DNA of 64,000 nucleotides from positions 1-64,000 of the forward strand of contig NZ_RQJX01000019.1 in NCBI RefSeq assembly GCF_003850045.1. Direction: 5' to 3'. This DNA is from Aeromicrobium camelliae. Its GTDB lineage: Bacteria > Actinomycetota > Actinomycetes > Propionibacteriales > Nocardioidaceae. The position numbers and the translations under genes are program-made. The notes under the pieces are model-generated. The model saw nothing but the letters and a program-made list of their open reading frames with translations. It did not search any database and was not told where the DNA came from. Below are positions 1-64,000 of the stretch, one piece after another (positions within the stretch are counted from its first letter, which is position 1; each line of letters opens with the position of its first letter).

Positions 1-1
1 G

Positions 2-73
2 ATGAAACGACTCATCGCCCGAGAACTCCACGGAGCACTCAAAGCCGACCTCAAAGCACTTGACGCACTATAG
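2..73 (+). CDS. C-terminal end of a probable IS110-like transposase (partial)
   Basis: An open frame enters from the left edge and stops at TAG. The last 23 residues begin MKRLIARELHGAL and are basic and helical. This resembles the end of IS110-family transposases, whose tails carry a (C)LKRxIAREVxxAL-type pattern. The catalytic domains lie outside the window, so the family rests on this short tail only. A transposase at this edge would fit the palindromic repeat and broken gene that follow. The internal ATG at the first codon is unlikely to be the true start. Confidence 0.4.
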   Translation: MKRLIARELHGALKADLKALDAL

Positions 74-125
74 GAACGTCCAGATCTCGGTAAGTGGTCG
101 CTGAGCGACCTCCTACGGCCGCGAT

Positions 126-208
126 AGGTGGTCGAGTAGCGCGAGGAACGAGGGGCAATGGAGCCGTGGCAACGAGGGCGATGGCTCCATGTCGGTCGCT
201 GACCACCT
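126..208. repeat. Nested palindromic intergenic repeat
   Basis: Outer arms AGGTGGTC (126-133) and GACCACCT (201-208) enclose an inner perfect hairpin, ATGGAGCC (158-165) against GGCTCCAT (183-190). The sequence between the arms, GTCGAGTAGCGCGAGGAAC, looks like a dispersed repeat seen in many actinomycete genomes (from memory). It lies between the transposase tail and the end of the minus-strand membrane gene and could serve as a bidirectional terminator. Confidence 0.6.
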
Positions 209-231
209 CTGCCCGGGTGAGTGACGGTCGG

Positions 232-1030
232 TCAGCTGACGAGTCGGGCGGCGGCGATCGCGAGGTCGATACGGGCGAGGGCGGTCCCGGGACGAGGATC
301 GTCGATCGCCAGGATCACGACACGTCGGTCCCCGATCGTGAGGCTGAGCGGCAGATCCTTGTGCGCCTGCACGAGTTCGCGAACGGCGTTCGCCCAGGAC
401 GGCTCGCCCGTCGCGGACGGCTTACCGCGCGACCAGGCCGGCCTGACGGTGAGCGGATCGATCGTCGGGACGTTCGACACAGTGAATCGCTTGCCGGCGG
501 CCTCGCAGCCGACGCTCACGATCTCGCGGCGCGTCGGACGACGACGAGACCCGAGGGCTGGGTGAAGCACCCACGTCTCCACGCGTGCTTCCGTTCGACG
601 AATCCGGCAGTCGAGCCGCCCCCGCCGCACCCACGACCCGCCATCCCGCTGGCAGCGCCAACGCCACCTCAGTGGGATCGGCGTCGCCGTCTGGAACGAC
701 GCTCCATCCCCGCTGACGCGCCCATGCGGACCGGGACTCGGCCACCCGACGCTGCACCACCTCGGGCCCCGAGCGGGAGCGCAGCAGCCCGAGGGCGATG
801 CCGACGGCGATGACCACCAGAATGATGCCCGCCTGCAGCGCGAAGTCCATCGACGACGTCACCGCCACCGCGGCGCACACGGCCGCGACGATGGCGACGC
901 CGACGACGGGGAAGATCGCCTCCGAGCGGATCCAGGCGCGTTGCGGCAGCCGTGGAGCACCGGCGATCGTCTCGACCTCAGTCACGGGTTCATCATCCAC
1001 CAACTCCCCGCTCACCGGACCTTCGGCCAC
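232..1030 (-). pseudogene. Frameshifted membrane protein of unknown function
   Basis: The reading frame starting at 1030 encodes an N-terminal part of about 115 residues. It has two hydrophobic segments (around residues 40-60 and 68-85) followed by a polar stretch ending near VVPDGDADPTEVAL. A second, shifted frame carries a plausible C-terminal part, from about WVRRGRLDCRIRRTEARVE (near 630) to the stop at 232. The switch falls in a G/C-rich stretch around 600-690. I do not recognise the family; it looks like a small two-TM actinobacterial protein with a cytoplasmic domain. Either the gene carries an indel or the sequence does. Downstream in the same direction are the transposase tail and the repeat. 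Confidence 0.5.
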
Positions 1031-1040
1031 CGGATCGAGG

Positions 1041-2606
1041 TCACTCCGTCGTGGAGGTGGCGCTGTCGTCGTCGGGAAGATCGCTGAGGGTGAGTTCGGT
1101 GTAGTCGCCGACCTCGATGATCGCGCCCGGTTTGAGCGTGACGATCTGCAGACCGACCGGCCGGCCGTCGTCGAACGTCACGAGCGTGACCTGCGCGTCC
1201 CGGCGCAGCTTGCTGCCCAGCGCGAAGGCGTACACGGCACCGCCGGTCGACGCCGTCGTCAGCGATGTGGTGATGCCGTCGTCGCCCTCCGTCTCGGTCG
1301 GGCCGACCTGCCGGTGCAGGTGGCCGGACAGCACGAGGTCGGCGCACCCGCGTTCGACCGTCTCGCGCGCCGAGGCGGAGCTGTGCACCATGAGCACGCC
1401 GACACGCTCGTCGGCCTCGCACGCCGTCTCGGCGAGCGCCGTGCTCTGCTCCCCGATCGCGTCGATGTTCTCGCCCTCGTTGCCGGTGTACCCGGCGGTC
1501 AGCCCCGAGCTGCGGGGGTCGCTGTCCCCGAGCAGCGCGATGCCCTCGAACTCCTCGATCTCCCCGTCGAGCACCGTGAACCCCGCGCGCTCCATCTCCT
1601 CGCGGATATAGGGCCCTTGGTCGTGATTGCCTGCGACGGCGTACACCGGATAGTCCTCGAAGGTCGTGGCGAGCGAGCGGATGCTGAAGTCCTCCCAGCT
1701 CGCGCCGTTGGACGTGTCGTCGCCGAGGTCCATGACGAACGAGATGTCGGCCCGATCGGCGATGGCCTTGGCGACCTGGTCCATCGTGATGTTGTCGTGC
1801 CGGTCAGTGACGACGAGAGCGGTGACCTCGTCGCCCTCGGGAGCGCGGATGCCGTCGACGTCCTCCACCTTCGCCGCGAGGTCGCCGTAGAACTCGACCG
1901 ACTCGCTGTAGGTGGCGATGGCGCCGTCGAGCAGGGCCTTGCCGCCGGTGACCGCCGCACCCTTGGACACCTCGACGCCGCGCAGAGCGCTGGTGTCGGC
2001 GGGGATGTCGTCGAGTTCGGGGAATTCCGCTGCGATCGGCACCCATGTGACGTTGCGGCCGTCGGAGTCATGCGGCAACGCCACCCAGACCGAGGCGACG
2101 AGGACGACGGCGAGCGTGCCGCCGACCGTCGCGGTGCCGCGGCTGGGCGGCCAGGCGGCCGCCAGCTCGGCGCGGCGGTCGCGCCCGACGAGACGCCAGA
2201 CCACCACGATCGCCGTCACGGCCGCGATCCCCGCGGCGAGGCCTCGCACCGCCGACTCGAGGGCCACGTCGCGCAGCTCCGCCTCGACTTTGGCGATCTC
2301 ACCTTCGGGAGCCGCGGCGATCGCGGCGTCGCGCGCGAGGATCTCCTCGAAGTTCGTGATCGGGCTGTCGTGGAGCACGATCGTCGCACCGATCCCCAGG
2401 GGCGCGCCGCTGGGCAGGCGGAACTCGGGGAGCAGAGGGCCGGCCTGCACGGTGGCGTGGCCGTCGAACGTTCCACTCACGGTGGCCGCGTGGGCGCCGA
2501 CCGTCACCGAACGATCGGTGTGCAGGAAGGAGGCGGCAGCGACCCAGAGGCCGACCACCAGCCCCACGAGGACGACGAGACCGATCCGCAGCGCACGACG
2601 CGCCAT
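1041..2606 (-). CDS. Membrane-anchored metallophosphoesterase
   Basis: The 521-residue protein has an N-terminal membrane segment (about 6-27) and two more (around 165-185 and 205-225), followed by a calcineurin-like phosphoesterase domain. Metal-binding motifs appear in order: VVTDRHDN, DLGDDTSNG, AGNHDQ, a VHSS segment and SGHLH. The substrate cannot be told; family members cleave phosphomono- and phosphodiesters. The topology suggests the domain faces one side of the membrane after the third segment. The ATG at 2606 overlaps the stop of the helicase gene as TGATG, so the two are probably translationally coupled. The open frame continues far upstream, but that part is only a shadow of the helicase gene. 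Confidence 0.85.
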   Translation of the reverse strand: MARRALRIGLVVLVGLVVGLWVAAASFLHTDRSVTVGAHAATVSGTFDGHATVQAGPLLPEFRLPSGAPLGIGATIVLHDSPITNFEEILARDAAIAAAPEGEIAKVEAELRDVALESAVRGLAAGIAAVTAIVVVWRLVGRDRRAELAAAWPPSRGTATVGGTLAVVLVASVWVALPHDSDGRNVTWVPIAAEFPELDDIPADTSALRGVEVSKGAAVTGGKALLDGAIATYSESVEFYGDLAAKVEDVDGIRAPEGDEVTALVVTDRHDNITMDQVAKAIADRADISFVMDLGDDTSNGASWEDFSIRSLATTFEDYPVYAVAGNHDQGPYIREEMERAGFTVLDGEIEEFEGIALLGDSDPRSSGLTAGYTGNEGENIDAIGEQSTALAETACEADERVGVLMVHSSASARETVERGCADLVLSGHLHRQVGPTETEGDDGITTSLTTASTGGAVYAFALGSKLRRDAQVTLVTFDDGRPVGLQIVTLKPGAIIEVGDYTELTLSDLPDDDSATSTTE

Positions 2607-4702
2607 CACACCTCCTGCAGCCAGCGGTCGGTCGTGCCCAGTGTCGCGAGCCGTTGAGTGGCGCGGGTCAGGACGACGTAGAGGGTCCGCCAGCCGGCCG
2701 GGGACTCGGCGACGAAGGCGTCCGGCTCCACGACGAGGACACCGTCGAACTCCAGACCCTTGGTGTCGAGACCGGTCAATAGTCGGACGCGCTCGGGAGA
2801 GACGTCGCCGAGGGCGTCGCGCCACCGCCTGAGCGCTGCGTGCGGAACCACGACGGCGACCGTACCGGCGGTCTCGGCGAGCAGCCAGTCGAGCAGTTCG
2901 CGCGCGCGTCCATCCAGCTGGCCGCTCTGGACCCGCTCGTGGCGCGGGTCGACCCCTGTGCGCCGCACCGCCTCCGCGAGATCCGGACGTTCGATCGTGC
3001 GGCGAGCGACCCGGGCACCGAGCTCGTAGATCTCCGCGGAGTTGCGGTAGTTCGTGGAGAGGCGGAAGCGGTGGACGGGCTTGTCGCCGAGCGCCTCGGC
3101 GCGCGCCTGGGAGGCTTCCTCCGGCAGCGGCCAGGAGGCCTGGGCGTCGTCGCCGACGATCGTCCAGCTCGCCAGCCGGCCGCGACGGCCCAGCATGCGC
3201 CACTGCATGGGCGAGAGGTCCTGCGCCTCGTCGACGAGGATGTGCGCGAAGCTGTCGTCCTCGATGCTCGAGGTGGCGCGGAGCCGCTCCTCGGCCGCCT
3301 CGCGCTCGCGCCGCTCGAAGCTCATGAGCTGGCGTGGCGCCCCGGCGTCGAGGTCGATCTCCGGGGGGACCTCGCCGACGAGGTGGCGCAGCTCGTCGAT
3401 GAGCGGCACGTCCTCGATGCGCGGAGCGCCGGTGCTCCACGTCGCGCGCAAGGTGGCGATCTCCTCGCCGCTGAGGAGGTCGCCGGCGAGCTCGCCGAGA
3501 CGGTCGGGCAGCGACCGCCACAGCTCGACCGCGTCGACCTCGGGCCACCACGACTCGACGAAGTCGATGAACCGGGCGTCGCCGAGCATCGCGTCGATGA
3601 ACGCGTCCTCGCCCTTCTCCAGCGCGCGCTCGGCCGTGACCTGCGACCAGAGCGCCTGGAGGACGACCCCGGGCGCTTGACGGTACACGCGGTTGTGCGG
3701 GCCCTGCTGCAGCAGCCTGCGGCGCAGCCGCTTGAGGTCAGCACCGGCGAGGTGGAGGCGCGCATCGCGGTAGAAACCGGTGAACTCGCGCGGCGCGTCC
3801 GCCACCGGTGAGCGGGACAACCGGCGCAGCACCGTGGCCATGCGGGCCGATCCCTTGACCGCCGCCGCCTCGGGCACGTCGTGCTCGTCGGCGCGGATGC
3901 CGTCGACGACCTCGCCGATCGCCCGCAGGGTCACGGCGGTCTCGCCGAGGCTCGGGAGCACGCGCTCGATGTAGTTCATGAACACCGCCGACGGTCCGAC
4001 GACGAGCACGCCGCCGCGCTCGAACCGCCGGCGGTCGGTGTAGAGCAGGTAGGCGGCACGGTGCAGGGCCACGACGGTCTTACCTGTGCCCGGTCCGCCC
4101 GCGATGATCGTGGCGCCTCGGCTGGGAGCGCGGATCGCCTCGTCCTGCTCCTTCTGGATCGTCGCGACCACCGAGTGCATCGCGTCGTCGCGGGCTCGGC
4201 TGAGGCTGGCGAGCAGGGCGCCCTCGCCGGCGACCACCATGTCGTCGGGCGCGTGGTCGGCGTCGAGCAGGTCGTCCTCGATCCCGACGACACGGTCGCC
4301 GCGCGAACGGAGCACGCGACGGCGGACCACGCCGGACGGCTCCTGCGCGGTGGCGCGATAGAACAGCGAGGCGGCGGGGGCGCGCCAGTCGATCAGCAGC
4401 ACCTCGCGGTCCTCGTCGCGCACGCCGATCCGGCCGATGTAACGCTTCTCGCCGTCACGGAGGTCCAGCCGACCGAAGACGAGGCCTTCATGCGCTGCGT
4501 TCAACGCCGAGAGCCGGCGCGTGGCCTGGTACACCATCGCGTCGCGCTCGACGAGGCCTCCTTCGTGACCGATGTGGCCGCGTGCCATGCCCTCGGTGAC
4601 GAGGGCTCGTGCGGTGTCGGCAGAGACGTCGAGTCGCTCGTAGACGGTATCGACATAGGCCTGCTCGGCCGCGAGTTCCGCGCGCTCCTCAGGGCTGGGC
4701 AA
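2606..4702 (-). CDS. HelD/HelR-like UvrD-family helicase, RNA polymerase-associated
   Basis: A superfamily 1 ATPase of about 698 residues. An N-terminal helical region begins with an AEQAYVDTVYERLD segment typical of HelD/HelR. Walker A GGPGTGKT lies near residue 200, motif II DEAQDLSPMQW near 488, then GDDAQASW, LSTNYRNS and a C-terminal TRATQRL. In the family such proteins bind RNA polymerase, recycle stalled complexes and can give rifampicin tolerance. I choose a TTG start at 4702 because a GGAGGAG ribosome-binding site sits 7-8 nt upstream; an ATG further out (4756) lacks one and adds 18 poorly conserved-looking residues. The stop overlaps the phosphoesterase start. Confidence 0.85.
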   Translation of the reverse strand: MPSPEERAELAAEQAYVDTVYERLDVSADTARALVTEGMARGHIGHEGGLVERDAMVYQATRRLSALNAAHEGLVFGRLDLRDGEKRYIGRIGVRDEDREVLLIDWRAPAASLFYRATAQEPSGVVRRRVLRSRGDRVVGIEDDLLDADHAPDDMVVAGEGALLASLSRARDDAMHSVVATIQKEQDEAIRAPSRGATIIAGGPGTGKTVVALHRAAYLLYTDRRRFERGGVLVVGPSAVFMNYIERVLPSLGETAVTLRAIGEVVDGIRADEHDVPEAAAVKGSARMATVLRRLSRSPVADAPREFTGFYRDARLHLAGADLKRLRRRLLQQGPHNRVYRQAPGVVLQALWSQVTAERALEKGEDAFIDAMLGDARFIDFVESWWPEVDAVELWRSLPDRLGELAGDLLSGEEIATLRATWSTGAPRIEDVPLIDELRHLVGEVPPEIDLDAGAPRQLMSFERREREAAEERLRATSSIEDDSFAHILVDEAQDLSPMQWRMLGRRGRLASWTIVGDDAQASWPLPEEASQARAEALGDKPVHRFRLSTNYRNSAEIYELGARVARRTIERPDLAEAVRRTGVDPRHERVQSGQLDGRARELLDWLLAETAGTVAVVVPHAALRRWRDALGDVSPERVRLLTGLDTKGLEFDGVLVVEPDAFVAESPAGWRTLYVVLTRATQRLATLGTTDRWLQEV

Positions 4703-4785
4703 CCGATCTCCTCCACAGGGCAGTCCGAACGATCGATTGTACGCTGCCCCTCCCACACGGACCGGCTCCGAGCGCGTCGCGTCCG

Positions 4786-5532
4786 TTACTTCTTGCGGGT
4801 GAGGAACGCGGTCATCGCCGCTCGAGCCTCCTCGCTTCCGAACAGTTCGGCGGACTGCCGCGCCACCTGTTCCCCGTCGCGATCGATCCGGGCGACGAGG
4901 TCGGCGTTGAGCAGTCGCTTGGTCTCGCGCAGGCCCTGCGGTGATCCCTCGGCGAGTTCGCCCACCACGCCCCGTACGGCGTCCTCCAGCTCATCGTCCG
5001 GGACGGCCCGCGTGACCAGTCCGATCGTGGCCGCTTCGGCGGCTCCGAAGGTCCGCGCCGAGAGGAGAAGATCGCTCGCGGCACGCGGGGACAGGCGCGT
5101 GAGCAGGCTGAGGGAGATGACCGAGGGGGCGAGGCCGAGCCGGACCTCGGTGAGGGCGAAGTTCACCGACTCCGCCGCGACGACGACGTCGGCCGCGCCG
5201 ACGAGACCCAGCCCGCCCGCGCGGACGGGTCCCGCGAGTACGACGACGACCGGCTTGGCCGAGGTGGCGATCTGTCGTTGCAGGGCGACGAGCCGCTGCG
5301 CGCCCTCCTCCATCGCGCCGTCCTTCGCCTCGGAGAGGTCGGCGCCGGAGCAGAACACCCGGTGGGCCGACCGCAGCACGACGACGCGCGCCGCATCGTC
5401 CTGCTCGGCGGCGGCAAGCCTCTCCCCCAGCTCGGTCACGAGCTGGCGACTGAGGGCGTTGCGGTTGTGCTCACTGTCGAGGGTGATCGTGGCGACCCGG
5501 TCCGCGACCTCGAGGTGGACGAGTTCGGTCAT
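4786..5532 (-). CDS. Enoyl-CoA hydratase/isomerase family protein
   Basis: A crotonase-fold protein of 248 residues, the usual length. The CoA-binding segment reads VFCSGADLSE (the family normally has GGADL), and the second oxyanion-hole segment is AGPVRAGGLGLVGAAD, followed by ALTEVRLGLAPSVIS. It would hydrate or isomerise an enoyl-CoA made by the neighbouring acyl-CoA dehydrogenases or carboxylase, in the cytoplasm. ATG at 5532 has a GAAGGAG ribosome-binding site. It is the last gene of the acyl-CoA operon, 23 bp after the dehydrogenase. An AtuE/LiuC-like role is possible from context, but the substrate cannot be assigned. Confidence 0.85.
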   Translation of the reverse strand: MTELVHLEVADRVATITLDSEHNRNALSRQLVTELGERLAAAEQDDAARVVVLRSAHRVFCSGADLSEAKDGAMEEGAQRLVALQRQIATSAKPVVVVLAGPVRAGGLGLVGAADVVVAAESVNFALTEVRLGLAPSVISLSLLTRLSPRAASDLLLSARTFGAAEAATIGLVTRAVPDDELEDAVRGVVGELAEGSPQGLRETKRLLNADLVARIDRDGEQVARQSAELFGSEEARAAMTAFLTRKK

Positions 5533-5555
5533 GACGCTCCTTCTTCCGCGGGCGG

Positions 5556-6716
5556 TCAGTAGGACTTCGGGAGGCCGAGTGAGAACTGGGCGACGAAGTT
5601 GAGGGCCATCTCGCGGCTGACGGGAGCGATGCGCGTCAGTCGCGATGCCACGAGGGACTGCACGAGACCGTACTCGGTCGCCAGTCCGTTGCCGCCGTGC
5701 GTCTGGATCGCCTGGTCCACGGCGGCGCACGCCGCCTCTCCCGCGGCGTACTTCGCCATGTTCGCCGCCTCGCCCGCCGCCAGCAGGTCGCCCTCGGCGT
5801 ACAACGCGGCGGCTTTCTGGGTCAGCAGCCGGGCCATCTCGATCTCGACGTGCAGCTTGGCCAGCGGGTGCGCGATCGCCTGGTGCGCACCGATCGGCTT
5901 GCCCCACACGTCGCGCTCCTTGGCGTACGCGACCGCCTTGCGAAGCGCCCAGCGCGCCGTACCGGTCGCCATCGACGCCGCCATGATGCGCTCCGGGTTG
6001 AGGCCGGCGAACAGTTGATCGAGGCCCGCGTCCTCCTTGCCCACGAGCGCGTCCGCGGGGAGGCGGACATCGTCGAAGAACAGCGTGAACTGCTTCTCCG
6101 GGGACGTCAGCCCCATGTCGATCTCCTGCCAGGTGAACCCGCGGGCGTCGGTCGGCACCATGAACAGAGCGGGCTTGAGCTTGCCCGTCTTCGCGTCCTC
6201 GGTGCGCCCCACGACGAGCACGTGACTGGCCTCGTCGACGCCGCTGATGTAGGTCTTGCCGCCCTTGAGCACCCAGTCCGTCCCGTCGCGGCGCGCGGTC
6301 GTCGCGATGTTGTGGGAGTTGGAGCCGGCGTCGGGCTCGGTGATGCTGAACGCGTACGTCGCGCTGCCGTCGGCGAGCCCGGGGAGCCAGCGACGTCGCT
6401 GCTCCTCGGTGCCGTACTGGGCGATGACCGTGCCGACGATCGCCGGTGAGACGACCATCAGCAGCAGCGGGCAGCCGGCGGCGGCGAGTTCCTCGCAGAC
6501 CGCCGCGAGGTCGCCGATCTCCCCGCCGCCACCGCCGTACTCCTCGGGGATCGAGACCCCGAGGTAGCCGAGCTTGCCGGCCTCGCTCCACAACTCGGTG
6601 GTCTTCCGCCCTTCGTTCGCGGCGGCGTAGAAGTACGACTCCCCGTACTTCCGGCCCAGGTCACGCACCGCCTGACGCAGCGCGCGGCGCTCCTCGGACT
6701 CGACGAAACCGCTCAT
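5556..6716 (-). CDS. Acyl-CoA dehydrogenase
   Basis: A 386-residue flavoprotein with normal acyl-CoA dehydrogenase layout: helical N-terminus, a middle beta domain with YAFSITEPDAGS and WVLKGGKTYIS, and a C-terminal helical domain with QTHGGNGLATEY. It introduces the alpha,beta double bond into an acyl-CoA and passes electrons to ETF. The ATG at 6716 overlaps the stop of the carboxylase alpha gene by 4 bp (ATGA). It is one of two paralogues in the operon, which suggests two successive or chain-specific oxidation steps of a branched substrate. Confidence 0.9.
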   Translation of the reverse strand: MSGFVESEERRALRQAVRDLGRKYGESYFYAAANEGRKTTELWSEAGKLGYLGVSIPEEYGGGGGEIGDLAAVCEELAAAGCPLLLMVVSPAIVGTVIAQYGTEEQRRRWLPGLADGSATYAFSITEPDAGSNSHNIATTARRDGTDWVLKGGKTYISGVDEASHVLVVGRTEDAKTGKLKPALFMVPTDARGFTWQEIDMGLTSPEKQFTLFFDDVRLPADALVGKEDAGLDQLFAGLNPERIMAASMATGTARWALRKAVAYAKERDVWGKPIGAHQAIAHPLAKLHVEIEMARLLTQKAAALYAEGDLLAAGEAANMAKYAAGEAACAAVDQAIQTHGGNGLATEYGLVQSLVASRLTRIAPVSREMALNFVAQFSLGLPKSY

Positions 6717-8656
6717 GCCTCATCCTCCTCGATCACCGCGAGCACCGCGCCCGCTTCGACTTGCTGACCCGAACTCACCGCCAGCTCGGCGACGACGCCG
6801 TCCGTCGGCGCCGCGATGGTGTGCTGCATCTTCATGGCCTCCAGGACGACCACAGCATCGCCCTTGGCCACCTTGTCGCCGACGTCGACCGCGACCGCGG
6901 TGACCGAGGCGGGCATGGGAGCGAGCAGCGAGCCCTCCGCCACGACGTCGGCCGGGTCGACGAAGTCCGGGACGACCTCGAAGCCGAAGCCCCCGGCCGG
7001 GCCGTCGACGTCGACGACGCCGTCGCCCAGCGTCACCCGGTACGTCTCACGGACGCCACCGTCATCGAGGATCACCCGATCGCCGTGAGCGTCAGCCACA
7101 GCAACGCCGTGGAGCCAGTCCGAGACGAGGGCGCGCCCCTCGGCGCCATACGAGACCGCGAGCTCCGTGTCACCACGGCGGTAGGTGCGAATGCGCGGCT
7201 GACTCGGCACGTTCCGCCAGGCCGCGGGTATCCGCGACATCACCCTCGCCCGCGCGGCGGTCTGCGTCGCCTGACCGATGGCCGCGGCCAGAGCTGCCTT
7301 GCGGACGACACGGTCGTCGTTCGCGGCCGACCAGGTCTCGAGGCGTTCGTCGAGCAGCGCTGTACTGAGGCGCGCCGCCACGAAGTCCGCATCGTTGAGG
7401 ATCGCGCGCAACAACTCGAGGTTGGTGGTGAGGCCGTGGACCCGGGCGCGGCGCAGGGCGCCGTCGAGCATGCGGAGCGCCGCCTGGCGGTCCGGGCCGT
7501 ACGCGACGATCTTGGCGAGCATCGCGTCGTAGTGGATGCCGACCTGGCTGCCCGGCTCGACACCCGAGTCGATGCGCACACCGTGGCCCTCGGGCACGGT
7601 GAAGCGTGCCCCGTCGAGGTCGAAAGCCCGGATGGTCCCGGTCTGCGGCGCCCAGTCGTCGCCCGGGTCCTCCGCGTAGAGACGGACCTCGACCGCGTGC
7701 CCGGAGGACTCAGGGGCGTCACCGGGCAGGGGCTGACCTTCGGCGACCGCGATCTGCAGCGCCACCAGGTCCAGGCCGGTGACGCACTCGGTCACCGGAT
7801 GTTCGACCTGCAGCCGGGTGTTCATCTCGAGGAAGAACACCCGGTCGCCGTCCACGAGGAACTCCACCGTGCCGGCGCCGCGGTAGCCGACCGCTTCCGC
7901 CGCCGCCCGGGCGGCGATGTGCAGCGTCGTGCGCGCCTTGTCCGAGAGGTCCGGCGCCGGAGCTTCCTCGACGACCTTCTGATGCCGCCGCTGGGTCGAG
8001 CAGTCCCGGTCGCCCACGACCCAGGTCCGTCCGTGCGTGTCGCTGAGCACCTGCACCTCGACGTGACGCGCCCGAGGCAGGTACGGCTCGACGAACACCG
8101 TGCCGTCGCCGAAGGCCGATCGCGCCTCGGCCTCCGCCGTGGCGAGTTCCGCGTCGAGCTCGTCGAGCGACTCCACGACGCGCATCCCTCGGCCACCGCC
8201 GCCTGCCGACGCCTTGACCAGGAGCGGGAACTCCGCCGGGGTGATGCCGTCCAGGTCGACGTCGAGGATCGGCACGCCCGCGCGAGCCATGATCTGCTTG
8301 GCCCGGATCTTGCTGCCCATCGCCTCGATCGACTCGGGTGTGGGGCCGATCCAGGTGAGGCCGGCGTCCTCGACCGCCCGCGCGAAGTCGGCGTTCTCGG
8401 ACAGGAACCCGTACCCGGGGTGGATCGCGTCGGCACCGGCACGACGTGCGGCGTCGATGACGAGGTCACCGCGCAAGTAGGTGTCGGCGGGCGCGTCGCC
8501 GGGAAGCCGGACGGCCCGGTCGGCCTCGTGCACGAACGGCGCGTCAGCGTCGGCGTCGGAGTGGACGGCGACGGTCGCGATACCGAGGTCGCGGCAGGTG
8601 CGGAACACCCGGCGGGCGATCTCGCCGCGGTTGGCGACCAGCACGCTGCGGATCAT
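6713..8656 (-). CDS. Acyl-CoA carboxylase alpha subunit (biotin carboxylase + BCCP)
   Basis: The 647-residue protein opens with SVLVANRGEIARRVFRT (biotin carboxylase N-domain). It continues with the ATP-grasp domain (KASAGGGGRGMR near 155-165, EMNTRLQVEHPVTE near 280) and ends in a biotinyl domain with VLEAMKMQH, whose Lys carries biotin. It carboxylates its own biotin with ATP and bicarbonate and hands it to the beta subunit encoded just upstream. Length and domain order match methylcrotonyl-, geranyl- or other actinobacterial acyl-CoA carboxylase alpha chains. The AtuA-like gene and two dehydrogenases favour a branched acyl-CoA substrate, but the sequence does not decide between them. Confidence 0.92.
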   Translation of the reverse strand: MIRSVLVANRGEIARRVFRTCRDLGIATVAVHSDADADAPFVHEADRAVRLPGDAPADTYLRGDLVIDAARRAGADAIHPGYGFLSENADFARAVEDAGLTWIGPTPESIEAMGSKIRAKQIMARAGVPILDVDLDGITPAEFPLLVKASAGGGGRGMRVVESLDELDAELATAEAEARSAFGDGTVFVEPYLPRARHVEVQVLSDTHGRTWVVGDRDCSTQRRHQKVVEEAPAPDLSDKARTTLHIAARAAAEAVGYRGAGTVEFLVDGDRVFFLEMNTRLQVEHPVTECVTGLDLVALQIAVAEGQPLPGDAPESSGHAVEVRLYAEDPGDDWAPQTGTIRAFDLDGARFTVPEGHGVRIDSGVEPGSQVGIHYDAMLAKIVAYGPDRQAALRMLDGALRRARVHGLTTNLELLRAILNDADFVAARLSTALLDERLETWSAANDDRVVRKAALAAAIGQATQTAARARVMSRIPAAWRNVPSQPRIRTYRRGDTELAVSYGAEGRALVSDWLHGVAVADAHGDRVILDDGGVRETYRVTLGDGVVDVDGPAGGFGFEVVPDFVDPADVVAEGSLLAPMPASVTAVAVDVGDKVAKGDAVVVLEAMKMQHTIAAPTDGVVAELAVSSGQQVEAGAVLAVIEEDEA

Positions 8657-8723
8657 CGTCGTCCTCCTCGTGAGGCGGTCTGGTGCGGAGAGAAGAGTGC
8701 GATCACTCGGCGGCTGCGACGGC

Positions 8724-10313
8724 TCATAGGCGGAACACCCCGTAGCCGCGGGCGCCCTCGACGGGCGCGTTGTGGATGGCCGAGAGGCAGATACCGAGGA
8801 CCGTGCGGGTGTCCCGCGGGTCGATGACGCCGTCGTCGTAGCCGAGCCCGGACGTGAAGTACGCGAGCGACTCGTTCTCGATCTGCTGCTCGACGAAGGC
8901 GCGCATCTGCGCGTCGCCCTCCTCGTCGTACGGCTGTCCCTTGGCCTCGGCCGCCTGCCGAGCGACGATCGAGATGACGCCGGCGAGCTGCGCCGGGCCC
9001 ATGACGGCGGACTTCGCGCCGGTCCAGCTGAACATGAACCGCGGGTCGTACGCGCGGCCGCTCATCCCGTAGTTGCCCGCGCCGTACGAGGCGCCGAGCA
9101 CGACGGAGATGTGCGGGACCTGCGAGTTCGAGACCGCGTTGATCATCTGGGCGCCGTGCTTGATGATGCCGCCCTGCTCGTACTCCGCGCCGACCATGTA
9201 GCCGGTCGTGTTGTGCAGGAACAGCAGCGGAGTGTCGACCTGGTTCGCGAGCTGGATGAACTGCGCGGCCTTCTGGGCCTCCGCGCTGAACAGGACGCCC
9301 TGCGCGTTCGCGAGGATGCCCACCGGGTAGCCGTGCACCTGCGCGAAACCGGTCACCAGGCTCGGCCCGTACAGCGGTTTGAACTCGTCGAACTCGCTGC
9401 CGTCGACGAGGCGGGCGATGACCTCGCGCGGGTCGAAGGGGATCTTGAGGTCCGTGGGGACGATGCCGAGCAGCTCCTCCGGGTCGAACAGTGGCTCGGC
9501 GTAGTCGACGGCCGGTGCCGGCCCGTGCTTGCGCCAGTTGAGCCGCCGCACGATCTGGCGGCCGAGCCGGATGGCGTCCCGCTCGTCGACGGCGAGGTAG
9601 TCGGCGAGCCCGGACTGCCGTGCGTGCATCTCGGCGCCGCCGAGCGATTCGTCATCGGCTTCCTCACCGGTGGCCATTTTGACCAGCGGCGGGCCCCCGA
9701 GGAACACCTTCGCGCCCTCCTTGACCATCACGACGTAGTCGCTCATGCCCGGGATGTACGCGCCGCCGGCGGTGGAGTTGCCGAAGACGAGGGCGATCGT
9801 CGGGCGCCGGTCCGCGCTGGCCTCGGTGAGGTTGCGGAAGGACTTGCCGCCGGGGATGAAGATGTCCTTCTGAGTCGGCAGATCGGCCCCGCCGGATTCG
9901 ACGAGGTTGATCGTCGGCAGGCGGTTCTCGGCGGCGATCTGCGCGGCGCGGAACCCTTTCTTGACGGTGACCGGATTGCTGGAACCACCCTTCACCGTCG
10001 GGTCGTTGGCGACGATCATGCACTCGACGCCCTCGACGACGCCGATGCCGGTGACGATCGATCCGCCGACCGCGAAGTCCGTGCCCCAACCGGCCAGCGC
10101 GCCCAGTTCGAGGAACGGCGAGTCGGGGTCGAGAAGGAGTTCGATGCGCTCGCGGGCGGTGAGTTTTCCTCGCCGGTGGTGGCGCTCGACGTACCGCTCT
10201 CCGCCGCCGGCGAGCGCTTTCGCGTGCTGCTCGGCGAGGTCGGCGACGCGTTCGAGCATCGCGCTGCGGTTCTCCTCGAACGCCGGTGACGTCGGCTCGA
10301 TCGCGGTCTTCAT
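8724..10313 (-). CDS. Acyl-CoA carboxylase beta subunit (carboxyltransferase)
   Basis: A carboxyltransferase of 529 residues starting MKTAIEPTSPAF, with the RGKLTARERIELLLD segment near the N-terminus. Two crotonase-like halves carry the family motifs SGGADLPTQKDIF, GNSTAGGAYIPGMSDY and LGASYGAGNYGMSGRAYDPRF. This pattern is closest to methylcrotonyl/geranyl-CoA carboxylase beta chains rather than propionyl-CoA carboxylase. The start is set by GGAGGAG 5 nt before ATG 10313; an in-frame extension to 10403 is not needed. About 70 bp separate it from the alpha gene, and it lies in the same operon as both dehydrogenases. Confidence 0.9.
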   Translation of the reverse strand: MKTAIEPTSPAFEENRSAMLERVADLAEQHAKALAGGGERYVERHHRRGKLTARERIELLLDPDSPFLELGALAGWGTDFAVGGSIVTGIGVVEGVECMIVANDPTVKGGSSNPVTVKKGFRAAQIAAENRLPTINLVESGGADLPTQKDIFIPGGKSFRNLTEASADRRPTIALVFGNSTAGGAYIPGMSDYVVMVKEGAKVFLGGPPLVKMATGEEADDESLGGAEMHARQSGLADYLAVDERDAIRLGRQIVRRLNWRKHGPAPAVDYAEPLFDPEELLGIVPTDLKIPFDPREVIARLVDGSEFDEFKPLYGPSLVTGFAQVHGYPVGILANAQGVLFSAEAQKAAQFIQLANQVDTPLLFLHNTTGYMVGAEYEQGGIIKHGAQMINAVSNSQVPHISVVLGASYGAGNYGMSGRAYDPRFMFSWTGAKSAVMGPAQLAGVISIVARQAAEAKGQPYDEEGDAQMRAFVEQQIENESLAYFTSGLGYDDGVIDPRDTRTVLGICLSAIHNAPVEGARGYGVFRL

Positions 10314-10353
10314 GGCATCTCCTCCGTCGTCGGCTCGTGCTGTGTGCGCGGCA

Positions 10354-11511
10354 TCAGTACCCCAGCAACTTCGCGGCCAGATCGTTGAGCACTTCGGTGG
10401 CACCGCCCCCGATGCCGAGCAGGCGGGCGTCGCGGTAGTGCCGGTCGATCTCCGACTCGCGCATGTAACCCATGCCGCCGAAGATCTGCACCGCCTCGTT
10501 CACCACCCATTCGACGGCTTCGACGGCCTGGTTCTTGGCGATCGCAGCGTCGAGGATGAGCTGCGGGTCGGTCGTGTCCCCGCTGTCGGCGGCTCGTTCG
10601 ACCGCCCGGCGCGTCAAGGCGCGCGCGGCTTCGGTCCGCCGGTGCATGTCGACGAGCTTGTGCCGGATCACTTGTCGGCTGATGAGCGGACGGCCGAATG
10701 TCTCCCGCTCTCGGGCGTAGCCGACCGCGAGGTCGAGGGCGCGCTGGCAGGTGGCGTAGGCCTGCACCGCGAGCGACAGCCGCTCGGTGACGAACTGCTG
10801 CATCACGAGGTAGAAGCCGCCGTTCTCCTCGCCGACGAGGTTGGCGGCCGGGACCCGGACGTCGTCGAAGGCGAGTTCTCCGGTGTCCGAGCAGTGCCAG
10901 CCCATCTTGCGCAGGTTCCGGCTGACCGAGAAGCCCGGCGTGTCCGTGTCGATCACGATGAGGCTGATGCCACCGTGTCCCGGATCGCCCGTGCGGACCG
11001 CAGTCGTCACGAAGTCGGCGCGGACGCTGGAGGTGATGAAGGTCTTGGCGCCGTTGACGACGTAGTGGTCGCCGTCGCGTACCGCTCGGGTGCTGATGCC
11101 AGCGACGTTGGAGCCGCCTCCGGGCTCGGTGATGCCGAGCGACCCGATCAGTTGACCGGCGAGAGTGGGGCGCACGTACCGGTCGATGAGCTCGCGATCG
11201 CCTGTGTCGACGATGTGCGGGAGGGCGATGCCGTGCGTGTAGAGGGAGGCCAGCAGCCCCGTCGAGCCACCGTTCTCGACGATCGCCTCGGAGACGATCG
11301 AGATGTCGATGAGATCGCCGCCGTCGCCACCGACCGACTCGTCGAAGCCGATGCCGAGGAAGCCGGCTTCGGCCGTCTCGCGGTGCAACGACCGCGGCAG
11401 CTGACCGTCGTCTTCCCACTGCGGAAGGTGCGGGGCGATGCGGTCGCGGGTGAACGCCGCCACCGCTTGGCGCAGGGCGATCCGCTCCGGCGTAGCCCAT
11501 CGATCGGTCAT
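10354..11511 (-). CDS. Acyl-CoA dehydrogenase (second copy)
   Basis: A protein of 385 residues starting MTDRWATPERIALRQ, with a GAGGAG ribosome-binding site. It has the usual LGITEPGGGSN segment, the flavin/acyl-binding middle domain and the C-terminal FGGMGYMRESEIDRHYRDAR segment typical of the family. It sits between the carboxylase beta gene and the AtuA-like gene. It probably acts before the carboxylase, oxidising a saturated branched acyl-CoA such as citronellyl-CoA or isovaleryl-CoA, but specificity is not visible. An in-frame extension upstream to 11625 overlaps the AtuA-like gene and is rejected. Confidence 0.9.
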   Translation of the reverse strand: MTDRWATPERIALRQAVAAFTRDRIAPHLPQWEDDGQLPRSLHRETAEAGFLGIGFDESVGGDGGDLIDISIVSEAIVENGGSTGLLASLYTHGIALPHIVDTGDRELIDRYVRPTLAGQLIGSLGITEPGGGSNVAGISTRAVRDGDHYVVNGAKTFITSSVRADFVTTAVRTGDPGHGGISLIVIDTDTPGFSVSRNLRKMGWHCSDTGELAFDDVRVPAANLVGEENGGFYLVMQQFVTERLSLAVQAYATCQRALDLAVGYARERETFGRPLISRQVIRHKLVDMHRRTEAARALTRRAVERAADSGDTTDPQLILDAAIAKNQAVEAVEWVVNEAVQIFGGMGYMRESEIDRHYRDARLLGIGGGATEVLNDLAAKLLGY

Positions 11512-11527
11512 CGGATTCTCCTCACCC

Positions 11528-13270
11528 TCACACGAGGAGTTCGCGGGGAATGTCGACGAGCCGGGCGCGGAGCCACTCACCGACGGCCTTGGCCTGCGGA
11601 TCGAAACGCGTCGACGACGCGACACCGTCGCCGAGCAGCCCGTCGATGACGACGTTGACGGCCGCGAGGTTCGGCAACGGGTGGACGGTCACGGGCAGCC
11701 CGGCAGCTTCGGGCAGCAGTTCGCGCACCCGAGCGGCGTCGAGCGTGTCGGCGAGCCAGGCGAAGGCATCGGCCCGGCGGGGGTGGTCGGCCGGGATCCA
11801 GACGCCCACGTTGGCCGCGCCGCCCTTGTCGCCGGAGCGCGCGTAGGCGAGCCGGCCCAACGCCTTGCGCACGGTCTCGCCGAGTGGTGCAGATTCGTGG
11901 CCCTCCGGGCTGCCGTACCGCGAATCTGCACCACTCGCGGGGGACGGCGAGGTGTCGGATGCGGCGTGTTCCGGGGGCGGGATGTCGATGCGGGTGCCGT
12001 CGGCGAGCACCACGACGTGCGGCACGTCCGACTGGGGCAGGTAGACCGCGCGATAGATGCCGAACGGCGACGCGGCACTGGGCGGGGCGGTGACATGGAA
12101 GCCCGGGTACGAGGCGAGGGCGAGTTCGACCGCCGCGCCGCTGAACGCCCTGCCCGCTGCCGCGGGATCGCTGCTCTTGACGTGGCAGCGCAGGAGAGCC
12201 GCGGCTTCGGGCTCGGTGGCGGGGTCGGGCCGGTCGGTGCGGACCAGTTCCCACGAGATCTCGTCGATCGCGACGCCGCGGAGCGCGTCCTCGAGTTGGG
12301 CGCGCACCCACGCTGCCTTCTGCTCGATGTCGAGGCCGGTGAGGACGAACTCGACCTGGTTGCGGAAGCCGCCGAGACTGTTGAGTGCGACCTTGGTCGT
12401 GGGCGGCGGAGCCTCTCCCCGGACGCCACTGATGCGCACCCGATCGTCGCCGTCCTGCTCGAGACGGATGGTGTCGAGGCGGGTCGCGACGTCGGGGTTG
12501 AGATAGACCGGACCGCCGATCTCGTACACGAGCTGGGCGGTGACGGTGTCGACGGTGACGGCTCCCCCGGTGCCCGGGTGCTTGGTGATGACGCTCGTGC
12601 CGTCCTCGGCCACCTCCGCGATCGGAAAACCGAGCGGGCGGCTCGTGTCGATGTCGGCGAACCCGGAGAAGTTGCCGCCGGTGGCCTGCGCCCCGCATTC
12701 GACGACGTGCCCGGCCACGACCGCCCCGGCCAGCCGGTCCACGTCCTCGCGGCCCCACCCGAACTCGGCGATCGCCGGGCCGACGACCACGGACGCATCG
12801 GTGACCCGGCCGGTCACGACGATGTCGGCACCGTGGCGCAGCGCCTCGGCGATGCCGAAGGCGCCGAGATAGGCGTTGGCGGTCAGCGCCCCGTCCCACC
12901 CGTACCCGCCGGCCTTCGCGACCAGGTCGTCGCCTTCGACATGCGCGACGACCACCTCGACGCCCTGCTCCGCCGCCACCTCGCGGACGCGCTGCGCGAG
13001 GCCGGCGGGATTGAGGCCGCCGGCGTTCGCGACGATGCGCACCCCGCGTACCTTGGCGAGGGCGAGGCAGTCGGACAGCTGACGCAGGAAAGTCCTGGCG
13101 TAGCCGAGGTCGGCGTCCTTCATCCGGTCCTTGCCGAGGATGAGCATCGTCAGCTCGGCCAGGTAGTCGCCAGTCAGGTAGTCCAACGGGCCGCCCTCGA
13201 GCATCTCGCGCATCGCCGACAGCCGGTCGCCGTAGAAGCCCGAACAGTTGCCCACGCGGATGGTTCGCAC
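11528..13270 (-). CDS. AtuA-family (DUF1446) protein with an in-frame palindrome in its linker
   Basis: The 580-residue protein begins at GTG 13270 (RVGNCSGFYGDRLSA), with a GGAAGG-like ribosome site. Residues 1-430 form the DUF1446/AtuA domain (VANAGGLNPAGLAQ, VVTGRVTDASVVVGP). Residues from about 465 form the small C-terminal AtuA domain (LAYARSGDKGGAANVGVW). AtuA proteins are needed for acyclic terpene (citronellol/geraniol) catabolism in Pseudomonas, but their chemistry is not settled. Residues 445-463 are encoded by a 57-bp palindrome, exactly 19 codons, sitting in the interdomain linker. It is the first gene of the operon. Confidence 0.85.
   Translation of the reverse strand: MRTIRVGNCSGFYGDRLSAMREMLEGGPLDYLTGDYLAELTMLILGKDRMKDADLGYARTFLRQLSDCLALAKVRGVRIVANAGGLNPAGLAQRVREVAAEQGVEVVVAHVEGDDLVAKAGGYGWDGALTANAYLGAFGIAEALRHGADIVVTGRVTDASVVVGPAIAEFGWGREDVDRLAGAVVAGHVVECGAQATGGNFSGFADIDTSRPLGFPIAEVAEDGTSVITKHPGTGGAVTVDTVTAQLVYEIGGPVYLNPDVATRLDTIRLEQDGDDRVRISGVRGEAPPPTTKVALNSLGGFRNQVEFVLTGLDIEQKAAWVRAQLEDALRGVAIDEISWELVRTDRPDPATEPEAAALLRCHVKSSDPAAAGRAFSGAAVELALASYPGFHVTAPPSAASPFGIYRAVYLPQSDVPHVVVLADGTRIDIPPPEHAASDTSPSPASGADSRYGSPEGHESAPLGETVRKALGRLAYARSGDKGGAANVGVWIPADHPRRADAFAWLADTLDAARVRELLPEAAGLPVTVHPLPNLAAVNVVIDGLLGDGVASSTRFDPQAKAVGEWLRARLVDIPRELLV
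11881..11937. repeat. CGAGTGGTGCA-family palindrome inside a coding sequence
   Basis: Perfect 17-bp arms: CGAGTGGTGCAGATTCG at 11881-11897 and its reverse complement at 11921-11937, with a loop containing a small GCCC/GGGC stem. The arm core recurs at 32411-32490 and 52425-52502 in intergenic DNA. Here it lies within the AtuA-like gene, keeps the frame and encodes a linker peptide. Confidence 0.85.
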
Positions 13271-13385
13271 GCGCTCAGCCTTCCGCGGATCTCACAAACA
13301 GTCAACCCTGCTTGTTTTTTCTTAGCCCCCTACCGCGTGGACAAGCGCGCTCGGCCTGCCGCCGCTTCTCACCTAGCCTGGATTC

Positions 13386-13651
13386 ATGAACGACGCGCAG
13401 ACGTGGACCGTGATCGGCAGTCTCGTCACGCTCATGCTCGCGTTCACGGCCCTCAGGTCGGCATGTTCAGCCACCCGCTCGACGCTCGGTTCGACGCGCT
13501 CACCACGCTCGTGACTGTCAGGTTCGAGCAGGTCGATGGGCGCTTCGAGCACGTCGAGAAGCGCCTCGACCGCATCGAGCACCGGGTCGACAATCTCGAC
13601 CGCGACGTCACCGCCATCACCCGTCGACTCATGGGCGGCGCGGAGGACTGA
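13386..13651 (+). pseudogene. Small membrane-anchored coiled-coil protein, frameshifted
   Basis: ATG 13386 opens MNDAQTWTVIGSLVTLMLAFTAL, a typical single membrane anchor. After about 23 residues the frame must shift by one base (around 13450) to continue as QVGMFSHPLDARFDAL and a heptad-like helix (RFEQVDGRFEHVEKRLDRIE, HRVDNLDRDVTAITRRL) ending at 13651. Joined, the parts make a protein of about 88 residues of a common actinobacterial type: one TM helix followed by a coiled coil, function unknown. The downstream part could be expressed alone from ATG 13463. A strong hairpin terminator follows directly. I cannot tell a true mutation from a sequencing indel. Confidence 0.55.
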
Positions 13652-13655
13652 TCGC

Positions 13656-13683
13656 CTGGAGTCATCCCGTGGGATGACTCCAG
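13656..13683 (+). terminator. Hairpin terminator
   Basis: A perfect 13-bp inverted repeat, CTGGAGTCATCCC (13656-13668) and GGGATGACTCCAG (13671-13683), with a 2-nt loop. It starts 5 bp after the stop of the small coiled-coil gene. There is no clear T tract, as is usual in high-GC genomes. Confidence 0.75.
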
Positions 13684-13766
13684 CACCGCTTCTCCTCCTC
13701 CGGAGGCACGCGGCTTCCACCTCATGGCCGACGAAGCGAGGGGTCCGGAATTTCTACGGTCGAGTT

Positions 13767-14543
13767 ATGACTCAGACCTCTGCCACCCACTCCCCCTCGG
13801 CAACGGCCGACGGCATCGCCGCGCGCGCCCGGGCGCTGACCAAGACCTACGGCCGCGGCGCCACCGAAGTGCAGGCCCTGCGCGGGGTCGACCTCGACCT
13901 CCCGGCCGGTCGCTTCACCGCCATCATGGGCCCGTCCGGCTCCGGCAAGTCGACGCTCATGCACTGCCTGGCCGGACTGGACACGCCCACCTCCGGTGAG
14001 GTGACCGTCGGCGGCCAGCAGCTCGAGCGCCTCGACGACACCGCGCTCACCCGCTTCCGCCGCGACCACATCGGGTTCGTCTTCCAGGCGTTCAACCTGC
14101 TGCCGATGCTGACCGCCGAGCAGAACATCCTGCTCCCGATCGACCTCTCCGGACGCAAGCTGAACGCCTCGACCCAACATCGGTTCGACGACGTCGTCGA
14201 CGTCCTGGGCATCCGTGAACGCCTCGGGCACCGGCCGAGCGAACTCTCCGGCGGGCAGCAGCAGCGCGTCGCCATCGCCCGCGCCCTGGTCACCGAGCCG
14301 GACATCGTCTTCGCCGACGAGCCCACCGGCAACCTCGACAGCGAGTCGTCACGCGAGGTGCTCGACTTCCTGCGTCGCTCGTGCCGCGAGTTCGGCCAGA
14401 CGGTCGTCATGGTGACGCACGAGATCGACGCGGCATCGTACGCCGACGACGTCCTCGTGCTCGCCGACGGCCAGATCCGCGCACATCTGGAACGCCCGAC
14501 GTCCGAGACCCTCGTGTCGGCGCTGCAGGGGGTGCGCGCCTGA
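13767..14543 (+). CDS. ABC transporter ATP-binding protein (MacB/LolD type)
   Basis: A 258-residue ATPase with Walker [10 protein letters not shown], a Q-loop in [12 protein letters not shown], signature [15 protein letters not shown], Walker [14 protein letters not shown] and an H-loop VTHE. The GNLD after Walker B and the [19 protein letters not shown] segment place it with the MacB/LolD/FtsE-like group that energises FtsX-type permeases. It partners the permease encoded next, whose ATG overlaps this stop as TGATG. ATG 13767 is chosen; open frame upstream of it overlaps the preceding coiled-coil gene and terminator. Such systems move peptides, lipids or drugs or act mechanically; the substrate is not visible. 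Confidence 0.93.
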
Positions 14544-16939
14544 TGCGCACCGTCACGCTGGCGTCGCTGCGGCTCTACACGCGCCGCTATGTCGCTGCCT
14601 TCCTCGCGGTCGCCATCGGCGTCGCGTTCATCATCACCATCGGCGCCCTCAACGCCTCGGCCAAGGACGGTCTGACCGCCGGTGCGGGCCAGCCTTACCG
14701 CGGCTCGACCCTCGTGGCCTCGGACGTCTACGAGGTCGCGGACGCTCGCACGATCGTCGAAGCCGTCGAGGCCGACGGCGGGGCGGCCACCGTGCTCGGC
14801 TACGCGATGGAGCCCTTGCGGGCCGGCGCGTCCAACGGCGACTCGACGATCGGCGTCGTCGCCGACGACGCGGCGCTGCGATGGCAGGAACTGGTGGGCG
14901 GCTCCTGGCCGCGCGCACCGGGCGAGGTCCTGGTCGACGAACAGGCCGCGAAGAGCAACAACGTCTCAGCCGGTGACACCGTGCAGATCGGCGGACGAGA
15001 GTTCGACGTCGTCGGAGTCGCCAGCGCAGGCGAGGCCCTGACCAGTTCGGACTTCTATGGCCTGTGGGCGGACGTCAGCACCTTCGAGAAGAGCCTGTGG
15101 ATCGACTCGCTTCCCCTGAGGGGCATCGAGGAGGGCGCTATCACCTCCGTGGCGCCTGAGGCCGTCGTGATGTCGACCGACGATCACGTGCGCGAACTGC
15201 AGGCCGAGATCACCCGGGGAGCGGACACGTTGACGCTCATGCTGCTGGTCTTCGTGACGGTGGCCCTCACTGTCGCGGCGATCGTCATCGCGAACACCTT
15301 CTCGATCCTCTTCGCTCAACGCACTTCCGACATCGCGATGTTGCGCTGCGTGGGTGCGACGCGGGCGCAGGTGCGTCGTTCGGTGCGCCTCGAGGCGTTG
15401 GCCATCGCGATCGCCTCCTCGGTCGTCGGACTGCTGGCCGGTGTCGGCTTCGGGTACGGGGTCGTGGCTGTCATCCGGTCGTTGTTCCCGGCCGTGGGTC
15501 TCGGCGACGCTGCCGTCGCACCGCTGTGGTTCGTCGCGGCCTTCGCGGTCGGGGTCATCGTCACCGTCGCCGCCGCGTGGCTTCCCACCCGCGCCACGAC
15601 CCGCATCAGTCCGCTCGCCGCGATGCGACCGGCTGGAGACAGCGACGTCCGCACGACGGCAGGCAAGGTGCGCGTCGCGATCGGGGCGATACTGCTCGCG
15701 GCGGGCGCGGTGCTCCTCGCGCTCGCGGTCGCCGGGGCCAACGTGGTGGCCATGCTCGGCGGCGGCGTGCTCTTCTTCGTGAGCGTGCTCGTCCTCGGCC
15801 CGGTGATCGTCCCGCCGCTGATCCGCCTGGCCGGAAAAGTCGCCGGCCCGCTCACGGGAGCCACCGGACGGATCGCGACCGACAACGCGATCCGGAATCC
15901 GAAACGCACAGCCACGACCACCTCGGCGCTGCTCGTCGGCGTGACCCTGACGAGCGCCGTCGTGGTGGGAATGTCAAGCGCCGGGGCCGCTGTGGACGAG
16001 GAGAGCCGCGCGAGTTATCCGATCGACGCGGCGCTGACCTCACCGAGCCCGTTGCGCGCCGACGCCCTCGACCGGGTGCTCGCGGTGCCGGGTGTCGAGG
16101 AGGCGGTGGCGCTCGACGGAGTCACCGTCACCGTGGACGGAGTTGCCACGCCGGTCGTCGGGCTCCCACGCGACACCAGCGTGATCGATGGCGACCGCAG
16201 CACGTTGCCGGGCGAAGCGGAGATCGCCCTGCCGTTCGAGATCCTCGACGAGCTCGGCTGGCCCGAGACCGTGACCGTCGAAGCGGGCGGCCGGACGATC
16301 GAGCTGCGACCGACCGAGAGCTCCAGCCCCTGGGGCCCGACTCCCGTCGTGGACACCGGCACGCTGCGTTTCCTCACCGAGCGCGCTGAACCGCTCGCCC
16401 TGTGGATGCGCACGGACGACGGCACCGACGTCAACGACCTTGTCGGCGACCTCGAGGCCGTGGCCACGAGCCTGGACGCGACCCTGTTCTCCACCATCGA
16501 GAAGCAGGACTTCATCGCGACACAGTTGTCGGTGATGACCGCCGTCGTCGTCGGCCTGCTCGGCATCGCGGTGCTCATCGCGTTGGTCGGCATCGGCAGC
16601 ACGCTGGGGTTGTCGGTGCTGGAACGCCGCCGTGAGAACGCGCTGCTTCGCGCGCTCGGCGTCACCCGACGTCAGCTGCGCGCCACGCTCGTGGTGGAAG
16701 CGCTCCTGCTCGCCGGAGCGGCGGCCGTGCTCGGGGTGGCGATCGGAACGTTCTTCGGCTGGATCGGCGTCAAGGTGATGATCGAGCAGATGGTCTCCTC
16801 GGGCTCCGTGCTCGCCATTCCCGTCGGCCAACTGGCCGCCATCGTCGCCATCGCGGCCGTGGCCGGGGTCTTCGCGTCGGTATTGCCCTCCCGCAAGGCG
16901 GCCCGCACGGCACCCGCCGCCGGTCTCACCCTCGAGTAG
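14543..16939 (+). CDS. FtsX-like ABC transporter permease
   Basis: The 798-residue protein has an N-terminal TM helix (about 14-34), a large extracytoplasmic domain (35-230) and a first FtsX unit of three helices (about 235-370, around [19 protein letters not shown]). A second cluster of helices (400-475) and another extracytoplasmic domain follow, then a C-terminal FtsX unit (from about 660, with [20 protein letters not shown]). This duplicated layout is usual for actinobacterial exporters paired with a MacB/LolD-like ATPase. It overlaps the ATPase gene by 1 bp. The gene ends 2 bp before a palindromic repeat. Confidence 0.9.
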
Positions 16940-16940
16940 G

Positions 16941-17003
16941 CCCCAGATGTGCGCGCCATTCGTTGACGGGAGTACGGCTCCGTTGACGGATGGCGCGCAC
17001 ATC
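16941..17003. repeat. CCCAGAT(T/G)TGCGC-family palindrome
   Basis: Arms GATGTGCGCGCCAT (16946-16959) and ATGGCGCGCACATC (16990-17003) pair perfectly. Inside are two direct copies of CGTTGACGG (16961 and 16981). It is the same family as 18926-18991 and 50778-50853, but its arms carry G where the others carry T, matched by C on the opposite arm. It fills the space between the permease stop and the truncated ATPase fragment at 17011. Confidence 0.8.
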
Positions 17004-17010
17004 CCGATAA

Positions 17011-17601
17011 TTCAACACGACGCTCATCCGGTGCATCGCGGGCGTTCAGATCACCCGGTCCGGGACCGTGCGCGTGCTCGGCGAGCCAGCCGGGACGCCG
17101 GCGAATCGCGCGCACGTCGGCTACGTGACCCAGGCAAGTTCGGTGTACCCCGATCTGACGGTCGAACAGAACCTGCGCTTCTTCGCCGACCTCGCGAGCG
17201 CCGACCGCGACCGCGTCGCCCAGGTCCTGAGCGCGGTCGACCTGACCGACCAGCGACGCGCACTCGTCGGCAACCTCTCGGGCGGACAGCGCACCCGCGT
17301 CTCGCTCGCCGCCGCCCTCGTCGCCCGGCCGCAGGTCTACCTCCTCGACGAACCCACCGTCGGGTTGGATCCGGTCCTGCGCCGCGACCTGTGGCAGCTG
17401 TTCGCCGAGCTCGCCCGCGACGATGCCACCTTGCTCGTGTCCAGCCACGTGATGGACGAGGCCGCGCGCTGCGACCGGGTCCTCCTCCTGCGCGAGGGCC
17501 GGCTCATCGCCGACGCCACACCGGGCGAGTTGCGCGCTGAAGCCGGCACCGACGACCTTGACGAAGCGTTCTTGCGGATCGCAGAACGGGAGGCGGCCTG
17601 A
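17011..17601 (+). pseudogene. ABC exporter ATPase lacking the P-loop (5' truncated)
   Basis: Recognisable homology starts abruptly after a stop codon at 17008 with NTTLIRCIAGVQITRSG, the stretch that normally follows GxxGxGKTT. About the first 40 residues, including Walker A, are absent. The remainder is normal for a drug-type (DrrA-like) ATPase: VGYVTQASSVYPDLTVEQNL, signature LSGGQRTRVSLAAALV, Walker B VYLLDEPTVGLDP and H-loop SSHVMDE. A GTG at 17068 could start translation, but the product could not bind ATP normally. The break coincides with the palindrome at 16941-17003. The stop overlaps the ATG of the permease at 17601. Confidence 0.8.
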
Positions 17602-18329
17602 TGTCCCGGACTTTCGCCATGACCCGGCGCGTCCTTCAGCAGCTGTCGCACGACGCACGCAGCATCGTGCTGATCCTCGCGATGCCGTCGGTGCTGCTGG
17701 TGGTCTTCCGGTATGTCTATGACAGCCAGCCGCAGGTCTTCGACCGCATCGGGCCGCAGATGATCGGCCTGTTCCCCTTCATCATCATGTTCCTCGTCAC
17801 CTCGGTGACGATGGTGCGCGAGCGGACGTCCGGAACGCTCGAGCGACTGCTGACCACCCCGCTCGCCCGTGGGGAGCTGATCGGCGGTTACGCCCTCGCG
17901 TTCGCCGCCGCGGCACTCGTGCAGGCCTCCCTCACGAGTGCCTTCGCGCTCGGGGTGCTGGGGCTCGACATCGAACTGCCGTGGGCGCTGCTGGCGTTCG
18001 CGGTCCTCGGGGCCGTGGTGGGCACGGCACTCGGGCTGCTGGCCTCGGCGTTCGCTCGCACGGAGTTCCAGGCCGTGCAGTTCATGCCGCTCGTCATCGT
18101 GCCGCAGATCCTCCTGTGCGGCCTGCTCATCGCGCGCGATCAGATGCCCGACGTCCTCTACGGCCTCTCGTGGGCGCTCCCGATGAGCTACGCCACCGAC
18201 GCGTTCACCGAGCTCACGACGTCGGACGCGTTCAGCGGCGAGCTGCTCGTGGATCTGCTGGCTCTCGTCGGGTTCGCGCTCGCGGCCGTGCTCGGCGCCT
18301 CGCTCACCCTGCGCCGGCGCTCCGCGTGA
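17601..18329 (+). CDS. ABC-2 type permease (DrrB-like)
   Basis: A 242-residue integral membrane protein with six predicted helices and the ABC-2 segment RERTSGTLERLLTTPLARGEL after the second helix. These permeases form the channel of drug/antibiotic or lipid exporters together with a DrrA-like ATPase. Its natural partner is the damaged ATPase directly upstream (1-bp overlap). It is therefore probably idle unless another ATPase substitutes. The TetR-like gene downstream overlaps by 4 bp (GTGA). Confidence 0.88.
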   Translation: MSRTFAMTRRVLQQLSHDARSIVLILAMPSVLLVVFRYVYDSQPQVFDRIGPQMIGLFPFIIMFLVTSVTMVRERTSGTLERLLTTPLARGELIGGYALAFAAAALVQASLTSAFALGVLGLDIELPWALLAFAVLGAVVGTALGLLASAFARTEFQAVQFMPLVIVPQILLCGLLIARDQMPDVLYGLSWALPMSYATDAFTELTTSDAFSGELLVDLLALVGFALAAVLGASLTLRRRSA

Positions 18330-18919
18330 GCTCCCCACGGCGAAGGGGTCGGCCGCGCGCCGACGAGACGGTCGACCGCCGCGCCGCGATTCTCCAGGCC
18401 GCACGACGCAGGTTCGCCGTCCGGGGGTTCGCCGGGACGACGGTTCGAGCGATCGCGGCCGATGCCGGCGTCGATCCGAGTCTCGTCGCGCACTACTTCG
18501 GCACCAAGCAGCAGTTGCTCGTCGCATCGCTCGAACTGCCGGTCAATCCATTGGAGAAGCTGGCCGGCGTGGTCCATGACGGTGTGCCGGGCCTCGGCGA
18601 GCGCCTGGTGCGGACGTTCGTCAGCTCGTGGGACCCGCACCGGGAGGTCATTGCCACGCTGATCCGCGGAGCGATGGCCGGCGACGACGCCCACCCGCCG
18701 ATCCTCCTGGTCCCGCGCGACGTGCTGATCGCGACCCTGAGCGAGGTCATCGACGGCACCGACCGCGAGGTGCGGGCGGAGTTGATCGCCTCACAGGTGG
18801 TCGGCCTGGCGACCCTGCGCTACGTCGTCGCTGTCGAGCCGCTGGCGTCCGCGCCCGTCGACGAGGTGGTGCGCTGGTACGCCCCCGCCATCCAGTCCGT
18901 CGCCGACAATCCCGCCTGA
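18326..18919 (+). CDS. TetR-family regulator of the exporter
   Basis: The 197-residue protein starts at GTG 18326, overlapping the permease stop. The N-terminal helix-turn-helix spans about residues 15-60 (ILQAARRRFAVRGFAGTTVR, DPSLVAHYFGTKQQLLVASL), followed by the ligand-binding helical domain. Being the last gene of the drrAB-like set, it probably represses it in response to a compound the pump exports. I see no clear operator because the promoter side of the operon has been lost with the 5' end of the ATPase gene. Confidence 0.88.
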   Translation: MSSPRRRGRPRADETVDRRAAILQAARRRFAVRGFAGTTVRAIAADAGVDPSLVAHYFGTKQQLLVASLELPVNPLEKLAGVVHDGVPGLGERLVRTFVSSWDPHREVIATLIRGAMAGDDAHPPILLVPRDVLIATLSEVIDGTDREVRAELIASQVVGLATLRYVVAVEPLASAPVDEVVRWYAPAIQSVADNPA

Positions 18920-18925
18920 GGAGAC

Positions 18926-18991
18926 CCCAGATTTGCGCGCCATCCGTCAACCGACGGGGGTCTGGGTCAGCGGATTGGGCGCAAATCTGGG
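18926..18991. repeat. CCCAGATTTGCGC-family palindrome between convergent genes
   Basis: Arms CCCAGATTTGCGC (18926-18938) and GCGCAAATCTGGG (18979-18991) pair perfectly; flanking GACC/GGTC extends the pairing with one bulged C. A CCGTCAACC segment lies inside, as in the other copies. It ends exactly before the stop codon of the minus-strand xdhC gene and can terminate both converging transcripts. Confidence 0.8.
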
Positions 18992-20122
18992 TCAGCCCTC
19001 GGCGTGGATGGACTGGTCGGTGTCGGTGAGCGGCTTGCCGGTGCCTCCCCAGCGCAACGCGACGAGCTCGGCCGCCACCGCCACGGCCGTCTCCTCCGGG
19101 GTGCGTCCCCGCAGGTCGAGGCCGATCGGGCTGTGGAGGCGGGCGAGCAGATCCGGCCCGAGTCCGGCCTCGCGCAGCCGCTCCATGCGTTCGTCGTGCG
19201 TGCGGCGCGAGCCCATGGCGCCGATGTAGAAGGGGCGCTGCGACCCTTCCAACCGCAGAGCGACGTCGAGCAGCGGCACGTCGAACTTCGGGTCGTGGGT
19301 CAGTACGCAGATGACCGTGCGGTTGTCGATCCGGCCGGCGTCGACCTCGGCCTTGAGGTAGCGGTGCGGCCAGGCGACCACGACTTCCTCGGCGGCGGGG
19401 AAGCGCGCGTCGGTGGCGAAGACCGGCCGGGCGTCGCAGACCGTGACTCGGTAGCCGAGGAAGGCGCCCTGGCGGGCGACGGCGGCGGCGTAGTCGATGG
19501 CGCCGAAGACGATCATCCGCGGGCGCGGCTGGAAGGACGAGACGAACAGCTGCATCTCGGTCTCCATGCGCTGGCCCTCCGGCCCGTAGCGCAGCAGTTG
19601 CGAGCGCCCGGCTTCGAGCAGCCCGTGGGCGTCGTCGAGCACCGCATCATCAGCCCGCGCGGAGCCGAGCGACCCCTCCGCACCGTCAGGGCGGATCACG
19701 AGGTGGCGCCCGACGCGCTCGGGGTCCGGGTGGGCGACGACGGTGGCGACCGCGACCGGACGGCCCGCCGCGACGTCCTCCGCGATGCCGCCGAGCTCAG
19801 GGAAGGTGCGCTGGTCGACCGGCTCGACGAAGACGTCGACGATACCGCCGCAGGTCAGGCCGACGGCGAAGGCCTGATCATCGCTGTAGCCGTAGCGACG
19901 CAGGGCGGGACGGCGGTCGGCCACGACGGCCTGGGCGAGCTCGTAGACGTCGCCCTCCACACAACCACCGGATACGGAACCGACCACCGTCTCGTCCGGC
20001 AGCACCACCATCGCGGCGCCGGGTTGCCGCGGCGCCGACCGCGCCGTGCCCACCACGGTGGCGAGGCCGACCGTCGCGCCGGTCTCCCACGCCCGGACGA
20101 GGTCAGTGAGGATGTCGTGCAT
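18992..20122 (-). CDS. XdhC/CoxI-family molybdenum-enzyme maturation protein
   Basis: A 376-residue protein starting MHDILTDLVRAWETG. The N-terminal XdhC domain carries GSVSGGCVEGDVYE and LTCGGIVDVFVEP with the conserved cysteines. The C-terminal Rossmann-like domain carries GAIDYAAAVARQGAFLGYRV and a terminal IGAMGSRRTHDERMERL. XdhC proteins bind molybdenum cofactor, promote its sulfuration and deliver it to xanthine-dehydrogenase-type enzymes. Such an enzyme is encoded in the other arm of the cluster (39748-43564). It is the last gene of the minus-strand operon that starts with carbamate kinase. Confidence 0.92.
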   Translation of the reverse strand: MHDILTDLVRAWETGATVGLATVVGTARSAPRQPGAAMVVLPDETVVGSVSGGCVEGDVYELAQAVVADRRPALRRYGYSDDQAFAVGLTCGGIVDVFVEPVDQRTFPELGGIAEDVAAGRPVAVATVVAHPDPERVGRHLVIRPDGAEGSLGSARADDAVLDDAHGLLEAGRSQLLRYGPEGQRMETEMQLFVSSFQPRPRMIVFGAIDYAAAVARQGAFLGYRVTVCDARPVFATDARFPAAEEVVVAWPHRYLKAEVDAGRIDNRTVICVLTHDPKFDVPLLDVALRLEGSQRPFYIGAMGSRRTHDERMERLREAGLGPDLLARLHSPIGLDLRGRTPEETAVAVAAELVALRWGGTGKPLTDTDQSIHAEG

Positions 20123-20134
20123 CGTTCTCCCTCC

Positions 20135-21250
20135 TCATGCTCGCGCCGCCAGCTCCAGGACCTCGGCGAGCGTCGCGAGCGAATGGCCCGCGACGAGCTG
20201 GTCCACGGACGGCAGCGCGGCCGCGATTCCCGACTGGATCGGCTCGTAGCCCGCCTTGCCCCGGTGCGGATTGGCCCAGACGACGCGGTGCGCGAGGCGG
20301 TGGAGCTGCGCGACCTGCTCGCCCAACAGCTGCGCGTCGCCGCGCTCCCACCCGTCGCTGGCGATGATGACGACAGCCCCGCGCGCGACGCCGCGCCGTC
20401 CCCACCGGTCGCCGAAGGCGCGCAGCATGTCGCCGAGTCGCGTGCCACCGGACCAGTCCGGGACGAGTTCCCCGGCGGCCGCGAGCGCGCGGTCCGGGTC
20501 CTGCAGGCGCAGCGCCGGGGTGATGCGCGTCAGCCGGGTGCCCATCGTGAACACCTCGGTGGTGCGCGGCGCCGACTGGAAGGACCGGTGGGCGAGTCGC
20601 AGGTAGCTGTCGGCGTACGGCTTCATCGAGCCCGAGACGTCGATGAGCCACACGACCCGCCGCGGGCGCGGGCGCCGCTCGCGGCGCAGGAGCGGCCCGG
20701 GCTCACCGCCGCGTCGCAACTGCTCGCGTGCGGTGCGGTTGAGGTCGATCGAGCCTCGATGACTCGGCGCGGTGCGGTGCCCGCGTCGTTGCGGCGGGCG
20801 GGCGGGCAACGCCGCGAAGGCGCGTGCCAGCTCCCGCCGTTCACGTGCGTCGAGGGCGGCGACGTCGCGATGCGCGAGCCGTTCGCGTGCCGAGGCGAGC
20901 GCCGGCGCGTCGGCGGCGTCGCCGTCGTCCCCGGACGCGGCGTCATCGGCGCCGAGACCGAGCGGCCGCTCGACCGTGACCGTCATCGGGTTCATCCGCT
21001 CCCCCACACCGGTCTCACCGAACCAGCGCGCGAACACGCGGTCGTAGACGGGGAGCTGGGCGGGGTCGTCGCAGAGCGTGGCGCGGCCCGCTCGGTACAC
21101 GTCTTCGCGTGCGCCGACGTCGAGCAGCCCGACCGCCTCGATGAAGTCGGTGGAGGTGGCCGATCGGATTCCCGCCGACCGCAACGCACGGACGAAGCCG
21201 ACGAGCCGGTCGATCTCGTCGCGCCGATCGGAGGCCAGCGACTCAGCCAC
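20135..21250 (-). CDS. CoxE-like von Willebrand factor A domain protein
   Basis: A 371-residue protein whose C-terminal half is a VWA domain with the MIDAS start VVWLIDVSGSMKPYADSYLR, then GTRLTRITPAL, WSGGTRLGDML and IIASDGWERGD. The N-terminal half is helical with an acidic, Ala/Asp-rich linker (around 105-125). CoxE works with the MoxR ATPase CoxD in maturing the [CuSMoO2] or Mo centre of carbon monoxide dehydrogenase-like hydroxylases. The start overlaps the CoxD-like gene by 8 bp, which supports a shared complex. Confidence 0.9.
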   Translation of the reverse strand: MAESLASDRRDEIDRLVGFVRALRSAGIRSATSTDFIEAVGLLDVGAREDVYRAGRATLCDDPAQLPVYDRVFARWFGETGVGERMNPMTVTVERPLGLGADDAASGDDGDAADAPALASARERLAHRDVAALDARERRELARAFAALPARPPQRRGHRTAPSHRGSIDLNRTAREQLRRGGEPGPLLRRERRPRPRRVVWLIDVSGSMKPYADSYLRLAHRSFQSAPRTTEVFTMGTRLTRITPALRLQDPDRALAAAGELVPDWSGGTRLGDMLRAFGDRWGRRGVARGAVVIIASDGWERGDAQLLGEQVAQLHRLAHRVVWANPHRGKAGYEPIQSGIAAALPSVDQLVAGHSLATLAEVLELAARA

Positions 21251-22121
21251 GCACCGTCGCCTCCACGAACGCGCGGACTTGATCGCCGTCCTCGCGGTAC
21301 TTGCAGACCACGCCGACGGTGGCGGCTGCTGCGTCCACGTCGAGGTCGTCGTGGCCGAGCTGGTGCAGAGCGCGCGCCCAGTCGAGCGTCTCGGCGACGC
21401 CCGGAGCGCGGATGAGACCGACTTCGGAGCGCAGACCTTGGACCACCTCGACGATCCGGGTGGCGAGCTTCTCGCTGACGTCAGGCATCCGCGCGCGGAC
21501 GATGGCGATCTCGCGTTCGAGCGTGGGGTGCTCGAGCCAGTGGTAGAGGCAGCGGCGTTTGAGCGCGTCGTGCAGGTCGCGGGTGCGGTTGGAGGTCAGC
21601 ACGACGATCGGCGGCTGGGGTGCGCTGATCGTGCCGAGCTCGGGGACCGAGACGCGGTAGGTCGACAGCACCTCGAGCAACAGCGCCTCGAACTCGTCGT
21701 CGGCGCGATCGACCTCGTCGACGAGCAGCACGGCGGGCGACTCGCGCAGCGCCCGCACGACCGGACGTGCCAGGAGGAAGCGCTCGTCGTAGAGGGAGTC
21801 CTCGACGGCCTGCGGATCGTCCACGCCGCCGGCGGCTTCCAGCGTGCGCAGGTGGAGGATCTGGCGAGCGAAGTCCCAGTCGTAGAGCGCCTGCCGGGCA
21901 TCGATGCCCTCGTAGCACTGCAAGCGGATGAGCGGCAGCTCGAAGGCGTCGGCGAGCGCCTCGGCCAGCGCGGTCTTGCCGGTGCCGGGGTCGCCCTCGA
22001 GCAGCAGCGGGCGCTGCATCGTCAAGGCGAGGTAGCCGACGGTCGTCAGGTCGGTGTCGGCGAGATATCCGGTCGAGGCGAGCCGGTGCGCCAGCTCGGT
22101 CACGTCGTGTACCGCGGTCAT
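21243..22121 (-). CDS. CoxD-like MoxR AAA+ ATPase
   Basis: A 292-residue AAA+ ATPase with Walker A GDPGTGKTALAEA (about 41-53), the MoxR-type QCYEGIDARQALYDWDF segment, Walker B AVLLVDEVDRADDEFEALL and sensor 1 VLTSNRTRDLHDAL. The family acts as a chaperone with VWA partners. Within cox/xdh clusters it helps assemble the molybdenum active site. It overlaps the nucleotidyltransferase gene upstream by 4 bp and CoxE downstream by 8 bp. Confidence 0.92.
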   Translation of the reverse strand: MTAVHDVTELAHRLASTGYLADTDLTTVGYLALTMQRPLLLEGDPGTGKTALAEALADAFELPLIRLQCYEGIDARQALYDWDFARQILHLRTLEAAGGVDDPQAVEDSLYDERFLLARPVVRALRESPAVLLVDEVDRADDEFEALLLEVLSTYRVSVPELGTISAPQPPIVVLTSNRTRDLHDALKRRCLYHWLEHPTLEREIAIVRARMPDVSEKLATRIVEVVQGLRSEVGLIRAPGVAETLDWARALHQLGHDDLDVDAAAATVGVVCKYREDGDQVRAFVEATVRG

Positions 22122-22696
22122 GGCGCCAGCCTAGGGTCGAGGTCCTCCGGACCGTCCTTGTCGAGGCCGGTGGCGAGATCGCCGCACTCGATCAGCTCGA
22201 CATCGTGCGAGGCGAGATAGCGGCGGGCGCCCTCGTCGCCATCACCGTCGGCGAGCTCGGGCCAGTGGTCGCGGCCGAGCAGCACCGGGTGCCCGGGCCG
22301 GTCGCGATAGGCGGCGCGGGCGAGGACGGAGGGCCCGGTGGCCCGGGCGAGCACCCGCGCGACGACGTCCGCACCCACGTCAGGCAGGTCGACGAGATGG
22401 ACGAGCGCCGCGTCGACGGATTCTGTCTCGAGCGCGGCGAGTCCAGCGGCCAGCGAGGCGCCCATCCCGCGCTCCCAGGCGTCGGCGACCACGATACGGG
22501 CGTCCCCGACGAGGGGTCTCGCCGCGTCGGCCTCGGCTCCGAGGACCACGACGACGTCGTCGCAGCCGCCGTCGACGAGGGCTGCCCTGGCGGCGGCCAC
22601 CCACGGGGTGCCGTCGGCCGTGCGCAGTAACGCCTTCGGCCCGCCCATGCGGCGTCCCGCACCGGCGGCCAGGAGCAGCCCCGTCACTCGGCTCAT
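22118..22696 (-). CDS. MobA/MocA-like nucleotidyltransferase
   Basis: The 192-residue protein starts TGLLLAAGAGRRMGGPKALL, the NTP-binding signature of molybdopterin cytidylyl-/guanylyltransferases. HLVDLPDVGADVVARVL carries the metal-binding Asp, and RDRPGHPVLLGRDHWPEL follows. The LAAGAGRRMGxPKALL form is typical of MocA, which makes molybdopterin cytosine dinucleotide, the cofactor of xanthine-dehydrogenase-type hydroxylases. Its place between the CoA-transferase and CoxD genes (4-bp overlaps on both sides) links it to the hydroxylase at 39748-43564. Confidence 0.88.
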   Translation of the reverse strand: MSRVTGLLLAAGAGRRMGGPKALLRTADGTPWVAAARAALVDGGCDDVVVVLGAEADAARPLVGDARIVVADAWERGMGASLAAGLAALETESVDAALVHLVDLPDVGADVVARVLARATGPSVLARAAYRDRPGHPVLLGRDHWPELADGDGDEGARRYLASHDVELIECGDLATGLDKDGPEDLDPRLAP

Positions 22697-23904
22697 CGCG
22701 GCCCTGCGGCCTCCTCGTCGATCTCGTCCAGCCAGCGCCGGATCGAGTCGTTGTGCTGACCCAGCGTCGGCGGCGCGATGTTCTCGCGCCGGCCGCCGGC
22801 ATAGTCGTTATCGTCGAGGCGCAGCACCGGACCGGGCAACCGAAGCCGACCCTGCGTGGCGTGGTCGACCTCGATGAGCAGCCCCTGCGACTGCACCTGC
22901 TCCCACGCGTAGACCTCGTCGAGCGTGCGGACCTTGCCCGACGGCACGCCCGCCTCGTCGAGCAGTGCGAGCCAGTGCTCGGCCGGCTGCGTCGCGAAGA
23001 TGCCCTCGAGCTGCTCGATGAGCTCCTCGCGATGCGCGACGCGGTCGCCGTTGGTCGCGAACTGCGGGGTGGCCGGGTCGATGCCCACGGCGGGCGCGAA
23101 CTTCTGCCACAGCGATTCCGATCCGCAGGACAGCTGGATCGGCGAGGTGGCCGTGTGGAACAGCCCGTACGGCGCGATCGAGGGGTGGTGCGAGCCCGAG
23201 AGCCCGGGCACCTCGCCCGCCACGGTCCACCGCGTGCCCTGGAAGGCGTGGATGCCGACGACGCTCGCGATGAGCGACGTGCGCACCACGCGCCCGCGGC
23301 CCGTGCGTTCACGCTCGTAGAGGGCCGCGACCGTGCCGAACGCGCCGTTCATGCCGGCGAGCAGGTCGGCGATCGGCACGCCGACCTTGGTCGGTTCCTC
23401 CGTGCCGGTCAGGCTCATCAACCCGGCCTCGCCCTGGGCGATTTGGTCGTAGCCCGCCCGGGTGGCCTCGGGGCCGTCGTGCCCGAAGCCGGTGATCGAC
23501 AAGATCACGAGCCGCGGGTTGATCTCGTGCAGCCGGTCGAAACCGAACCCGAGCCGGTCGAGCACGCCGACCCGGAAGTTCTCCATGAGCACGTCGGCCT
23601 GGCGGACGAGCCGCGTCATGACCTCGCGGTCCGCGTCGTCCTTGAGGTCGAGGGTGATCGACTCCTTGTTGCGGTTGGCCGCCATGAAGTACGTCGATTC
23701 GCGTTCCTCGCCCTCGCCGACGAACGGCGGACCCCAGCCGCGGCTGTCGTCGCCGCCCTTGGGGCTCTCGATCTTGATGACGCGGGCACCGAGGTCGCCC
23801 AGCATCATCGCGGCGTGCGGGCCGGCGAGTGCCCGCGTCATGTCCAGGACCAGCGCCCCGTCGAGGGGCGCTGGTCCGTGGGACGCGGGAGTCGAGTCGG
23901 TCAC
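22693..23904 (-). CDS. Family III (CaiB/BaiF) CoA-transferase
   Basis: A 403-residue protein from GTG 23904 ([15 protein letters not shown]), overlapping the ring-opening amidohydrolase stop by 4 bp. It shows the family hallmarks [20 protein letters not shown] near the N-terminus, [18 protein letters not shown], and [16 protein letters not shown]. The catalytic Asp of the family is expected near residue 160-180. These enzymes move CoA between carboxylic acids such as formate/oxalate, succinate/malate or malonate. Translational coupling to the ring-opening enzyme suggests it activates the dicarboxylic acid released from the ring, such as malonate or methylmalonate; this is inference. Confidence 0.88.
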
Positions 23905-25013
23905 TCGTTCCCCATGTCGACGATCGCGGCGACGGGTCCGCCACCCTCGGGGCCCTGGTGGGCGGCCGAGACGGAGACGAACACGGCCGGGTCCCCGGTG
24001 ACCGCGGCGGTCACGCCACCGACGGCGGCCTTGATCTGGCGGTGCCAGTGGACGTCGGAGTCGTCCAGCATCGCGTTGCGGCGGCCGCGGACCTGGCCGT
24101 CCTGGCTGGCCTCGCACTTGAGGAACACGTTGACCAGGCGACCGTCGAGATCGGTGTGGTGCGGTCGCTCCGGCAGGTCGAGTCCGGCGTCGCGGATGGC
24201 GTTCCAGATGCCGTCCTGGTCGAGCGCGTCGTTCATGACCGAGTGGCCGATGCGGTAGCGGCCACCGATGCCGCGGGCGTTGCCCACCACGACGACCTGA
24301 GCCTGGTCGAGCTCCACGCCCGAGGAGCAGGAGGCGACGGCCGAGTAGAGGTCGCGGTTGTGCATGACGTCCTCGTCGGTCGGCATCTCGATCTCGCCGA
24401 GCGCGACGGCGATGCCGAGCGCGGTGACGCCGTTCGAGAGGTCCATCGACTCGTGCGTGTGCTCGGTCCAGACCGTCTTGCCGCGGCTCTTGGCGTCACG
24501 GATGGTGTGGATCGTCAGCAGCGGGGTCTTGGTCTGGACGTAGTGGACGTCGGCCGGGTCGGTGATGCCGGCGCGCTCCATGGCGACCTTGACGGCGTCG
24601 GCGACCTTCTCGATCATCGGCGTGCGGCCGATCTCCTCGGGAAGGAGCTGCTCGCTCATCGCGAAGCCGACGCTGAGGCGCGGCTCGTCGGTCTTCGGCG
24701 CCTTGTCCTCCGGGAGGGTCGCGAAGATCGTCGCGTGGGGGCTGATCACGCCGTCGGTGCCGCCGGACCACACGATCGGGACCTGACGGACCTCCTCGAT
24801 CGACCGGGAGCCCTTCTCGACGAGCACCTCGCGGAAGGCACGGTCGGCGATGATGCGGGTGTAGTCGTTGACGCCGCCGTTGCCCTCGGTCTTGCCGATG
24901 ATGGCGATGACGCGGTCGGCCTCCATGACCCCGTCGTCGATGAGCTTGGCCAGCTCGCTGGCGTCGGCGACCGAGTGGATCGGGACCTTGCGGACCTCAA
25001 TTGCGGAGGGCAT
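23901..25013 (-). CDS. Ring-opening amidohydrolase (barbiturase / cyanuric acid hydrolase family)
   Basis: The 370-residue protein has the threefold internal repeat of the AtzD/barbiturase family. The Lys-Ser pairs show as [13 protein letters not shown] (about 40) with [12 protein letters not shown] (about 82), [12 protein letters not shown] (about 160) with [19 protein letters not shown] (about 230), and [20 protein letters not shown] with [14 protein letters not shown] (about 347). Members hydrolyse barbiturate to ureidomalonate or cyanuric acid to carboxybiuret. Family membership is clear; the substrate is not decided by these motifs. The UraA-like permease and Mo-hydroxylase of this locus favour barbiturate. 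It overlaps carbamate kinase by 17 bp. Confidence 0.9.
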
Positions 25014-25980
25014 GTGACGTTTCCTTCCTGGTTGGGTTGCTGGGCTGATCGGGAACGACGCGCGTCCCGACGAGTCCTTGAGCGGCGGCCGCGATGCGGG
25101 CCAGTGAGGTGATGACTCCGACGCCGGTGCCGCTCTCGGCGAACGACGTGACGGCCTCGACCTTGGGCCCCATCGAGCCCGCGGCGAAGTCCTGGTCGGC
25201 CGCGATCGAGCGCATCTCCGCCGCGGTCACCTCGCCGATGGGCTTGGCGTAGGCCGTGCCCCAGTCGGCGATGACCGAGTCGACGTCGGTCGCGATGATC
25301 AGCATGTCGGCGTCGACCTGCTGAGCGATGAGCGACGCGGTGAGATCCTTGTCGATCACGGCGTCGGCGCCGACGAAGGCGCCGGTGCGGTCCTTGACCG
25401 TGGGGATGCCGCCGCCGCCGGAGCAGACGACGACGAAGCCGGCGTCCATCAGCGCGATGGCGGTGGGGCTGTCGAGGCATTCGCGCGGCGTGGGCGAGGC
25501 GACGACGCGACGCCAGCCGCGATCGGGCACCTCGACGAACTGCTGACCGCTGTCGATGAGCGGCTGCGCGTCCTCGCGGGTGAGGTAGCGGCCGATGGGC
25601 TTGGTGGGCGACGAGAAGCGCGGGTCGTCGGCGTCGACGAGCGTGCGCGAGACGACGGCGGCGGACCGGCGGTCGAGGCCGCGCTCGGCGAACTCCTCGT
25701 CCAGCGCGTTGATGATGAGCATGCCGATCGTGGCCTGCGTCTGGGCGCCGCACCAGTCGAGCGGAACCGGCGGGACCTGGCCGGCGGTCAGCTCGTTCTT
25801 GGTGAGCAGGTTGCCGACCTGGGGGCCGTTGCCGTGGGTGAGCAGCACGTCATGGCCGTCGGCGACGAGGTCGACGATCGGACGCGCCGCGAGGCGGATC
25901 GCGGCCCGCTGGTCTTCGGGGCGCGCGCTGCCGTCACTGGACGTCATGGCGTTGCCGCCGAGAGCGATCACGATGCGCAT
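24997..25980 (-). CDS. Carbamate kinase
   Basis: A 327-residue amino acid kinase-fold enzyme starting [17 protein letters not shown], with [55 protein letters not shown] and GSMGPKVEA. These are the carbamate kinase motifs for phosphoryl and nucleotide binding. In catabolism it converts carbamoyl phosphate and ADP to ATP, ammonia and CO2. It is the first gene of an operon with a ring-opening amidohydrolase and no arginine deiminase gene is nearby. Its carbamoyl phosphate is therefore more likely to come from the FdrA-DUF1116 system at 47.1-50.8 kb. Confidence 0.9.
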
Positions 25981-26004
25981 GCGTCGAGGCTAGGGGAGCA
26001 GCAC

Positions 26005-26023
26005 TTTGGCATGCATGGTCAAA
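26005..26023 (-). promoter_or_regulatory. Palindromic site upstream of the carbamate kinase operon
   Basis: TTTGGCATGCATGGTCAAA is an imperfect inverted repeat centred on CATGCATG, 25-43 bp before the carbamate kinase start. On the minus strand its edge reads TTGACC, a possible -35 box, but no good -10 follows. It is a candidate regulator-binding site; the regulator is unknown. Confidence 0.3.
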
Positions 26024-26122
26024 AAAGTCCGAGCTTGTCCGCCGATTCAGGCAAGAGCTGCCAAACCCCTGTGGCCCGCACCACCGGAGTTCGCGTAACG
26101 GGCGCGACAGCCGCCCCTCTCG

Positions 26123-26213
26123 CGACTTTTGTCCAGTTGCGGCCCTCCCCCGGCTTTTGGCCAGTTGCGGCCCTCACCGGGGCGTCGGCCGGGCCACAAC
26201 TGGCCAAAAGTCG
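26123..26213. repeat. GGCCAGTTGCGGCCC-family palindrome, two direct arms plus one inverted
   Basis: Three 23-nt copies. Direct copies lie at 26123-26145 (core TTTTGTCCAGTTGCGGCCC) and 26151-26173 (core TTTTGGCCAGTTGCGGCCC). An inverted copy lies at 26191-26213 (GGGCCACAACTGGCCAAAAG). Either direct copy can pair with the inverted one. It lies in the 410-bp gap between the divergent carbamate kinase and TetR genes and fills most of it together with the TetR operator. Confidence 0.8.
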
Positions 26214-26343
26214 GTCGCCTGGGCCGGCGCGTCCGCATCACGACATGCCCGCGATCTAGACCCCCTCGATTGAACGGAACGCCCTCGGAATTCAGGCCTC
26301 TTGCCACCCCACTTCGGGGCGCTTACCGTGAGGATCCGAGCCA

Positions 26344-26359
26344 CTGAACGCCCGTTCAG
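26344..26359. promoter_or_regulatory. TetR-type operator
   Basis: CTGAACGCCCGTTCAG is a perfect inverted repeat with 7-bp arms and a 2-bp spacer, 31 bp before the GTG start of the TetR gene. Size and symmetry fit a TetR-family operator, so the regulator probably represses its own operon with the ABC exporter. Confidence 0.7.
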
Positions 26360-26390
26360 CCCTCGATCACGACGACGAAGAAGAAGGCCA

Positions 26391-27092
26391 GTGGATTACC
26401 GGTACGGCGGCTCACGGCGCGGAGTCACAGCAGTCACGGCGGAGGACGTCCCGGCATCCGAACGAATCCTCCATGCTGCGATCGGACTGTACGGCGAGCA
26501 CGGCTTCGACGGCGTCACGTTGAAGCAGATCGCCGAGCAGGCCGGCGTCTCGACGCCGCTCATCCTCCACCACTTCGGCTCCAAGGCCGGGCTCCGCGTC
26601 GCGTGCGATCGACACGTCGCCGAGGAGTTCCAGCGGACCAAGACGGAGTCGGTCAGACAGGCCACGCCGATACCGCGCAACCGCTTCGTCGAGTTGATGC
26701 AGCAGAACCGACACCTCGTGAAGTACCTCCTCCGCGCCTTCCTCGCGGGAGGACCCGAGATGGATGAGCTCTTCGACCGGCTCGTCGAGGACTCGCTCCG
26801 CTACATGGCCGAAGCCGAAGCGATCGGCCTGATGTACCCGAGCCGCAACCGCCGGGACCGGGCCGTGATCCTGCTGCTGTCCTCCTTCGGCATGCTCCTG
26901 CTGCACGAGCAGGTCCGACGGCAGTTCGGCGCCAGCATCATCGACGACCCGCCCGAGAATCTGCTGCCGTACGTCGCAGCCCTGATCGAGCTCTACACGC
27001 AGCCCGTCTTCAACGCCGAGCTGTACGAGCAGCTCATGAACCAGGCCACTCCCCCTTCCACCTCTGCAGAAGAACGAGGGACTCATGACTGA
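26391..27092 (+). CDS. TetR-family regulator of an ABC exporter
   Basis: A 233-residue protein from GTG 26391, with an AAGAAGG site 5 nt upstream. The HTH domain is ERILHAAIGLYGEHGFDGVT, LKQIAEQAGVSTPLILHHFG with SKAGLRVACDRH; the rest is a helical ligand-binding domain containing FLAGGPEMDELFDRLVEDSL. It overlaps the ABC ATPase gene by 8 bp and has a good palindromic operator just upstream, so auto-repression together with the exporter is likely. An in-frame extension to 26301 would run across the operator and is rejected. Confidence 0.88.
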   Translation: MDYRYGGSRRGVTAVTAEDVPASERILHAAIGLYGEHGFDGVTLKQIAEQAGVSTPLILHHFGSKAGLRVACDRHVAEEFQRTKTESVRQATPIPRNRFVELMQQNRHLVKYLLRAFLAGGPEMDELFDRLVEDSLRYMAEAEAIGLMYPSRNRRDRAVILLLSSFGMLLLHEQVRRQFGASIIDDPPENLLPYVAALIELYTQPVFNAELYEQLMNQATPPSTSAEERGTHD

Positions 27093-28029
27093 CACCACCC
27101 CGGTCATCCACACCCGCGACCTGGTCAAGGACTTCGGTCCGGTCCGGGCTCTGGATCATCTCGATCTCGAGATCGCCCCGGGCGAGGTGCACGGCTACCT
27201 CGGTCCGAACGGCGCCGGTAAGTCCACGACGATCCGCATCCTCCTGGGTCTGCTGCGGCCGGATGCCGGCACCGTCAGCGTCTTCGGGCGCGATCCCTGG
27301 CGCGATGCGGTCGAACTGCACCGGCGCCTCGCGTATGTTCCCGGCGACGTCGAACTGTGGCCGAACCTCAGCGGCGGTGAGGTCATCGACATGTTCCTCC
27401 GACTTCGCGGCTCCTATGACCGGCGTCGACGCGACGAGCTCATCGAACGCTTCGACCTCGATCCCCGGAAGAAGACACGCACCTACTCCAAGGGAAACCG
27501 GCAGAAGGTCGCGCTGATCGCGGCTCTCGCGGCCGACGTCGACCTCCTGCTCCTGGACGAACCGACAGCCGGCCTCGACCCGCTGATGGAGGTCGTCTTC
27601 CAGGACGTCATCAGGGAGGCGAAGTCGGCGGGGCGCGCCGTCCTGCTGTCGAGCCACATCCTCGCTCAGGTCGAAGCCCTGTCGGATCGGATCTCGATCG
27701 TGCGCGCCGGACGTATCGTCGAGTCCGGTTCCCTGTCGCAACTCCGGCACGTGACCCGGACGACCATCGAGGTCCACACGACGCAGCCCGCCGACGGGCT
27801 CGCCGAGATCACCGGGGTTCACGACATGCGGGTCCACGGCGAGCGCATCGCGTTCGACGTCGACGGCGAACATGTGGACGAGGTCATGCGACAGCTGGCG
27901 CCCTTGGGCGTGACCTCGATCGTCGCGCATCCGCCGACCCTCGAGCAGCTGCTCATGCGGTATTACGGCGACTCGATCGAACGGCCTACGACGCCGGCGG
28001 TCACGGCGACCCGAGGGCCGAGCCAGTGA
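27085..28029 (+). CDS. ABC exporter ATP-binding protein
   Basis: A 314-residue ATPase with Walker A GPNGAGKSTTIRI, LAYVPGDVELWPNLSGGEVI, a signature-like YSKGNRQKVALIAALA (degenerate relative to LSGGQ), Walker B LLLLDEPTAGLDP and SSHILAQ. After the ATPase domain, a C-terminal part of about 80 residues is typical of ATPases paired with the large two-unit permeases annotated as exporters of polyketide antibiotics. It overlaps both neighbours (8 bp and 4 bp). Its natural partner is the interrupted permease gene downstream. Confidence 0.9.
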   Translation: MTDTTPVIHTRDLVKDFGPVRALDHLDLEIAPGEVHGYLGPNGAGKSTTIRILLGLLRPDAGTVSVFGRDPWRDAVELHRRLAYVPGDVELWPNLSGGEVIDMFLRLRGSYDRRRRDELIERFDLDPRKKTRTYSKGNRQKVALIAALAADVDLLLLDEPTAGLDPLMEVVFQDVIREAKSAGRAVLLSSHILAQVEALSDRISIVRAGRIVESGSLSQLRHVTRTTIEVHTTQPADGLAEITGVHDMRVHGERIAFDVDGEHVDEVMRQLAPLGVTSIVAHPPTLEQLLMRYYGDSIERPTTPAVTATRGPSQ

Positions 28030-29681
28030 CCGCCTCGGCGACGCTGCCGCCGGCGCACCGACTGGTGGAGACCTCGGACGCATCGGCCACGGTCGGCGCG
28101 TGGACGTTGCTGCGCTTCATGCTGCGACGCGATCGCGTGCGTTTGAGCTCCTGGGTCGTCGGCATCGGGCTCCTGACGCTCTACTTCTCACTGGCGGTTC
28201 GGACAGTCGCACGTGATGAGGCCCAGCTCGCCCAGCTCGCCGGGATGCTGTCCGATCCGGTCGGCCGGCTCATGACCGGGCCGGCGTTCGGCATGGAGCA
28301 ACCGACCTACGCGCGGTTCTTCTCCGCCGGCTACGCCTTGTTCCGCTACATCTTCATCGCGTTGATGAGCGCCTTCACCGTCGTGCGGCACACCCGGGCC
28401 GAGGAGCAGAGCGGCCGAGCCGAACTGATGCGCGCGAACGTCGTCGGCCGGCATGCGACCTTGACCGCGGCCTTCCTGCTCACCGCGATCGCGAACGTCG
28501 CCATCGGCGTCCTGATGCTCGCAGCGACCCTCGCTGCCGGCTTCGCCCCGGCCGGGTCGGCACTCGTGGCGACGGCCGGCGTCGCGGTCGGCGTGTTCTT
28601 CGCCGCCGTCGCGGCGGTCACCTCGCAGCTGAGCGAGTCCTCGCGAGGCGCGTCCGCGATGGCCGGCGGGCTGCTCGCGCTGGCGTACCTGATCCGCATG
28701 GGCGGCGACATGAGCGAGGCCGGAGGAAGCACCCTGTCGTGGTTCTCCCCACTGGGCTGGGCCCAGCAGACCGCACCCTACGTGGAAGATCGGTGGTGGC
28801 CGCTGCTCCTGCTGCTCGTCCTCGCGGCAGCACTCACCGGCGCGGGGTTCTGGCTCTCGACGACGCGTGACGTGGGAGCCGGCCTTCTCGCGCCTCGGCT
28901 CGGCCGGAGCGAGGCCAAGCCCGCGCTGGGGACTCCGCTCGGGCTTGCCGCGCGGGTCTTGCGAGGAGGTCTGCGCGGCTGAGGCATCGGCCTCGTGCTC
29001 GCCGCGCTCATGTTCGGAAGCTACGCCCAGGCGCTGGTCGACGCGGCGGACGATCTCCCCGAGGAGTTCCACCAGCTGTTCCCCGGTGACGCGATGGTGC
29101 TCGGCTACCTGGCCTTCAGGGGCCTCTTCCTCGCCATCTTCGTCGCAGCGGCCGGAGTGAGCGCCCTGGGGCAGCTTCGCAGCGAGGAGCTTCGCGGTCG
29201 CGCCGAACTCGCCCTGTCGGCCCCGGTGGGCCGTACGCGCTGGCTCGCCTCGCATCTGTGTGTACTGCTCGGCGGGCTCATGGCGATCCTCCTCGCGGTC
29301 GGGATCGGGACAGCCGTCGGCGCCGTCCTCGTCCTCACGGACGGCGGCCACTACGTCGACGAGCTCATCCTCGCCAGCGTCCATCAGGCGCCCGCCGTGC
29401 TGGCGGTGGTGGGGATCACCGCCGCCCTGTTCGGGTGGTTACCGCGCGCCGCGAGCCCGGTCGGCTGGCTGATCATCGGCTATGCCGCGTTCATGTCCAA
29501 CTTCGGCCAGCTGCTGGACCTGCCGAAGTTCGCCGCCGAGTTCGACGTCTTCGGCCACCTGACGCGCTACCCCGTGGAGGACGTCGCTTGGACTCCCGTC
29601 TGGGCGTTGACCGCGGTCGGTGCCGCCGGCCTCGTCCTGGGGCTCGTCGGGTGGAGTCGGCGCGAGGTGAACCGAGTCTGA
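28026..29681 (+). pseudogene. Two-unit ABC exporter permease interrupted by an in-frame TGA
   Basis: Residues 1-318 (MTASATLPPAHRL...) form one six-helix unit ending LRGGLRG, followed by TGA at 28980-28982. The same frame continues as GIGLVLAALMFGSYAQALVD for another 232 residues with a second six-helix unit, ending at 29681. Family members are single proteins of about 530-550 residues, and a Trp is common at the start of the second unit. The simplest reading is a TGG to TGA nonsense change. A GTG at 28995 could restart translation, so two half-permeases remain possible. Readthrough as selenocysteine has no support. Confidence 0.8.
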
Positions 29682-29712
29682 CGTTGATGCGGCAAAGCCG
29701 AGCGCAGCGGCG

Positions 29713-30063
29713 TCAGCGCGGGGTGAGCGCCTCGGCGAGGTGGTCGAGGGCCCCGGGAACGACCCGGTAGAACGCCCAGCGTCCGCGCTGTTCGCGCTCC
29801 ACGAGGCCGGCGTCGCCGAGCTTCTTCATGTGGTGCGAGACGGTCGGCTGGCTCAGCCCGACCGGTTCGGTCAGGTCGCAGATGCAGGCCTCACTGCCTT
29901 CAGCGGCAGCGATCAGTGACAGCAGCCGGACGCGCGTCGGGTCGCCGAGCGCCTTGAACATCGCCGCCAAGCGCACTGCCTCCTCCTCCGTCAACGACGG
30001 CGCGAGCACGGGAGCGCAGCACACGGACGACGAGTCGTCGAGGAGCGGCAGGTCGGCCTTCAT
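29713..30063 (-). CDS. arsR: ArsR-family arsenic-responsive repressor
   Basis: A 116-residue winged-helix repressor, MKADLPLLDDSSSVCCAPVL at the start. It carries ALGDPTRVRLLSLI, the metal-binding EACICDLTEPVGLSQPTVS (Cys-x-Cys in the recognition region) and HHMKKLGDAGLVEREQRGRW. An additional CC pair near the N-terminus may help bind arsenite. ATG 30063 is preferred over further upstream starts because of an AGGA sequence about 8 nt away; starts further upstream run into the operators. It is transcribed away from the arsenic genes. Confidence 0.9.
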   Translation of the reverse strand: MKADLPLLDDSSSVCCAPVLAPSLTEEEAVRLAAMFKALGDPTRVRLLSLIAAAEGSEACICDLTEPVGLSQPTVSHHMKKLGDAGLVEREQRGRWAFYRVVPGALDHLAEALTPR

Positions 30064-30095
30064 GCCGACCATCCTGCCACACAGATTGACAAACG

Positions 30096-30139
30096 TCGAT
30101 ATATCGAAGAAGGTCGATGCATCGACAACCATCGATCGA
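30096..30139. promoter_or_regulatory. ArsR operator cluster
   Basis: Two perfect palindromes lie between arsR and the methyltransferase: TCGATATATCGA (30096-30107) and GTCGATGCATCGAC (30113-30126), followed by ATCGATCGA (30131-30139). They share TCGA half-sites and are arranged in series. A TTGACA (30086-30091, plus strand) could be a -35 box. This fits ArsR control of both divergent transcripts. Confidence 0.65.
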
Positions 30140-30149
30140 AGGGGCCACG

Positions 30150-30926
30150 ATGAACGCGGACGATGTCAAGGAACTGGTGCGGCAGCGATACGCGGCGGCG
30201 GCCGTGCGAGTCGCGGGCGGCGCGCCCAACGAGCACGTGCTCGACGCGACTGAGGACTCCTCGTGCTGCGGCGGCACCGATGTCCAGGTCGACGCCCGCT
30301 TCGGCGCCGGTCTCTACTCCGCGGACGAGGCGAGCACCCTCCCAGCCGAAGCGGTCGCCGCAAGCCTCGGCTGCGGCAATCCGCACGCGGTAGCGGCACT
30401 CAACCCCGGCGAGCGTGTCCTCGACCTCGGCTCCGGCGGCGGCATCGACGTCCTGCTTTCGGCCCGTCGCGTCGGCCCCACCGGCTTCGCCTACGGCGTG
30501 GACATGACCGACGAGATGCTCGATCTCGCCCGCACCAACGCGGACAAGGCCGGGGCGACGAACGTGGAGTTCCTCAAAGGCTCGATCGAGGACGTCCCCC
30601 TGCCCGACGCCTCGGTCGACGTCGTCATCTCCAACTGCGTCGTCAACCTGTCGACGGACAAGCCCGCGGTGCTCCGCGAGATGTACCGCGTCCTGGTTCC
30701 CGGCGGCCGCATCGGCATCTCCGACGTCGTGGCCGAGGACCATCTCAGCCCCGAGGAACGCGCCGCTCGAGGCTCGTATGCGGGATGCATCGCGGGTGCG
30801 CTCAGCCGCGCTGAGTACCTCACCGGGCTCGCGGCCGTAGGCTTCACCGACGTGGAGGTCGAATTCACGCACGAGGCGGTGCCGCAGATGCACGGCGCCA
30901 TCATCCGGGCGGTCAAGTCCGCATGA
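30150..30926 (+). CDS. arsM: Arsenite S-adenosylmethionine methyltransferase
   Basis: A 258-residue class I methyltransferase. It shows the SAM motif VLDLGSGGGIDVLLSARRVG and the cysteines expected of ArsM: SSCCGG (about 40), SLGCGNPHAV (about 75), VISNCVVNLS (about 165) and GSYAGCIAGALS (about 215). It methylates trivalent arsenic stepwise to volatile or less toxic species. The ATG at 30150 follows AAGGGG. The gene overlaps the ACR3 gene by 4 bp and sits under the ArsR operators. Confidence 0.9.
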   Translation: MNADDVKELVRQRYAAAAVRVAGGAPNEHVLDATEDSSCCGGTDVQVDARFGAGLYSADEASTLPAEAVAASLGCGNPHAVAALNPGERVLDLGSGGGIDVLLSARRVGPTGFAYGVDMTDEMLDLARTNADKAGATNVEFLKGSIEDVPLPDASVDVVISNCVVNLSTDKPAVLREMYRVLVPGGRIGISDVVAEDHLSPEERAARGSYAGCIAGALSRAEYLTGLAAVGFTDVEVEFTHEAVPQMHGAIIRAVKSA

Positions 30927-31987
30927 GCGCAGCGCACACCGAGACGATCACGGCACGGCTCGGGACCGTCGACCGCTTCCTGCCCGTGTGGATCGGCGCG
31001 GCGATGGTGCTCGGGCTGCTGCTGGGCCGCACCGTCCCCGGCCTCGACGACGCACTCAGTGCGGTGGAGATCGGCTCGGTGAGCCTGCCGATCGCGATCG
31101 GTCTGCTGGTGATGATGTATCCCGTCCTCGCGAAGGTGCGCTACGACCGCATGGGCGTGGTGCTGGGCGATCGACGGATGATCGTGCTGTCGCTCGCGCT
31201 GAACTGGCTCGTCGGGCCGGCGCTGATGTTCGCCCTCGCGTGGTCGCTGCTGCCCGACCTCCCCGAGTACCGCACCGGCCTCATCATCGTGGGGCTCGCG
31301 CGGTGCATCGCGATGGTGCTGATCTGGAACGACCTCGCCTGCGGTGACCGCGAAGCCGCCGCGGTACTGGTGGCGGTCAACAGCGTGTTCCAGCTCGTCG
31401 CCTTCGCCGCCCTCGGGTGGTTCTATCTCCAGGTCCTCCCCTCCTGGCTCGGGCTGCCCACCACGTCGGCCGAGTTCAGCGTGGGTGCGATCAGCCTGAG
31501 CGTGCTCGTGTTCCTGGGAGTGCCCTTGGCCGCCGGGTTCGCCACTCGGGTTCTCGGGGAACGCCGCCGGGGACGTGAGTGGTACGAGGAGCGCTTCCTT
31601 CCTCGGGTCAGCCCGCTCGCGCTCTGGGGTCTGCTGATCACGATCGTGCTGCTGTTCGCGCTGCAGGGCGACGCGATCACCCGCTCGCCGTGGGACGTCG
31701 CCCGGATCGCGCTCCCGCTCCTCGGGTACTTCCTCGGCATGTTCGCCCTCGCGTGGGGTGCGGCGCGGTTCGTGGGCCTCGGTTACGCCCGCACCGCCAC
31801 CGTCGCGTTCACCGCCGCCGGCAACAACTTCGAGCTGGCGATCGCGGTCGCCATCGGCACGTTCGGCGCCACCTCCGGACAGGCTCTGGCCGGCGTCGTC
31901 GGCCCGCTCATCGAGGTCCCCGTGCTCGTGGCGCTCGTCTACGTCGCTCTCGCGCGCCGTCCCCGATCCGAGGAGAAGGTCTCATGA
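30923..31987 (+). CDS. ACR3-type arsenite efflux permease
   Basis: A 354-residue protein of the BART superfamily with ten predicted helices. It has the conserved LARCIAMVLIWNDLACGD segment, whose Cys is required for arsenite transport in ACR3 proteins, and late helix motifs TVAFTAAGNNFELAIAVAIG and PLIEVPVLVALVYVAL. It expels arsenite produced by the reductase encoded next. It overlaps its neighbours by 4 bp on both sides. ACR3 is the usual arsenite pump in actinobacteria, here not fused to ArsC. Confidence 0.93.
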   Translation: MSAAHTETITARLGTVDRFLPVWIGAAMVLGLLLGRTVPGLDDALSAVEIGSVSLPIAIGLLVMMYPVLAKVRYDRMGVVLGDRRMIVLSLALNWLVGPALMFALAWSLLPDLPEYRTGLIIVGLARCIAMVLIWNDLACGDREAAAVLVAVNSVFQLVAFAALGWFYLQVLPSWLGLPTTSAEFSVGAISLSVLVFLGVPLAAGFATRVLGERRRGREWYEERFLPRVSPLALWGLLITIVLLFALQGDAITRSPWDVARIALPLLGYFLGMFALAWGAARFVGLGYARTATVAFTAAGNNFELAIAVAIGTFGATSGQALAGVVGPLIEVPVLVALVYVALARRPRSEEKVS

Positions 31988-32385
31988 CCCGTCCGACCGT
32001 GCTGTTCGTGTGCGTGCACAACGCCGGCCGCTCTCAGATGGCCGCGGGCTACCTCACCGCGCTCGCCGGCGACCGGGTGGACGTACGCTCGGCCGGGTCG
32101 ATGCCCGGCAACCAGCTCAACCCGGTCGCCGTCGCCGCGATGGCCGAGGAAGGCATCGACATCAGCGCCGCACAGCCCCGTCTACTCGACGACGCGTCGG
32201 TGCAGGAAGCCGACGTCGTCATCACGATGGGCTGTGGTGACGCGTGCCCGTACTACCCGGGCAAGCGCTACGAGGACTGGGAGCTGGACGACCCCGCCGG
32301 TCAGCCGATCGAGCCGGTCCGCGGCATTCGTGACGACATCCGGCGCCGGGTCGAGACGCTCATCGCCGAGATCGCACCGGAGTAG
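31984..32385 (+). CDS. arsC: Arsenate reductase, low-molecular-weight phosphatase type
   Basis: A 133-residue protein with the CX5R loop VCVHNAGRSQMAAGYL at the N-terminus, then SAGSMPGNQLNPVAVAAMAE and TMGCGDACPYYPGKRYEDWE. The extra cysteines and the DWELDDPAGQP segment match the arsenate reductase branch rather than tyrosine phosphatases. In actinobacteria such enzymes use mycothiol/mycoredoxin or thioredoxin. It reduces arsenate to arsenite for the pump. It is the last gene of the ars operon; a repeat follows. Confidence 0.93.
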   Translation: MTRPTVLFVCVHNAGRSQMAAGYLTALAGDRVDVRSAGSMPGNQLNPVAVAAMAEEGIDISAAQPRLLDDASVQEADVVITMGCGDACPYYPGKRYEDWELDDPAGQPIEPVRGIRDDIRRRVETLIAEIAPE

Positions 32386-32410
32386 GCCGCTCCCGCGCTC
32401 GTCCGGCCGC

Positions 32411-32490
32411 CGAGTGGTGCACATGTGTTCGCGAGTGGTGCAGTGTCGCGACGATCGCGTTCGTTCGGTCGCGACATTGCACCACTCGCG
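32411..32490. repeat. CGAGTGGTGCA-family palindrome, two direct arms plus one inverted
   Basis: The main arms are 23 nt (32430-32452 and 32468-32490) with one mismatch; the left core is GAGTGGTGCAGTGTCGCGAC. An extra direct copy of CGAGTGGTGCA lies at 32411-32421. It sits between the convergent arsC and hydantoinase B genes, where it can terminate both. Confidence 0.85.
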
Positions 32491-32557
32491 GCTGCCCGGC
32501 GGCTGCGCCGTGCGGCGGGCGGGCGGACCGGGCGGGGTCACGTGCGCCCGCGGCGGT

Positions 32558-35344
32558 TCAGCCGAGTTCGGCGCGGAGGGTGGTGTCGAGGTCGTGGGCC
32601 GGGCGGCCGAGGAGCTCGCGCAGCGGCAGGGGGCCGCACGGCAGTCCGTGCTTGTCGTAATAGTCGAACATCCCGAGCAGCCACGTGCGCTCGCGTTCGC
32701 CCAAGCCGGCGCCCGGACCGGCGGCCCAGTCGCTCGCGGCGATCTGCGCCAGGCGGACAGGACGTCCGAGCACCCGCTCGGCGGCGGCCGCCAGGTCGCG
32801 GACCGACACCGACGTCGGTCCGCCGAGCTCGTAGGTCGCGCCGACGTGTGACGGATCGAGCAGCGTGATCGCAGCGGCCTCGCCGACGTCGTTGAGGTCG
32901 ACCAGACCGAACGGCCGATCGAGGTCGTACACCGCCTCGACGGCAGGCTCCTCCGCGCGCAGACCCGCCAGGAAGTTCTGCACGTACGCGCACGGCTGCA
33001 GGATCGTCCAGTCCAGGCCGCTGCGGCGGACGAGGTCCTCGCTCACCGCCTTGCCGACGTGATGCGGCATCGCCGGCGCGTACGGGGCGCAGACCGAATG
33101 ATAGACCACCCGGCCCACGCCCGCTGCGCGTGCGGCGTCGAGCAGCGAGGTGACGAGCGCGGGCTCGTCCTCGGCCATGTTCGGCGCCATGAGATACATC
33201 GCCTGGCAGCCCTGCAGCGCGGCGACCGGATCGGCCATCTCGGACCGACCGACCGGCCGCACGGCGACCCCCCGGGTGCCGAGGGCCGCGGCGACGGCGT
33301 GCCCCGTCTTGCCGCGACCCCCGACGACCGCCACCTCGGCGACGGTCATCCCGTGCTGGGTGTTCGCCCAGTCGACCTCGGCGGCGAGGTGTCCACCGCT
33401 GAGCGCGGCGTAGCCCGGCCCGCGGTCGAAGAACGGCTCCTCAGGACGCTCGGCCCGGATGCGCTCGCGCTCGCGCTTCGTGGCCTCCGCGTCGTAGCCG
33501 AGATCGTCCGTGGCGACGCTGCCGGTCAGGACGACGCCGTAGTCCTCGAGCGCCTTCTCCTCCGAGACCTTGTCCCACAGGACGTCGCGGACGACCATCT
33601 CGGGGTCGCGGTCCAGCGGGTCGCCCCAGCCGCCACCGCCGGTGGTGCGGATGCGGATGGTCTCCCCGGCCTTGATCGGCTCGGCGTCCGCGAGCGCGTC
33701 GATTTCACGCTCCTCGGGCGTGCCCGGGTTGACGACGACCTGGAACGGCGCGCCGGCCTTGCCGCCCTTGACGCCCCAGCACGCGAGGATCGAACGGTCC
33801 GCGATGGACATGAAGTTCGCGTCCTTGAGCATGCGGATGTGCTTCTCGTAGCCGAGACCGCCGCGGAACTGCCCGGCACCGCCGGAGTCCTTGGCCAGGC
33901 CGAGCTTCTCCACGATGAACGGGAAGCGCGACTCGGTGAACTCGGTCGGCAGGTTCCGCGAGTCCGGGACGACGTGGATCGTGTCCTCGCCGTCGGCGTA
34001 GTACCGGCCACCGGCGCCGCCGCCGAGCACCTCACGCATGAGGTACGGACGGCCTTCCATGTCCTCGCCGTACACACCCGTGTAGCGGATCGTCTCCTGG
34101 TCGGCCGGCATCCGGCCGTCGACCGCCTTGGCGATGACGCCGGCCAGCACGCCGAGCAGACGCAGGATGACGAAGGTGCGCGCGTTCGTCGGCGCCGGGA
34201 ACTCCGGCGTCAGCAGCGTGCCCTTGGGCGGGAACCGCATCTCGATGAGCGGCACGATGCCCTCGTTGACGTCGAGCTCGGCCATCCGCTCGGGCGTGTC
34301 CGCGAGGTTGCGCAGGATCGGCGCGAGCCACTTCTTGAGGAAGACGCCGTCGGAGTAGTCGCCGCAGTGGTTGATCGGCCCCTTGGCCTGCGGCGACGTG
34401 CCCGCGAAGTCGAGGATGAGGCGCTCACCCTCGGGGTCGTCCTCCGGCGTGCGGGTCAGCGTGATGCGCTGCGTGTGCAGCTTGGGGTCCTCGACACCGT
34501 CGTGCTCGGCGTAGTCCTCCCACACCCAGGTGCCGACGGGGATCTTCGACAGGATCTCGCGGCGGTAGGTGCGCGTGGTGTTGTCGATGATCGCGTCGAA
34601 GGCCGACTCCACGGCGTCACGGCCGTAGCGGTCGAACAGCTCGCCGAGTCGCTGCGCACCCATGAGGCAGGCCGAGCACTCGGCGTCGAGGTCGGCCGCG
34701 AGCGCCTCGGGCGTCCGCGAGTTGCGGGTCATGATGCGCAGCGCCGAGCGCACCGGCACACCGGCATCCCACAGCTTGATCGGCGGGACGGCCAGGCCCT
34801 CCTCGTACACCGAGGTGGCGTTGCTGGGCATCGAGCCCGGCACGGCACCGCCGATGTCGTCGTGGTGACCGAAGGCCTGCACGAAGGCGACGACCTCCTG
34901 CTTGCCGGTCTCGGGGTTCAGGTGGAACACCGGGACGGTCACGCACAGGTCCGGGAGGTGGCCGATGCCGCCCTCGGACTCGTAGACGTCGTTGTGGAAG
35001 AACACGTCGCCGGGCACCATCTCCTCGAGCGGGAAGTCCCGCGCGATCGGGTGCACGAGGGCGCTGTAGGAGCGCCCGGTGAGCTTGCGCAGCTTGCGGT
35101 CGTGGATGCCCGCGCGGAAGTCGTGGGCGTCGCGGATCATGGGCGAGCGCGAGGTGCGTGCGATCGCCGTCTCGACCTCCATCTCGACGGCCGCGAGGCT
35201 GCCCTGGACGATCTCGACGAGGACCGGGTCCGCACTGGCCCCGCCGTCCGCGGTGAGGGTGCCGAACGGGAACTGGGTCGGTGCACGCCTCGACGCGGTG
35301 GCACCTGCGTCCACGGAGCTCTGCTCAGTGCTGAGGGACGTCAT
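32558..35344 (-). CDS. Hydantoinase B-like protein fused to an NmrA-like NAD(P)-binding domain
   Basis: A single 928-residue frame. Residues about 35-640 form a HyuB/N-methylhydantoinase B domain (EVETAIARTSRSPMIRDAHD, HNDVYESEGGIGHLPDLCVT, FVQAFGHHDDIGG, RTTGGGGWGDPLDRDP). Residues about 665-928 form a Rossmann domain of the NmrA/SDR-a type (AEVAVVGGRGKTGHAVAAAL, AMYLMAPNMAEDEP, GRVVYHSV, WTILQPCAYVQNFLAG). No stop separates them; an internal ATG (MTVAEVAVVGG) lacks a convincing ribosome site, so a true fusion is likely. HyuB acts with HyuA in ATP-dependent opening of hydantoin-like rings or carboxylation. It overlaps hyuA by 4 bp. Confidence 0.85.
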   Translation of the reverse strand: MTSLSTEQSSVDAGATASRRAPTQFPFGTLTADGGASADPVLVEIVQGSLAAVEMEVETAIARTSRSPMIRDAHDFRAGIHDRKLRKLTGRSYSALVHPIARDFPLEEMVPGDVFFHNDVYESEGGIGHLPDLCVTVPVFHLNPETGKQEVVAFVQAFGHHDDIGGAVPGSMPSNATSVYEEGLAVPPIKLWDAGVPVRSALRIMTRNSRTPEALAADLDAECSACLMGAQRLGELFDRYGRDAVESAFDAIIDNTTRTYRREILSKIPVGTWVWEDYAEHDGVEDPKLHTQRITLTRTPEDDPEGERLILDFAGTSPQAKGPINHCGDYSDGVFLKKWLAPILRNLADTPERMAELDVNEGIVPLIEMRFPPKGTLLTPEFPAPTNARTFVILRLLGVLAGVIAKAVDGRMPADQETIRYTGVYGEDMEGRPYLMREVLGGGAGGRYYADGEDTIHVVPDSRNLPTEFTESRFPFIVEKLGLAKDSGGAGQFRGGLGYEKHIRMLKDANFMSIADRSILACWGVKGGKAGAPFQVVVNPGTPEEREIDALADAEPIKAGETIRIRTTGGGGWGDPLDRDPEMVVRDVLWDKVSEEKALEDYGVVLTGSVATDDLGYDAEATKRERERIRAERPEEPFFDRGPGYAALSGGHLAAEVDWANTQHGMTVAEVAVVGGRGKTGHAVAAALGTRGVAVRPVGRSEMADPVAALQGCQAMYLMAPNMAEDEPALVTSLLDAARAAGVGRVVYHSVCAPYAPAMPHHVGKAVSEDLVRRSGLDWTILQPCAYVQNFLAGLRAEEPAVEAVYDLDRPFGLVDLNDVGEAAAITLLDPSHVGATYELGGPTSVSVRDLAAAAERVLGRPVRLAQIAASDWAAGPGAGLGERERTWLLGMFDYYDKHGLPCGPLPLRELLGRPAHDLDTTLRAELG

Positions 35345-37434
35345 GAATCGGCTCCTTCACGGGTCACGATGATGTTGCGGTAGGCGTCGACGCGAGCGAC
35401 GAAGCCCGGGTGGAGCGGCACGGTGGAGCCGAACTCCTCGATGATCGCCGGGCCGGCCACCTGCGCGCCCGGCGCGAGGTCGGGGCGCCAGTAGACCGGG
35501 GTGTCGACGTAGCCGGCGGCCGGCTCGAAGCACACCGCCCGGCGCGAGGCCTCGACGACCTCGGGGTTCTCCTGGACCTCCTCGGACCGCACCTCGGGGC
35601 GCTTGATCGGGCCGATGCCCGAGACGCGGAGGTTGACCCACTCGACCTGCTGCTCGTCGTTGCCGCGGAAGTCGTACCCGTAGAGCGCGCGGTGCTCGTC
35701 GTGGAAGCGCTCCGCGACGGCCTCGGCGGCCGCCTCGTCGAACGGGCCGTCGTCGACCGACACCCGCACCTCGAAGGCCTGACCGAAGTAGCGCAGGTCG
35801 GCGGTGCGGACGAACTGGTGGTCCTCGGGCGCGAAGCCTTCGAGCTCCAGCGCCGCGGCCGCACGCTCGGTGAGCTCGTCGAAGAGCTTGCCGGTGCCGA
35901 CGATGTCGAGCTTCTCGTGGAGGCTGACCTGGGTCTGCACGTAGTCGTTCTTGACGTCGACGGTGAGCAGGCCGAACGCCGACAGGTTGCCCGGGTTGAG
36001 CGGGACGACGACGGTGCCGATGTCGAGGATGTCCATCAGGCGGCACAGCAGCAGCGAACCGGAACCACCGAACGTCGTGAGGGCGAAGTCGCGGACGTCG
36101 AGACCGCGCTTCACGGTGACCTGGCGCAGCGCGTTGGCCTGGTTCCAGGCGGAGATCTCGAGCACGCCCACGGCGCACTCCTCCAGGCTCATGCCGAGCT
36201 TGCCCGACAGCTCCTCGAGCGCGGTGCGGGCGCCGTCCACATCGAGCGGGATCTCACCACCGAGCAGGTGGGGCGGGATCCGCCCGAGCACGACGTGCGC
36301 GTCGGTGATCGTGACGTCCGTGCCGCCCTTGGCGTAGCAGACCGGTCCCGGATCGGCACCGGCCGAATGCGGACCGACCTTGAGGGTGCCTTCGGCGGAC
36401 AGCCACGCGATGGAGCCACCGCCGGCACCGACCGTGACGACGTCGATCATCGGGATCTTGCTCGGGTAGACGCCGACCGAACCCTCGGTGGTGAGGGTGG
36501 GCTCGCCGTCGATCACGACCGAGACGTCGGTCGAGGTGCCGCCGCCGTCGCAGGTCAGGATGCGGTCGAAGCCGGCGATCTTGCCGATCAGCGCGGCACC
36601 GAGCGCACCGGCCGCGGGGCCGGAGAGCACGGTGGTGATGGGCTGGTGCACGACCTCGTCGGCGCTCAGCACACCGCCGTTGGACTTCATGACGTAGAAG
36701 GGGACGGAGCCCTCCTCGGCCGTGAACTCGTCGAGGCGGCGCTTGATGTTGTTGATGTAACGCGAGAGCTTGGGCTTGACCGCGGCGTCGACGAGCGTCG
36801 TCATCGAGCGCTCGTACTCGCGGTACTCGCGCAGAACCTCCGACGAGACCGAGACGACGGCCTCCGGGTGCTCCTCGGCGACGATCTCGCGAAGGCGCTC
36901 CTCGTGCGCGGGGTTGGCGTAGGCGTGCAGGAGGCAGATGCCGAGGGTCGTGATGCCCTGGTCACGGAACCAGCGCGCGACCTTGCGGGCGCCCTCCTCG
37001 TCGAACGGCCGGATCTCGACGCCGTTGTGATCGATGCGGCCGGCCACGCCCTTGACGAGGTCACGGGGGACGATGCGGTCGGGCTTGACCCAGAAGTAGG
37101 AGTTGCCGTAGCCGTCGGGGACGGACTGGCGGGCGATCTCGAGGACGGACTCGTAGCCCTCGTTGGTGATGAAGCCGAGCCGGTCGACCTTGCCCTCGAG
37201 GAGCTGGTTGGTGGCGACGGTCGTGCCGTGGCTGATCGCGCTCAGCGCGCTGCCGTCCTCGCCGAGGATGTCGAGAACCTTGGCGACACCGGCCAGGAAG
37301 CCCTCGGCGGGATCGCTGGGCGTCGACGGCGTCTTGGTGGTCACCATCGTTCCCGACGCCTCGTCGAACGCCACCACGTCGGTGAACGTCCCTCCGGTGT
37401 CGATGCCGATCCTGATATGGCTGTCGTTGGGCAC
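35341..37434 (-). CDS. Hydantoinase A-like ATP-dependent subunit
   Basis: A 697-residue protein from GTG 37434, chosen because GGAGG lies 8 nt upstream; the frame stays open to 37494 but that start lacks a site. The N-terminus IRIGIDTGGTFTDVVAFDE is the phosphate-binding loop of the HyuA/5-oxoprolinase group. ISHGTTVATNQLLEGKVDRLGFITNEGYE, LSGPAAGALGAA, CDGGGTSTDVSVV and GGGSIAW follow. It phosphorylates or activates the substrate for its HyuB partner (4-bp overlap). The substrate in this locus is unknown; hydantoins, oxoproline-like lactams and ketones are known for the superfamily. Confidence 0.9.
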   Translation of the reverse strand: MPNDSHIRIGIDTGGTFTDVVAFDEASGTMVTTKTPSTPSDPAEGFLAGVAKVLDILGEDGSALSAISHGTTVATNQLLEGKVDRLGFITNEGYESVLEIARQSVPDGYGNSYFWVKPDRIVPRDLVKGVAGRIDHNGVEIRPFDEEGARKVARWFRDQGITTLGICLLHAYANPAHEERLREIVAEEHPEAVVSVSSEVLREYREYERSMTTLVDAAVKPKLSRYINNIKRRLDEFTAEEGSVPFYVMKSNGGVLSADEVVHQPITTVLSGPAAGALGAALIGKIAGFDRILTCDGGGTSTDVSVVIDGEPTLTTEGSVGVYPSKIPMIDVVTVGAGGGSIAWLSAEGTLKVGPHSAGADPGPVCYAKGGTDVTITDAHVVLGRIPPHLLGGEIPLDVDGARTALEELSGKLGMSLEECAVGVLEISAWNQANALRQVTVKRGLDVRDFALTTFGGSGSLLLCRLMDILDIGTVVVPLNPGNLSAFGLLTVDVKNDYVQTQVSLHEKLDIVGTGKLFDELTERAAAALELEGFAPEDHQFVRTADLRYFGQAFEVRVSVDDGPFDEAAAEAVAERFHDEHRALYGYDFRGNDEQQVEWVNLRVSGIGPIKRPEVRSEEVQENPEVVEASRRAVCFEPAAGYVDTPVYWRPDLAPGAQVAGPAIIEEFGSTVPLHPGFVARVDAYRNIIVTREGADS

Positions 37435-37567
37435 CTGCGGACCTCCTGTTGTCGTTGCCGTCACATTCCATCGCGTCCCGAGGCGCGATTCCACGTCAAC
37501 TCCTGACGAGGAAGGCCCCCTTTGTTGTCACTTCATGCCGAGAAGGGAGCCCTCGGTATTCACACCG

Positions 37568-37651
37568 AAGGCGGTGAGTAGGCGTCCATTCCGGGCCGCG
37601 GAATGGACGCATACTCACCGCCCAGTGCGGAGAACGGACGTTTACTCACCG
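37568..37651. repeat. GGTGAGTAxGCGTCCATTCC-family palindrome, one arm duplicated
   Basis: Left arm 37568-37590 and right arm 37598-37620 (23 nt each, one mismatch) form a hairpin with a 7-nt loop. A second, more diverged copy of the right arm lies at 37630-37651. It occupies the 229-bp gap between the amidase stop and hyuA start, where it could attenuate transcription into hyuAB. Confidence 0.82.
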
Positions 37652-37663
37652 CCCGTCCCCTGG

Positions 37664-39082
37664 TCAGAGGCTCGGTCGTCGCTGACCGGCCTGCGTCAGC
37701 GCTTCGATCGCGCGGCCGATCGCGAGGAGTCGGCGCTCGGTGTTCGGGGCCGTGACGATCTGGATGCCGACGGGCCACCCTTCCTGCGTGAATCCGGCCG
37801 GCACCGAGAGCGCGGGGCACCCGGTGACCGTGATGAAGTACGCCGAACGCATCCAGTCCAGGTAGGTCTCCTGAGGCTGGCCGTTGATGTCCGCCGGGTA
37901 CTCCTGATCGGCGCTGAACGGCGGCACCTGGCTGACCGGCAGCACGAGCGCGTCGACGTGCTCGAAGAACTGCCGCATCCGTTCCGCCAACGCGGTCCGC
38001 TGACGGTAGGCGCGTGCCACGTCGTGGCCGGTGAGGTTCTCCCCGGCGCGGATGTTGTCGGCGAGTGACGCCTTGAAACCGTCCGGATGCTCCGCGAGCA
38101 TCGCCCCGTAGCTGGCCTGGAAGTGCCACGCCCGCAGCGTGCGGAACGTGTCCTCGGCCTCGGCGAGCTGGGGCGCTTCATCGACGACCGTGGCACCGGC
38201 ACCCTCGAGCACGGCCCGCTGCGCGCCGACGATCCCGGCCACCTGATGGTCCACCTGGAAGGCGCCGTTCAGGTCGATCGAGAGGGCGATGCGCAGCCCG
38301 TGCAGCGAGAGGTCCTCCACGTCGGCGAAGACCGAGCCGGGCGTCTCCTGGCCCAGCGGATTACGCGAGGTCGGTCCGGCCTGCACCGAGAGCAGCAGGG
38401 CGAGGTCCTCGACGTTCCGTGCCATCGGGCCCTGGACCGAGGTGGTCTCCCACGTGTTGGGGTTGGGCCACTGAGGCACCCGCCCGAACGAGGGGCGCAG
38501 CCCGACGACGTTGCAGAACGAGGCCGGGTTGCGCAGGGAACCGCCCATGTCGCTGCCGTCGGCGAGGGGCACCATGCCGCTCGCCAGCGCGGCCGCCGCT
38601 CCCCCGCTGGACCCGCCGGCCGAACGCGAGGGGTCGTAGGGGTTCACGGTCGTCCCGAAGATCGGGTTGAACGTGTGCGATCCGGCCGCGAACTCGGGCA
38701 CGTTGGTCTTGCCGATCGTGATCGCGCCGGCCTTGCGCACGCGCTCGACGACGAGTTCGTCCCGTTCGGGCACATGGTCCGCCCGCAACGGCGAGCCCGA
38801 GGTGCTGCGCCAGCCGCCGACCTCGTGCGTGTCCTTGAACGCGAACGGCAGACCGTGCAGCGGCCCGACGTCCTCGCCGCGGGCGAGCCGCTCGTCGGCC
38901 TCGGCCGCCTCGCTCAGTGCCCGGTCCGGGTCGAGGCTGACGACGGCGTTGATGGTGCCGTTCGTCTGCTCGACCCGGTCCAGGTGCAGCTGGACGAGTT
39001 CGCGAGCGGAGATCTCCTTGGCCCGGACGGCGTCGCGCATGGCGCGGGCCGTCGAGTAGGGGCCGATCTCGTGCTGCGTCAT
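37664..39082 (-). CDS. Amidase signature family hydrolase
   Basis: A 472-residue amidase with the full Ser-cisSer-Lys triad: Lys83 in PFAFKDTHEVGG, Ser158 in SAGGSSGGAAAAL and Ser182 in DMGGSLRNPAS. The family covers many amides, including ureido acids, malonamate, allophanate and biuret. In this locus it follows the Mo-hydroxylase genes, and it is a good candidate for cleaving the linear amide left after ring opening (ureidomalonate or malonamate). That role is inference. It starts at 39082, 12 bp after the CoxG stop. Confidence 0.9.
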   Translation of the reverse strand: MTQHEIGPYSTARAMRDAVRAKEISARELVQLHLDRVEQTNGTINAVVSLDPDRALSEAAEADERLARGEDVGPLHGLPFAFKDTHEVGGWRSTSGSPLRADHVPERDELVVERVRKAGAITIGKTNVPEFAAGSHTFNPIFGTTVNPYDPSRSAGGSSGGAAAALASGMVPLADGSDMGGSLRNPASFCNVVGLRPSFGRVPQWPNPNTWETTSVQGPMARNVEDLALLLSVQAGPTSRNPLGQETPGSVFADVEDLSLHGLRIALSIDLNGAFQVDHQVAGIVGAQRAVLEGAGATVVDEAPQLAEAEDTFRTLRAWHFQASYGAMLAEHPDGFKASLADNIRAGENLTGHDVARAYRQRTALAERMRQFFEHVDALVLPVSQVPPFSADQEYPADINGQPQETYLDWMRSAYFITVTGCPALSVPAGFTQEGWPVGIQIVTAPNTERRLLAIGRAIEALTQAGQRRPSL

Positions 39083-39094
39083 GAAGACCCCGGC

Positions 39095-39751
39095 TCAGCG
39101 ACGCCGCGCCGCGACGGCACCGGCGAGCACGCCGAGCAGCGCGACGGCCGCACCGACCACGACGCCCTTGAGGAAGGACTCCGAGTCGCCCGGAGCCGCG
39201 ACCGGCGCCGTGACGACGCCCTGCGGCTGCGTGGCCGCACCCGCAGCGGCGGCAGCGGCGACGGTCTCCTCCGTCGGTGCGGCAGCGGCACCGGGCGCGG
39301 CGACCGGAGTCTGACCGGTCAGCACCTTGTTGACCGAACCGAAGAACTCCGCGGCCATGCGCTTGCTGACCGAGGTGAGCATGCGCTGACCGACACCGCC
39401 GATCATCCCGCCGACGACAGCGTCGGCGTCGTAGCTGATCTGGGTGCTGCCGTCGGGGTTGGGCTCGAAGCGCACGGCGACGTCGACCGAGATGGTGCCG
39501 GGCGCGCCCGACCCCTCGGCGTGCATCATGAGCGACTCGTGCGGCTTGAGATCCGAGAGGCGCACCGCGCCCTTGTACGTGCCCTTGATCGACGCCACAC
39601 CAGCGGTGATGACCGCGGAGTACGAGTTCTCACCGGTCTCCTCGAGCCGCTCGCATCCGGGAATCGTCTGCACGAGGACCTCGGGCGACAACAGGGACTC
39701 CCAGACCTTCTCGACTCCCGCTTCGAGCCGTGCGGTTCCGGATACCTTCAT
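39095..39751 (-). CDS. CoxG-like SRPBCC protein with C-terminal membrane anchor
   Basis: A 218-residue protein. Residues 1-145 form the CoxG/SRPBCC domain (MKVSGTARLEAGVEKVWESL, IPGCERLEETGENSY, GGMIGGVGQRML). An Ala/Pro-rich linker (about 150-190) and one TM helix with a basic tail (GAAVALLGVLAGAVAARRR) follow. In CO dehydrogenase systems CoxG recruits the enzyme to the membrane for electron transfer to the quinone pool. This suggests the hydroxylase of this locus also feeds electrons to the respiratory chain rather than to NAD. It overlaps the large-subunit gene by 4 bp. Confidence 0.9.
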   Translation of the reverse strand: MKVSGTARLEAGVEKVWESLLSPEVLVQTIPGCERLEETGENSYSAVITAGVASIKGTYKGAVRLSDLKPHESLMMHAEGSGAPGTISVDVAVRFEPNPDGSTQISYDADAVVGGMIGGVGQRMLTSVSKRMAAEFFGSVNKVLTGQTPVAAPGAAAAPTEETVAAAAAAGAATQPQGVVTAPVAAPGDSESFLKGVVVGAAVALLGVLAGAVAARRR

Positions 39752-42153
39752 GACGCCGTCCTTTCGTGGGAAGTGGTGCTGCTGTGGGCGAGCCGCAGAG
39801 CGTACAGCTCGGAGGGAGAAATCGGCATGGCCGTGATCGGGATGCCCTCGGCGTCCTCGATCGCCGCGGCGAACACCGCCGACGACGGAATGACGCCCGC
39901 CTCTCCGGCACCCTTGATCCCGAGCGGGTTCAGCGGGGACGGAGTCTCCAGGTGGTCGATCTCGATGCTCTCGGGCACCTCGGTGACGTAGGGCATGAGG
40001 AAGTCCATGAACGAGGCGTTCTGGAGCTGCCCGGTCTCGTCGTAGGCCATGCGCTCGTACAGCGCACCGCCGACGCCCTGGGCCACGCCGCCGTGCACCT
40101 GCCCCTCGACGATGCGGGGGTTGATGAGCGTGCCGCAGTCGTGGACGACCGCGTACTTGAGGATGCGGATCTCGGCCGTCTCCGGGTCGGTCTCGACGAT
40201 GACGGCATGGATGCCGCTCGCGAAGGTCGACCGGGGCGGCGAGTAGTAGTCCTTGCCCTCGAGTCCGGGCTCGTCGTCCTCGGCCACCGGCGGCTTGCTC
40301 GGGTCGCCGACGGCGAACTGCGTGGCCGCGCGCGACGCCTCGTCGAAGGCGTACCGCAGCGGGTTGGAGAGCACGGCGAGGGTGCCGAGCGCGATCTGGC
40401 TGTCCGGCGCGCCCTTGACGCGAACGATGCCGTCGACGATCTCGAGGTCGTCGACGTCGGCCTCGAGCGCGTCGGCGGCGAGCCGGAGCGCCTTGGCGCG
40501 GGCGTTGCGAGCGGCCAGCGCGATCGCCGAACCGCTCATGACCGCCGCGCGGGACGCGAACGTGCCGACCGAGTACGGCGAACGACGCGTGTCGCCGGTG
40601 ACGACCTCGACGTCCTCGAACCGGACGCCGAGTTCGTCGGCGACGATCTGCGCGAACGCGGTCTGGTGCCCCTGGCCCTGGGTGGTCAGACCCGTCGACA
40701 CCTTGACCTTGCCGCTCGTCTCGATGTGCACGTGGCCGCCCTCGTACGGGCCGACCCCGGTGCCTTCGACGTAGCAGGCGATGCCGATGCCGACCTTACG
40801 GCCTTCCTTGCGCGCCTCGTCGCGGAACTTCTCGAACGACGGCCAGTCCACGAGGTCGCGGGCCTTGCGCATCATCTCCGGGTAGTTGCCGGAGTCGTAG
40901 ATCAGCGGGCGGCCGTCCTGGAACGTCAGCTCGCCGTGCGCGTAGGGGAAGTCGTCGGGCTGGATGAAGTTGTTCTCGCGCACGACCGTGCGGTCCATGC
41001 CGAGCTCGGCGGCGATGGCGTCCATCGTCCGCTCCATCGCGTACACGCCCTGCGGCCGGCCGGCGCCCCGGTACGGCGTGACGATGACCGTGTTCGTGTA
41101 CAGGCTCTCGAAGACCACCTTGTAGTTCGGCAGCTTGTACGGACCGAGCAGCTGCGTCGACGTGATGATCGGGACGATGAGGCCGTACGGGGTGTAGGCG
41201 CCGTTGTCGTGCCAGAACTTGACCGACATGCCGAGCACGCGGCCCTCGTCGTCGAAGCCGACCTCGATGTGCTGCTGCTGGCCGCGCTCGTGCGCCGAGG
41301 AGATGAAGTGCTCGCGGCGGTCCTCGGTGAACTTGACCGGACGGCGCAGCGCCTTCGCGGCCATCGGGACCAGCAGTTCCTCGGGCCAGGGGTGGACGAT
41401 CTTGACGCCGAAGCCGCCGCCCACGTCGGGCGTGACGACGTCGACCTGGCCGAGGTCGAGACCGAGCTTGGTGGCGACGGCGGCACGGACGCCGGTGGAG
41501 GTCTGGGTGGAGGTCCAGACGCTCATGCGGTTGAGGTCCTCGTCCCAGCGGGCGACGGTGCCGCGGCCCTCCATCGGCATGCAGGCGCTGCGCTCGACGG
41601 TGAGGTCGAGGCTCAGCCGGTGCGGGGCGGAGGCGATCGCGGCCTCGGCGTCACCGAACGACTGCTCCATGACCGCGGCGACGTTGCCCGGCACGTCCTC
41701 GTGCACCAGGTGCTCGGCGGCCCGGGCGGCGTCGATGCCCACGACGGGTGGCAGGAAGTCGTACTCGACCTCGATGCGGCTGACGGCGTCCTCGGCCAGG
41801 TAGCGGTTGTCGGCGACGACGACGGCGATCGCCTCGCCGACGTAGTTGACCTCGTCCTTGGCCAGGGCGTACTGGGTGCGCCCGTGCGTCAGCGCCGGGT
41901 GCGGGATCAGCAGCGGCAGGGGCTCGGCCATCGGCCCCTCGAGGTCCTCGTAGGTGTAGACGGCGTGGACGCCGGGGACGTCGAGGACCGCGTCGACGTC
42001 GATCGAGCGGATGCGGGCGTGCGCGTGCGGGCTGCGGAGCACCGCCATCTCGAGCGCGCCGGGCATGAGGTCGTCGGCGTAGCGGCCCTTGCCGGTGACG
42101 AGGCGGTCGTCCTCGACGCGGGCGACGGGCTCGCCCATCAGCTTCGTGGTCAC
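39748..42153 (-). CDS. Molybdenum hydroxylase large subunit (xanthine dehydrogenase/CoxL-like, form II)
   Basis: The 801-residue Mo-binding subunit starts GEPVARVEDDRLVTGKGRY and carries GGGFGVKIVHPWPEELL, the active-site loop VTPYRGAGRPQGVYAME, TTQGQGHQTAFAQIVADELG and the terminal GIKGAGEAGVIPSS with the catalytic Glu. True aerobic CO dehydrogenase (form I) has AYxCSFR with a Cys; here the loop is PYRGAGR, so this is a form II/heterocycle hydroxylase. It would hydroxylate a C-N ring position, for example of uracil or a purine. It overlaps the small-subunit gene by 4 bp. Confidence 0.9.
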   Translation of the reverse strand: MTTKLMGEPVARVEDDRLVTGKGRYADDLMPGALEMAVLRSPHAHARIRSIDVDAVLDVPGVHAVYTYEDLEGPMAEPLPLLIPHPALTHGRTQYALAKDEVNYVGEAIAVVVADNRYLAEDAVSRIEVEYDFLPPVVGIDAARAAEHLVHEDVPGNVAAVMEQSFGDAEAAIASAPHRLSLDLTVERSACMPMEGRGTVARWDEDLNRMSVWTSTQTSTGVRAAVATKLGLDLGQVDVVTPDVGGGFGVKIVHPWPEELLVPMAAKALRRPVKFTEDRREHFISSAHERGQQQHIEVGFDDEGRVLGMSVKFWHDNGAYTPYGLIVPIITSTQLLGPYKLPNYKVVFESLYTNTVIVTPYRGAGRPQGVYAMERTMDAIAAELGMDRTVVRENNFIQPDDFPYAHGELTFQDGRPLIYDSGNYPEMMRKARDLVDWPSFEKFRDEARKEGRKVGIGIACYVEGTGVGPYEGGHVHIETSGKVKVSTGLTTQGQGHQTAFAQIVADELGVRFEDVEVVTGDTRRSPYSVGTFASRAAVMSGSAIALAARNARAKALRLAADALEADVDDLEIVDGIVRVKGAPDSQIALGTLAVLSNPLRYAFDEASRAATQFAVGDPSKPPVAEDDEPGLEGKDYYSPPRSTFASGIHAVIVETDPETAEIRILKYAVVHDCGTLINPRIVEGQVHGGVAQGVGGALYERMAYDETGQLQNASFMDFLMPYVTEVPESIEIDHLETPSPLNPLGIKGAGEAGVIPSSAVFAAAIEDAEGIPITAMPISPSELYALRLAHSSTTSHERTAS

Positions 42154-42677
42154 TGTCCGGCCCCCTCTCCGGTCGGGTTCTCGCGCTTGAGCTCAGCGGC
42201 GCGCCGCACCGACTTGACGATGTTCTGGTAGCCCGTGCAGCGGCAGAGGTTGCCCGAGATCATGTCCCGCGCCTCCTCCGGCGTCGGATCGGGGTTCTCC
42301 TCCAGACCGGCCTCGATCGTGGTGATGAAGCCGGGGGTGCAGAAACCGCACTGCAGGCCGTGGCAGTCCTTGAACGCCTGCTGGACGGGGCCGAGGCTGC
42401 CGTCGGGACGGGTCATCCCCTCGACGGTGGTCAGCTCGTACTCCTGGGCGGCGATCGCGAACATGAGGCACGCCCGGGTGGGCTGCCCGTCGACCAGGAT
42501 CGTGCAGGCACCGCAGACGCCGTGCTCGCAGCCGACGTGCGTGCCGGTGAGGCCGAGGTCGTGCCGCAGCGCGTCGCTCAGCAGCCGGCGCGGCGGGACG
42601 TCGACCTCGTGGGTGACGCCGTTGACGCGCAAGCGGATGGTCTCGGTCTGCTCGGCGGTCGATCCTGGGGTGGTCAT
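42150..42677 (-). CDS. Molybdenum hydroxylase small subunit (two [2Fe-2S] clusters)
   Basis: A 175-residue ferredoxin-like subunit. The plant-type cluster site is HVGCEHGVCGACTILVDG with a further Cys in TRACLMF. The second cluster site in the helical domain is LQCGFCTPGF and GNLCRCTGYQNIV. It passes electrons from molybdenum to FAD. ATG 42677 overlaps the medium-subunit stop by 4 bp. All eight cluster cysteines are present, so the enzyme should be functional. Confidence 0.95.
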   Translation of the reverse strand: MTTPGSTAEQTETIRLRVNGVTHEVDVPPRRLLSDALRHDLGLTGTHVGCEHGVCGACTILVDGQPTRACLMFAIAAQEYELTTVEGMTRPDGSLGPVQQAFKDCHGLQCGFCTPGFITTIEAGLEENPDPTPEEARDMISGNLCRCTGYQNIVKSVRRAAELKRENPTGEGAGQ

Positions 42678-43564
42678 GCGGTCACCTCCGCGTTCGCGCG
42701 AGCGCCGGCGTCGGCGTGGGCCGCGGCGACGACTCGGGTGGTCAGGGTGCGGGCGAGTTGCGCCCGGTACTCGGCGCTGGCGTGGATGTCCGCCTCGGGC
42801 TCGAGATGGGTCAGCGCGAGTTCGGCGGCGTCCTTCAGCCCCTGCTCGGTGAGCTCGCCGTCGGGGAAGCAGCCGGTCAGGTCGACGACCGCGGGCGTCT
42901 CGCTGACCGAGACGTACCCGGCGCGGACGTGCTCGATGGCGCCGTCGGCGTCGAGACCGACGATCGCGCCCACACCGCACAGGGCGTAGTCGCCGTGGCG
43001 CCGGGCGATCTCGTCGAAGGCGACGCCGTGCCGGGCCGGCAGGGCGGGGACGAACGCCTCGACGGCGATCTCCCCGGCCTGCAGGCTCGTCTCCAAGGGA
43101 CCGATGAACAGGTCCTCGGCGGTGATCTCCCGGCGGCCCTCGACGGACGCGACGGTGAGAGTGCCACCCAACAGCGACATGATCATCGGCATCTCGCCCG
43201 ACGCGTCCGCGTGGACGATCGAGCCGACCGTGGTCCCTCGATTGCGGATGGTGGCGTGCGCGACGTGGCTCAGTGCTGCGTGGAGCAACGGCTGGACCTC
43301 GCGCGCTTCGGCGTGCGCGTGCAACTGCGCGTGGCGCACGATGGCGCCGAACCTCACCCCCTGACCTCGCTCGACGTGGATGTGGGACAGCTCCTCGATC
43401 CCGTTGATGTCGATGAGCTCCGGCACGCTGGTCAGGCGCATCGACATCAGGGGGATGAGGCTCTGGCCCCCGGCGAGCACCTTGGCCTCAGGTGCCGCGG
43501 CGTACGCCGCGAGCGCCTGAGTCAAGGTCGTCGGTCGTTGGTAGGTGAAGGCTGCGGGTTTCAC
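42674..43564 (-). CDS. Molybdenum hydroxylase medium subunit (FAD-binding)
   Basis: A 296-residue protein from GTG 43564 (KPAAFTYQRPTTLTQAL). The FAD-binding loops KVLAGGQSLIPLMSMRL and ATIRNRGTTVGSIVHADASGEMP are clear. It accepts electrons from the Fe-S subunit. It overlaps the permease stop upstream (GTGA) and the small-subunit start. Gene order medium-small-large matches cox-type operons. Confidence 0.93.
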   Translation of the reverse strand: MKPAAFTYQRPTTLTQALAAYAAAPEAKVLAGGQSLIPLMSMRLTSVPELIDINGIEELSHIHVERGQGVRFGAIVRHAQLHAHAEAREVQPLLHAALSHVAHATIRNRGTTVGSIVHADASGEMPMIMSLLGGTLTVASVEGRREITAEDLFIGPLETSLQAGEIAVEAFVPALPARHGVAFDEIARRHGDYALCGVGAIVGLDADGAIEHVRAGYVSVSETPAVVDLTGCFPDGELTEQGLKDAAELALTHLEPEADIHASAEYRAQLARTLTTRVVAAAHADAGARANAEVTA

Positions 43565-44940
43565 GTGTACGTCGGATCCGTCTTCTCGGGGTTGGAGTTG
43601 GTCGTCTTGTCCGCACGGTTGACCAGGTGGTACAGGATCACCAGCAGGACCGAGCCGAAGCCGATGCCGCTGAGCACGAAGCTGTCGGTGATCCGCAGGG
43701 TGACGTCGCCGATACCGATGATCAGGCCGACCGCGAGCGGGACGATGTTGCCGGGCTTGGTGAAGTCGACGTTGTTGTCGACCCAGATCTTCGCGCCGAT
43801 GAGGCCGATCATGCCGTAGAGCACGACCGTCACACCGCCGAGCACACCGCCGGGGATCGCGTTGACGATGACACCGAACTTGGGGCAGAGACCCAGGATG
43901 ATGGCGAAGATCGCGGCGACGTAGTACGCGGCGGTGGAGTAGATCCGGGTGGCCGACATGACGCCGATGTTCTCGGCGTACGTCGTCGTGGGCGAACCAC
44001 CGAAGGAGCTGGCGATCGCCGTGGCGAGGCCGTCGGCACCGAGGGCGCGTCCCATGTACGGGTCGAGATCCTTGCCGGTCAGGTCGGCGATGCTGCGGAC
44101 GTGACCCGTGTTCTCGGCGATCAGTGCGATGACGCCCGGCAGGACGAGCAGGGTGAACGTCAGCGAGAAGCTCGGGCCGTGGACGACCGAGACACCATCG
44201 GCGAGCGTGCCGGACGGGAGCCCGAACCACGCCGCATCGCTGACACCGGAGAGGTCGACGCGGTCGCGCACGACCTCCTCGCCGTTGACGATGGCGGTGA
44301 CCGGTCCGGCCGTCAGGTCCAGGATCCACGAGAGCGCGAAGCCGAACAGCAGGCTCAGGAAGACCGCGACGCGCGCCCAGAAGCCGGGGAACAGCACGGC
44401 ACCGAGGACGAGGAACACCGCGGTGGCCAGGCCGACCCACTGATCCTGCGGCCAGTAGACGCCGGCCACGACCGGGGCCAGGTTGAAGCCGATCAGCATG
44501 ACCACGGCGCCGGTGACCGCGGGCGGCAGCACGGCGCGCAGGGCGCGGGTGCCGGCGAAGTGGACGAGGACGCCCACCAGCATCAGCACGATGCCCGCGG
44601 TGAGGATCGCACCCGTGACGTCGGCGGAATCGCCGCCCTGGCTACGGATCGCTGCGACGGCGCCGACGAAGGCAGCCGACGTGCCCAGGTAGCTCGGCAC
44701 CCAGTTCTTGACGATGACCAGGAACAGGATCGTGCACAGACCCGAGAACAGGATCGCCAGGTTCGGGTCGAGACCCATGACGACGGGGAACACGAACGTC
44801 GCACCGAACATCGCGACGACGTGCTGTGCGCCGATACCGATGGTGCGACCCCAGCTCAACCGCTCCCGGGGACCGACCGCCTCTCCTGGTGGTGGTGTCT
44901 TCCCCCCGTGGACGACTTGCCAGTTGAACATGCTCGACAT
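43561..44940 (-). CDS. NCS2 nucleobase permease, UraA/RutG-like
   Basis: A 459-residue permease with about 14 helices. It has QHVVAMFGATFVFPVVMGLDP near the N-terminus, GTSAAFVGAVAA, and the diagnostic SPTTTYAENIGVMSATRIYS. Further on come IPGGVLGGVTVVLYGMIGLI and VDFTKPGNIVPLAVGLIIG. These match the uracil branch (UraA: TTYGENIGVMAITRVYS) better than the xanthine branch. It should be a proton-coupled pyrimidine importer. As first gene of the Mo-hydroxylase operon it points to uracil, thymine or a related ring as substrate. It starts at ATG 44940. Confidence 0.9.
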   Translation of the reverse strand: MSSMFNWQVVHGGKTPPPGEAVGPRERLSWGRTIGIGAQHVVAMFGATFVFPVVMGLDPNLAILFSGLCTILFLVIVKNWVPSYLGTSAAFVGAVAAIRSQGGDSADVTGAILTAGIVLMLVGVLVHFAGTRALRAVLPPAVTGAVVMLIGFNLAPVVAGVYWPQDQWVGLATAVFLVLGAVLFPGFWARVAVFLSLLFGFALSWILDLTAGPVTAIVNGEEVVRDRVDLSGVSDAAWFGLPSGTLADGVSVVHGPSFSLTFTLLVLPGVIALIAENTGHVRSIADLTGKDLDPYMGRALGADGLATAIASSFGGSPTTTYAENIGVMSATRIYSTAAYYVAAIFAIILGLCPKFGVIVNAIPGGVLGGVTVVLYGMIGLIGAKIWVDNNVDFTKPGNIVPLAVGLIIGIGDVTLRITDSFVLSGIGFGSVLLVILYHLVNRADKTTNSNPEKTDPTYT

Positions 44941-45028
44941 GCGGACTCCTCAATGTCCGTCGGGACCTCGTGGCCCGACTGTAGTGCTGAGCGTCACACA
45001 GCCTCATTAGCGACATCTCACAAACAAG

Positions 45029-45042
45029 TAACGAATCCGTTA
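45029..45042 (-). promoter_or_regulatory. Candidate promoter/operator of the permease-hydroxylase operon
   Basis: TAACGAATCCGTTA is a short inverted repeat (TAACG/CGTTA) about 90 bp before the permease start. On the minus strand TTACTT and TAATGA 16 bp apart downstream of it could be -35 and -10 boxes. The next 12 bases, TGTTTGTGAGAT, also occur upstream of the AtuA-like gene (13289-13300 region). It may bind the PucR regulator encoded upstream; unproven. Confidence 0.3.
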
Positions 45043-45157
45043 TCGAGTGTTCTGGGCGCGGTCCTCGCCGGTTGTGCTACCGATCACGTTCGCCCCTGTC
45101 CCGCCAAGGAAAACCGCCCCGCCGAGCCCCACTCGCCCCGCCCGCAGCGCGTGGCTG

Positions 45158-45268
45158 GAGGATTACCAGGTTCAGTAGTTTTCTTGTCACTCCTCCAGGT
45201 GAACTCTCCCGGAGGAGTGACAGAACACCCGGAGAGGTGAAGAAAACCTCCATAACCTGGTAATCCTC
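45158..45268. repeat. ATTACCAGGTT-family compound palindrome
   Basis: Outer perfect 15-bp arms GAGGATTACCAGGTT (45158-45172) and AACCTGGTAATCCTC (45254-45268). An inner perfect 11-bp stem GTCACTCCTCC (45186-45196) pairs with GGAGGAGTGAC (45211-45221). It is the same family as 60713-60804. It lies between the PucR stop and the permease promoter and could terminate pucR transcription. Confidence 0.85.
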
Positions 45269-45281
45269 ACCGCGCCGCGCG

Positions 45282-46961
45282 TCAGCGCTGGATCTCGCGG
45301 ACCTGGAGGGCGACGGCGAGGTTGAGTCGGAGGTTGGCGTCGGTCGTGAACGGGCCGAGCAGCTGCTCGAGCTTGCCGATCCGGTACCGCATCGTGTTGT
45401 AGTGCACGAACTGCAGGCGCGAGGCCTCGGCGACGTTGAGGTTGGTGTCGAGCAGCACCCGCAGCGTCTCGCGCAGTTCGGCGGCGTCCGGCGTGTCCTG
45501 CGCGAGTTCACCCAGGACGTCCTCGGCGAAGGCGGACAGCTCGCTGCGGTCCGGGATGAGGCCGATGAGCCGGTGCACGCCGAGATCGTCGAAGTGGAAG
45601 GTGCTGCTGCCGCCGCTGAACCGCCGGCCGACCTCGGTCGCACGCCGGGCCTGCTGGTAGGCCACCGGAAGCTCGTCGAGACTCGTCACCAACCGGCTCG
45701 CGCCCACCGAGAACGGCCGCCGACCGCCACCCTTGTCACCGGCGACGGACTTGACGATGCGGGCGACGAGATCGCGCAGGCCGGCCGCGGCGCGCTCGGG
45801 GTCGTCGCGCATCCCCTCAGGTGCCGATAACACCGTCACCACGGCCTCGGAGAAGTCGGCCATCGGCACGTGGGGCGCGAACGAGCCGACCACCTGCGTC
45901 CACGCGGCGAAGAACCGCTCCTGCCAGGACCGCCGCACGCGGGCGGGCACGCGAGCTTGATCCGGGGACGGCGGATCGAGCTCCGCGGTGACGACGATGG
46001 CGGGGAATTCCAGCCGCCAGTCCAGCGTCTTGGCGTGCTCGATCACGTGCTCGGGGTCTCCCCCGCGCCCGTCGAGCACCTCCCGCAGGAAGTCCCCGCG
46101 GTAGCGGCTCTCGACGGCGTTCAGCGCCTGCTGCTGGGTGATGAGCAACGCCGCGACGGTCGAGGCGCGCTGCAGCGCGTTGAGGTCGTCCTTGGAGATC
46201 GCGCGGTGCGGGTCGTACGCGACGAGCCGGGCGAGGTCGCTGCTGCCGGCGACGACGGGCTGCACCAGCACCTGCCCCTCCCCGATGTCCATGGGCTGCA
46301 GACGCGGACGCTCGATTCGGAAGCGGCCCGTCGGGTCGAACAGGTCGGCCTCCTCGAGTGCCACCCGCATGTCGTCGGTCAGCGCACCCGCCTTCTCGCG
46401 ACCGTCGATCGAGGTGACGAGGATGCCGACGCCGAGCACGTCGGCGATCCGGCTGGCGATCTCCTGCAGTCCGGCGCCCTCGAGCACGAGCCCCTCGAGC
46501 GCCGCGTGCAGCGCGTCGGTGCGCTGCAGCACGTCGGCTTGGACGTCGGTCAGCCGGATGTGCACCTCCTCCAGCAGGTCGTCGAAGGCCGTCTCGGCCG
46601 AGAGTCCGAGGATCGGGAAGCCCAGCTCGTCGGCGAGATGCAGCACCGGCGCGGGGACCTCTTCGAGGAAGCGGCCCACTTTGATGCCGAGTCCGGCGAC
46701 GTCGAGCTCGTCGAGGCGACGGACCAGCTCCACGAACTCGCTGTGGCCCGGGTCGCCGTCCACGTCCAGGCCCATGAGGGGGTAGCCGCTGGTCACGAGC
46801 AGCGCGTGCGGGCGCACCCATTCGACGATGTCGGGCACTTCCATGACGTTGAGCCGCGTGACGACGCGGTCGAGGCCTTTGCTGCCGGCCAGCACCGTCG
46901 TGTTGCGCAGGGTGTCGACCTTGAGCACGTCCCGCAGGGGGACTCGATAGCTATGTCTCAT
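45282..46961 (-). CDS. PucR-family transcriptional regulator
   Basis: A regulator of 559 residues with three parts. The N-terminal PucR domain (about 5-130) starts YRVPLRDVLKVDTLRNTTVL and includes PHALLVTSGYPLMGL. The middle is a GGDEF-like (CdaR) region. The C-terminal helix-turn-helix (about 490-540) reads LLDTNLNVAEASRLQFVHYN, TMRYRIGKLE. PucR proteins control purine and other nitrogen-compound catabolism. Its position between the divergent DUF2877-FdrA-DUF1116 genes and the hydroxylase operon suggests it controls both. ATG 46961 is chosen; a TTG one codon upstream is possible. Confidence 0.9.
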   Translation of the reverse strand: MRHSYRVPLRDVLKVDTLRNTTVLAGSKGLDRVVTRLNVMEVPDIVEWVRPHALLVTSGYPLMGLDVDGDPGHSEFVELVRRLDELDVAGLGIKVGRFLEEVPAPVLHLADELGFPILGLSAETAFDDLLEEVHIRLTDVQADVLQRTDALHAALEGLVLEGAGLQEIASRIADVLGVGILVTSIDGREKAGALTDDMRVALEEADLFDPTGRFRIERPRLQPMDIGEGQVLVQPVVAGSSDLARLVAYDPHRAISKDDLNALQRASTVAALLITQQQALNAVESRYRGDFLREVLDGRGGDPEHVIEHAKTLDWRLEFPAIVVTAELDPPSPDQARVPARVRRSWQERFFAAWTQVVGSFAPHVPMADFSEAVVTVLSAPEGMRDDPERAAAGLRDLVARIVKSVAGDKGGGRRPFSVGASRLVTSLDELPVAYQQARRATEVGRRFSGGSSTFHFDDLGVHRLIGLIPDRSELSAFAEDVLGELAQDTPDAAELRETLRVLLDTNLNVAEASRLQFVHYNTMRYRIGKLEQLLGPFTTDANLRLNLAVALQVREIQR

Positions 46962-46964
46962 CAA

Positions 46965-47070
46965 GATCTGGACAACTCCCCGTCGATCCTTGGCAACATC
47001 TGACGTCGGCTCAGCGTAGCAGCGCCGATTAGGGTCCGAATGACGACAAATCTCGACCCGTGGAGATCCG
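46965..47070. promoter_or_regulatory. Divergent intergenic region pucR / DUF2877
   Basis: About 106 bp separate the two divergent starts, so both promoters and the PucR binding site should be here. GGAG lies 7 nt before the DUF2877 ATG. I see no convincing -35/-10 pair and no long inverted repeat. Confidence 0.4.
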
Positions 47071-47880
47071 ATGGCCGCCCGTACCGCTGTGCTCGCAGCG
47101 GCTTCGCCCTGGGTGCGCGACCGATTCGCCGAGCCGGCGCGCGACGGCGTGGTCCTCCACGGCGGCGCGCAGGCGGTCTACGTGCGCGTCGACGACACCG
47201 TGCTCGCGGTCGTCGCCCGCGGCGGCGTGCAGGTGCCGTGCGGCGCCCACACCACCCTGGCCTCGCTCACCGGCCTCGACGGCAGTGGAGGTCTCCCGGC
47301 GGCCGGCGCGCCCGTGCGGCTCGGTGACGGCACCCTGTCCATCGGCAAGGCCGACGTACGCGTGGCCCGGCTCGTCGACGCCAGCGCTCCCCGCTTCGAC
47401 GCCACCGAGGCCGCCGAGATGCTCGCTCGTCTTCGTACCGTGCCCCTCGACCCGGCCGTGGTCGGCGAACTCCCCGCCGATGCGCTCGACCGGTTGCGCG
47501 ACGGCGACCAGACCGCCCTCGACGACCTCCTCGGCCTCGGCAGCGGCCTGACCCCGCTCGGGGACGACGTCACGTGCGGCTGGCTCGCCACGATGGTCGC
47601 GGCGGCGCAGCCGGCTGCCGCGCCCGTGCGCGACCGCGTGCTGGAGATCGCGACCGCGCGGACCACCGCTCTCTCGGCCACCCTGCTGCTCCGGGCGACC
47701 GAGGGCGACGTCCTGCCGGACTTCGCCCGGGTCCTCCGCCAGCTGCGGCGCCCCACGTCCCCCGAAGAGCCCGCGGCCTCGGTCGCGGCGCTCGCCCGTA
47801 TCGGTCACACCTCGGGGACGGGCCTGCTGCTCGGCCTCACGCTTGCTCTCGATCATCTCGTCTCAAGGAGTTGCCCATGA
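47071..47880 (+). CDS. DUF2877 protein (AllH/YlbF family)
   Basis: A 269-residue protein with the DUF2877 signature in LLGLGSGLTPLGDDVTCGWLA (about 150-170) and ARIGHTSGTGLLLGLTLAL near the C-terminus. The E. coli relative (YlbF, renamed AllH) is, to my knowledge, one of three proteins required for oxamate carbamoyltransferase activity in allantoin degradation. Here it is the first gene of a three-gene unit with FdrA and DUF1116 relatives, the same set as in E. coli. ATGA overlap couples it to fdrA. No arginine or allantoin enzymes lie nearby, so its substrate here may differ. Confidence 0.85.
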   Translation: MAARTAVLAAASPWVRDRFAEPARDGVVLHGGAQAVYVRVDDTVLAVVARGGVQVPCGAHTTLASLTGLDGSGGLPAAGAPVRLGDGTLSIGKADVRVARLVDASAPRFDATEAAEMLARLRTVPLDPAVVGELPADALDRLRDGDQTALDDLLGLGSGLTPLGDDVTCGWLATMVAAAQPAAAPVRDRVLEIATARTTALSATLLLRATEGDVLPDFARVLRQLRRPTSPEEPAASVAALARIGHTSGTGLLLGLTLALDHLVSRSCP

Positions 47881-49367
47881 CGACATCCACCGACCACGTC
47901 GCGCTGCGGCCCGGTGCCTACGCCGACTCCGTCGCGCTGCTGCAGGTCAGCAAGGACGTGGCCGCCGTCGACGGTGTGCTGGCCGCGCAGGTCGCGATGG
48001 CCACCGAGCTCAATCGCGAGGTCATCGCGCAGATGGGCTTCGAGCTGCCGGACACGACGCCGAACGACATGATCGTCGCGATCCGCCTCGAAGACCCGTC
48101 GCGTCTCGACGCCGCCCTCGCTGCCGTCGACGCGGCCCTCGCGGCGGCCTCGCGCCGCAGCGACGGTGAAGCGTCGGTCGAGGATCCGCCCCGCACGATC
48201 GGCCGTGCGCTCGAACGCGGCGACGCGGGGCTCGCGCTCGTCTCGGTCCCGGGACAGTACGCCGCCGTGGAGGCGATGGACGCCCTCGACGCCGGCCGCG
48301 ACGTCATGATCTTCAGCGACAACGTGCCCGTCGAGCAGGAGGTGGCGCTCAAGCGCGTCGCCGCCGAGCGCGATCTCCTCGTGATGGGGCCCGACTGCGG
48401 CACGGCCATGGTCGACGGCATCGGCCTCGGCTTCGCCAACACCGTCCAGCCCGGTCCGGTCGGCATCGTCGCCGCCTCGGGCACCGGCTGCCAGCAGCTC
48501 ATGTGCCTGCTGGACCAGGCGGGCGTCGGCATGACCGCCGCGCTCGGCGTCGGCGGACGCGACCTCAGCGTCGACGTCGCCGCGCTCTCCACCAAGCAGG
48601 CCATGAAGCGGCTCGACGCCGACGAGGCCACCGAGCTCATCGTCGTCGTGTCGAAGCCCCCGGCGGAGGAGGTGGCCGCCGACCTGCGCGCGTTCGCCGA
48701 GCAGCTGTCGACGCCCGTGCACTTCGCACTCCTCGGCAAGGGACAGCCCGATCTCACCGCTGCGGCCGAGGGTGTGCTCGCGGCGCTCGGCCGCGAGGTG
48801 CCCGAGTGGCCGCGCTGGGGCGAACCGGCGGCGACCCCGACCGCGGGCCAGCTGCGCGGACTGTTCGCCGGCGGAACGCTGTGCGACGAGGCGATGCTGC
48901 TGACGCAGGACCGCCTCGGACCGGTGTGGAGCAACATCCCGCTCGACCCGGCGTACGCGCTCGGCTCCGACCTGCAGGCCGACGGACCGCTGATGATCGA
49001 CTTCGGCGACGACGGCATGACCAGCGGCCGCGCCCACCCGATGATCGACCCCTCGCTGCGCCTGGACTACCTCGCCCGCACCTCGCGGGACGCGTCGACG
49101 TCCGTGATCCTCATGGACGTGGTGCTCGGTCACGGCGCCGACGCCGACCCCGCGGCCACGGCGGCCCCGGCGATCCGCGACGCGATCGCGGCCGCCCGGA
49201 AGGCCGGACGCGACCTGGCAGTCGTCGTCGCGTGCGTCGGTACGCAGGGCGACCCGCAGCAGCTCGACCGGCAGGCGGCCGCGCTCGCGGACGCCGGCGC
49301 CGAAGTGTTCTTGTCCAACGCCCAGGCCACGCGCCGGGCACTCTCGCTGATGGGAGCGGCAGCATGA
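47877..49367 (+). CDS. FdrA/AllF-like protein (succinyl-CoA synthetase-related)
   Basis: A 496-residue protein from ATG 47877, preceded by AAGGAG. It resembles the fused alpha/beta parts of succinyl-CoA synthetase, with VSVPGQYAAVEAMDALDAGR, VMIFSDNVPVEQEVALKRVA, VMGPDCGTAMVDGIGLGFAN and GIVAASGTGCQQLMCLLDQA in the CoA-ligase-like region. The C-terminal part contains FAGGTLCDEAMLL and MIDFGDDGMTSGRAHPMIDP. FdrA of E. coli is the large component of the oxamate carbamoyltransferase set. It probably handles phosphate/carbamoyl chemistry here. The frame overlaps both neighbours by 4 bp. Confidence 0.88.
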   Translation: MTTSTDHVALRPGAYADSVALLQVSKDVAAVDGVLAAQVAMATELNREVIAQMGFELPDTTPNDMIVAIRLEDPSRLDAALAAVDAALAAASRRSDGEASVEDPPRTIGRALERGDAGLALVSVPGQYAAVEAMDALDAGRDVMIFSDNVPVEQEVALKRVAAERDLLVMGPDCGTAMVDGIGLGFANTVQPGPVGIVAASGTGCQQLMCLLDQAGVGMTAALGVGGRDLSVDVAALSTKQAMKRLDADEATELIVVVSKPPAEEVAADLRAFAEQLSTPVHFALLGKGQPDLTAAAEGVLAALGREVPEWPRWGEPAATPTAGQLRGLFAGGTLCDEAMLLTQDRLGPVWSNIPLDPAYALGSDLQADGPLMIDFGDDGMTSGRAHPMIDPSLRLDYLARTSRDASTSVILMDVVLGHGADADPAATAAPAIRDAIAAARKAGRDLAVVVACVGTQGDPQQLDRQAAALADAGAEVFLSNAQATRRALSLMGAAA

Positions 49368-50770
49368 CTTCCACGCACACCCCCGCCGACGGCGTCGTCG
49401 CGAGCGGCGTCAGCATCTTCGCCGACGCGCTCGACGCTCAGGCCGTCCCGGTCTCCCGGGTGGACTGGCGTCCCCCGATGGAGGGCACCGCGGACGACCT
49501 CGCCACCGTGGCCACCGACCCCTTGCGCGTCGACGCCAACCGCCGTGCCGCCGAGGCGATGATGGCCGTGCAGGCGATGATCGTCGACGTCGCCCCGGCC
49601 AGCGAGGTCCTCGGCCTCGAGAAGGGCCAGTTCCTCCACGCCGGCCCGCCGCTGGCCTGGGAGAACGCGTCCGGCCCGATGCGCGGCGCCCTCATGGGAG
49701 CGGCTGCCCTCGAAGCACTCGTCGACGATCCGGAGGACGCCGAGGCGCTGTTCGCGTCCGGCCAGTCGGTGAGCCTCGAGCCGTGCCATCACCGCAGCGC
49801 GGTCGGTCCGATGGCCGGTGTCGTCTCGCCGTCGATGTGGATGTGGGTACTCGAGGACCCGACCGACGGACGCCGCACCTACTGCTCACTCAACGAGGGT
49901 CTCGGCAAGGTGCTGCGGTACGGCGCCTACGGACCCGAGGTGCTCGAGCGGCTGCGGTGGATGTCCGACGTGCTCGGTCCGTTGCTGTCGAAGGCCGTCC
50001 GCGGCAGCGAGCCGGTCAACGCGACCAGCATCCTCGGCCAGATGCTGCAGATGGGCGACGAGGCGCACAACCGCAACCGCGCCGGCACGCTGATGCTCAT
50101 GCGCGACCTCGCGCCCGCGATGGTCAACTCGGGCGCGGACGCGGCCGACATCGCCAAGGTCTTCGAGTTCATGGGCGGCAACGACCACTTCTTCCTCAAC
50201 GTCGCGATGCCGGCGTGCAAGCTCGCGCTCGACGCCGCGCGCGGCATCGAGGGATCGACGATGGTCGTGGCGATGGCGCGTAACGGCACGGAGTTCGGCA
50301 TCCAGACCGCCGGCACCGGCGACGAGTGGTTCACCGGACCGGCGCAGATCGCCGACGGCCTGTACCTCGGCGGTTACGGGCCCGACGACGCCAACCCCGA
50401 CATCGGCGACTCGGCGATCACCGAGACGGCGGGCATCGGCGGATTCGCGATGGCCACCGCCCCGGCGATCGTGCGGTTCGTCGGCGGCTCCGTCCCGGAC
50501 GCGCTGGCGACGACCCGCCGGATGCGCGAGATCACACTCGCGGAGAACGATCGCTGGCCGATCCCGGTGCTCGACTTCATGGGGACGCCGACGGGCATCG
50601 ACGTGACCAAGGTGTGCCGCACGGGCGTGCTGCCGCAGATCAACACCGGCATGGCCGGTCGCGTCGCGGGCACGGGTCAGGTCGGCGCCGGCCTGGTCAC
50701 CCCTCCCGCGGAGATCTTCCCGAAGGCGCTCGCCGCCCTCGCTGCACGGACCCGCGCTCGCCAGTCCTGA
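49364..50770 (+). CDS. DUF1116 protein (AllG/YlbE family)
   Basis: A 468-residue protein with the DUF1116 core: MVSPSMW-like segment (GVVSPSMWMWVLEDP), YCSLNEGLGKVLRYGAYGPE, LGQMLQMGDEAHNRNRAGTL, FEFMGGNDHFFLNVAMPACK and MARNGTEFGIQTAGTGDEWF. In E. coli the homologue YlbE works with FdrA and YlbF in oxamate carbamoyltransferase. I infer a carbamoyltransferase that releases carbamoyl phosphate for the carbamate kinase at 24997-25980. The acceptor/donor acid is open: oxalurate for purines, ureidomalonate for oxidised pyrimidines. It ends 7 bp before a palindrome. Confidence 0.87.
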   Translation: MTSTHTPADGVVASGVSIFADALDAQAVPVSRVDWRPPMEGTADDLATVATDPLRVDANRRAAEAMMAVQAMIVDVAPASEVLGLEKGQFLHAGPPLAWENASGPMRGALMGAAALEALVDDPEDAEALFASGQSVSLEPCHHRSAVGPMAGVVSPSMWMWVLEDPTDGRRTYCSLNEGLGKVLRYGAYGPEVLERLRWMSDVLGPLLSKAVRGSEPVNATSILGQMLQMGDEAHNRNRAGTLMLMRDLAPAMVNSGADAADIAKVFEFMGGNDHFFLNVAMPACKLALDAARGIEGSTMVVAMARNGTEFGIQTAGTGDEWFTGPAQIADGLYLGGYGPDDANPDIGDSAITETAGIGGFAMATAPAIVRFVGGSVPDALATTRRMREITLAENDRWPIPVLDFMGTPTGIDVTKVCRTGVLPQINTGMAGRVAGTGQVGAGLVTPPAEIFPKALAALAARTRARQS

Positions 50771-50777
50771 GGTCACC

Positions 50778-50853
50778 AAGGCCCCAGATTTGCGCCCAGT
50801 CCGTCAACCCCGGCCCCGGCCGGTTGACGGATGTGGCGCAAATCTGGGGCCTT
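50778..50853. repeat. CCCAGATTTGCGC-family palindrome between convergent genes
   Basis: Perfect 19-bp outer arms AAGGCCCCAGATTTGCGCC (50778-50796) and its complement (50835-50853). A perfect 9-bp inner stem CCGTCAACC (50801-50809) pairs with GGTTGACGG (50822-50830). This is the most symmetrical copy of the family also found at 16941 and 18926. It can terminate both the DUF1116 and the opposing membrane-protein transcripts. Confidence 0.9.
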
Positions 50854-50859
50854 CGTGCG

Positions 50860-51492
50860 TCAGTTGGCGAGTGCCGCGATGCCGAGCAGGAGGAAGGCGA
50901 CGAACGCGATCGGGACGAGCCAGGCCGCGGCCAGGGTGAACGCGACCGTGGTGCCGACGCGCGGCGGGAAGAAGTAGCGGGCCCGAGGTAGATCGCCGAC
51001 GCTGTCGATCCAACGACCGCTGAGGCCGACGGTGTTCCACACGCCGCGCAACCGGTTGAACACGCGCGGGCCGCTCCCACCGCCCGAGGTGATCTGCAGG
51101 AGCGCGCCGCGGGCATCGTCCACCTTGCCGCTCATGCTCACGGCGATGCCGAGCTCGGTCGCGAGCTTGTCCGGATCCTCGACGGCTTGGAGGATGCGCC
51201 AGCGCCGTACACCGAATGTCGCGGAGACGACGGCCATGACCAGTGCGATCACGAGCGCCGCCCACCGAACGCCGCCGTCCTCGAGCAGACCGATCAACGC
51301 GACCGCGGCGATGAACGGCAACGGCACGACGAGCAGTGCCAGACTCGGCCACCGCAGCAGGCGCACGGCCATCGTCAGCACCTGCGAGGCACGGCGGGCC
51401 GCGTCGGCGGTCTGCCCGTCGATGCGAGACGCGAAGTCGTCCACCGCACGGTTGGCACGAGCACGGATTCCTGGCTTGCGACGATTGCGCAT
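50860..51492 (-). CDS. Membrane protein of unknown function
   Basis: A 210-residue protein with a basic N-terminus (MRNRRKPGIRARANRAVDDF) and two adjacent TM helices (about 47-68 and 75-95). A soluble part of about 90 residues includes ITSGGGSGPRVFNRLRGVWN, and a C-terminal helix pair ends the protein (about 180-208). It looks like a common small actinobacterial membrane protein, but I do not recognise a function. It converges on DUF1116 across the palindrome and is divergent from the DMT transporter gene, from which it is 42 bp away. Confidence 0.75.
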   Translation of the reverse strand: MRNRRKPGIRARANRAVDDFASRIDGQTADAARRASQVLTMAVRLLRWPSLALLVVPLPFIAAVALIGLLEDGGVRWAALVIALVMAVVSATFGVRRWRILQAVEDPDKLATELGIAVSMSGKVDDARGALLQITSGGGSGPRVFNRLRGVWNTVGLSGRWIDSVGDLPRARYFFPPRVGTTVAFTLAAAWLVPIAFVAFLLLGIAALAN

Positions 51493-51534
51493 GCCCTCAG
51501 CCTAATGAGCGGCCCCAGGCACTAAGGTGCGTCC

Positions 51535-52359
51535 GTGGCCGTCGTCCTGTCCCTCGTCTCCGCGCTCGCCTACGGCGTCTCGGACTTCCTCGGCGGCATC
51601 ACCGCCAAGCGGGCGACGGCCTGGCAGGTCGCGGTCATCGGACAGAGCACGGCGGTCGTGCTGATGACACTCGTCGCGCTCATCGCCGGAGGCTCACCGA
51701 GCTCGCACGACCTGGGAATGGCTGCCGCGGCGGGCGTCGGCAGCGGGCTCGGATGCGCCTTCCTCTACCGCGGGCTCGCCGGCGCGCGGATGGGAGTCGT
51801 CGCGCCGATCTCCGCGGTGGGGACCGCGTTGCTGCCGGTGATCGTCGGCGTCACGCTCGGCGACCGCCCGCATGTGCTCGCGACGATCGGCATCATCCTG
51901 GCCTTCCCGGCGATCGTGCTGATCTCCCGCACCAACGACGCCGACGACGCTCACCGCAGCGGCGTCGTCGACGGGCTCCTCGCCGGGCTCGGGTTCGGTG
52001 TGCTGTTCAGCTTCGTCGCGCAGGTCGACGACGCGGCCGGCATGTGGCACTTCCCGCTCATGTATCTCGTCTCGACGCTGACCGTGCTGGTGACGGCGAT
52101 CTCGCTGCGCCAGGTGTGGCGACCGAGCCGGGACGCGCTGCCCGCCCTGGTGATGGGACCGATCAGCGTGGTCGCGGTGGTGGCGTTCTACCTCGGAACG
52201 CGGCACGGGCTGCTGTCGATCGTCGCGGTGATCTCGTCGCTGTATCCGGCGGCCACGGTGCTGCTCGCCGCGCTGCTCCTCAAGGAGCGGATTCAGCCCT
52301 GGCAGGCGGTCGGACTCGCCTGCGCCACCGCCGCCGTCACCCTGGTCGCGCTCGGCTGA
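51535..52359 (+). CDS. EamA/DMT-family transporter
   Basis: A 274-residue protein starting at GTG 51535. It has ten predicted TM helices in two EamA repeats: SALAYGVSDFLGGITAKRAT in the first, and AFYLGTRHGLLSIVAVISSL, YPAATVLLAALLLKERIQPW in the second. DMT transporters of this type export metabolites, amino acids or drugs. The substrate cannot be read from sequence. It stands alone between a short divergent gap and a repeat. Confidence 0.88.
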   Translation: MAVVLSLVSALAYGVSDFLGGITAKRATAWQVAVIGQSTAVVLMTLVALIAGGSPSSHDLGMAAAAGVGSGLGCAFLYRGLAGARMGVVAPISAVGTALLPVIVGVTLGDRPHVLATIGIILAFPAIVLISRTNDADDAHRSGVVDGLLAGLGFGVLFSFVAQVDDAAGMWHFPLMYLVSTLTVLVTAISLRQVWRPSRDALPALVMGPISVVAVVAFYLGTRHGLLSIVAVISSLYPAATVLLAALLLKERIQPWQAVGLACATAAVTLVALG

Positions 52360-52424
52360 GCGGGCGGACCGGCCGGTCGGCGCGGGCGGGCTTCCGAGCT
52401 CACTCGACCGGCCCCGCTCCTCGC

Positions 52425-52502
52425 CGAGTGGCGCAAAGTGATCACCGAGCGGCGCAGAATGGGGGCGGAATCGCCGGATTCTCCCCCACCTTGCGCCACT
52501 CG
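52425..52502. repeat. CGAGTGGCGCAA-family palindrome, two direct arms plus one inverted
   Basis: Left arm CGAGTGGCGCAA (52425-52436) and right arm TTGCGCCACTCG (52491-52502) pair perfectly. A second direct, diverged copy CGAGCGGCGCA lies at 52445-52455 and, with the following GGGG run, can also pair with the right side. It is a variant of the family at 11881 and 32411 (GGTGCA changed to GGCGCA on both arms). It lies between the convergent DMT transporter and Fpg genes. Confidence 0.8.
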
Positions 52503-52550
52503 CGGAACCGGGCGCGGAGCGCACGGCGGGTCGCGGAACCGGGCGCGGAG
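52500..52550. repeat. 20-bp direct repeat
   Basis: TCGCGGAACCGGGCGCGGAG occurs twice, at 52500-52519 and 52531-52550, a 31-bp period. The first copy begins inside the right arm of the adjacent palindrome, so it looks like a partial tandem duplication next to that element. Confidence 0.75.
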
Positions 52551-52573
52551 GGGACAGCGCGGGGGTCGGCTTC

Positions 52574-53434
52574 CTACTTGAGGAACTTGCTGGTGGTGCG
52601 GTCCTTGAGGATCTTGCCGCCGGTCTGGCAGGTGGGGCAGTACTGGAGCGAGGTGTCGCTGAAGACGACCTCGCGGATGGTGTCGCCGCAGACGTCGCAG
52701 GTCTCCCCCGCGCGGCCGTGCACGCGCATTCGTGCGCGTTTGGCGTCCTTCAGCTCGGCGGCCGGCTTGCCCGCAGCCTCCGCCATCGCCTGCGCCAGCA
52801 CCTCGTGCACGGCCGTCTCCAGCCGATCGATCTCGTCGTCCTCGAGCTGCTCGGCGATCGCGAACGGTGACAGGCGGGCCGCGTGGAGGATCTCGTCGCT
52901 GTAGGCGTTGCCGATGCCGGCGATGATCTTCTGATCGCGCAGCAGCCGCTTGACCTGCATCTTGCGCTTCAGCAGCGGGCGCAGGTCGAAGTCCGGTGCC
53001 ATCGGATCCGGCCCGAGTGCCGCGATGCCGGGAACCTCCTGCGGGTCGCGCACGGCGTACACCGCCAGCCCTTTGCGGGTGCCTGCCTCGGTGAGGTCGA
53101 AACCGACGTGCGGACCGTCGCCTGCATCGAGGCGCAGCCGCATCGCGAGTGGTCCGTTGCCCATCTTCAACCGGCTGTCGGCCAGCTTGTCGGACCAGCG
53201 GATCCAGCCGGCCTTCGCCAGGTGGATCACCAGGTGCAATCCGTCGACGTCGAGGTCGATGAACTTCCCGTGCCGGACGACGTCGGTGACGGCCAGACCC
53301 GCGAAGGCCTGAAGCGGCGGGTCGTAGGTCTTGAGTACGGCGAACGACACGAGCTCGATCTCGGCGACGACCGCACCCACGCACTTATCGCGCAGGAAGC
53401 CGACGAGTGCGTCGACCTCGGGCATCTCGGGCAT
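52574..53434 (-). CDS. Fpg/Nei-family DNA glycosylase
   Basis: A 286-residue protein beginning MPEMPEVDALVGFLRDKCVG. The Pro/Glu at positions 2-3 of the family (P-E-x-PE) are kept, and a helix-two-turn-helix includes IIAGIGNAYSDEILHAARLS. The C-terminal zinc finger has CDVCGDTIREVVF and CPTCQTGGKILKDR. Enzymes of this family excise oxidised bases and nick the abasic site. It resembles the actinobacterial Fpg/Nei paralogues more than classical MutM, as judged by PEMPEV in place of PELPEV. It ends near the palindrome at 52425. Confidence 0.9.
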   Translation of the reverse strand: MPEMPEVDALVGFLRDKCVGAVVAEIELVSFAVLKTYDPPLQAFAGLAVTDVVRHGKFIDLDVDGLHLVIHLAKAGWIRWSDKLADSRLKMGNGPLAMRLRLDAGDGPHVGFDLTEAGTRKGLAVYAVRDPQEVPGIAALGPDPMAPDFDLRPLLKRKMQVKRLLRDQKIIAGIGNAYSDEILHAARLSPFAIAEQLEDDEIDRLETAVHEVLAQAMAEAAGKPAAELKDAKRARMRVHGRAGETCDVCGDTIREVVFSDTSLQYCPTCQTGGKILKDRTTSKFLK

Positions 53435-53447
53435 GCGCTCAGCCTAA

Positions 53448-54367
53448 TCAGGAAGCGCGCACTCGGGAGTTGATCGCAGCGGCAGCGCCCTCGGCGTCGT
53501 CGATGACCACGATGAGCGGGCGGGCGTCCCGTCGATGGACGACGATCGCGTCGCCGGCCGACAGCACGATGCCGGTGCCACGTGGACTCATCCGCACACC
53601 CCAGCCGCCGAAGTCGCCGAGAGCGCTGATGTGCTCGACTTCAGCGCCCTGAGCTGGTCGGGACGGACACGGATTCTCGGCCAGCCGAGTGCCGAGCGGA
53701 CCAGAACGCCACGGTCGTCGACGGTGACCTTCCACCACGCGGTGGCGGCGAGCGCTAGTGCCACGGGCAGCAGGATGTAACCGATGATGTGCAGCGGCGT
53801 GACGAGCGAGGCGAGTCCGACGAGTGCCACCAGGCCGGTGATCGCGAGCATGACGTCGCTGCGCACGACACCGGCCCACGTACGCGGCGCGTCGGCGCTG
53901 GCAACGGGTGACGCGGGCACCGAGCCCTCGAAGCGATCCCGCGGCGTGACGGCCGCTGCGATCAGAGCGGCGAGGAGCGCGATACCGATGCTCGCCGCGA
54001 TCCACCCGCCCTGGATCGTCACATCTCCCGCATCGTCGAGTCCGCGTTGCGGCGCGAGGGTGCTCAGCATGACCGCCGCCAGGAAGGACGACAGTCCTGC
54101 GCCTGTGGCGGCGGTGCTGCGGCTCGGCAGTCCGAGCGCGAGGAACAACCCGCAACAGACGAGCGGGATCACCGCGCTCAGCGCGCCGATCATCCACGGG
54201 AGAGCGCTGCGCGACGTGAAGCCGTCGGGTTCGTCCCCGCTCCCCCAGTGGGTGGCGACCTGCGCGGGGAGATCGGGCATCCAGGCCAGCACGACGAGGA
54301 CACCGACGGCAGCGATCACCACCGGGAGACCCAGCACGATCGGCATGGACCAGCGGTGACGCGTCAT
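53448..54367 (-). pseudogene. DUF1648-like membrane protein, frameshifted near its C-terminus
   Basis: The frame from 54367 gives MTRHRWSMPIVLGLPVVIAA with a DUF1648-type start (WMPDLPAQVATHWGSGDEPD) and about seven TM helices. It then reaches VRPDQLRALK and runs out of homology. The -1-related frame takes over with AEVEHISALGDFGGWGVRMS, a common C-terminal PH-like segment, and stops at 53448 (IVVIDDAEGAAAAINSRVRA). The shift is at about 53640, in AGGGCGCTGAAG; one missing G (GCGGCT read as GCGCT) would restore the frame. Joined length is about 305 residues. Function unknown. Confidence 0.7.
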
Positions 54368-54438
54368 GACGTCACGCTATCGATCGCCCCCGCCCCGAAA
54401 ACGGACGGGATGTCACCGGGCGGTGCCAGACTGACGCC

Positions 54439-55050
54439 GTGAAGGTCAATGTCGTCAAGGAGCTGGACTCGTATCGGGCGAAGCGGGGCGAGTTTCGCGT
54501 CCTCGAGGTGCCCGAACTGCGGTACCTCATGATCGACGGTCACGGCGATCCGAACACGTCATCGGACTACGCCGACGCGCTCGCGGCGCTGTATCCGGTC
54601 GCGTACACGCTGAAGTTCGCCAGTAAGCGCGAGCTCGAGCGCGACTATGTGGTCCCGCCGCTGGAGGGCCTGTGGTGGGCCGACGACATGAGCGTCTTCA
54701 CCTCCGCGCGCGACAAGTCGCGTTGGGACTGGACGATGATGATCCTCGTCCCGGAGTGGATTCCCGCCGAGCTCGTGAACGCGGCGGTCGACCAGGTGGC
54801 CGCATCGCGGCGCCCGGCCCGGCTCGACGACGTCCGGCTGGAGTCGCTCAGTGAAGGCCGGTGCGTCCAGACGTTGCACGTCGGGCCGTTCGACGACGAG
54901 GCCGGTGTGCTGGCACGGATGCATGACGAGTTCATCCCGGGCCAGGGATTCCGCATGGTCGGCAAGCACCACGAGATCTACCTGAGCGACCCCCGGCGCA
55001 CCGCGCCTGAGCGCCTACGGACGATCCTCCGCCAGCCGGTCACGGACTGA
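54439..55050 (+). CDS. GyrI-like small-molecule binding domain protein
   Basis: A 203-residue protein from GTG 54439 (KVNVVKELDSYRAKRGEFRV). The GyrI/SOUL-like pattern shows in VPELRYLMIDGHGDPNTSSD, YPVAYTLKFASKRE, PPLEGLWWADD, CVQTLHVGPFDDEAGVLARM and GKHHEIYLSDPRR. Such stand-alone proteins bind hydrophobic small molecules and are annotated from the GyrI-like (COG4832) family. There is no DNA-binding domain. Its end overlaps the end of the converging permease gene by 11 bp. Confidence 0.85.
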   Translation: MKVNVVKELDSYRAKRGEFRVLEVPELRYLMIDGHGDPNTSSDYADALAALYPVAYTLKFASKRELERDYVVPPLEGLWWADDMSVFTSARDKSRWDWTMMILVPEWIPAELVNAAVDQVAASRRPARLDDVRLESLSEGRCVQTLHVGPFDDEAGVLARMHDEFIPGQGFRMVGKHHEIYLSDPRRTAPERLRTILRQPVTD

Positions 55051-57544
55051 CCGAGCGGCGCAGCAGTCTGCCGGTCGTTCCGCGCATGGATCCGACCGCG
55101 ATCACGACGAGGATCGTCGCGATCGCGGGCAGGACCCACAGCGGTCCTTGCGGCCAGGGGCGGCCCAGCACGCCCGCACCCAGGATCGACATCGGCAGTA
55201 CCGCCACGCCGATCCCGGCAGCGACGGCGAGACCGGAGAGGAGCACCGCCTCGCGCGTGACCATCGAGAGCACCTGCCGTGGCGTGGCGCCCAGCATCCG
55301 CAAGGTCGCGAACTCCTCACGCCGACGGCGCGTCGTGGTGCGCAGGCTTGCGGCGACCGCGACGAGAACGTACCCGAGCATCGGGATCAGCACGACCACC
55401 CCGAGCCAGCGCTCGAGCCACGGACGTTCAGTCGTCAGCGCCGCGTCGGCCGTGAGCGGCGTGACGCGCTGACCAGGACGGTCGTCCGCCCACGCCTCGA
55501 GCCCGTCGATCGCCTGAGCGTCACCCTGGACGAGGACGGTGTCATACGAGCGGGCGAGCCCATGCATCGTCAGCAGATCAGTGGAGGCGACGACGGTGCC
55601 GAACCCCAGTCCACGCTGATAAGTCGCCACGACGACCGGGTCGACCTGCTCGCCGTTCCCGAGTCGCAGCGCGACCTGCTCGCCGACACCGACCCCCCAA
55701 CGGCGGGCGGTCGTGGCGTCCAGCGCCACGCTCTCACCCCGCAGCGCGGCCAGATCGCCCGCGACCGCGTCGAGATCGAGGACACGATCGGCGTCGGGAC
55801 CGACGGCCAGGGCCGAGAAGCGCTCCGTGGTCGTCTCACCCAGCCACCGGTTCGACCGGAGGACGGAGGTCGACACCATCGGCACCGCCGCCTCGACCCC
55901 GTCGACCTCGGCGACGTCGGCGAGATCGACCGGTGTCATCGCGCCCACGATCCTCGCCGCCGCAGTGACCCCGTCGGTCTGCTCGTGCGCCGTGGCCCTC
56001 TCGAGGGTCGACTGGGCGTAGACCTGGACCGCGGTGACGCTGAACGCCAACGCGAGCACCGTGACCGAGCCGGCTGAACGCAGCGCGTGGGCGCGGGTCT
56101 GCCGCACAGCCAGCCACCGGGTGACCGGCGCGCCTTCACCGGTGCCGCGAGCCAGCCGACCGGTGACCGCCCGCACCAGGACCGGCCCGGCCAGCGCAAG
56201 CCCGACGATGCCGGCCAGCGTTCCGCTCGCGGCCGAGAGGAAGGCGTCCTCGCCTCGGATCACGAGCGCCGCGAACGCCGGGATCACGCCGAGACCCAAC
56301 AGGGCGAGCCCGAGGCCGGTGCGCACCCGCGTGGGCGGCCGCGGCTCGACCTGGGCCTCGCCGATCGCCTCGGTCGCGGGCCGTCGGGACGCGCGCAGCG
56401 CCACGGCGCGCGCCGACACCCGAACGATGGTCAGCGTCAGCAGGGCGACCACGGCGCCGGCCAGCGGCGATACGACAACGGGAAGCTGGACGGAGACGAC
56501 GCCGGCGGCGGCCAGCTTCGTGTTGCACCACCCCGCCAGCACGTACCCCAGCAGGAGCGCCGGAGCGAGCCCGACAGCGGCCGCGACCGTGGCCTGACCC
56601 GCGACCAGGTCCCGGACCTGACGCGGGGTCGCGCCCACAGCCCGCAGCAGCGCGAGCTCACGTCGCTGGCCCGCAATCGCTGTAGCGAGGGCACTTGCGG
56701 TGATGCATCCGACGAGCAACGGCAGCGTCCCTGCGATCGAGGTGGCCAGAGCGAGCAGCTCGAGACGGGCGTTGCCGACGCCGAGCGCCTCCACGGCTCC
56801 ACGGGCGTCTCCCGTGGTGACCACGAAGCCCGGCCCCACCGCGTCGCGCACCGCCTCGGCGACGGTGTCCGTGTCGGCGCCGTCGTCCAAGCGGACCGCG
56901 ATGAGGTCGACCCGCTCCCGCGTGATCGACGCGACCGTTGCGGTCGAAAGGTGGACAGCCGCTCCCGGCGCGTCGACGATTCCGGCGACACGAACCTCGC
57001 GCCGTGTGTCCCCCAGGCTCAGGTCGACCCGGTCCCCCGTCTCCAGGGCCCCCGTGGACAGGGACTCGCCGAGATCGGTGGCCAGCTCTCTGGTGAGCAC
57101 GATGGAGTCGGCGGCGGGGGCGGAACCGTGCAGGGGCGGTGAGGCGAGGGCCGCGACGGCCCAGTCGTGGGCGTCGGCGGTCAGTGCCGACCGGACCCTG
57201 GAATCCGAGATGGGGCTGACCGAGACCGGCAGGGTCACGTCGGCCGCGGTGGCCTCGACGCCCGGCACCCGCGCGATGCGCTCGGCGAGATCCGCCGGAA
57301 CGGGCTCGCGGTCCAGCAGGCGAACGTCGAAGTCCTCGTCCACCGGGACGCGCTGGGGCGCTGAGACGAGGAGCTGCGCGTGGGCCAGCCGCTCGGGCGG
57401 GACCTGCGCCCGCAGCCCGGTCTCGGTGAGCACGGCACCTGCCGTGACCAGGGTTCCGCCGCCGAAGACGGCGAAGGCAAGGGCCAGGAAGGCGCCGACG
57501 TGACCGCGAGAGAACACCCGCGCTCCGAGCCGTGACCGCCGCAT
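55040..57544 (-). CDS. FtsX-like ABC transporter permease
   Basis: An 834-residue protein with an N-terminal TM helix (about 15-38), a large outer domain and a first FtsX unit near 265-370 (LALLRAVGATPRQVRDLVAG). A central helix bundle, a second outer domain and a C-terminal FtsX unit follow (FATLRMLGATPRQVLSMVTR). It should form the export or mechanotransmission unit with the ATPase encoded just upstream, whose stop overlaps this ATG as TGATG. That ATPase has lost its N-terminus, so the transporter is probably inactive. Confidence 0.88.
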   Translation of the reverse strand: MRRSRLGARVFSRGHVGAFLALAFAVFGGGTLVTAGAVLTETGLRAQVPPERLAHAQLLVSAPQRVPVDEDFDVRLLDREPVPADLAERIARVPGVEATAADVTLPVSVSPISDSRVRSALTADAHDWAVAALASPPLHGSAPAADSIVLTRELATDLGESLSTGALETGDRVDLSLGDTRREVRVAGIVDAPGAAVHLSTATVASITRERVDLIAVRLDDGADTDTVAEAVRDAVGPGFVVTTGDARGAVEALGVGNARLELLALATSIAGTLPLLVGCITASALATAIAGQRRELALLRAVGATPRQVRDLVAGQATVAAAVGLAPALLLGYVLAGWCNTKLAAAGVVSVQLPVVVSPLAGAVVALLTLTIVRVSARAVALRASRRPATEAIGEAQVEPRPPTRVRTGLGLALLGLGVIPAFAALVIRGEDAFLSAASGTLAGIVGLALAGPVLVRAVTGRLARGTGEGAPVTRWLAVRQTRAHALRSAGSVTVLALAFSVTAVQVYAQSTLERATAHEQTDGVTAAARIVGAMTPVDLADVAEVDGVEAAVPMVSTSVLRSNRWLGETTTERFSALAVGPDADRVLDLDAVAGDLAALRGESVALDATTARRWGVGVGEQVALRLGNGEQVDPVVVATYQRGLGFGTVVASTDLLTMHGLARSYDTVLVQGDAQAIDGLEAWADDRPGQRVTPLTADAALTTERPWLERWLGVVVLIPMLGYVLVAVAASLRTTTRRRREEFATLRMLGATPRQVLSMVTREAVLLSGLAVAAGIGVAVLPMSILGAGVLGRPWPQGPLWVLPAIATILVVIAVGSMRGTTGRLLRRSVSP

Positions 57545-58113
57545 CACTGGCTCTCCACCACGTCGCCGGCCGGGACGGCCGCCGGTCGCGCCATCGACGG
57601 GGCGGTGCTGAAGCGTCCATCAGCGAGCATGAGGGTGGCGTGCGCCCATTGAGCGGCCCGCGGGTCGTGGGTGACCATCACGATGGTCTGGCCGAGATCA
57701 TCGACGAGGTCGCGCAGCAGCCCCAGCACGTCGTCGGCCGTCGCGGCGTCGAGTGCGCCGGTGGGCTCGTCGGCGAAGACGATGTCGGGGCGGGCCGCGA
57801 GCGCTCGGGCGATCGCGACGCGCTGCTGCTGGCCGCCGGACAGCTCGGCCGGGCGGCGGTCCAGGAGGGGTCGCAGGCCGATGCGGTCGATCACCTCGTC
57901 CCTCCATGAGGGGTCGCCCGTGTCACCGGCCAGCCGCAGCGGCAGCGTGATGTTCTCGGCGACGCTCAACGAGGGCAGCAGGTTGTAGGACTGGAAGACG
58001 AAGCCGACTGCCTCGCGCCGGACCAGCGTCCGGCGGGTCTCGTTGAGCCGGGAGACCTCCCGGCCACCGATGAACACCTGCCCGGTCGTGGGGGTGTCGA
58101 GGCCGGCGGCCAC
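57544..58113 (-). pseudogene. ABC ATPase fragment lacking Walker A (partner of the FtsX permease)
   Basis: Homology runs from VAAGLDTPTTGQVFIGGREV through FVFQSYNLLPSLSVAENITL, signature [20 protein letters not shown], Walker [14 protein letters not shown] and VTHDPRA to the stop at 57544. The first 45 or so residues, including GPSGSGKST, are missing. Upstream of VAAG the sequence turns directly into the sense strand of a histidine kinase gene running the other way. The open frame to 58239 is that shadow and not a real N-terminus. The product cannot bind ATP normally. Confidence 0.8.
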
Positions 58114-58543
58114 CGAACAGGCCCTGGCCGAGCTGCGCGCGGTGGTTCGCTCGATCCTCCCGCCGGTGTTGGAGAACCGCGGCCTCGCGGGCGCGCTCAG
58201 CGCCTTGGTCGCCGACTGCGCCGTCCCGACCACCCTCACCGTCGACGCTCCGGGCCGCAGTCCGGTCAGCGTGGAGGCGACCGCCTACTTCGTGGTGGCC
58301 GAGTCGTTGACGAACATCGCCCGGCACAGCGGCGCGAGTCATGCGGAGGTCGAGGTGCGTCGTGAGGCCGGGTCCTTGCGGGTACGGGTCGCCGACGACG
58401 GCCGTGGCGGAGCCGATCCGGCGAAGGGGACGGGCCTGGCCGGAATCATGCGCCGGGTCGAAGCGCTCGACGGCGACGCCGTGCTCACCAGCCCGCCCGG
58501 CGGACCGACCGAACTGGAGATAGTGCTGCCGTGCGGATCGTAA
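58109..58543 (+). pseudogene. Sensor histidine kinase fragment (C-terminal)
   Basis: Recognisable kinase sequence begins with ATEQALAELRAVVRSILPPV, the end of the HisKA_3 dimerisation domain. It contains the ATPase domain: VAESLTNIARHSGASHAEVE (N-box), VRVADDGRGGADPAKGTGLA (G1/G2) and TSPPGGPTELEIVLPCGS. The sensor region, TM helices and the phosphoacceptor His are absent. It overlaps the response regulator start by 13 bp, the normal arrangement for a LiaS/NarL-type pair. No start codon with a ribosome site exists for the fragment. Confidence 0.8.
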
Positions 58544-59178
58544 TCGCTGAGGACGACACCCTGCTTCGTGAAGGCTTGAGTCTGTTGCTCGCTGGCGAAG
58601 GGTTCGACGTCGTCGCCACGACGGGCGATCCCGACTCGTTCCTCACCGCGGTCACCGAGCACCGCCCCGACCTCGCGGTGGTGGACGTGCGTATGCCGCC
58701 GACCCACACCGACGAGGGCATCCGGGCGGCCGTCGAAGCACGCCGCGCACACCCTGAGCTCGCGGTGCTCGTGCTCTCGGCCTACGTCGAACAGAGCTTC
58801 GCGACCGATCTGCTCGCTGACGGCGCCGACCGGGTCGGCTACCTGCTGAAGGAGCGAGTCGGCCGCGTGGACGGTTTCGTCGAAGCGCTACGTCGCGTGG
58901 CCGCGGGCGGCACCGCGATCGACCCGGAGGTCGTCGCCCAGCTCTTCGCGCAGAAGCGTGCCGGGGATCCGCTCGAGCGGCTGACCGTCCGCGAGCGCGA
59001 GGTGCTCTCCTTGATGGCCGAGGGACTCGGCAACCAGGCGATCGGGCAGCGCCTGCACATCACCGACAACGCGGTGCACAAGCACATCCGCAACATCTTC
59101 ATGAAGCTCGACCTGGCGCCCGACGATCTCAGCGACCGACGGGTGGCTGCCGTCCTGCGTTACCTCGACGGACGCTGA
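58531..59178 (+). CDS. NarL/LuxR-type response regulator
   Basis: A 215-residue regulator from GTG 58531. The receiver domain carries IVIAEDDTLLREGLSLLL, the phosphorylated Asp in LAVVDVRMPP and the Lys in YLLKERVG. The LuxR HTH follows: LTVREREVLSLMAEGLGNQA, IGQRLHITDNAVHKHIRNIF. Its cognate kinase is the truncated gene just upstream, so it may be orphaned or unphosphorylated. It probably controlled the ABC transporter encoded on the other strand. Confidence 0.9.
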   Translation: MRIVIAEDDTLLREGLSLLLAGEGFDVVATTGDPDSFLTAVTEHRPDLAVVDVRMPPTHTDEGIRAAVEARRAHPELAVLVLSAYVEQSFATDLLADGADRVGYLLKERVGRVDGFVEALRRVAAGGTAIDPEVVAQLFAQKRAGDPLERLTVREREVLSLMAEGLGNQAIGQRLHITDNAVHKHIRNIFMKLDLAPDDLSDRRVAAVLRYLDGR

Positions 59179-59190
59179 CCCCGCACGCAA

Positions 59191-59225
59191 AGGTGGGCCC
59201 GGGCACAGGATGCCCGGGCCCACCT
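59191..59225. terminator. Bidirectional hairpin terminator
   Basis: A perfect 15-bp stem AGGTGGGCCCGGGCA (59191-59205) and TGCCCGGGCCCACCT (59211-59225) with a 5-nt loop. It sits between the convergent response regulator and DEAD-box helicase genes. It does not share sequence with the repeat families of this window. Confidence 0.85.
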
Positions 59226-59239
59226 CCGCGTGGAGCGAA

Positions 59240-60562
59240 TCAGTTCGCGGCGGCGACGGCCGGGCGACGCCGGCGGTTGCGATTGCGGTTGCGGTTGTTG
59301 CCGCGCTGGCCGTTCGAGCCGGACGGGTTGGAGCCCGACGGTCGGTTCGAGCGGGCCGGACGCTCCGCGGGTGCCTCGACACCGGCGCCGGACAGCGCGT
59401 CGGCCGTCATCGGCGACGGCGCGGTGCGCGCGTCATGGTGACGAGCCTCGACACCGGCCTTGCGCTGCAGCGCGACGACCGACTTCACGCCCTCGGGCGT
59501 CGTCATCGTGACGACAGTGCCCTTCTGCCCGGCGCGGGCCGTGCGGCCGGAACGGTGCAGGTACGCCTTGTGCTCGGCCGGAGCGTCGTAGTGCACGACG
59601 AGCTCGATGCCGTCGACGTGGATGCCGCGGGCGGCGACGTCGGTGGCGACGATGACGTCGGCATCGCCGCGCGTGAACTTGGCGAGGTTGCGCTCACGGC
59701 GCCGCTGGTCGAGGTCGCCGTGCAGGTCGACCGACTCGACGCCCTTCGCGGTGAGCTGGCGCGCGATGCGCGACGCTCCGCGACGGGTGCGAGTGAAGAC
59801 GATGCTGCGCGGGTTGGCCTCCATGAGCGCGACGAGAGCCTCGGCGCGCGTCTCGGGGGTGGCGACCAGCACGTGGTGCTCCATCGTCGGCGGCTTGCCC
59901 TGCAGGTCGTCGAGCTCGTGCCGGCGGTGACGGGGCAGGTGACGCTGGACGAGGCGGTCGACGTCGCCGTCGAGGGTCGCCGACAGCAGCAGTCGCTGGC
60001 TCTCGCGCGGGGTCTTGCCGAGCAGCGCGTCGACGGGCTTGTAGAAGCCGAGGTCGCACAGGTGGTCGGCCTCGTCGAGCACGGTGAGCTCGATCGCGTC
60101 GAGGGTCAGGACCTTCCGGTCGAGGAGGTCACCGAGGCGCCCGGGCGTCGCGATGAGGACGTCGACCGGCCGGGAGAGGTCGCGGATCTGGCGGTTGATC
60201 GGCACACCGCCGTAGACGGCGACCGCGCGCAGGCCGAGCGAGGCTGCGAGCGGCTCGAGGACCGTGCGGACCTGCGTGGCGAGCTCGCGGGTGGGCAGGA
60301 TGATGAGCGCGCGCGGACGGCCACGACGGCTCGTCTCGCCGGCGAGGCGAGCGAGGACCGGGAGGCCGAAGGCCAGGGTCTTGCCCGAGCCGGTGCGGGC
60401 GCGGCCGAGGACGTGGCGGCCCTCGAGCGCATCGGGGATGACCGCGGACTGCACCGCGGTGGGGGACACGATCTGCTGCTTTGCCAGCGCCTCGACGAGG
60501 GCGGTCGGCAGATTCAGGGTGGAAAAGGACGGCAGCACAGTGCTGCCAGAAGGCTGGTTCAC
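59240..60562 (-). CDS. DEAD-box ATP-dependent RNA helicase
   Basis: A 440-residue helicase starting at ATG 60562 (NQPSGSTVLPSFSTLNLPTA). Motifs: ARTGSGKTLAFGLPVLARL (I), PTRELATQV (Ia), ATPGRL (Ib), DEADHLCDLGF (II), LLLSATLDGDV (III), IVFTRTRRGASRIARQL (IV), VATDVAARGIHVDGIELVV (V) and HRSGRTARAG (VI). A basic Asn/Arg-rich tail follows (GQRGNNRNRNRNRRRR). The RhlE/CsdA-like layout suggests RNA unwinding in ribosome assembly or mRNA decay. The upstream 249-bp gap holds a palindromic repeat. Confidence 0.93.
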   Translation of the reverse strand: MNQPSGSTVLPSFSTLNLPTALVEALAKQQIVSPTAVQSAVIPDALEGRHVLGRARTGSGKTLAFGLPVLARLAGETSRRGRPRALIILPTRELATQVRTVLEPLAASLGLRAVAVYGGVPINRQIRDLSRPVDVLIATPGRLGDLLDRKVLTLDAIELTVLDEADHLCDLGFYKPVDALLGKTPRESQRLLLSATLDGDVDRLVQRHLPRHRRHELDDLQGKPPTMEHHVLVATPETRAEALVALMEANPRSIVFTRTRRGASRIARQLTAKGVESVDLHGDLDQRRRERNLAKFTRGDADVIVATDVAARGIHVDGIELVVHYDAPAEHKAYLHRSGRTARAGQKGTVVTMTTPEGVKSVVALQRKAGVEARHHDARTAPSPMTADALSGAGVEAPAERPARSNRPSGSNPSGSNGQRGNNRNRNRNRRRRPAVAAAN

Positions 60563-60712
60563 AGAACTCTCAGACGGTTACGGATGCCCGCTACCAAGTC
60601 ACGCAGGATTGCGAGTGTCGTCGGGCCGAGCGTCGGCTGCGCACATGGGGCAGCGCGCTCGTTCTCCTCCACCCTACCGGTCCGACCCTCACTCCACCCA
60701 ATCGCGAGGCTG

Positions 60713-60804
60713 GCGGATTACCAGGTTACGTAGGTTTTCCCTCACTCCTCCGGGCGAATTCACCCGGAGAAGTGCCAAGAAATCTACGTAACCTGGTAAT
60801 CCGC
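60713..60804. repeat. ATTACCAGGTT-family compound palindrome
   Basis: Outer arms are 21 bp and perfect (60713-60733 and 60784-60804), core GGATTACCAGGTTACGTAG. An inner stem, CTCCGGG against CCCGGAG around 60748-60769, extends with one mismatch to ACTCCTCCGGG. It shares the outer core and the inner TCACTCCTCC with the copy at 45158-45268. It lies just downstream of the GNAT gene and upstream of the helicase. Confidence 0.88.
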
Positions 60805-60811
60805 GCGGCGC

Positions 60812-61090
60812 TCAGGCGACGAGGTCGGCGTACTCGCTGTGCTGGGTGATGAAGCGCTTGACGTAGGGGCACGTCGGCTTGATCTTCTCGCCCCGCGACC
60901 GGATGTCCTCGAGCGCGGCGGTGACGAGTTGACTCGCCAGACCCTGACCCTCGAACTCCTCACGCAGCTCGGTGTGCGGGAGGACGAGGACGCCGTCGCG
61001 CGGTTCGGCGACGAGGAAGCCGGCGACCTCGCCGTCGACGTGGATGTCGTAGCGGTTCTCGTCGGCGTTGTGCGTGACCTCCGTGCTCAT
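60812..61090 (-). CDS. Small GNAT-like acetyltransferase (YjdJ type)
   Basis: A 92-residue protein from ATG 61090 (STEVTHNADENRYDIHVDGE). The short YjdJ-type GNAT fold shows in VLPHTELREEFEGQGLASQL (acetyl-CoA binding G-x-G-x-A), VTAALEDIRSRGEKIKPTCP and YVKRFITQHSEYADLV. Such one-domain proteins are widespread, with unknown acceptors. The in-frame extension to 61138 is not needed. It precedes the helicase in the same direction, but a palindrome separates them. Confidence 0.85.
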   Translation of the reverse strand: MSTEVTHNADENRYDIHVDGEVAGFLVAEPRDGVLVLPHTELREEFEGQGLASQLVTAALEDIRSRGEKIKPTCPYVKRFITQHSEYADLVA

Positions 61091-61181
61091 GCCGTCACCT
61101 GCCAAGAAGCTCACGATATGCAGGTGCCGGCATGACACCCCGCTGATGATTCACTCGCTGTCGCTCGCTCATGCCGCCAGG

Positions 61182-61850
61182 CTACGCGAGGACGCGCTCC
61201 AGCACCGAGGTGAAAAGTCCGAGTCCGTCGGTGCCGGGACCGCAGAGGTCCTCGACCGCGTGCTCGGGGTGCGGCATGAGACCGACGACGTTGCCGCGCT
61301 CGTTGGTGACGCCCGCGATGTCGTTGAGCGATCCGTTGGGGTTGACGCCCACGTACCGGAACACGACGCGGCCCGACTCCTCCAGCTCGCGGATCGTGTC
61401 GGGCGACGCGACGTATCCGCCCTCGCCGTTCTTGAGCGGGATGGTGATCTCCTGGCCGGCCGAGAAGTCGCGGGTCCAGGCGGTGTCGGTGTTCTCGACG
61501 CGCAGCACCTGATCGCGGCACACGAACGTGCGGTGATCGTTGCGGATCAGCGCGCCGGGCAGCAGGTGCGACTCGCACAGGATCTGGAAGCCGTTGCAGA
61601 TGCCGAGCACGGGCATGCCGCCCATGGCGGCGTCGATGACCTGCTCCATGACCGGCGCGAACCGGGCGATGGCACCGGCGCGCAGGTAGTCGCCGTAGGA
61701 GAAGCCGCCGGGAAGGATGACTGCGTCGACGCCGGCGAGGTCGTGATCGCCGTGCCACAGCGCGACCGGCTCACCGCCGGCCAGGGTGACGGCGCGACGC
61801 GCATCGCCGTCGTCGAGCGAACCCGGGAAGGTGACGACGCCGATTCTCAT
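61182..61850 (-). CDS. purQ: Phosphoribosylformylglycinamidine synthase subunit PurQ
   Basis: A 222-residue glutaminase starting [20 protein letters not shown]. The nucleophile lies in [20 protein letters not shown], and the His/Glu of the triad in [13 protein letters not shown]. It supplies ammonia to PurL, with PurS as the third subunit, in purine synthesis. The start overlaps the purS stop by 4 bp. purL is not in the window. Confidence 0.95.
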
Positions 61851-62089
61851 GCGTCCACCCGCACAGTGAAGTCCTCGATCACGGGGTTGGAGAGGAGGGT
61901 CTCGGCGATGCGGTGCACCTCAGCGAGGGACGCGTCATCGACGTTCGGGACCTCCAGCTCGAACCGCTTGCCTTGACGGACGTCGGTGACGGCGGTGAAA
62001 CCCAGCCGGGGCAGGGCGCCGTGAACAGCCTTGCCTTGGGGGTCGAGGATCTCGGGCTTGGGCATGACATCGACGATGACGCGGGCCAC
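61847..62089 (-). CDS. purS: Phosphoribosylformylglycinamidine synthase subunit PurS
   Basis: An 80-residue protein from GTG 62089, [20 protein letters not shown], then [20 protein letters not shown], the usual PurS pattern. A CAGGAG site lies upstream of the GTG; the longer frame to 62143 is not needed. It bridges PurQ and PurL. Directly coupled to purQ. Confidence 0.95.
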
Positions 62090-62162
62090 GGGCGCTCCTG
62101 GAACGACGGAAGGGGGTGACGGTCCGAGTCTAACGACCGCCACCCCATCCCCTCGCAGCAGA

Positions 62163-63716
62163 TCAGCTCAGCTCGCGCTTGAGGATCTTGCCCGTCGACG
62201 TCATCGGCAACTCGTCGCGGAACTCGACGATGCGCGGGTACTTGTACGCCGCGAACTGCTCCTTGCCCCAGGCGACGAGTTCGTCCTCGGTGATCTCGGC
62301 TCCCGGCGCCTTGACGACGACGGCCTTGATCTCCTCGCCGTGGGACTCGTGCGGGACGCCGATGACCGCGACCAGCGACACCGCCGGGTGCGTCATGAGG
62401 ACTTCCTCGAGCTCGCGGGGGTACACGTTGTAGCCGCCGCGGATGATCATGTCCTTGCTGCGGTCGACGATGAAGTAATAGCCGTTCTCGTCCTTGCGGG
62501 CGAGGTCGCCGGTGCGGAACCACTCACCGTGGATCGCGTCCTCGGTCGCGGCGGGCCGCTTGTAGTAGCCCTTCATGATGCCGTGGCCCTTGATCGCGAT
62601 CTCGCCGATGGCCTCGGGATCGTCGGGGATCTCGTTCCAGTCGTTGTCGATGAGCTTCATCTCGACGCCCTTGACCGGCTTGCCGATCGAGCCGACGACC
62701 GGCGGCTGACCCCACGGCGAGAACGAGGCGACCGGCGACGTCTCCGACAGACCGTAGCCCTCGAGGATCGTGACGCCGAACTTCTCCTGGAACTGACGGT
62801 GGATGTCCGCGGGCAGGGCAGCGCCACCGGCTGCGGCGACGCGCAGGTTGGCGGCGATCTGGGCGACGTCGACAGTCTCGTCGAGCGCGCCGAGCAGACC
62901 CCAGTACATCGTCGGGACGCCGGCGAAGAAGGTGACCTTCTCCTTGAGCAGCAGGTCGATGGCCGGCTTGGCCTCGAATCGCGGCAGCATCACCATCGTG
63001 CCGCCGTACAGCAGGGAGCCGTTCTGGATGACGGTCTGGCCGAAGATGTGGAACAGCGGCAGCACGGCGAGGTAGGTGTCCGGGTTGGTCTCGTCGGCCT
63101 GGAACGTCGACTCGCCCAGCGCCGCGTTGTCGTACATGTTGCGGTGCCGCAGCTCGGCGCCCTTGGGCTGACCCGTGGTGCCGGAGGTGTAGAGGATGAC
63201 CGCGGTGTCGTCATCGTCGCGCTCGACGGTGTCGAACGTCGGCGGCTGCTCGCTCACCAGCGGGGCGTAGTACTCGGGGCCCTCGAGCGGTGCGGGCGCG
63301 GCCGAGTCGAGCTTGATGAGGAAGAAGTCCTTGACACCCTCGACCTCGTTGAAGCCCTCCCAGGCGTTGTCGCCGATCGGCACGCCGGGCGCGCCCTCGA
63401 ACGCGAAGTAGGCCTTGGCGTCGGAGTCGTCGAGGTGGTAGGCGATCTCGCGCGACGTGAGCAGGATGTTGAGCGGCACGACGGTGGCGCCGGTCTTGAG
63501 GATGCCGAAGTAGACGATCGTGAAGTACGGAAGGTTGGGGATCGACATCGCGACCTTGTCGCCCGGCTGGATCCCGCGGGACACCAGCAGGTTGGCGACC
63601 TGATTGGCGGCGCCGTTCAGCTGTGCGTAGCTGAGGCGCGTGTCCCCGAAGACGACGGCGGTGCGCTCGGGGTACTTGGCAGTCGAGTCCTCGAGGATGC
63701 GGGCAAGGTTGGCCAC
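62163..63716 (-). CDS. Long-chain fatty acid-CoA ligase (AMP-forming)
   Basis: A 517-residue ANL-family enzyme. The AMP-binding loop is ILYTSGTTGQPKGAELRH, then EGYGLSETSPVASFSPW, HGEWFRTGDLARKDENGYYF, SKDMIIRGGYNVYPRELEEV and the catalytic Lys in PMTSTGKILKRELS at the C-terminus. It activates a carboxylic acid with ATP and CoA, probably a medium- or long-chain fatty acid. It stands between purC and purS on the same strand, an unusual position; it has its own 66-bp upstream gap. Confidence 0.92.
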   Translation of the reverse strand: MANLARILEDSTAKYPERTAVVFGDTRLSYAQLNGAANQVANLLVSRGIQPGDKVAMSIPNLPYFTIVYFGILKTGATVVPLNILLTSREIAYHLDDSDAKAYFAFEGAPGVPIGDNAWEGFNEVEGVKDFFLIKLDSAAPAPLEGPEYYAPLVSEQPPTFDTVERDDDDTAVILYTSGTTGQPKGAELRHRNMYDNAALGESTFQADETNPDTYLAVLPLFHIFGQTVIQNGSLLYGGTMVMLPRFEAKPAIDLLLKEKVTFFAGVPTMYWGLLGALDETVDVAQIAANLRVAAAGGAALPADIHRQFQEKFGVTILEGYGLSETSPVASFSPWGQPPVVGSIGKPVKGVEMKLIDNDWNEIPDDPEAIGEIAIKGHGIMKGYYKRPAATEDAIHGEWFRTGDLARKDENGYYFIVDRSKDMIIRGGYNVYPRELEEVLMTHPAVSLVAVIGVPHESHGEEIKAVVVKAPGAEITEDELVAWGKEQFAAYKYPRIVEFRDELPMTSTGKILKRELS

Positions 63717-63782
63717 GGCGGTCTCTCCCTTGTGTGTGATGACGGTGACACTGACGATGTCAGGATCACTGTAACGGGCGTC

Positions 63783-64000
63783 TCACCAGGAGCGGCCGGT
63801 CAGCCTCTCATACGCCTCGAGGTAACGCTCGCGGGTCTTCTCGACGATCGCGTCGGGCAGGCGCGGCGGGGCGCTTTCGATGTCGCGATCCCAGCCGCTC
63901 TCGGGCGAGGTCAGCCAGTCGCGGACGAACTGCTTGTCGAAGGATGGCTGGCTGCGGCCCGGTTCCCACGCGTCGGCCGGCCAGAAGCGGGAGGAGTCCG
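63783..64000 (-). CDS. purC: Phosphoribosylaminoimidazole-succinocarboxamide synthase PurC, C-terminal part
   Basis: Only the last 71 residues lie in the window, from the frame entering at the right edge: [39 protein letters not shown] and the end [14 protein letters not shown] before TGA. This is the conserved end of SAICAR synthase, which joins aspartate to CAIR in purine synthesis. It is upstream of fadD-like, purS and purQ on the same strand. Confidence 0.93.

Follow-up and report, generated by a model that had tools for sequence, protein, structure and literature searches.

Here, we describe a 57-bp palindrome that is read in frame within an AtuA-like gene of Aeromicrobium camelliae, at a linker between two protein domains where six sequence-distinct palindrome families are found across species of Aeromicrobium, a genus of soil bacteria, and a seventh was seen in Janibacter. 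Among the small repeats of bacterial genomes, palindromic ones are some of the most common. The reading we favour, with moderate confidence, is that this palindrome belongs to a genome-specific family of non-autonomous mobile elements, spread by means of a nuclease whose gene such palindromes bracket, and is tolerated in AtuA as a spacer. The window analyzed is a stretch of 64,000 nt (contig NZ_RQJX01000019.1, positions 1 to 64,000), and its features are collected in Table 1, where G000 is the A. camelliae genome (3.06 Mb in 40 contigs) and G023 is a sister genome whose AtuA protein is 92% identical.

Table 1. Positions of the AtuA-like gene, its palindrome and other palindromic elements in the window.
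Feature	Positions	Strand	Remarks
AtuA-like gene, 580 aa	11528..13270	-	host of the element
N-terminal domain, Pfam AtuA PF07287, residues 4-421	12008..13261	-	coordinates converted from residues
Interdomain linker, residues 434-470, predicted disordered	11861..11971	-	from Pfam bounds and AlphaFold
C-terminal domain, Pfam AtuA_ferredoxin PF23544, residues 471-569	11564..11860	-	coordinates converted from residues
57-bp palindromic element, shortened form	11881..11937	.	inside the AtuA reading frame
Left arm CGAGTGGTGCAGATTCG	11881..11897	+	
Right arm	11921..11937	-	inverted copy of the left arm
23-base loop	11898..11920	.	part common to the orthologous copy in G023
AGATTTGCGC-family element, intergenic	18926..18991	.	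site empty of it in G023; the AGATTTGCGC family brackets nuclease gene G000:C38:117144
78-bp CGAGTGG-family element, intergenic	32411..32488	.	present in G023 too
Palindrome GGTGAGTAGGCGTCC...	37570..37622	.	resembles flanks of nuclease gene G000:C38:86954
AGATTTGCGC-family element, intergenic	50774..50857	.	
78-bp CGAGTGG-family element, GGCGCA subfamily, intergenic	52425..52502	.	

The two arms of the palindrome are complementary at 17 of 17 positions around the loop, giving the AtuA linker an inverted-repeat score of 17, compared with a maximum of 12 over 100 shuffles. A single strand of the element folds at -26.8 kcal/mol (shuffle mean -12.1, z -6.45; equaled by 0 of 200 shuffles), and the box CGAGTGGTGCA, with at most one mismatch, occurs 8 times in the window where 1.74 occurrences are expected. 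Some palindromes do arise by chance in GC-rich DNA, as the shuffles show, but that chance or a repeat-rich coding sequence produced this one, instead of an inserted element, is next to impossible: family copies lie elsewhere in the genome, the reversed CGAGTGGYGCA control pattern gave 0 hits, and the scores are far above those of shuffled sequence. The reading frame stays open across the element, whose 57 bases make up 19 codons (residues 445-463). A first-pass annotation had placed the palindrome at these coordinates within the gene, as a stop-free insert between two domains; the arms, the fold relative to shuffles and the two Pfam domains all agree with it. AlphaFold, run with an alignment of 30 sequences, gives a mean pLDDT of 36 for residues 441-450 and 38 for residues 451-460, with 79 and 83 in the adjoining blocks, so that the linker is predicted to be disordered. 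AtuA would tolerate the element peptide as a translated spacer. The AtuA and AtuA_ferredoxin parts match as separate pieces in the second copies of genomes G003 and G015.

The palindrome belongs to a family with the ends CGAG/CTCG (family A below). Its pattern, CGAGTGGYGCA followed after 30-60 bases by an inverted copy, is present in 18 of 58 genomes, all Aeromicrobium, and has 34 hits per strand in A. camelliae, many of them nested. Measured by box positions (n=27), copies in this genome are 78 bp (21 copies), 57 bp (5) or 144 bp (1) long. The usual 78-bp form has a 21-bp arm beside the 57-bp palindrome, in the order arm > arm > loop < arm, and the copy in AtuA is without one 21-bp arm of this form. 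In G023, the orthologous copy still has the additional 21 bp on one side and shows part of the same loop, in a palindrome that has decayed. Because the G023 orthologue carries this longer, decayed copy, the insertion in AtuA is older than the split of A. camelliae and G023, and the window copy appears, on sequence comparison, to be a shortened descendant of an insertion that predates the two species. The missing 21 bp would probably have been lost through direct-repeat recombination, with the frame kept. Linker residues held in common by an orthologue with non-palindromic DNA, which the first-pass annotation had named as evidence against an insertion, are found in part, in that G023 partly matches with less palindromic DNA; we attribute this to decay of the common insertion.

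A different explanation is that a hairpin is kept at this position for its function: structured RNA or DNA between the two domains might, for example, slow translation or determine how stable the mRNA is, and any palindrome would serve. The coding-strand RNA of the element forms a hairpin of -41.6 kcal/mol (z -5.09), and different palindromes have been acquired repeatedly, as such a function would require; but most Aeromicrobium linkers fail a palindrome test (31 of 47, see below), the sister copy in G023 has decayed, and 0 Rfam families matched positions 10000-14000 of the window at up to E 1. Arm covariation was considered as well, and permutations as high as the observed value numbered 0 of 2000 for pooled family A, 0 of 2000 for pooled family B and 33 of 2000 for family B in G007, but 258 of 2000 within the GGCGCA subfamily, where the covariation vanishes, and 266 of 2000 for family C, so that no covariation is claimed. 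A hairpin kept for function is accordingly very unlikely.

AtuA genes were compared in steps, with 30, then 45 and then 101 genes. The families at the Aeromicrobium linker are A (CGAGTGG), B (ACTTTTG), C (AGATYTGC), D (TTCGACAGG), E (GGTGGATNTGCGACC) and F (in A. terrae), and family H (GACTTCTTGCGCAA) is found at the same linker in Janibacter sp. HTCC2649. Genome searches covered six of these seven families (A, B, C, D, E and H), and each of the six is dispersed in its host genome. The family E box pattern (at most one mismatch) has 57 hits in G014, 19 in G011, 4 in G020 and 1 in G000, family H has 30 hits in Janibacter versus 1 in A. terrae, and the family C pattern has one hit each in four genomes of other genera as well. 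A uniform palindrome rule, which asks for a score of 13 or more that also beats each of 200 shuffles, is passed by 16 of 47 Aeromicrobium linkers and failed by the other 31, with more recognized by family signature; in the outgroup, 5 of 6 rows fail it. Overall, 23 of 101 linkers pass, in a test set from which most of the named Nocardia rows and every named Mycobacterium row are absent. With windows taken elsewhere in the same genes as the control, scores of at least 14 occur in 22 of 101 linkers versus 1 of 708 windows, and scores of at least 13 in 24 of 101 versus 4 of 708. The expectation that the 19 residues should be missing from most orthologues is therefore only half true: 16 of 47 Aeromicrobium linkers carry a significant palindrome, and more do by signature, but these palindromes belong to several distinct families.

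For the phylogenetic comparison, labels A-H were assigned by us from the box sequences; labeled rows that fail the uniform rule include G009, G003, G026, G030, G008, G023, G010, G014 and G027, with family E among them. On an AtuA tree built without the linker, the family labels require 13 changes, where the minimum for 8 states is 7. Four pairs of sister rows have different labels: G035 (A) and G015 (D), at a branch with values of 99/98; G036 (none) and G027 (D), at 100/80; G013 (A) and RYN200 (none), at 100/100; and G014 (E) and G020 (C), at 95/74. Species with and without a linker palindrome coexist within one clade.

Such turnover could come about by insertion or by replacement. One clean filled/empty pair was found, at window positions 5546/5547, where alignment shows that G023 has gained 60 bp, a palindrome that belongs to another family; no clear target duplication accompanies this one pair. 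At several other intergenic sites, compared by eye, G000 and G023 carry different palindromes, or one carries a palindrome and the other none. Linkers that carry a palindrome of family B, C or D (126-138 nt, for an element of about 42-60 bp) are no longer than palindrome-free ones (117-138 nt), which points to replacement, whereas linkers with family A (123-204 nt) are mostly longer, which fits simple insertion. The lengths of the B, C and D linkers favor the reading that a single older linker palindrome has been replaced in place by incoming families, an old address with a changing tenant, as do the different families in the sisters G035/G015 and G014/G020 and the different palindromes at intergenic addresses of G000 and G023. 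A precedent is IS1272, whose targets, according to PMC5678879, are inverted repeats and which produces no duplication of the target; it differs in having its own transposase, where the candidate here is a Vsr-like nuclease and replacement is suggested by comparison. Against replacement in place stand the longer family A linkers and the 31 Aeromicrobium and 5 outgroup rows that fail the palindrome test. We regard this reading as possible, but rather doubtful.

The elements were also placed relative to genes, with in-gene calls made from the codon scores of the two flanking stretches (a control on the training genes, under a slightly looser rule, recognized 115 of 120 positions). Only 4 of 104 sampled elements lie within genes, all four in AtuA; the sample holds elements of families A, B and C with intact boxes from eight genomes, with partial lists for G006, G007 and G018, and omits elements near the ends of stretches, the G006 AtuA copy among them. 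The remaining 100 elements lie between convergent (45), tandem (24) or divergent (2) genes or in unclear surroundings (29). A survey of syntenic DNA from six genomes (460 kb in total) turned up 68 strong palindromes, whatever their family; 5 of them lie in genes, all 5 in AtuA. A further 400 kb of the A. camelliae genome holds 36 palindromes, one of them in a gene (L386:19642-19683); its 14-base arm recurs in no other of 396 loci, and it was not counted as a family element. By eye, the frame that hosts it looks like a MarR-like regulator.

The first-pass annotation had held that this family can move into genes and be tolerated there. This stands for the AtuA linker and not for free movement into genes, and the search for other genes with the same insert yielded none but AtuA among the 104 family elements and the 68 palindromes. 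That bears on the simplest account of all, in which palindromes land at random and survive in AtuA because its linker tolerates any in-frame peptide, with the nuclease genes described below unrelated. Such drift agrees with the predicted disorder of the linker, with the coexistence of palindrome-bearing and palindrome-free species in one clade, with the decayed palindrome in G023, and with a family A core that is mostly stop-free in every phase (95, 94 and 78 of 98 readings in the respective phases). If the linker were merely permissive, however, other genes should carry elements; none does in the sample, so a neutral spacer alone is insufficient, and the one palindrome in a gene other than AtuA is without a second copy. 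Several distinct families at one linker look, moreover, like a preferred address, and we consider random landing alone unlikely. That AtuA alone is occupied may reflect a long-standing palindrome address, placed where two domains meet that match as separate pieces in those second copies of G003 and G015.

What moves these elements was approached through the genes that they enclose, which led to a nuclease cassette, a possible source of mobility that the first-pass annotation had not anticipated. No Y1_Tnp domain (RAYT-type, PF01797) was detected in any of 37 Aeromicrobium genomes, some of them incomplete; among all 58 genomes searched, 2 have the domain, and these belong to another genus, while a control gave a positive in 5 of 14. 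Palindrome pairs about 1.1 kb apart recur, and in G006 and G007 they enclose a gene of one type. The G006 protein matches DUF559 above its cut-off, and REase_MTES_1575 and AbiEi_4 below their respective ones; 18 of 18 cassette proteins match both DUF559 and AbiEi models (17 of them had been chosen by DUF559), and NCBIfam returned only a far, sub-cut-off match. In a structural model of the cassette protein (mean pLDDT 94.8), residues 1-180 match the AbiEi antitoxin 6y8q_A (Z 10.9, rmsd 6.2, 174 aligned) and residues 185-288 match the homing endonuclease I-Bth0305I, 3r3p_A (Z 10.2, rmsd 2.5, 95 aligned), with a further match to Vsr, 1vsr (Z 7.8). Foldseek recovers 6y8q at E 1.8e-4 and 3r3p weakly, at E about 0.1, and a profile search with the cassette protein finds 3hrl (E 0.00064) and 3r3p (E 0.0014). 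Residues E188, D221, E232, H238 and D248 are conserved in the cassette proteins and, we take it, fit a metal-dependent nuclease of the Vsr/I-Bth0305I class. As modeled, the C-terminal domain of the cassette protein is of the Vsr/I-Bth0305I fold and its N-terminal half is AbiEi-like; the fold is thus common to I-Bth0305I and Vsr endonucleases, to which the cassette adds the AbiEi-like half and the bracketing repeats.

Bracketing was quantified in two sets of nuclease loci, with flanks called matching at a repeat score of at least 14. Set 1 comprises 19 Aeromicrobium DUF559 loci from Pfam, one per genome, and set 2 comprises 30 of 102 matches to our own profile. Flanks match in 18 of 19 loci of set 1, versus 23 of 342 cross-genome pairings of loci, and in 28 of 30 loci of set 2, versus 25 of 828 cross-genome pairings and 14 of 300 placements drawn at random in the A. 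camelliae genome. In set 2, 14 of the 30 loci have palindromes on both sides and 11 on a single side; for the random placements the counts are 2 and 22 of 300. The two failures in set 2 (L438 and L455) are partial genes, and L438 passes as L413 in set 1; counted as unique genes, with four in both sets, 43 of 45 pass at least once. Among 11 loci from other genera of the order, inspected by eye, matching palindromes on both sides were seen in 3 (L403, L415 and L426) and none in 5. Bracketing alone could also result if nuclease genes insert beside palindromes or use them as terminators. With a bracketed nuclease gene, of a type open to testing, in nearly every Aeromicrobium case examined, experiments could ask directly what moves the repeats.

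A link between these cassettes and AtuA is seen in 4 of 19 genomes (G006, G007, G014 and G020), where the linker palindrome matches a nuclease flank of the same genome at a score of at least 14, compared with 16 of 494 genome-to-genome pairings, some of which have a family in common; the flanks covered are those of part of the 4-13 profile matches per genome, so that misses say little. The match in G011 scores 13, and coordinates give the same link for the family B linker palindrome of G018. No flank among those examined belongs to family D.

Under the favored reading of a nuclease-spread element, the bracketed nuclease would recognize its palindrome and cut the DNA, and repair of the break would leave a copy of the palindrome, or of the entire cassette, where the cut was made. 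An incoming palindrome would sometimes replace a resident one, and within AtuA only in-frame, stop-free outcomes would survive, with the peptide serving as a neutral spacer. Weighing against this reading are the confinement of in-gene elements to AtuA in the sample, for which a neutral spacer alone does not account, the linker-to-flank match in no more than 4 of 19 genomes, and the loci of other genera, where 5 of 11 showed no matching palindromes. A more far-reaching proposal, which we offer tentatively as falling somewhat short of probable, is that Aeromicrobium, and perhaps other actinobacteria, has a RAYT-independent counterpart of REPtrons. The palindrome families would then be the ends and miniature derivatives of the AbiEi-Vsr cassette, whose nuclease would recognize palindromes and put its own there instead, a form of homing that replaces palindromes, and fixed addresses, one protein linker included, would keep a palindrome while its family changes.

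Palindromes in frame within open reading frames are already known from Rickettsia and others (available text of PMC3733652, PMC2229807 and PMC10969869), and the likeness to Rickettsia palindromic elements that had been suggested for this insert is an apt analogy as far as a translated, in-frame palindromic repeat is concerned. It does not extend to the range of genes entered: in the available portions of PMC2229807 and PMC10969869, the Rickettsia elements measure 105-146 or about 150 bp and lie in many unrelated genes, whereas the Aeromicrobium elements in genes were all in AtuA (4 of 104 and 5 of 68). The Aeromicrobium element is also shorter, at 57 or 78 bp versus 105-150 bp, although RPE-4 and RPE-6 are counted among short repeats in what is available of PMC3733652. 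The same text reports a CGTC terminus for R. conorii RPE sequences, which the CGAGTGG family does not have, and CGTC-type REPs are said there to be without a dedicated transposase.

REP and REPIN sequences with their RAYT genes (REPtrons) are likewise short, genome-specific, intergenic palindromes, mostly between convergent or tandem genes, with a bracketed gene of mobile type. They differ in their transposase, as none of the Y1 type was found in the 37 Aeromicrobium genomes and the bracketed gene here is AbiEi-Vsr-like, and in the end tetranucleotide GTAG, a REP/RAYT feature according to the accessible part of PMC3733652, which the CGAGTGG family lacks. That source also describes recB of Xanthomonas, where two species carry different REPs at about one site; at AtuA, six families occur within one genus, with a seventh in Janibacter, and the site is an interdomain linker. 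MITEs, too, are small repeats that do not move on their own and have a coding relative with matching ends; the nuclease genes, with the repeats that flank them, would be a candidate for such a relative here. In our case the whole element is palindromic, and no clear target duplication was seen at the one clean empty site. No paper on Aeromicrobium palindromes or on nuclease-bracketed palindromes was found in the open-licence literature of PubMed Central, preprints excluded. The AtuA case is a variant of the known in-frame palindromes, and the nuclease-bracketed palindromes may go further. Across the 47 Aeromicrobium genomes, the AtuA linker preserves a record of how palindromes arrived repeatedly at one coding site, and it lends itself to studies of target choice and of the way mobile DNA turns into protein sequence.

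Some further observations concern the CGAGTGG family and the window itself. Two CGAGTGG elements in A. camelliae (G000:C8:18639-18695 and 19744-19821) bracket a nuclease-type gene (profile E 9.2e-29) that we read as frameshifted, and in G030 a CGAGTGG element lies, by coordinates, beside a nuclease gene on one side; this gene and this neighbor make up the cassette evidence for the CGAGTGG family itself. Genes resembling RNase Z and acetyltransferases between other CGAGTGG pairs (G000 C1 and G034) were judged by eye, from their translations, to reflect chance pairs. Three of the four flank families of A. camelliae nuclease genes have a look-alike in the window.

The AtuA gene of Janibacter sp. 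HTCC2649 (locus L055) groups within Aeromicrobium on the tree (98/94, on a long branch), and the palindrome in its linker, the stretch between the Pfam AtuA and AtuA_ferredoxin domains, is one belonging to the Janibacter sp. HTCC2649 genome itself. Gene transfer followed by local insertion of a palindrome is a possible history for this gene. Most of the 27 AtuA genes of genus g14 have linkers of a conserved RPSPYPAP...LTRR type, and one of the 27 (genome G256, borderline) passed the uniform palindrome test (score at least 13 and above all of 200 shuffles). In the linker of G106 (L338), a repeated peptide, VEPPLVASEKA, takes the place of a palindrome. Since the two domains match separately in the second AtuA-like copies of G003 and G015 (see table), the counterpart of the linker there may be a gene boundary.

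Coordinates of palindromes in the window and of second AtuA-like copies
Feature	Location	Description
Palindrome, arms CTTTTGGCCAGTT	window 26150-26214	similar to ACTTTTG family
Palindromic element GGATTACCAGGTT..., two copies	window 45148-45229 and 60703-60804	roughly 80-100 bp
Second AtuA-like copies	G003:C169:12766-14456; G015:C135:3586-5279	two domains match as separate pieces

The ACTTTTG family of dispersed palindromes, also found in AtuA linkers, is rare in the A. camelliae genome and common in G006, G007 and G018. The sister genome G023 lacks the first GGATTACCAGGTT copy, and no cassette (AbiEi-like plus Vsr/homing-endonuclease-like gene bracketed by matching repeats) was seen for this element. 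CTACTCGACCACC / CGTATCGAGACC palindromes are clustered on contig C224 of G023 (L197-L200), where some sites correspond to a different palindrome at the matching window site. Another palindrome (L386:19642-19683) sits within a regulator-like reading frame, with no second copy among the loci compared.

Two window stretches of 188 nt each, 14187-14374 and 57713-57900, are 72% complementary and lie 43 kb apart. By eye, the reading frame holding the former resembles an ABC-transporter ATPase, and the two stretches are therefore probably paralogous genes on opposite strands.
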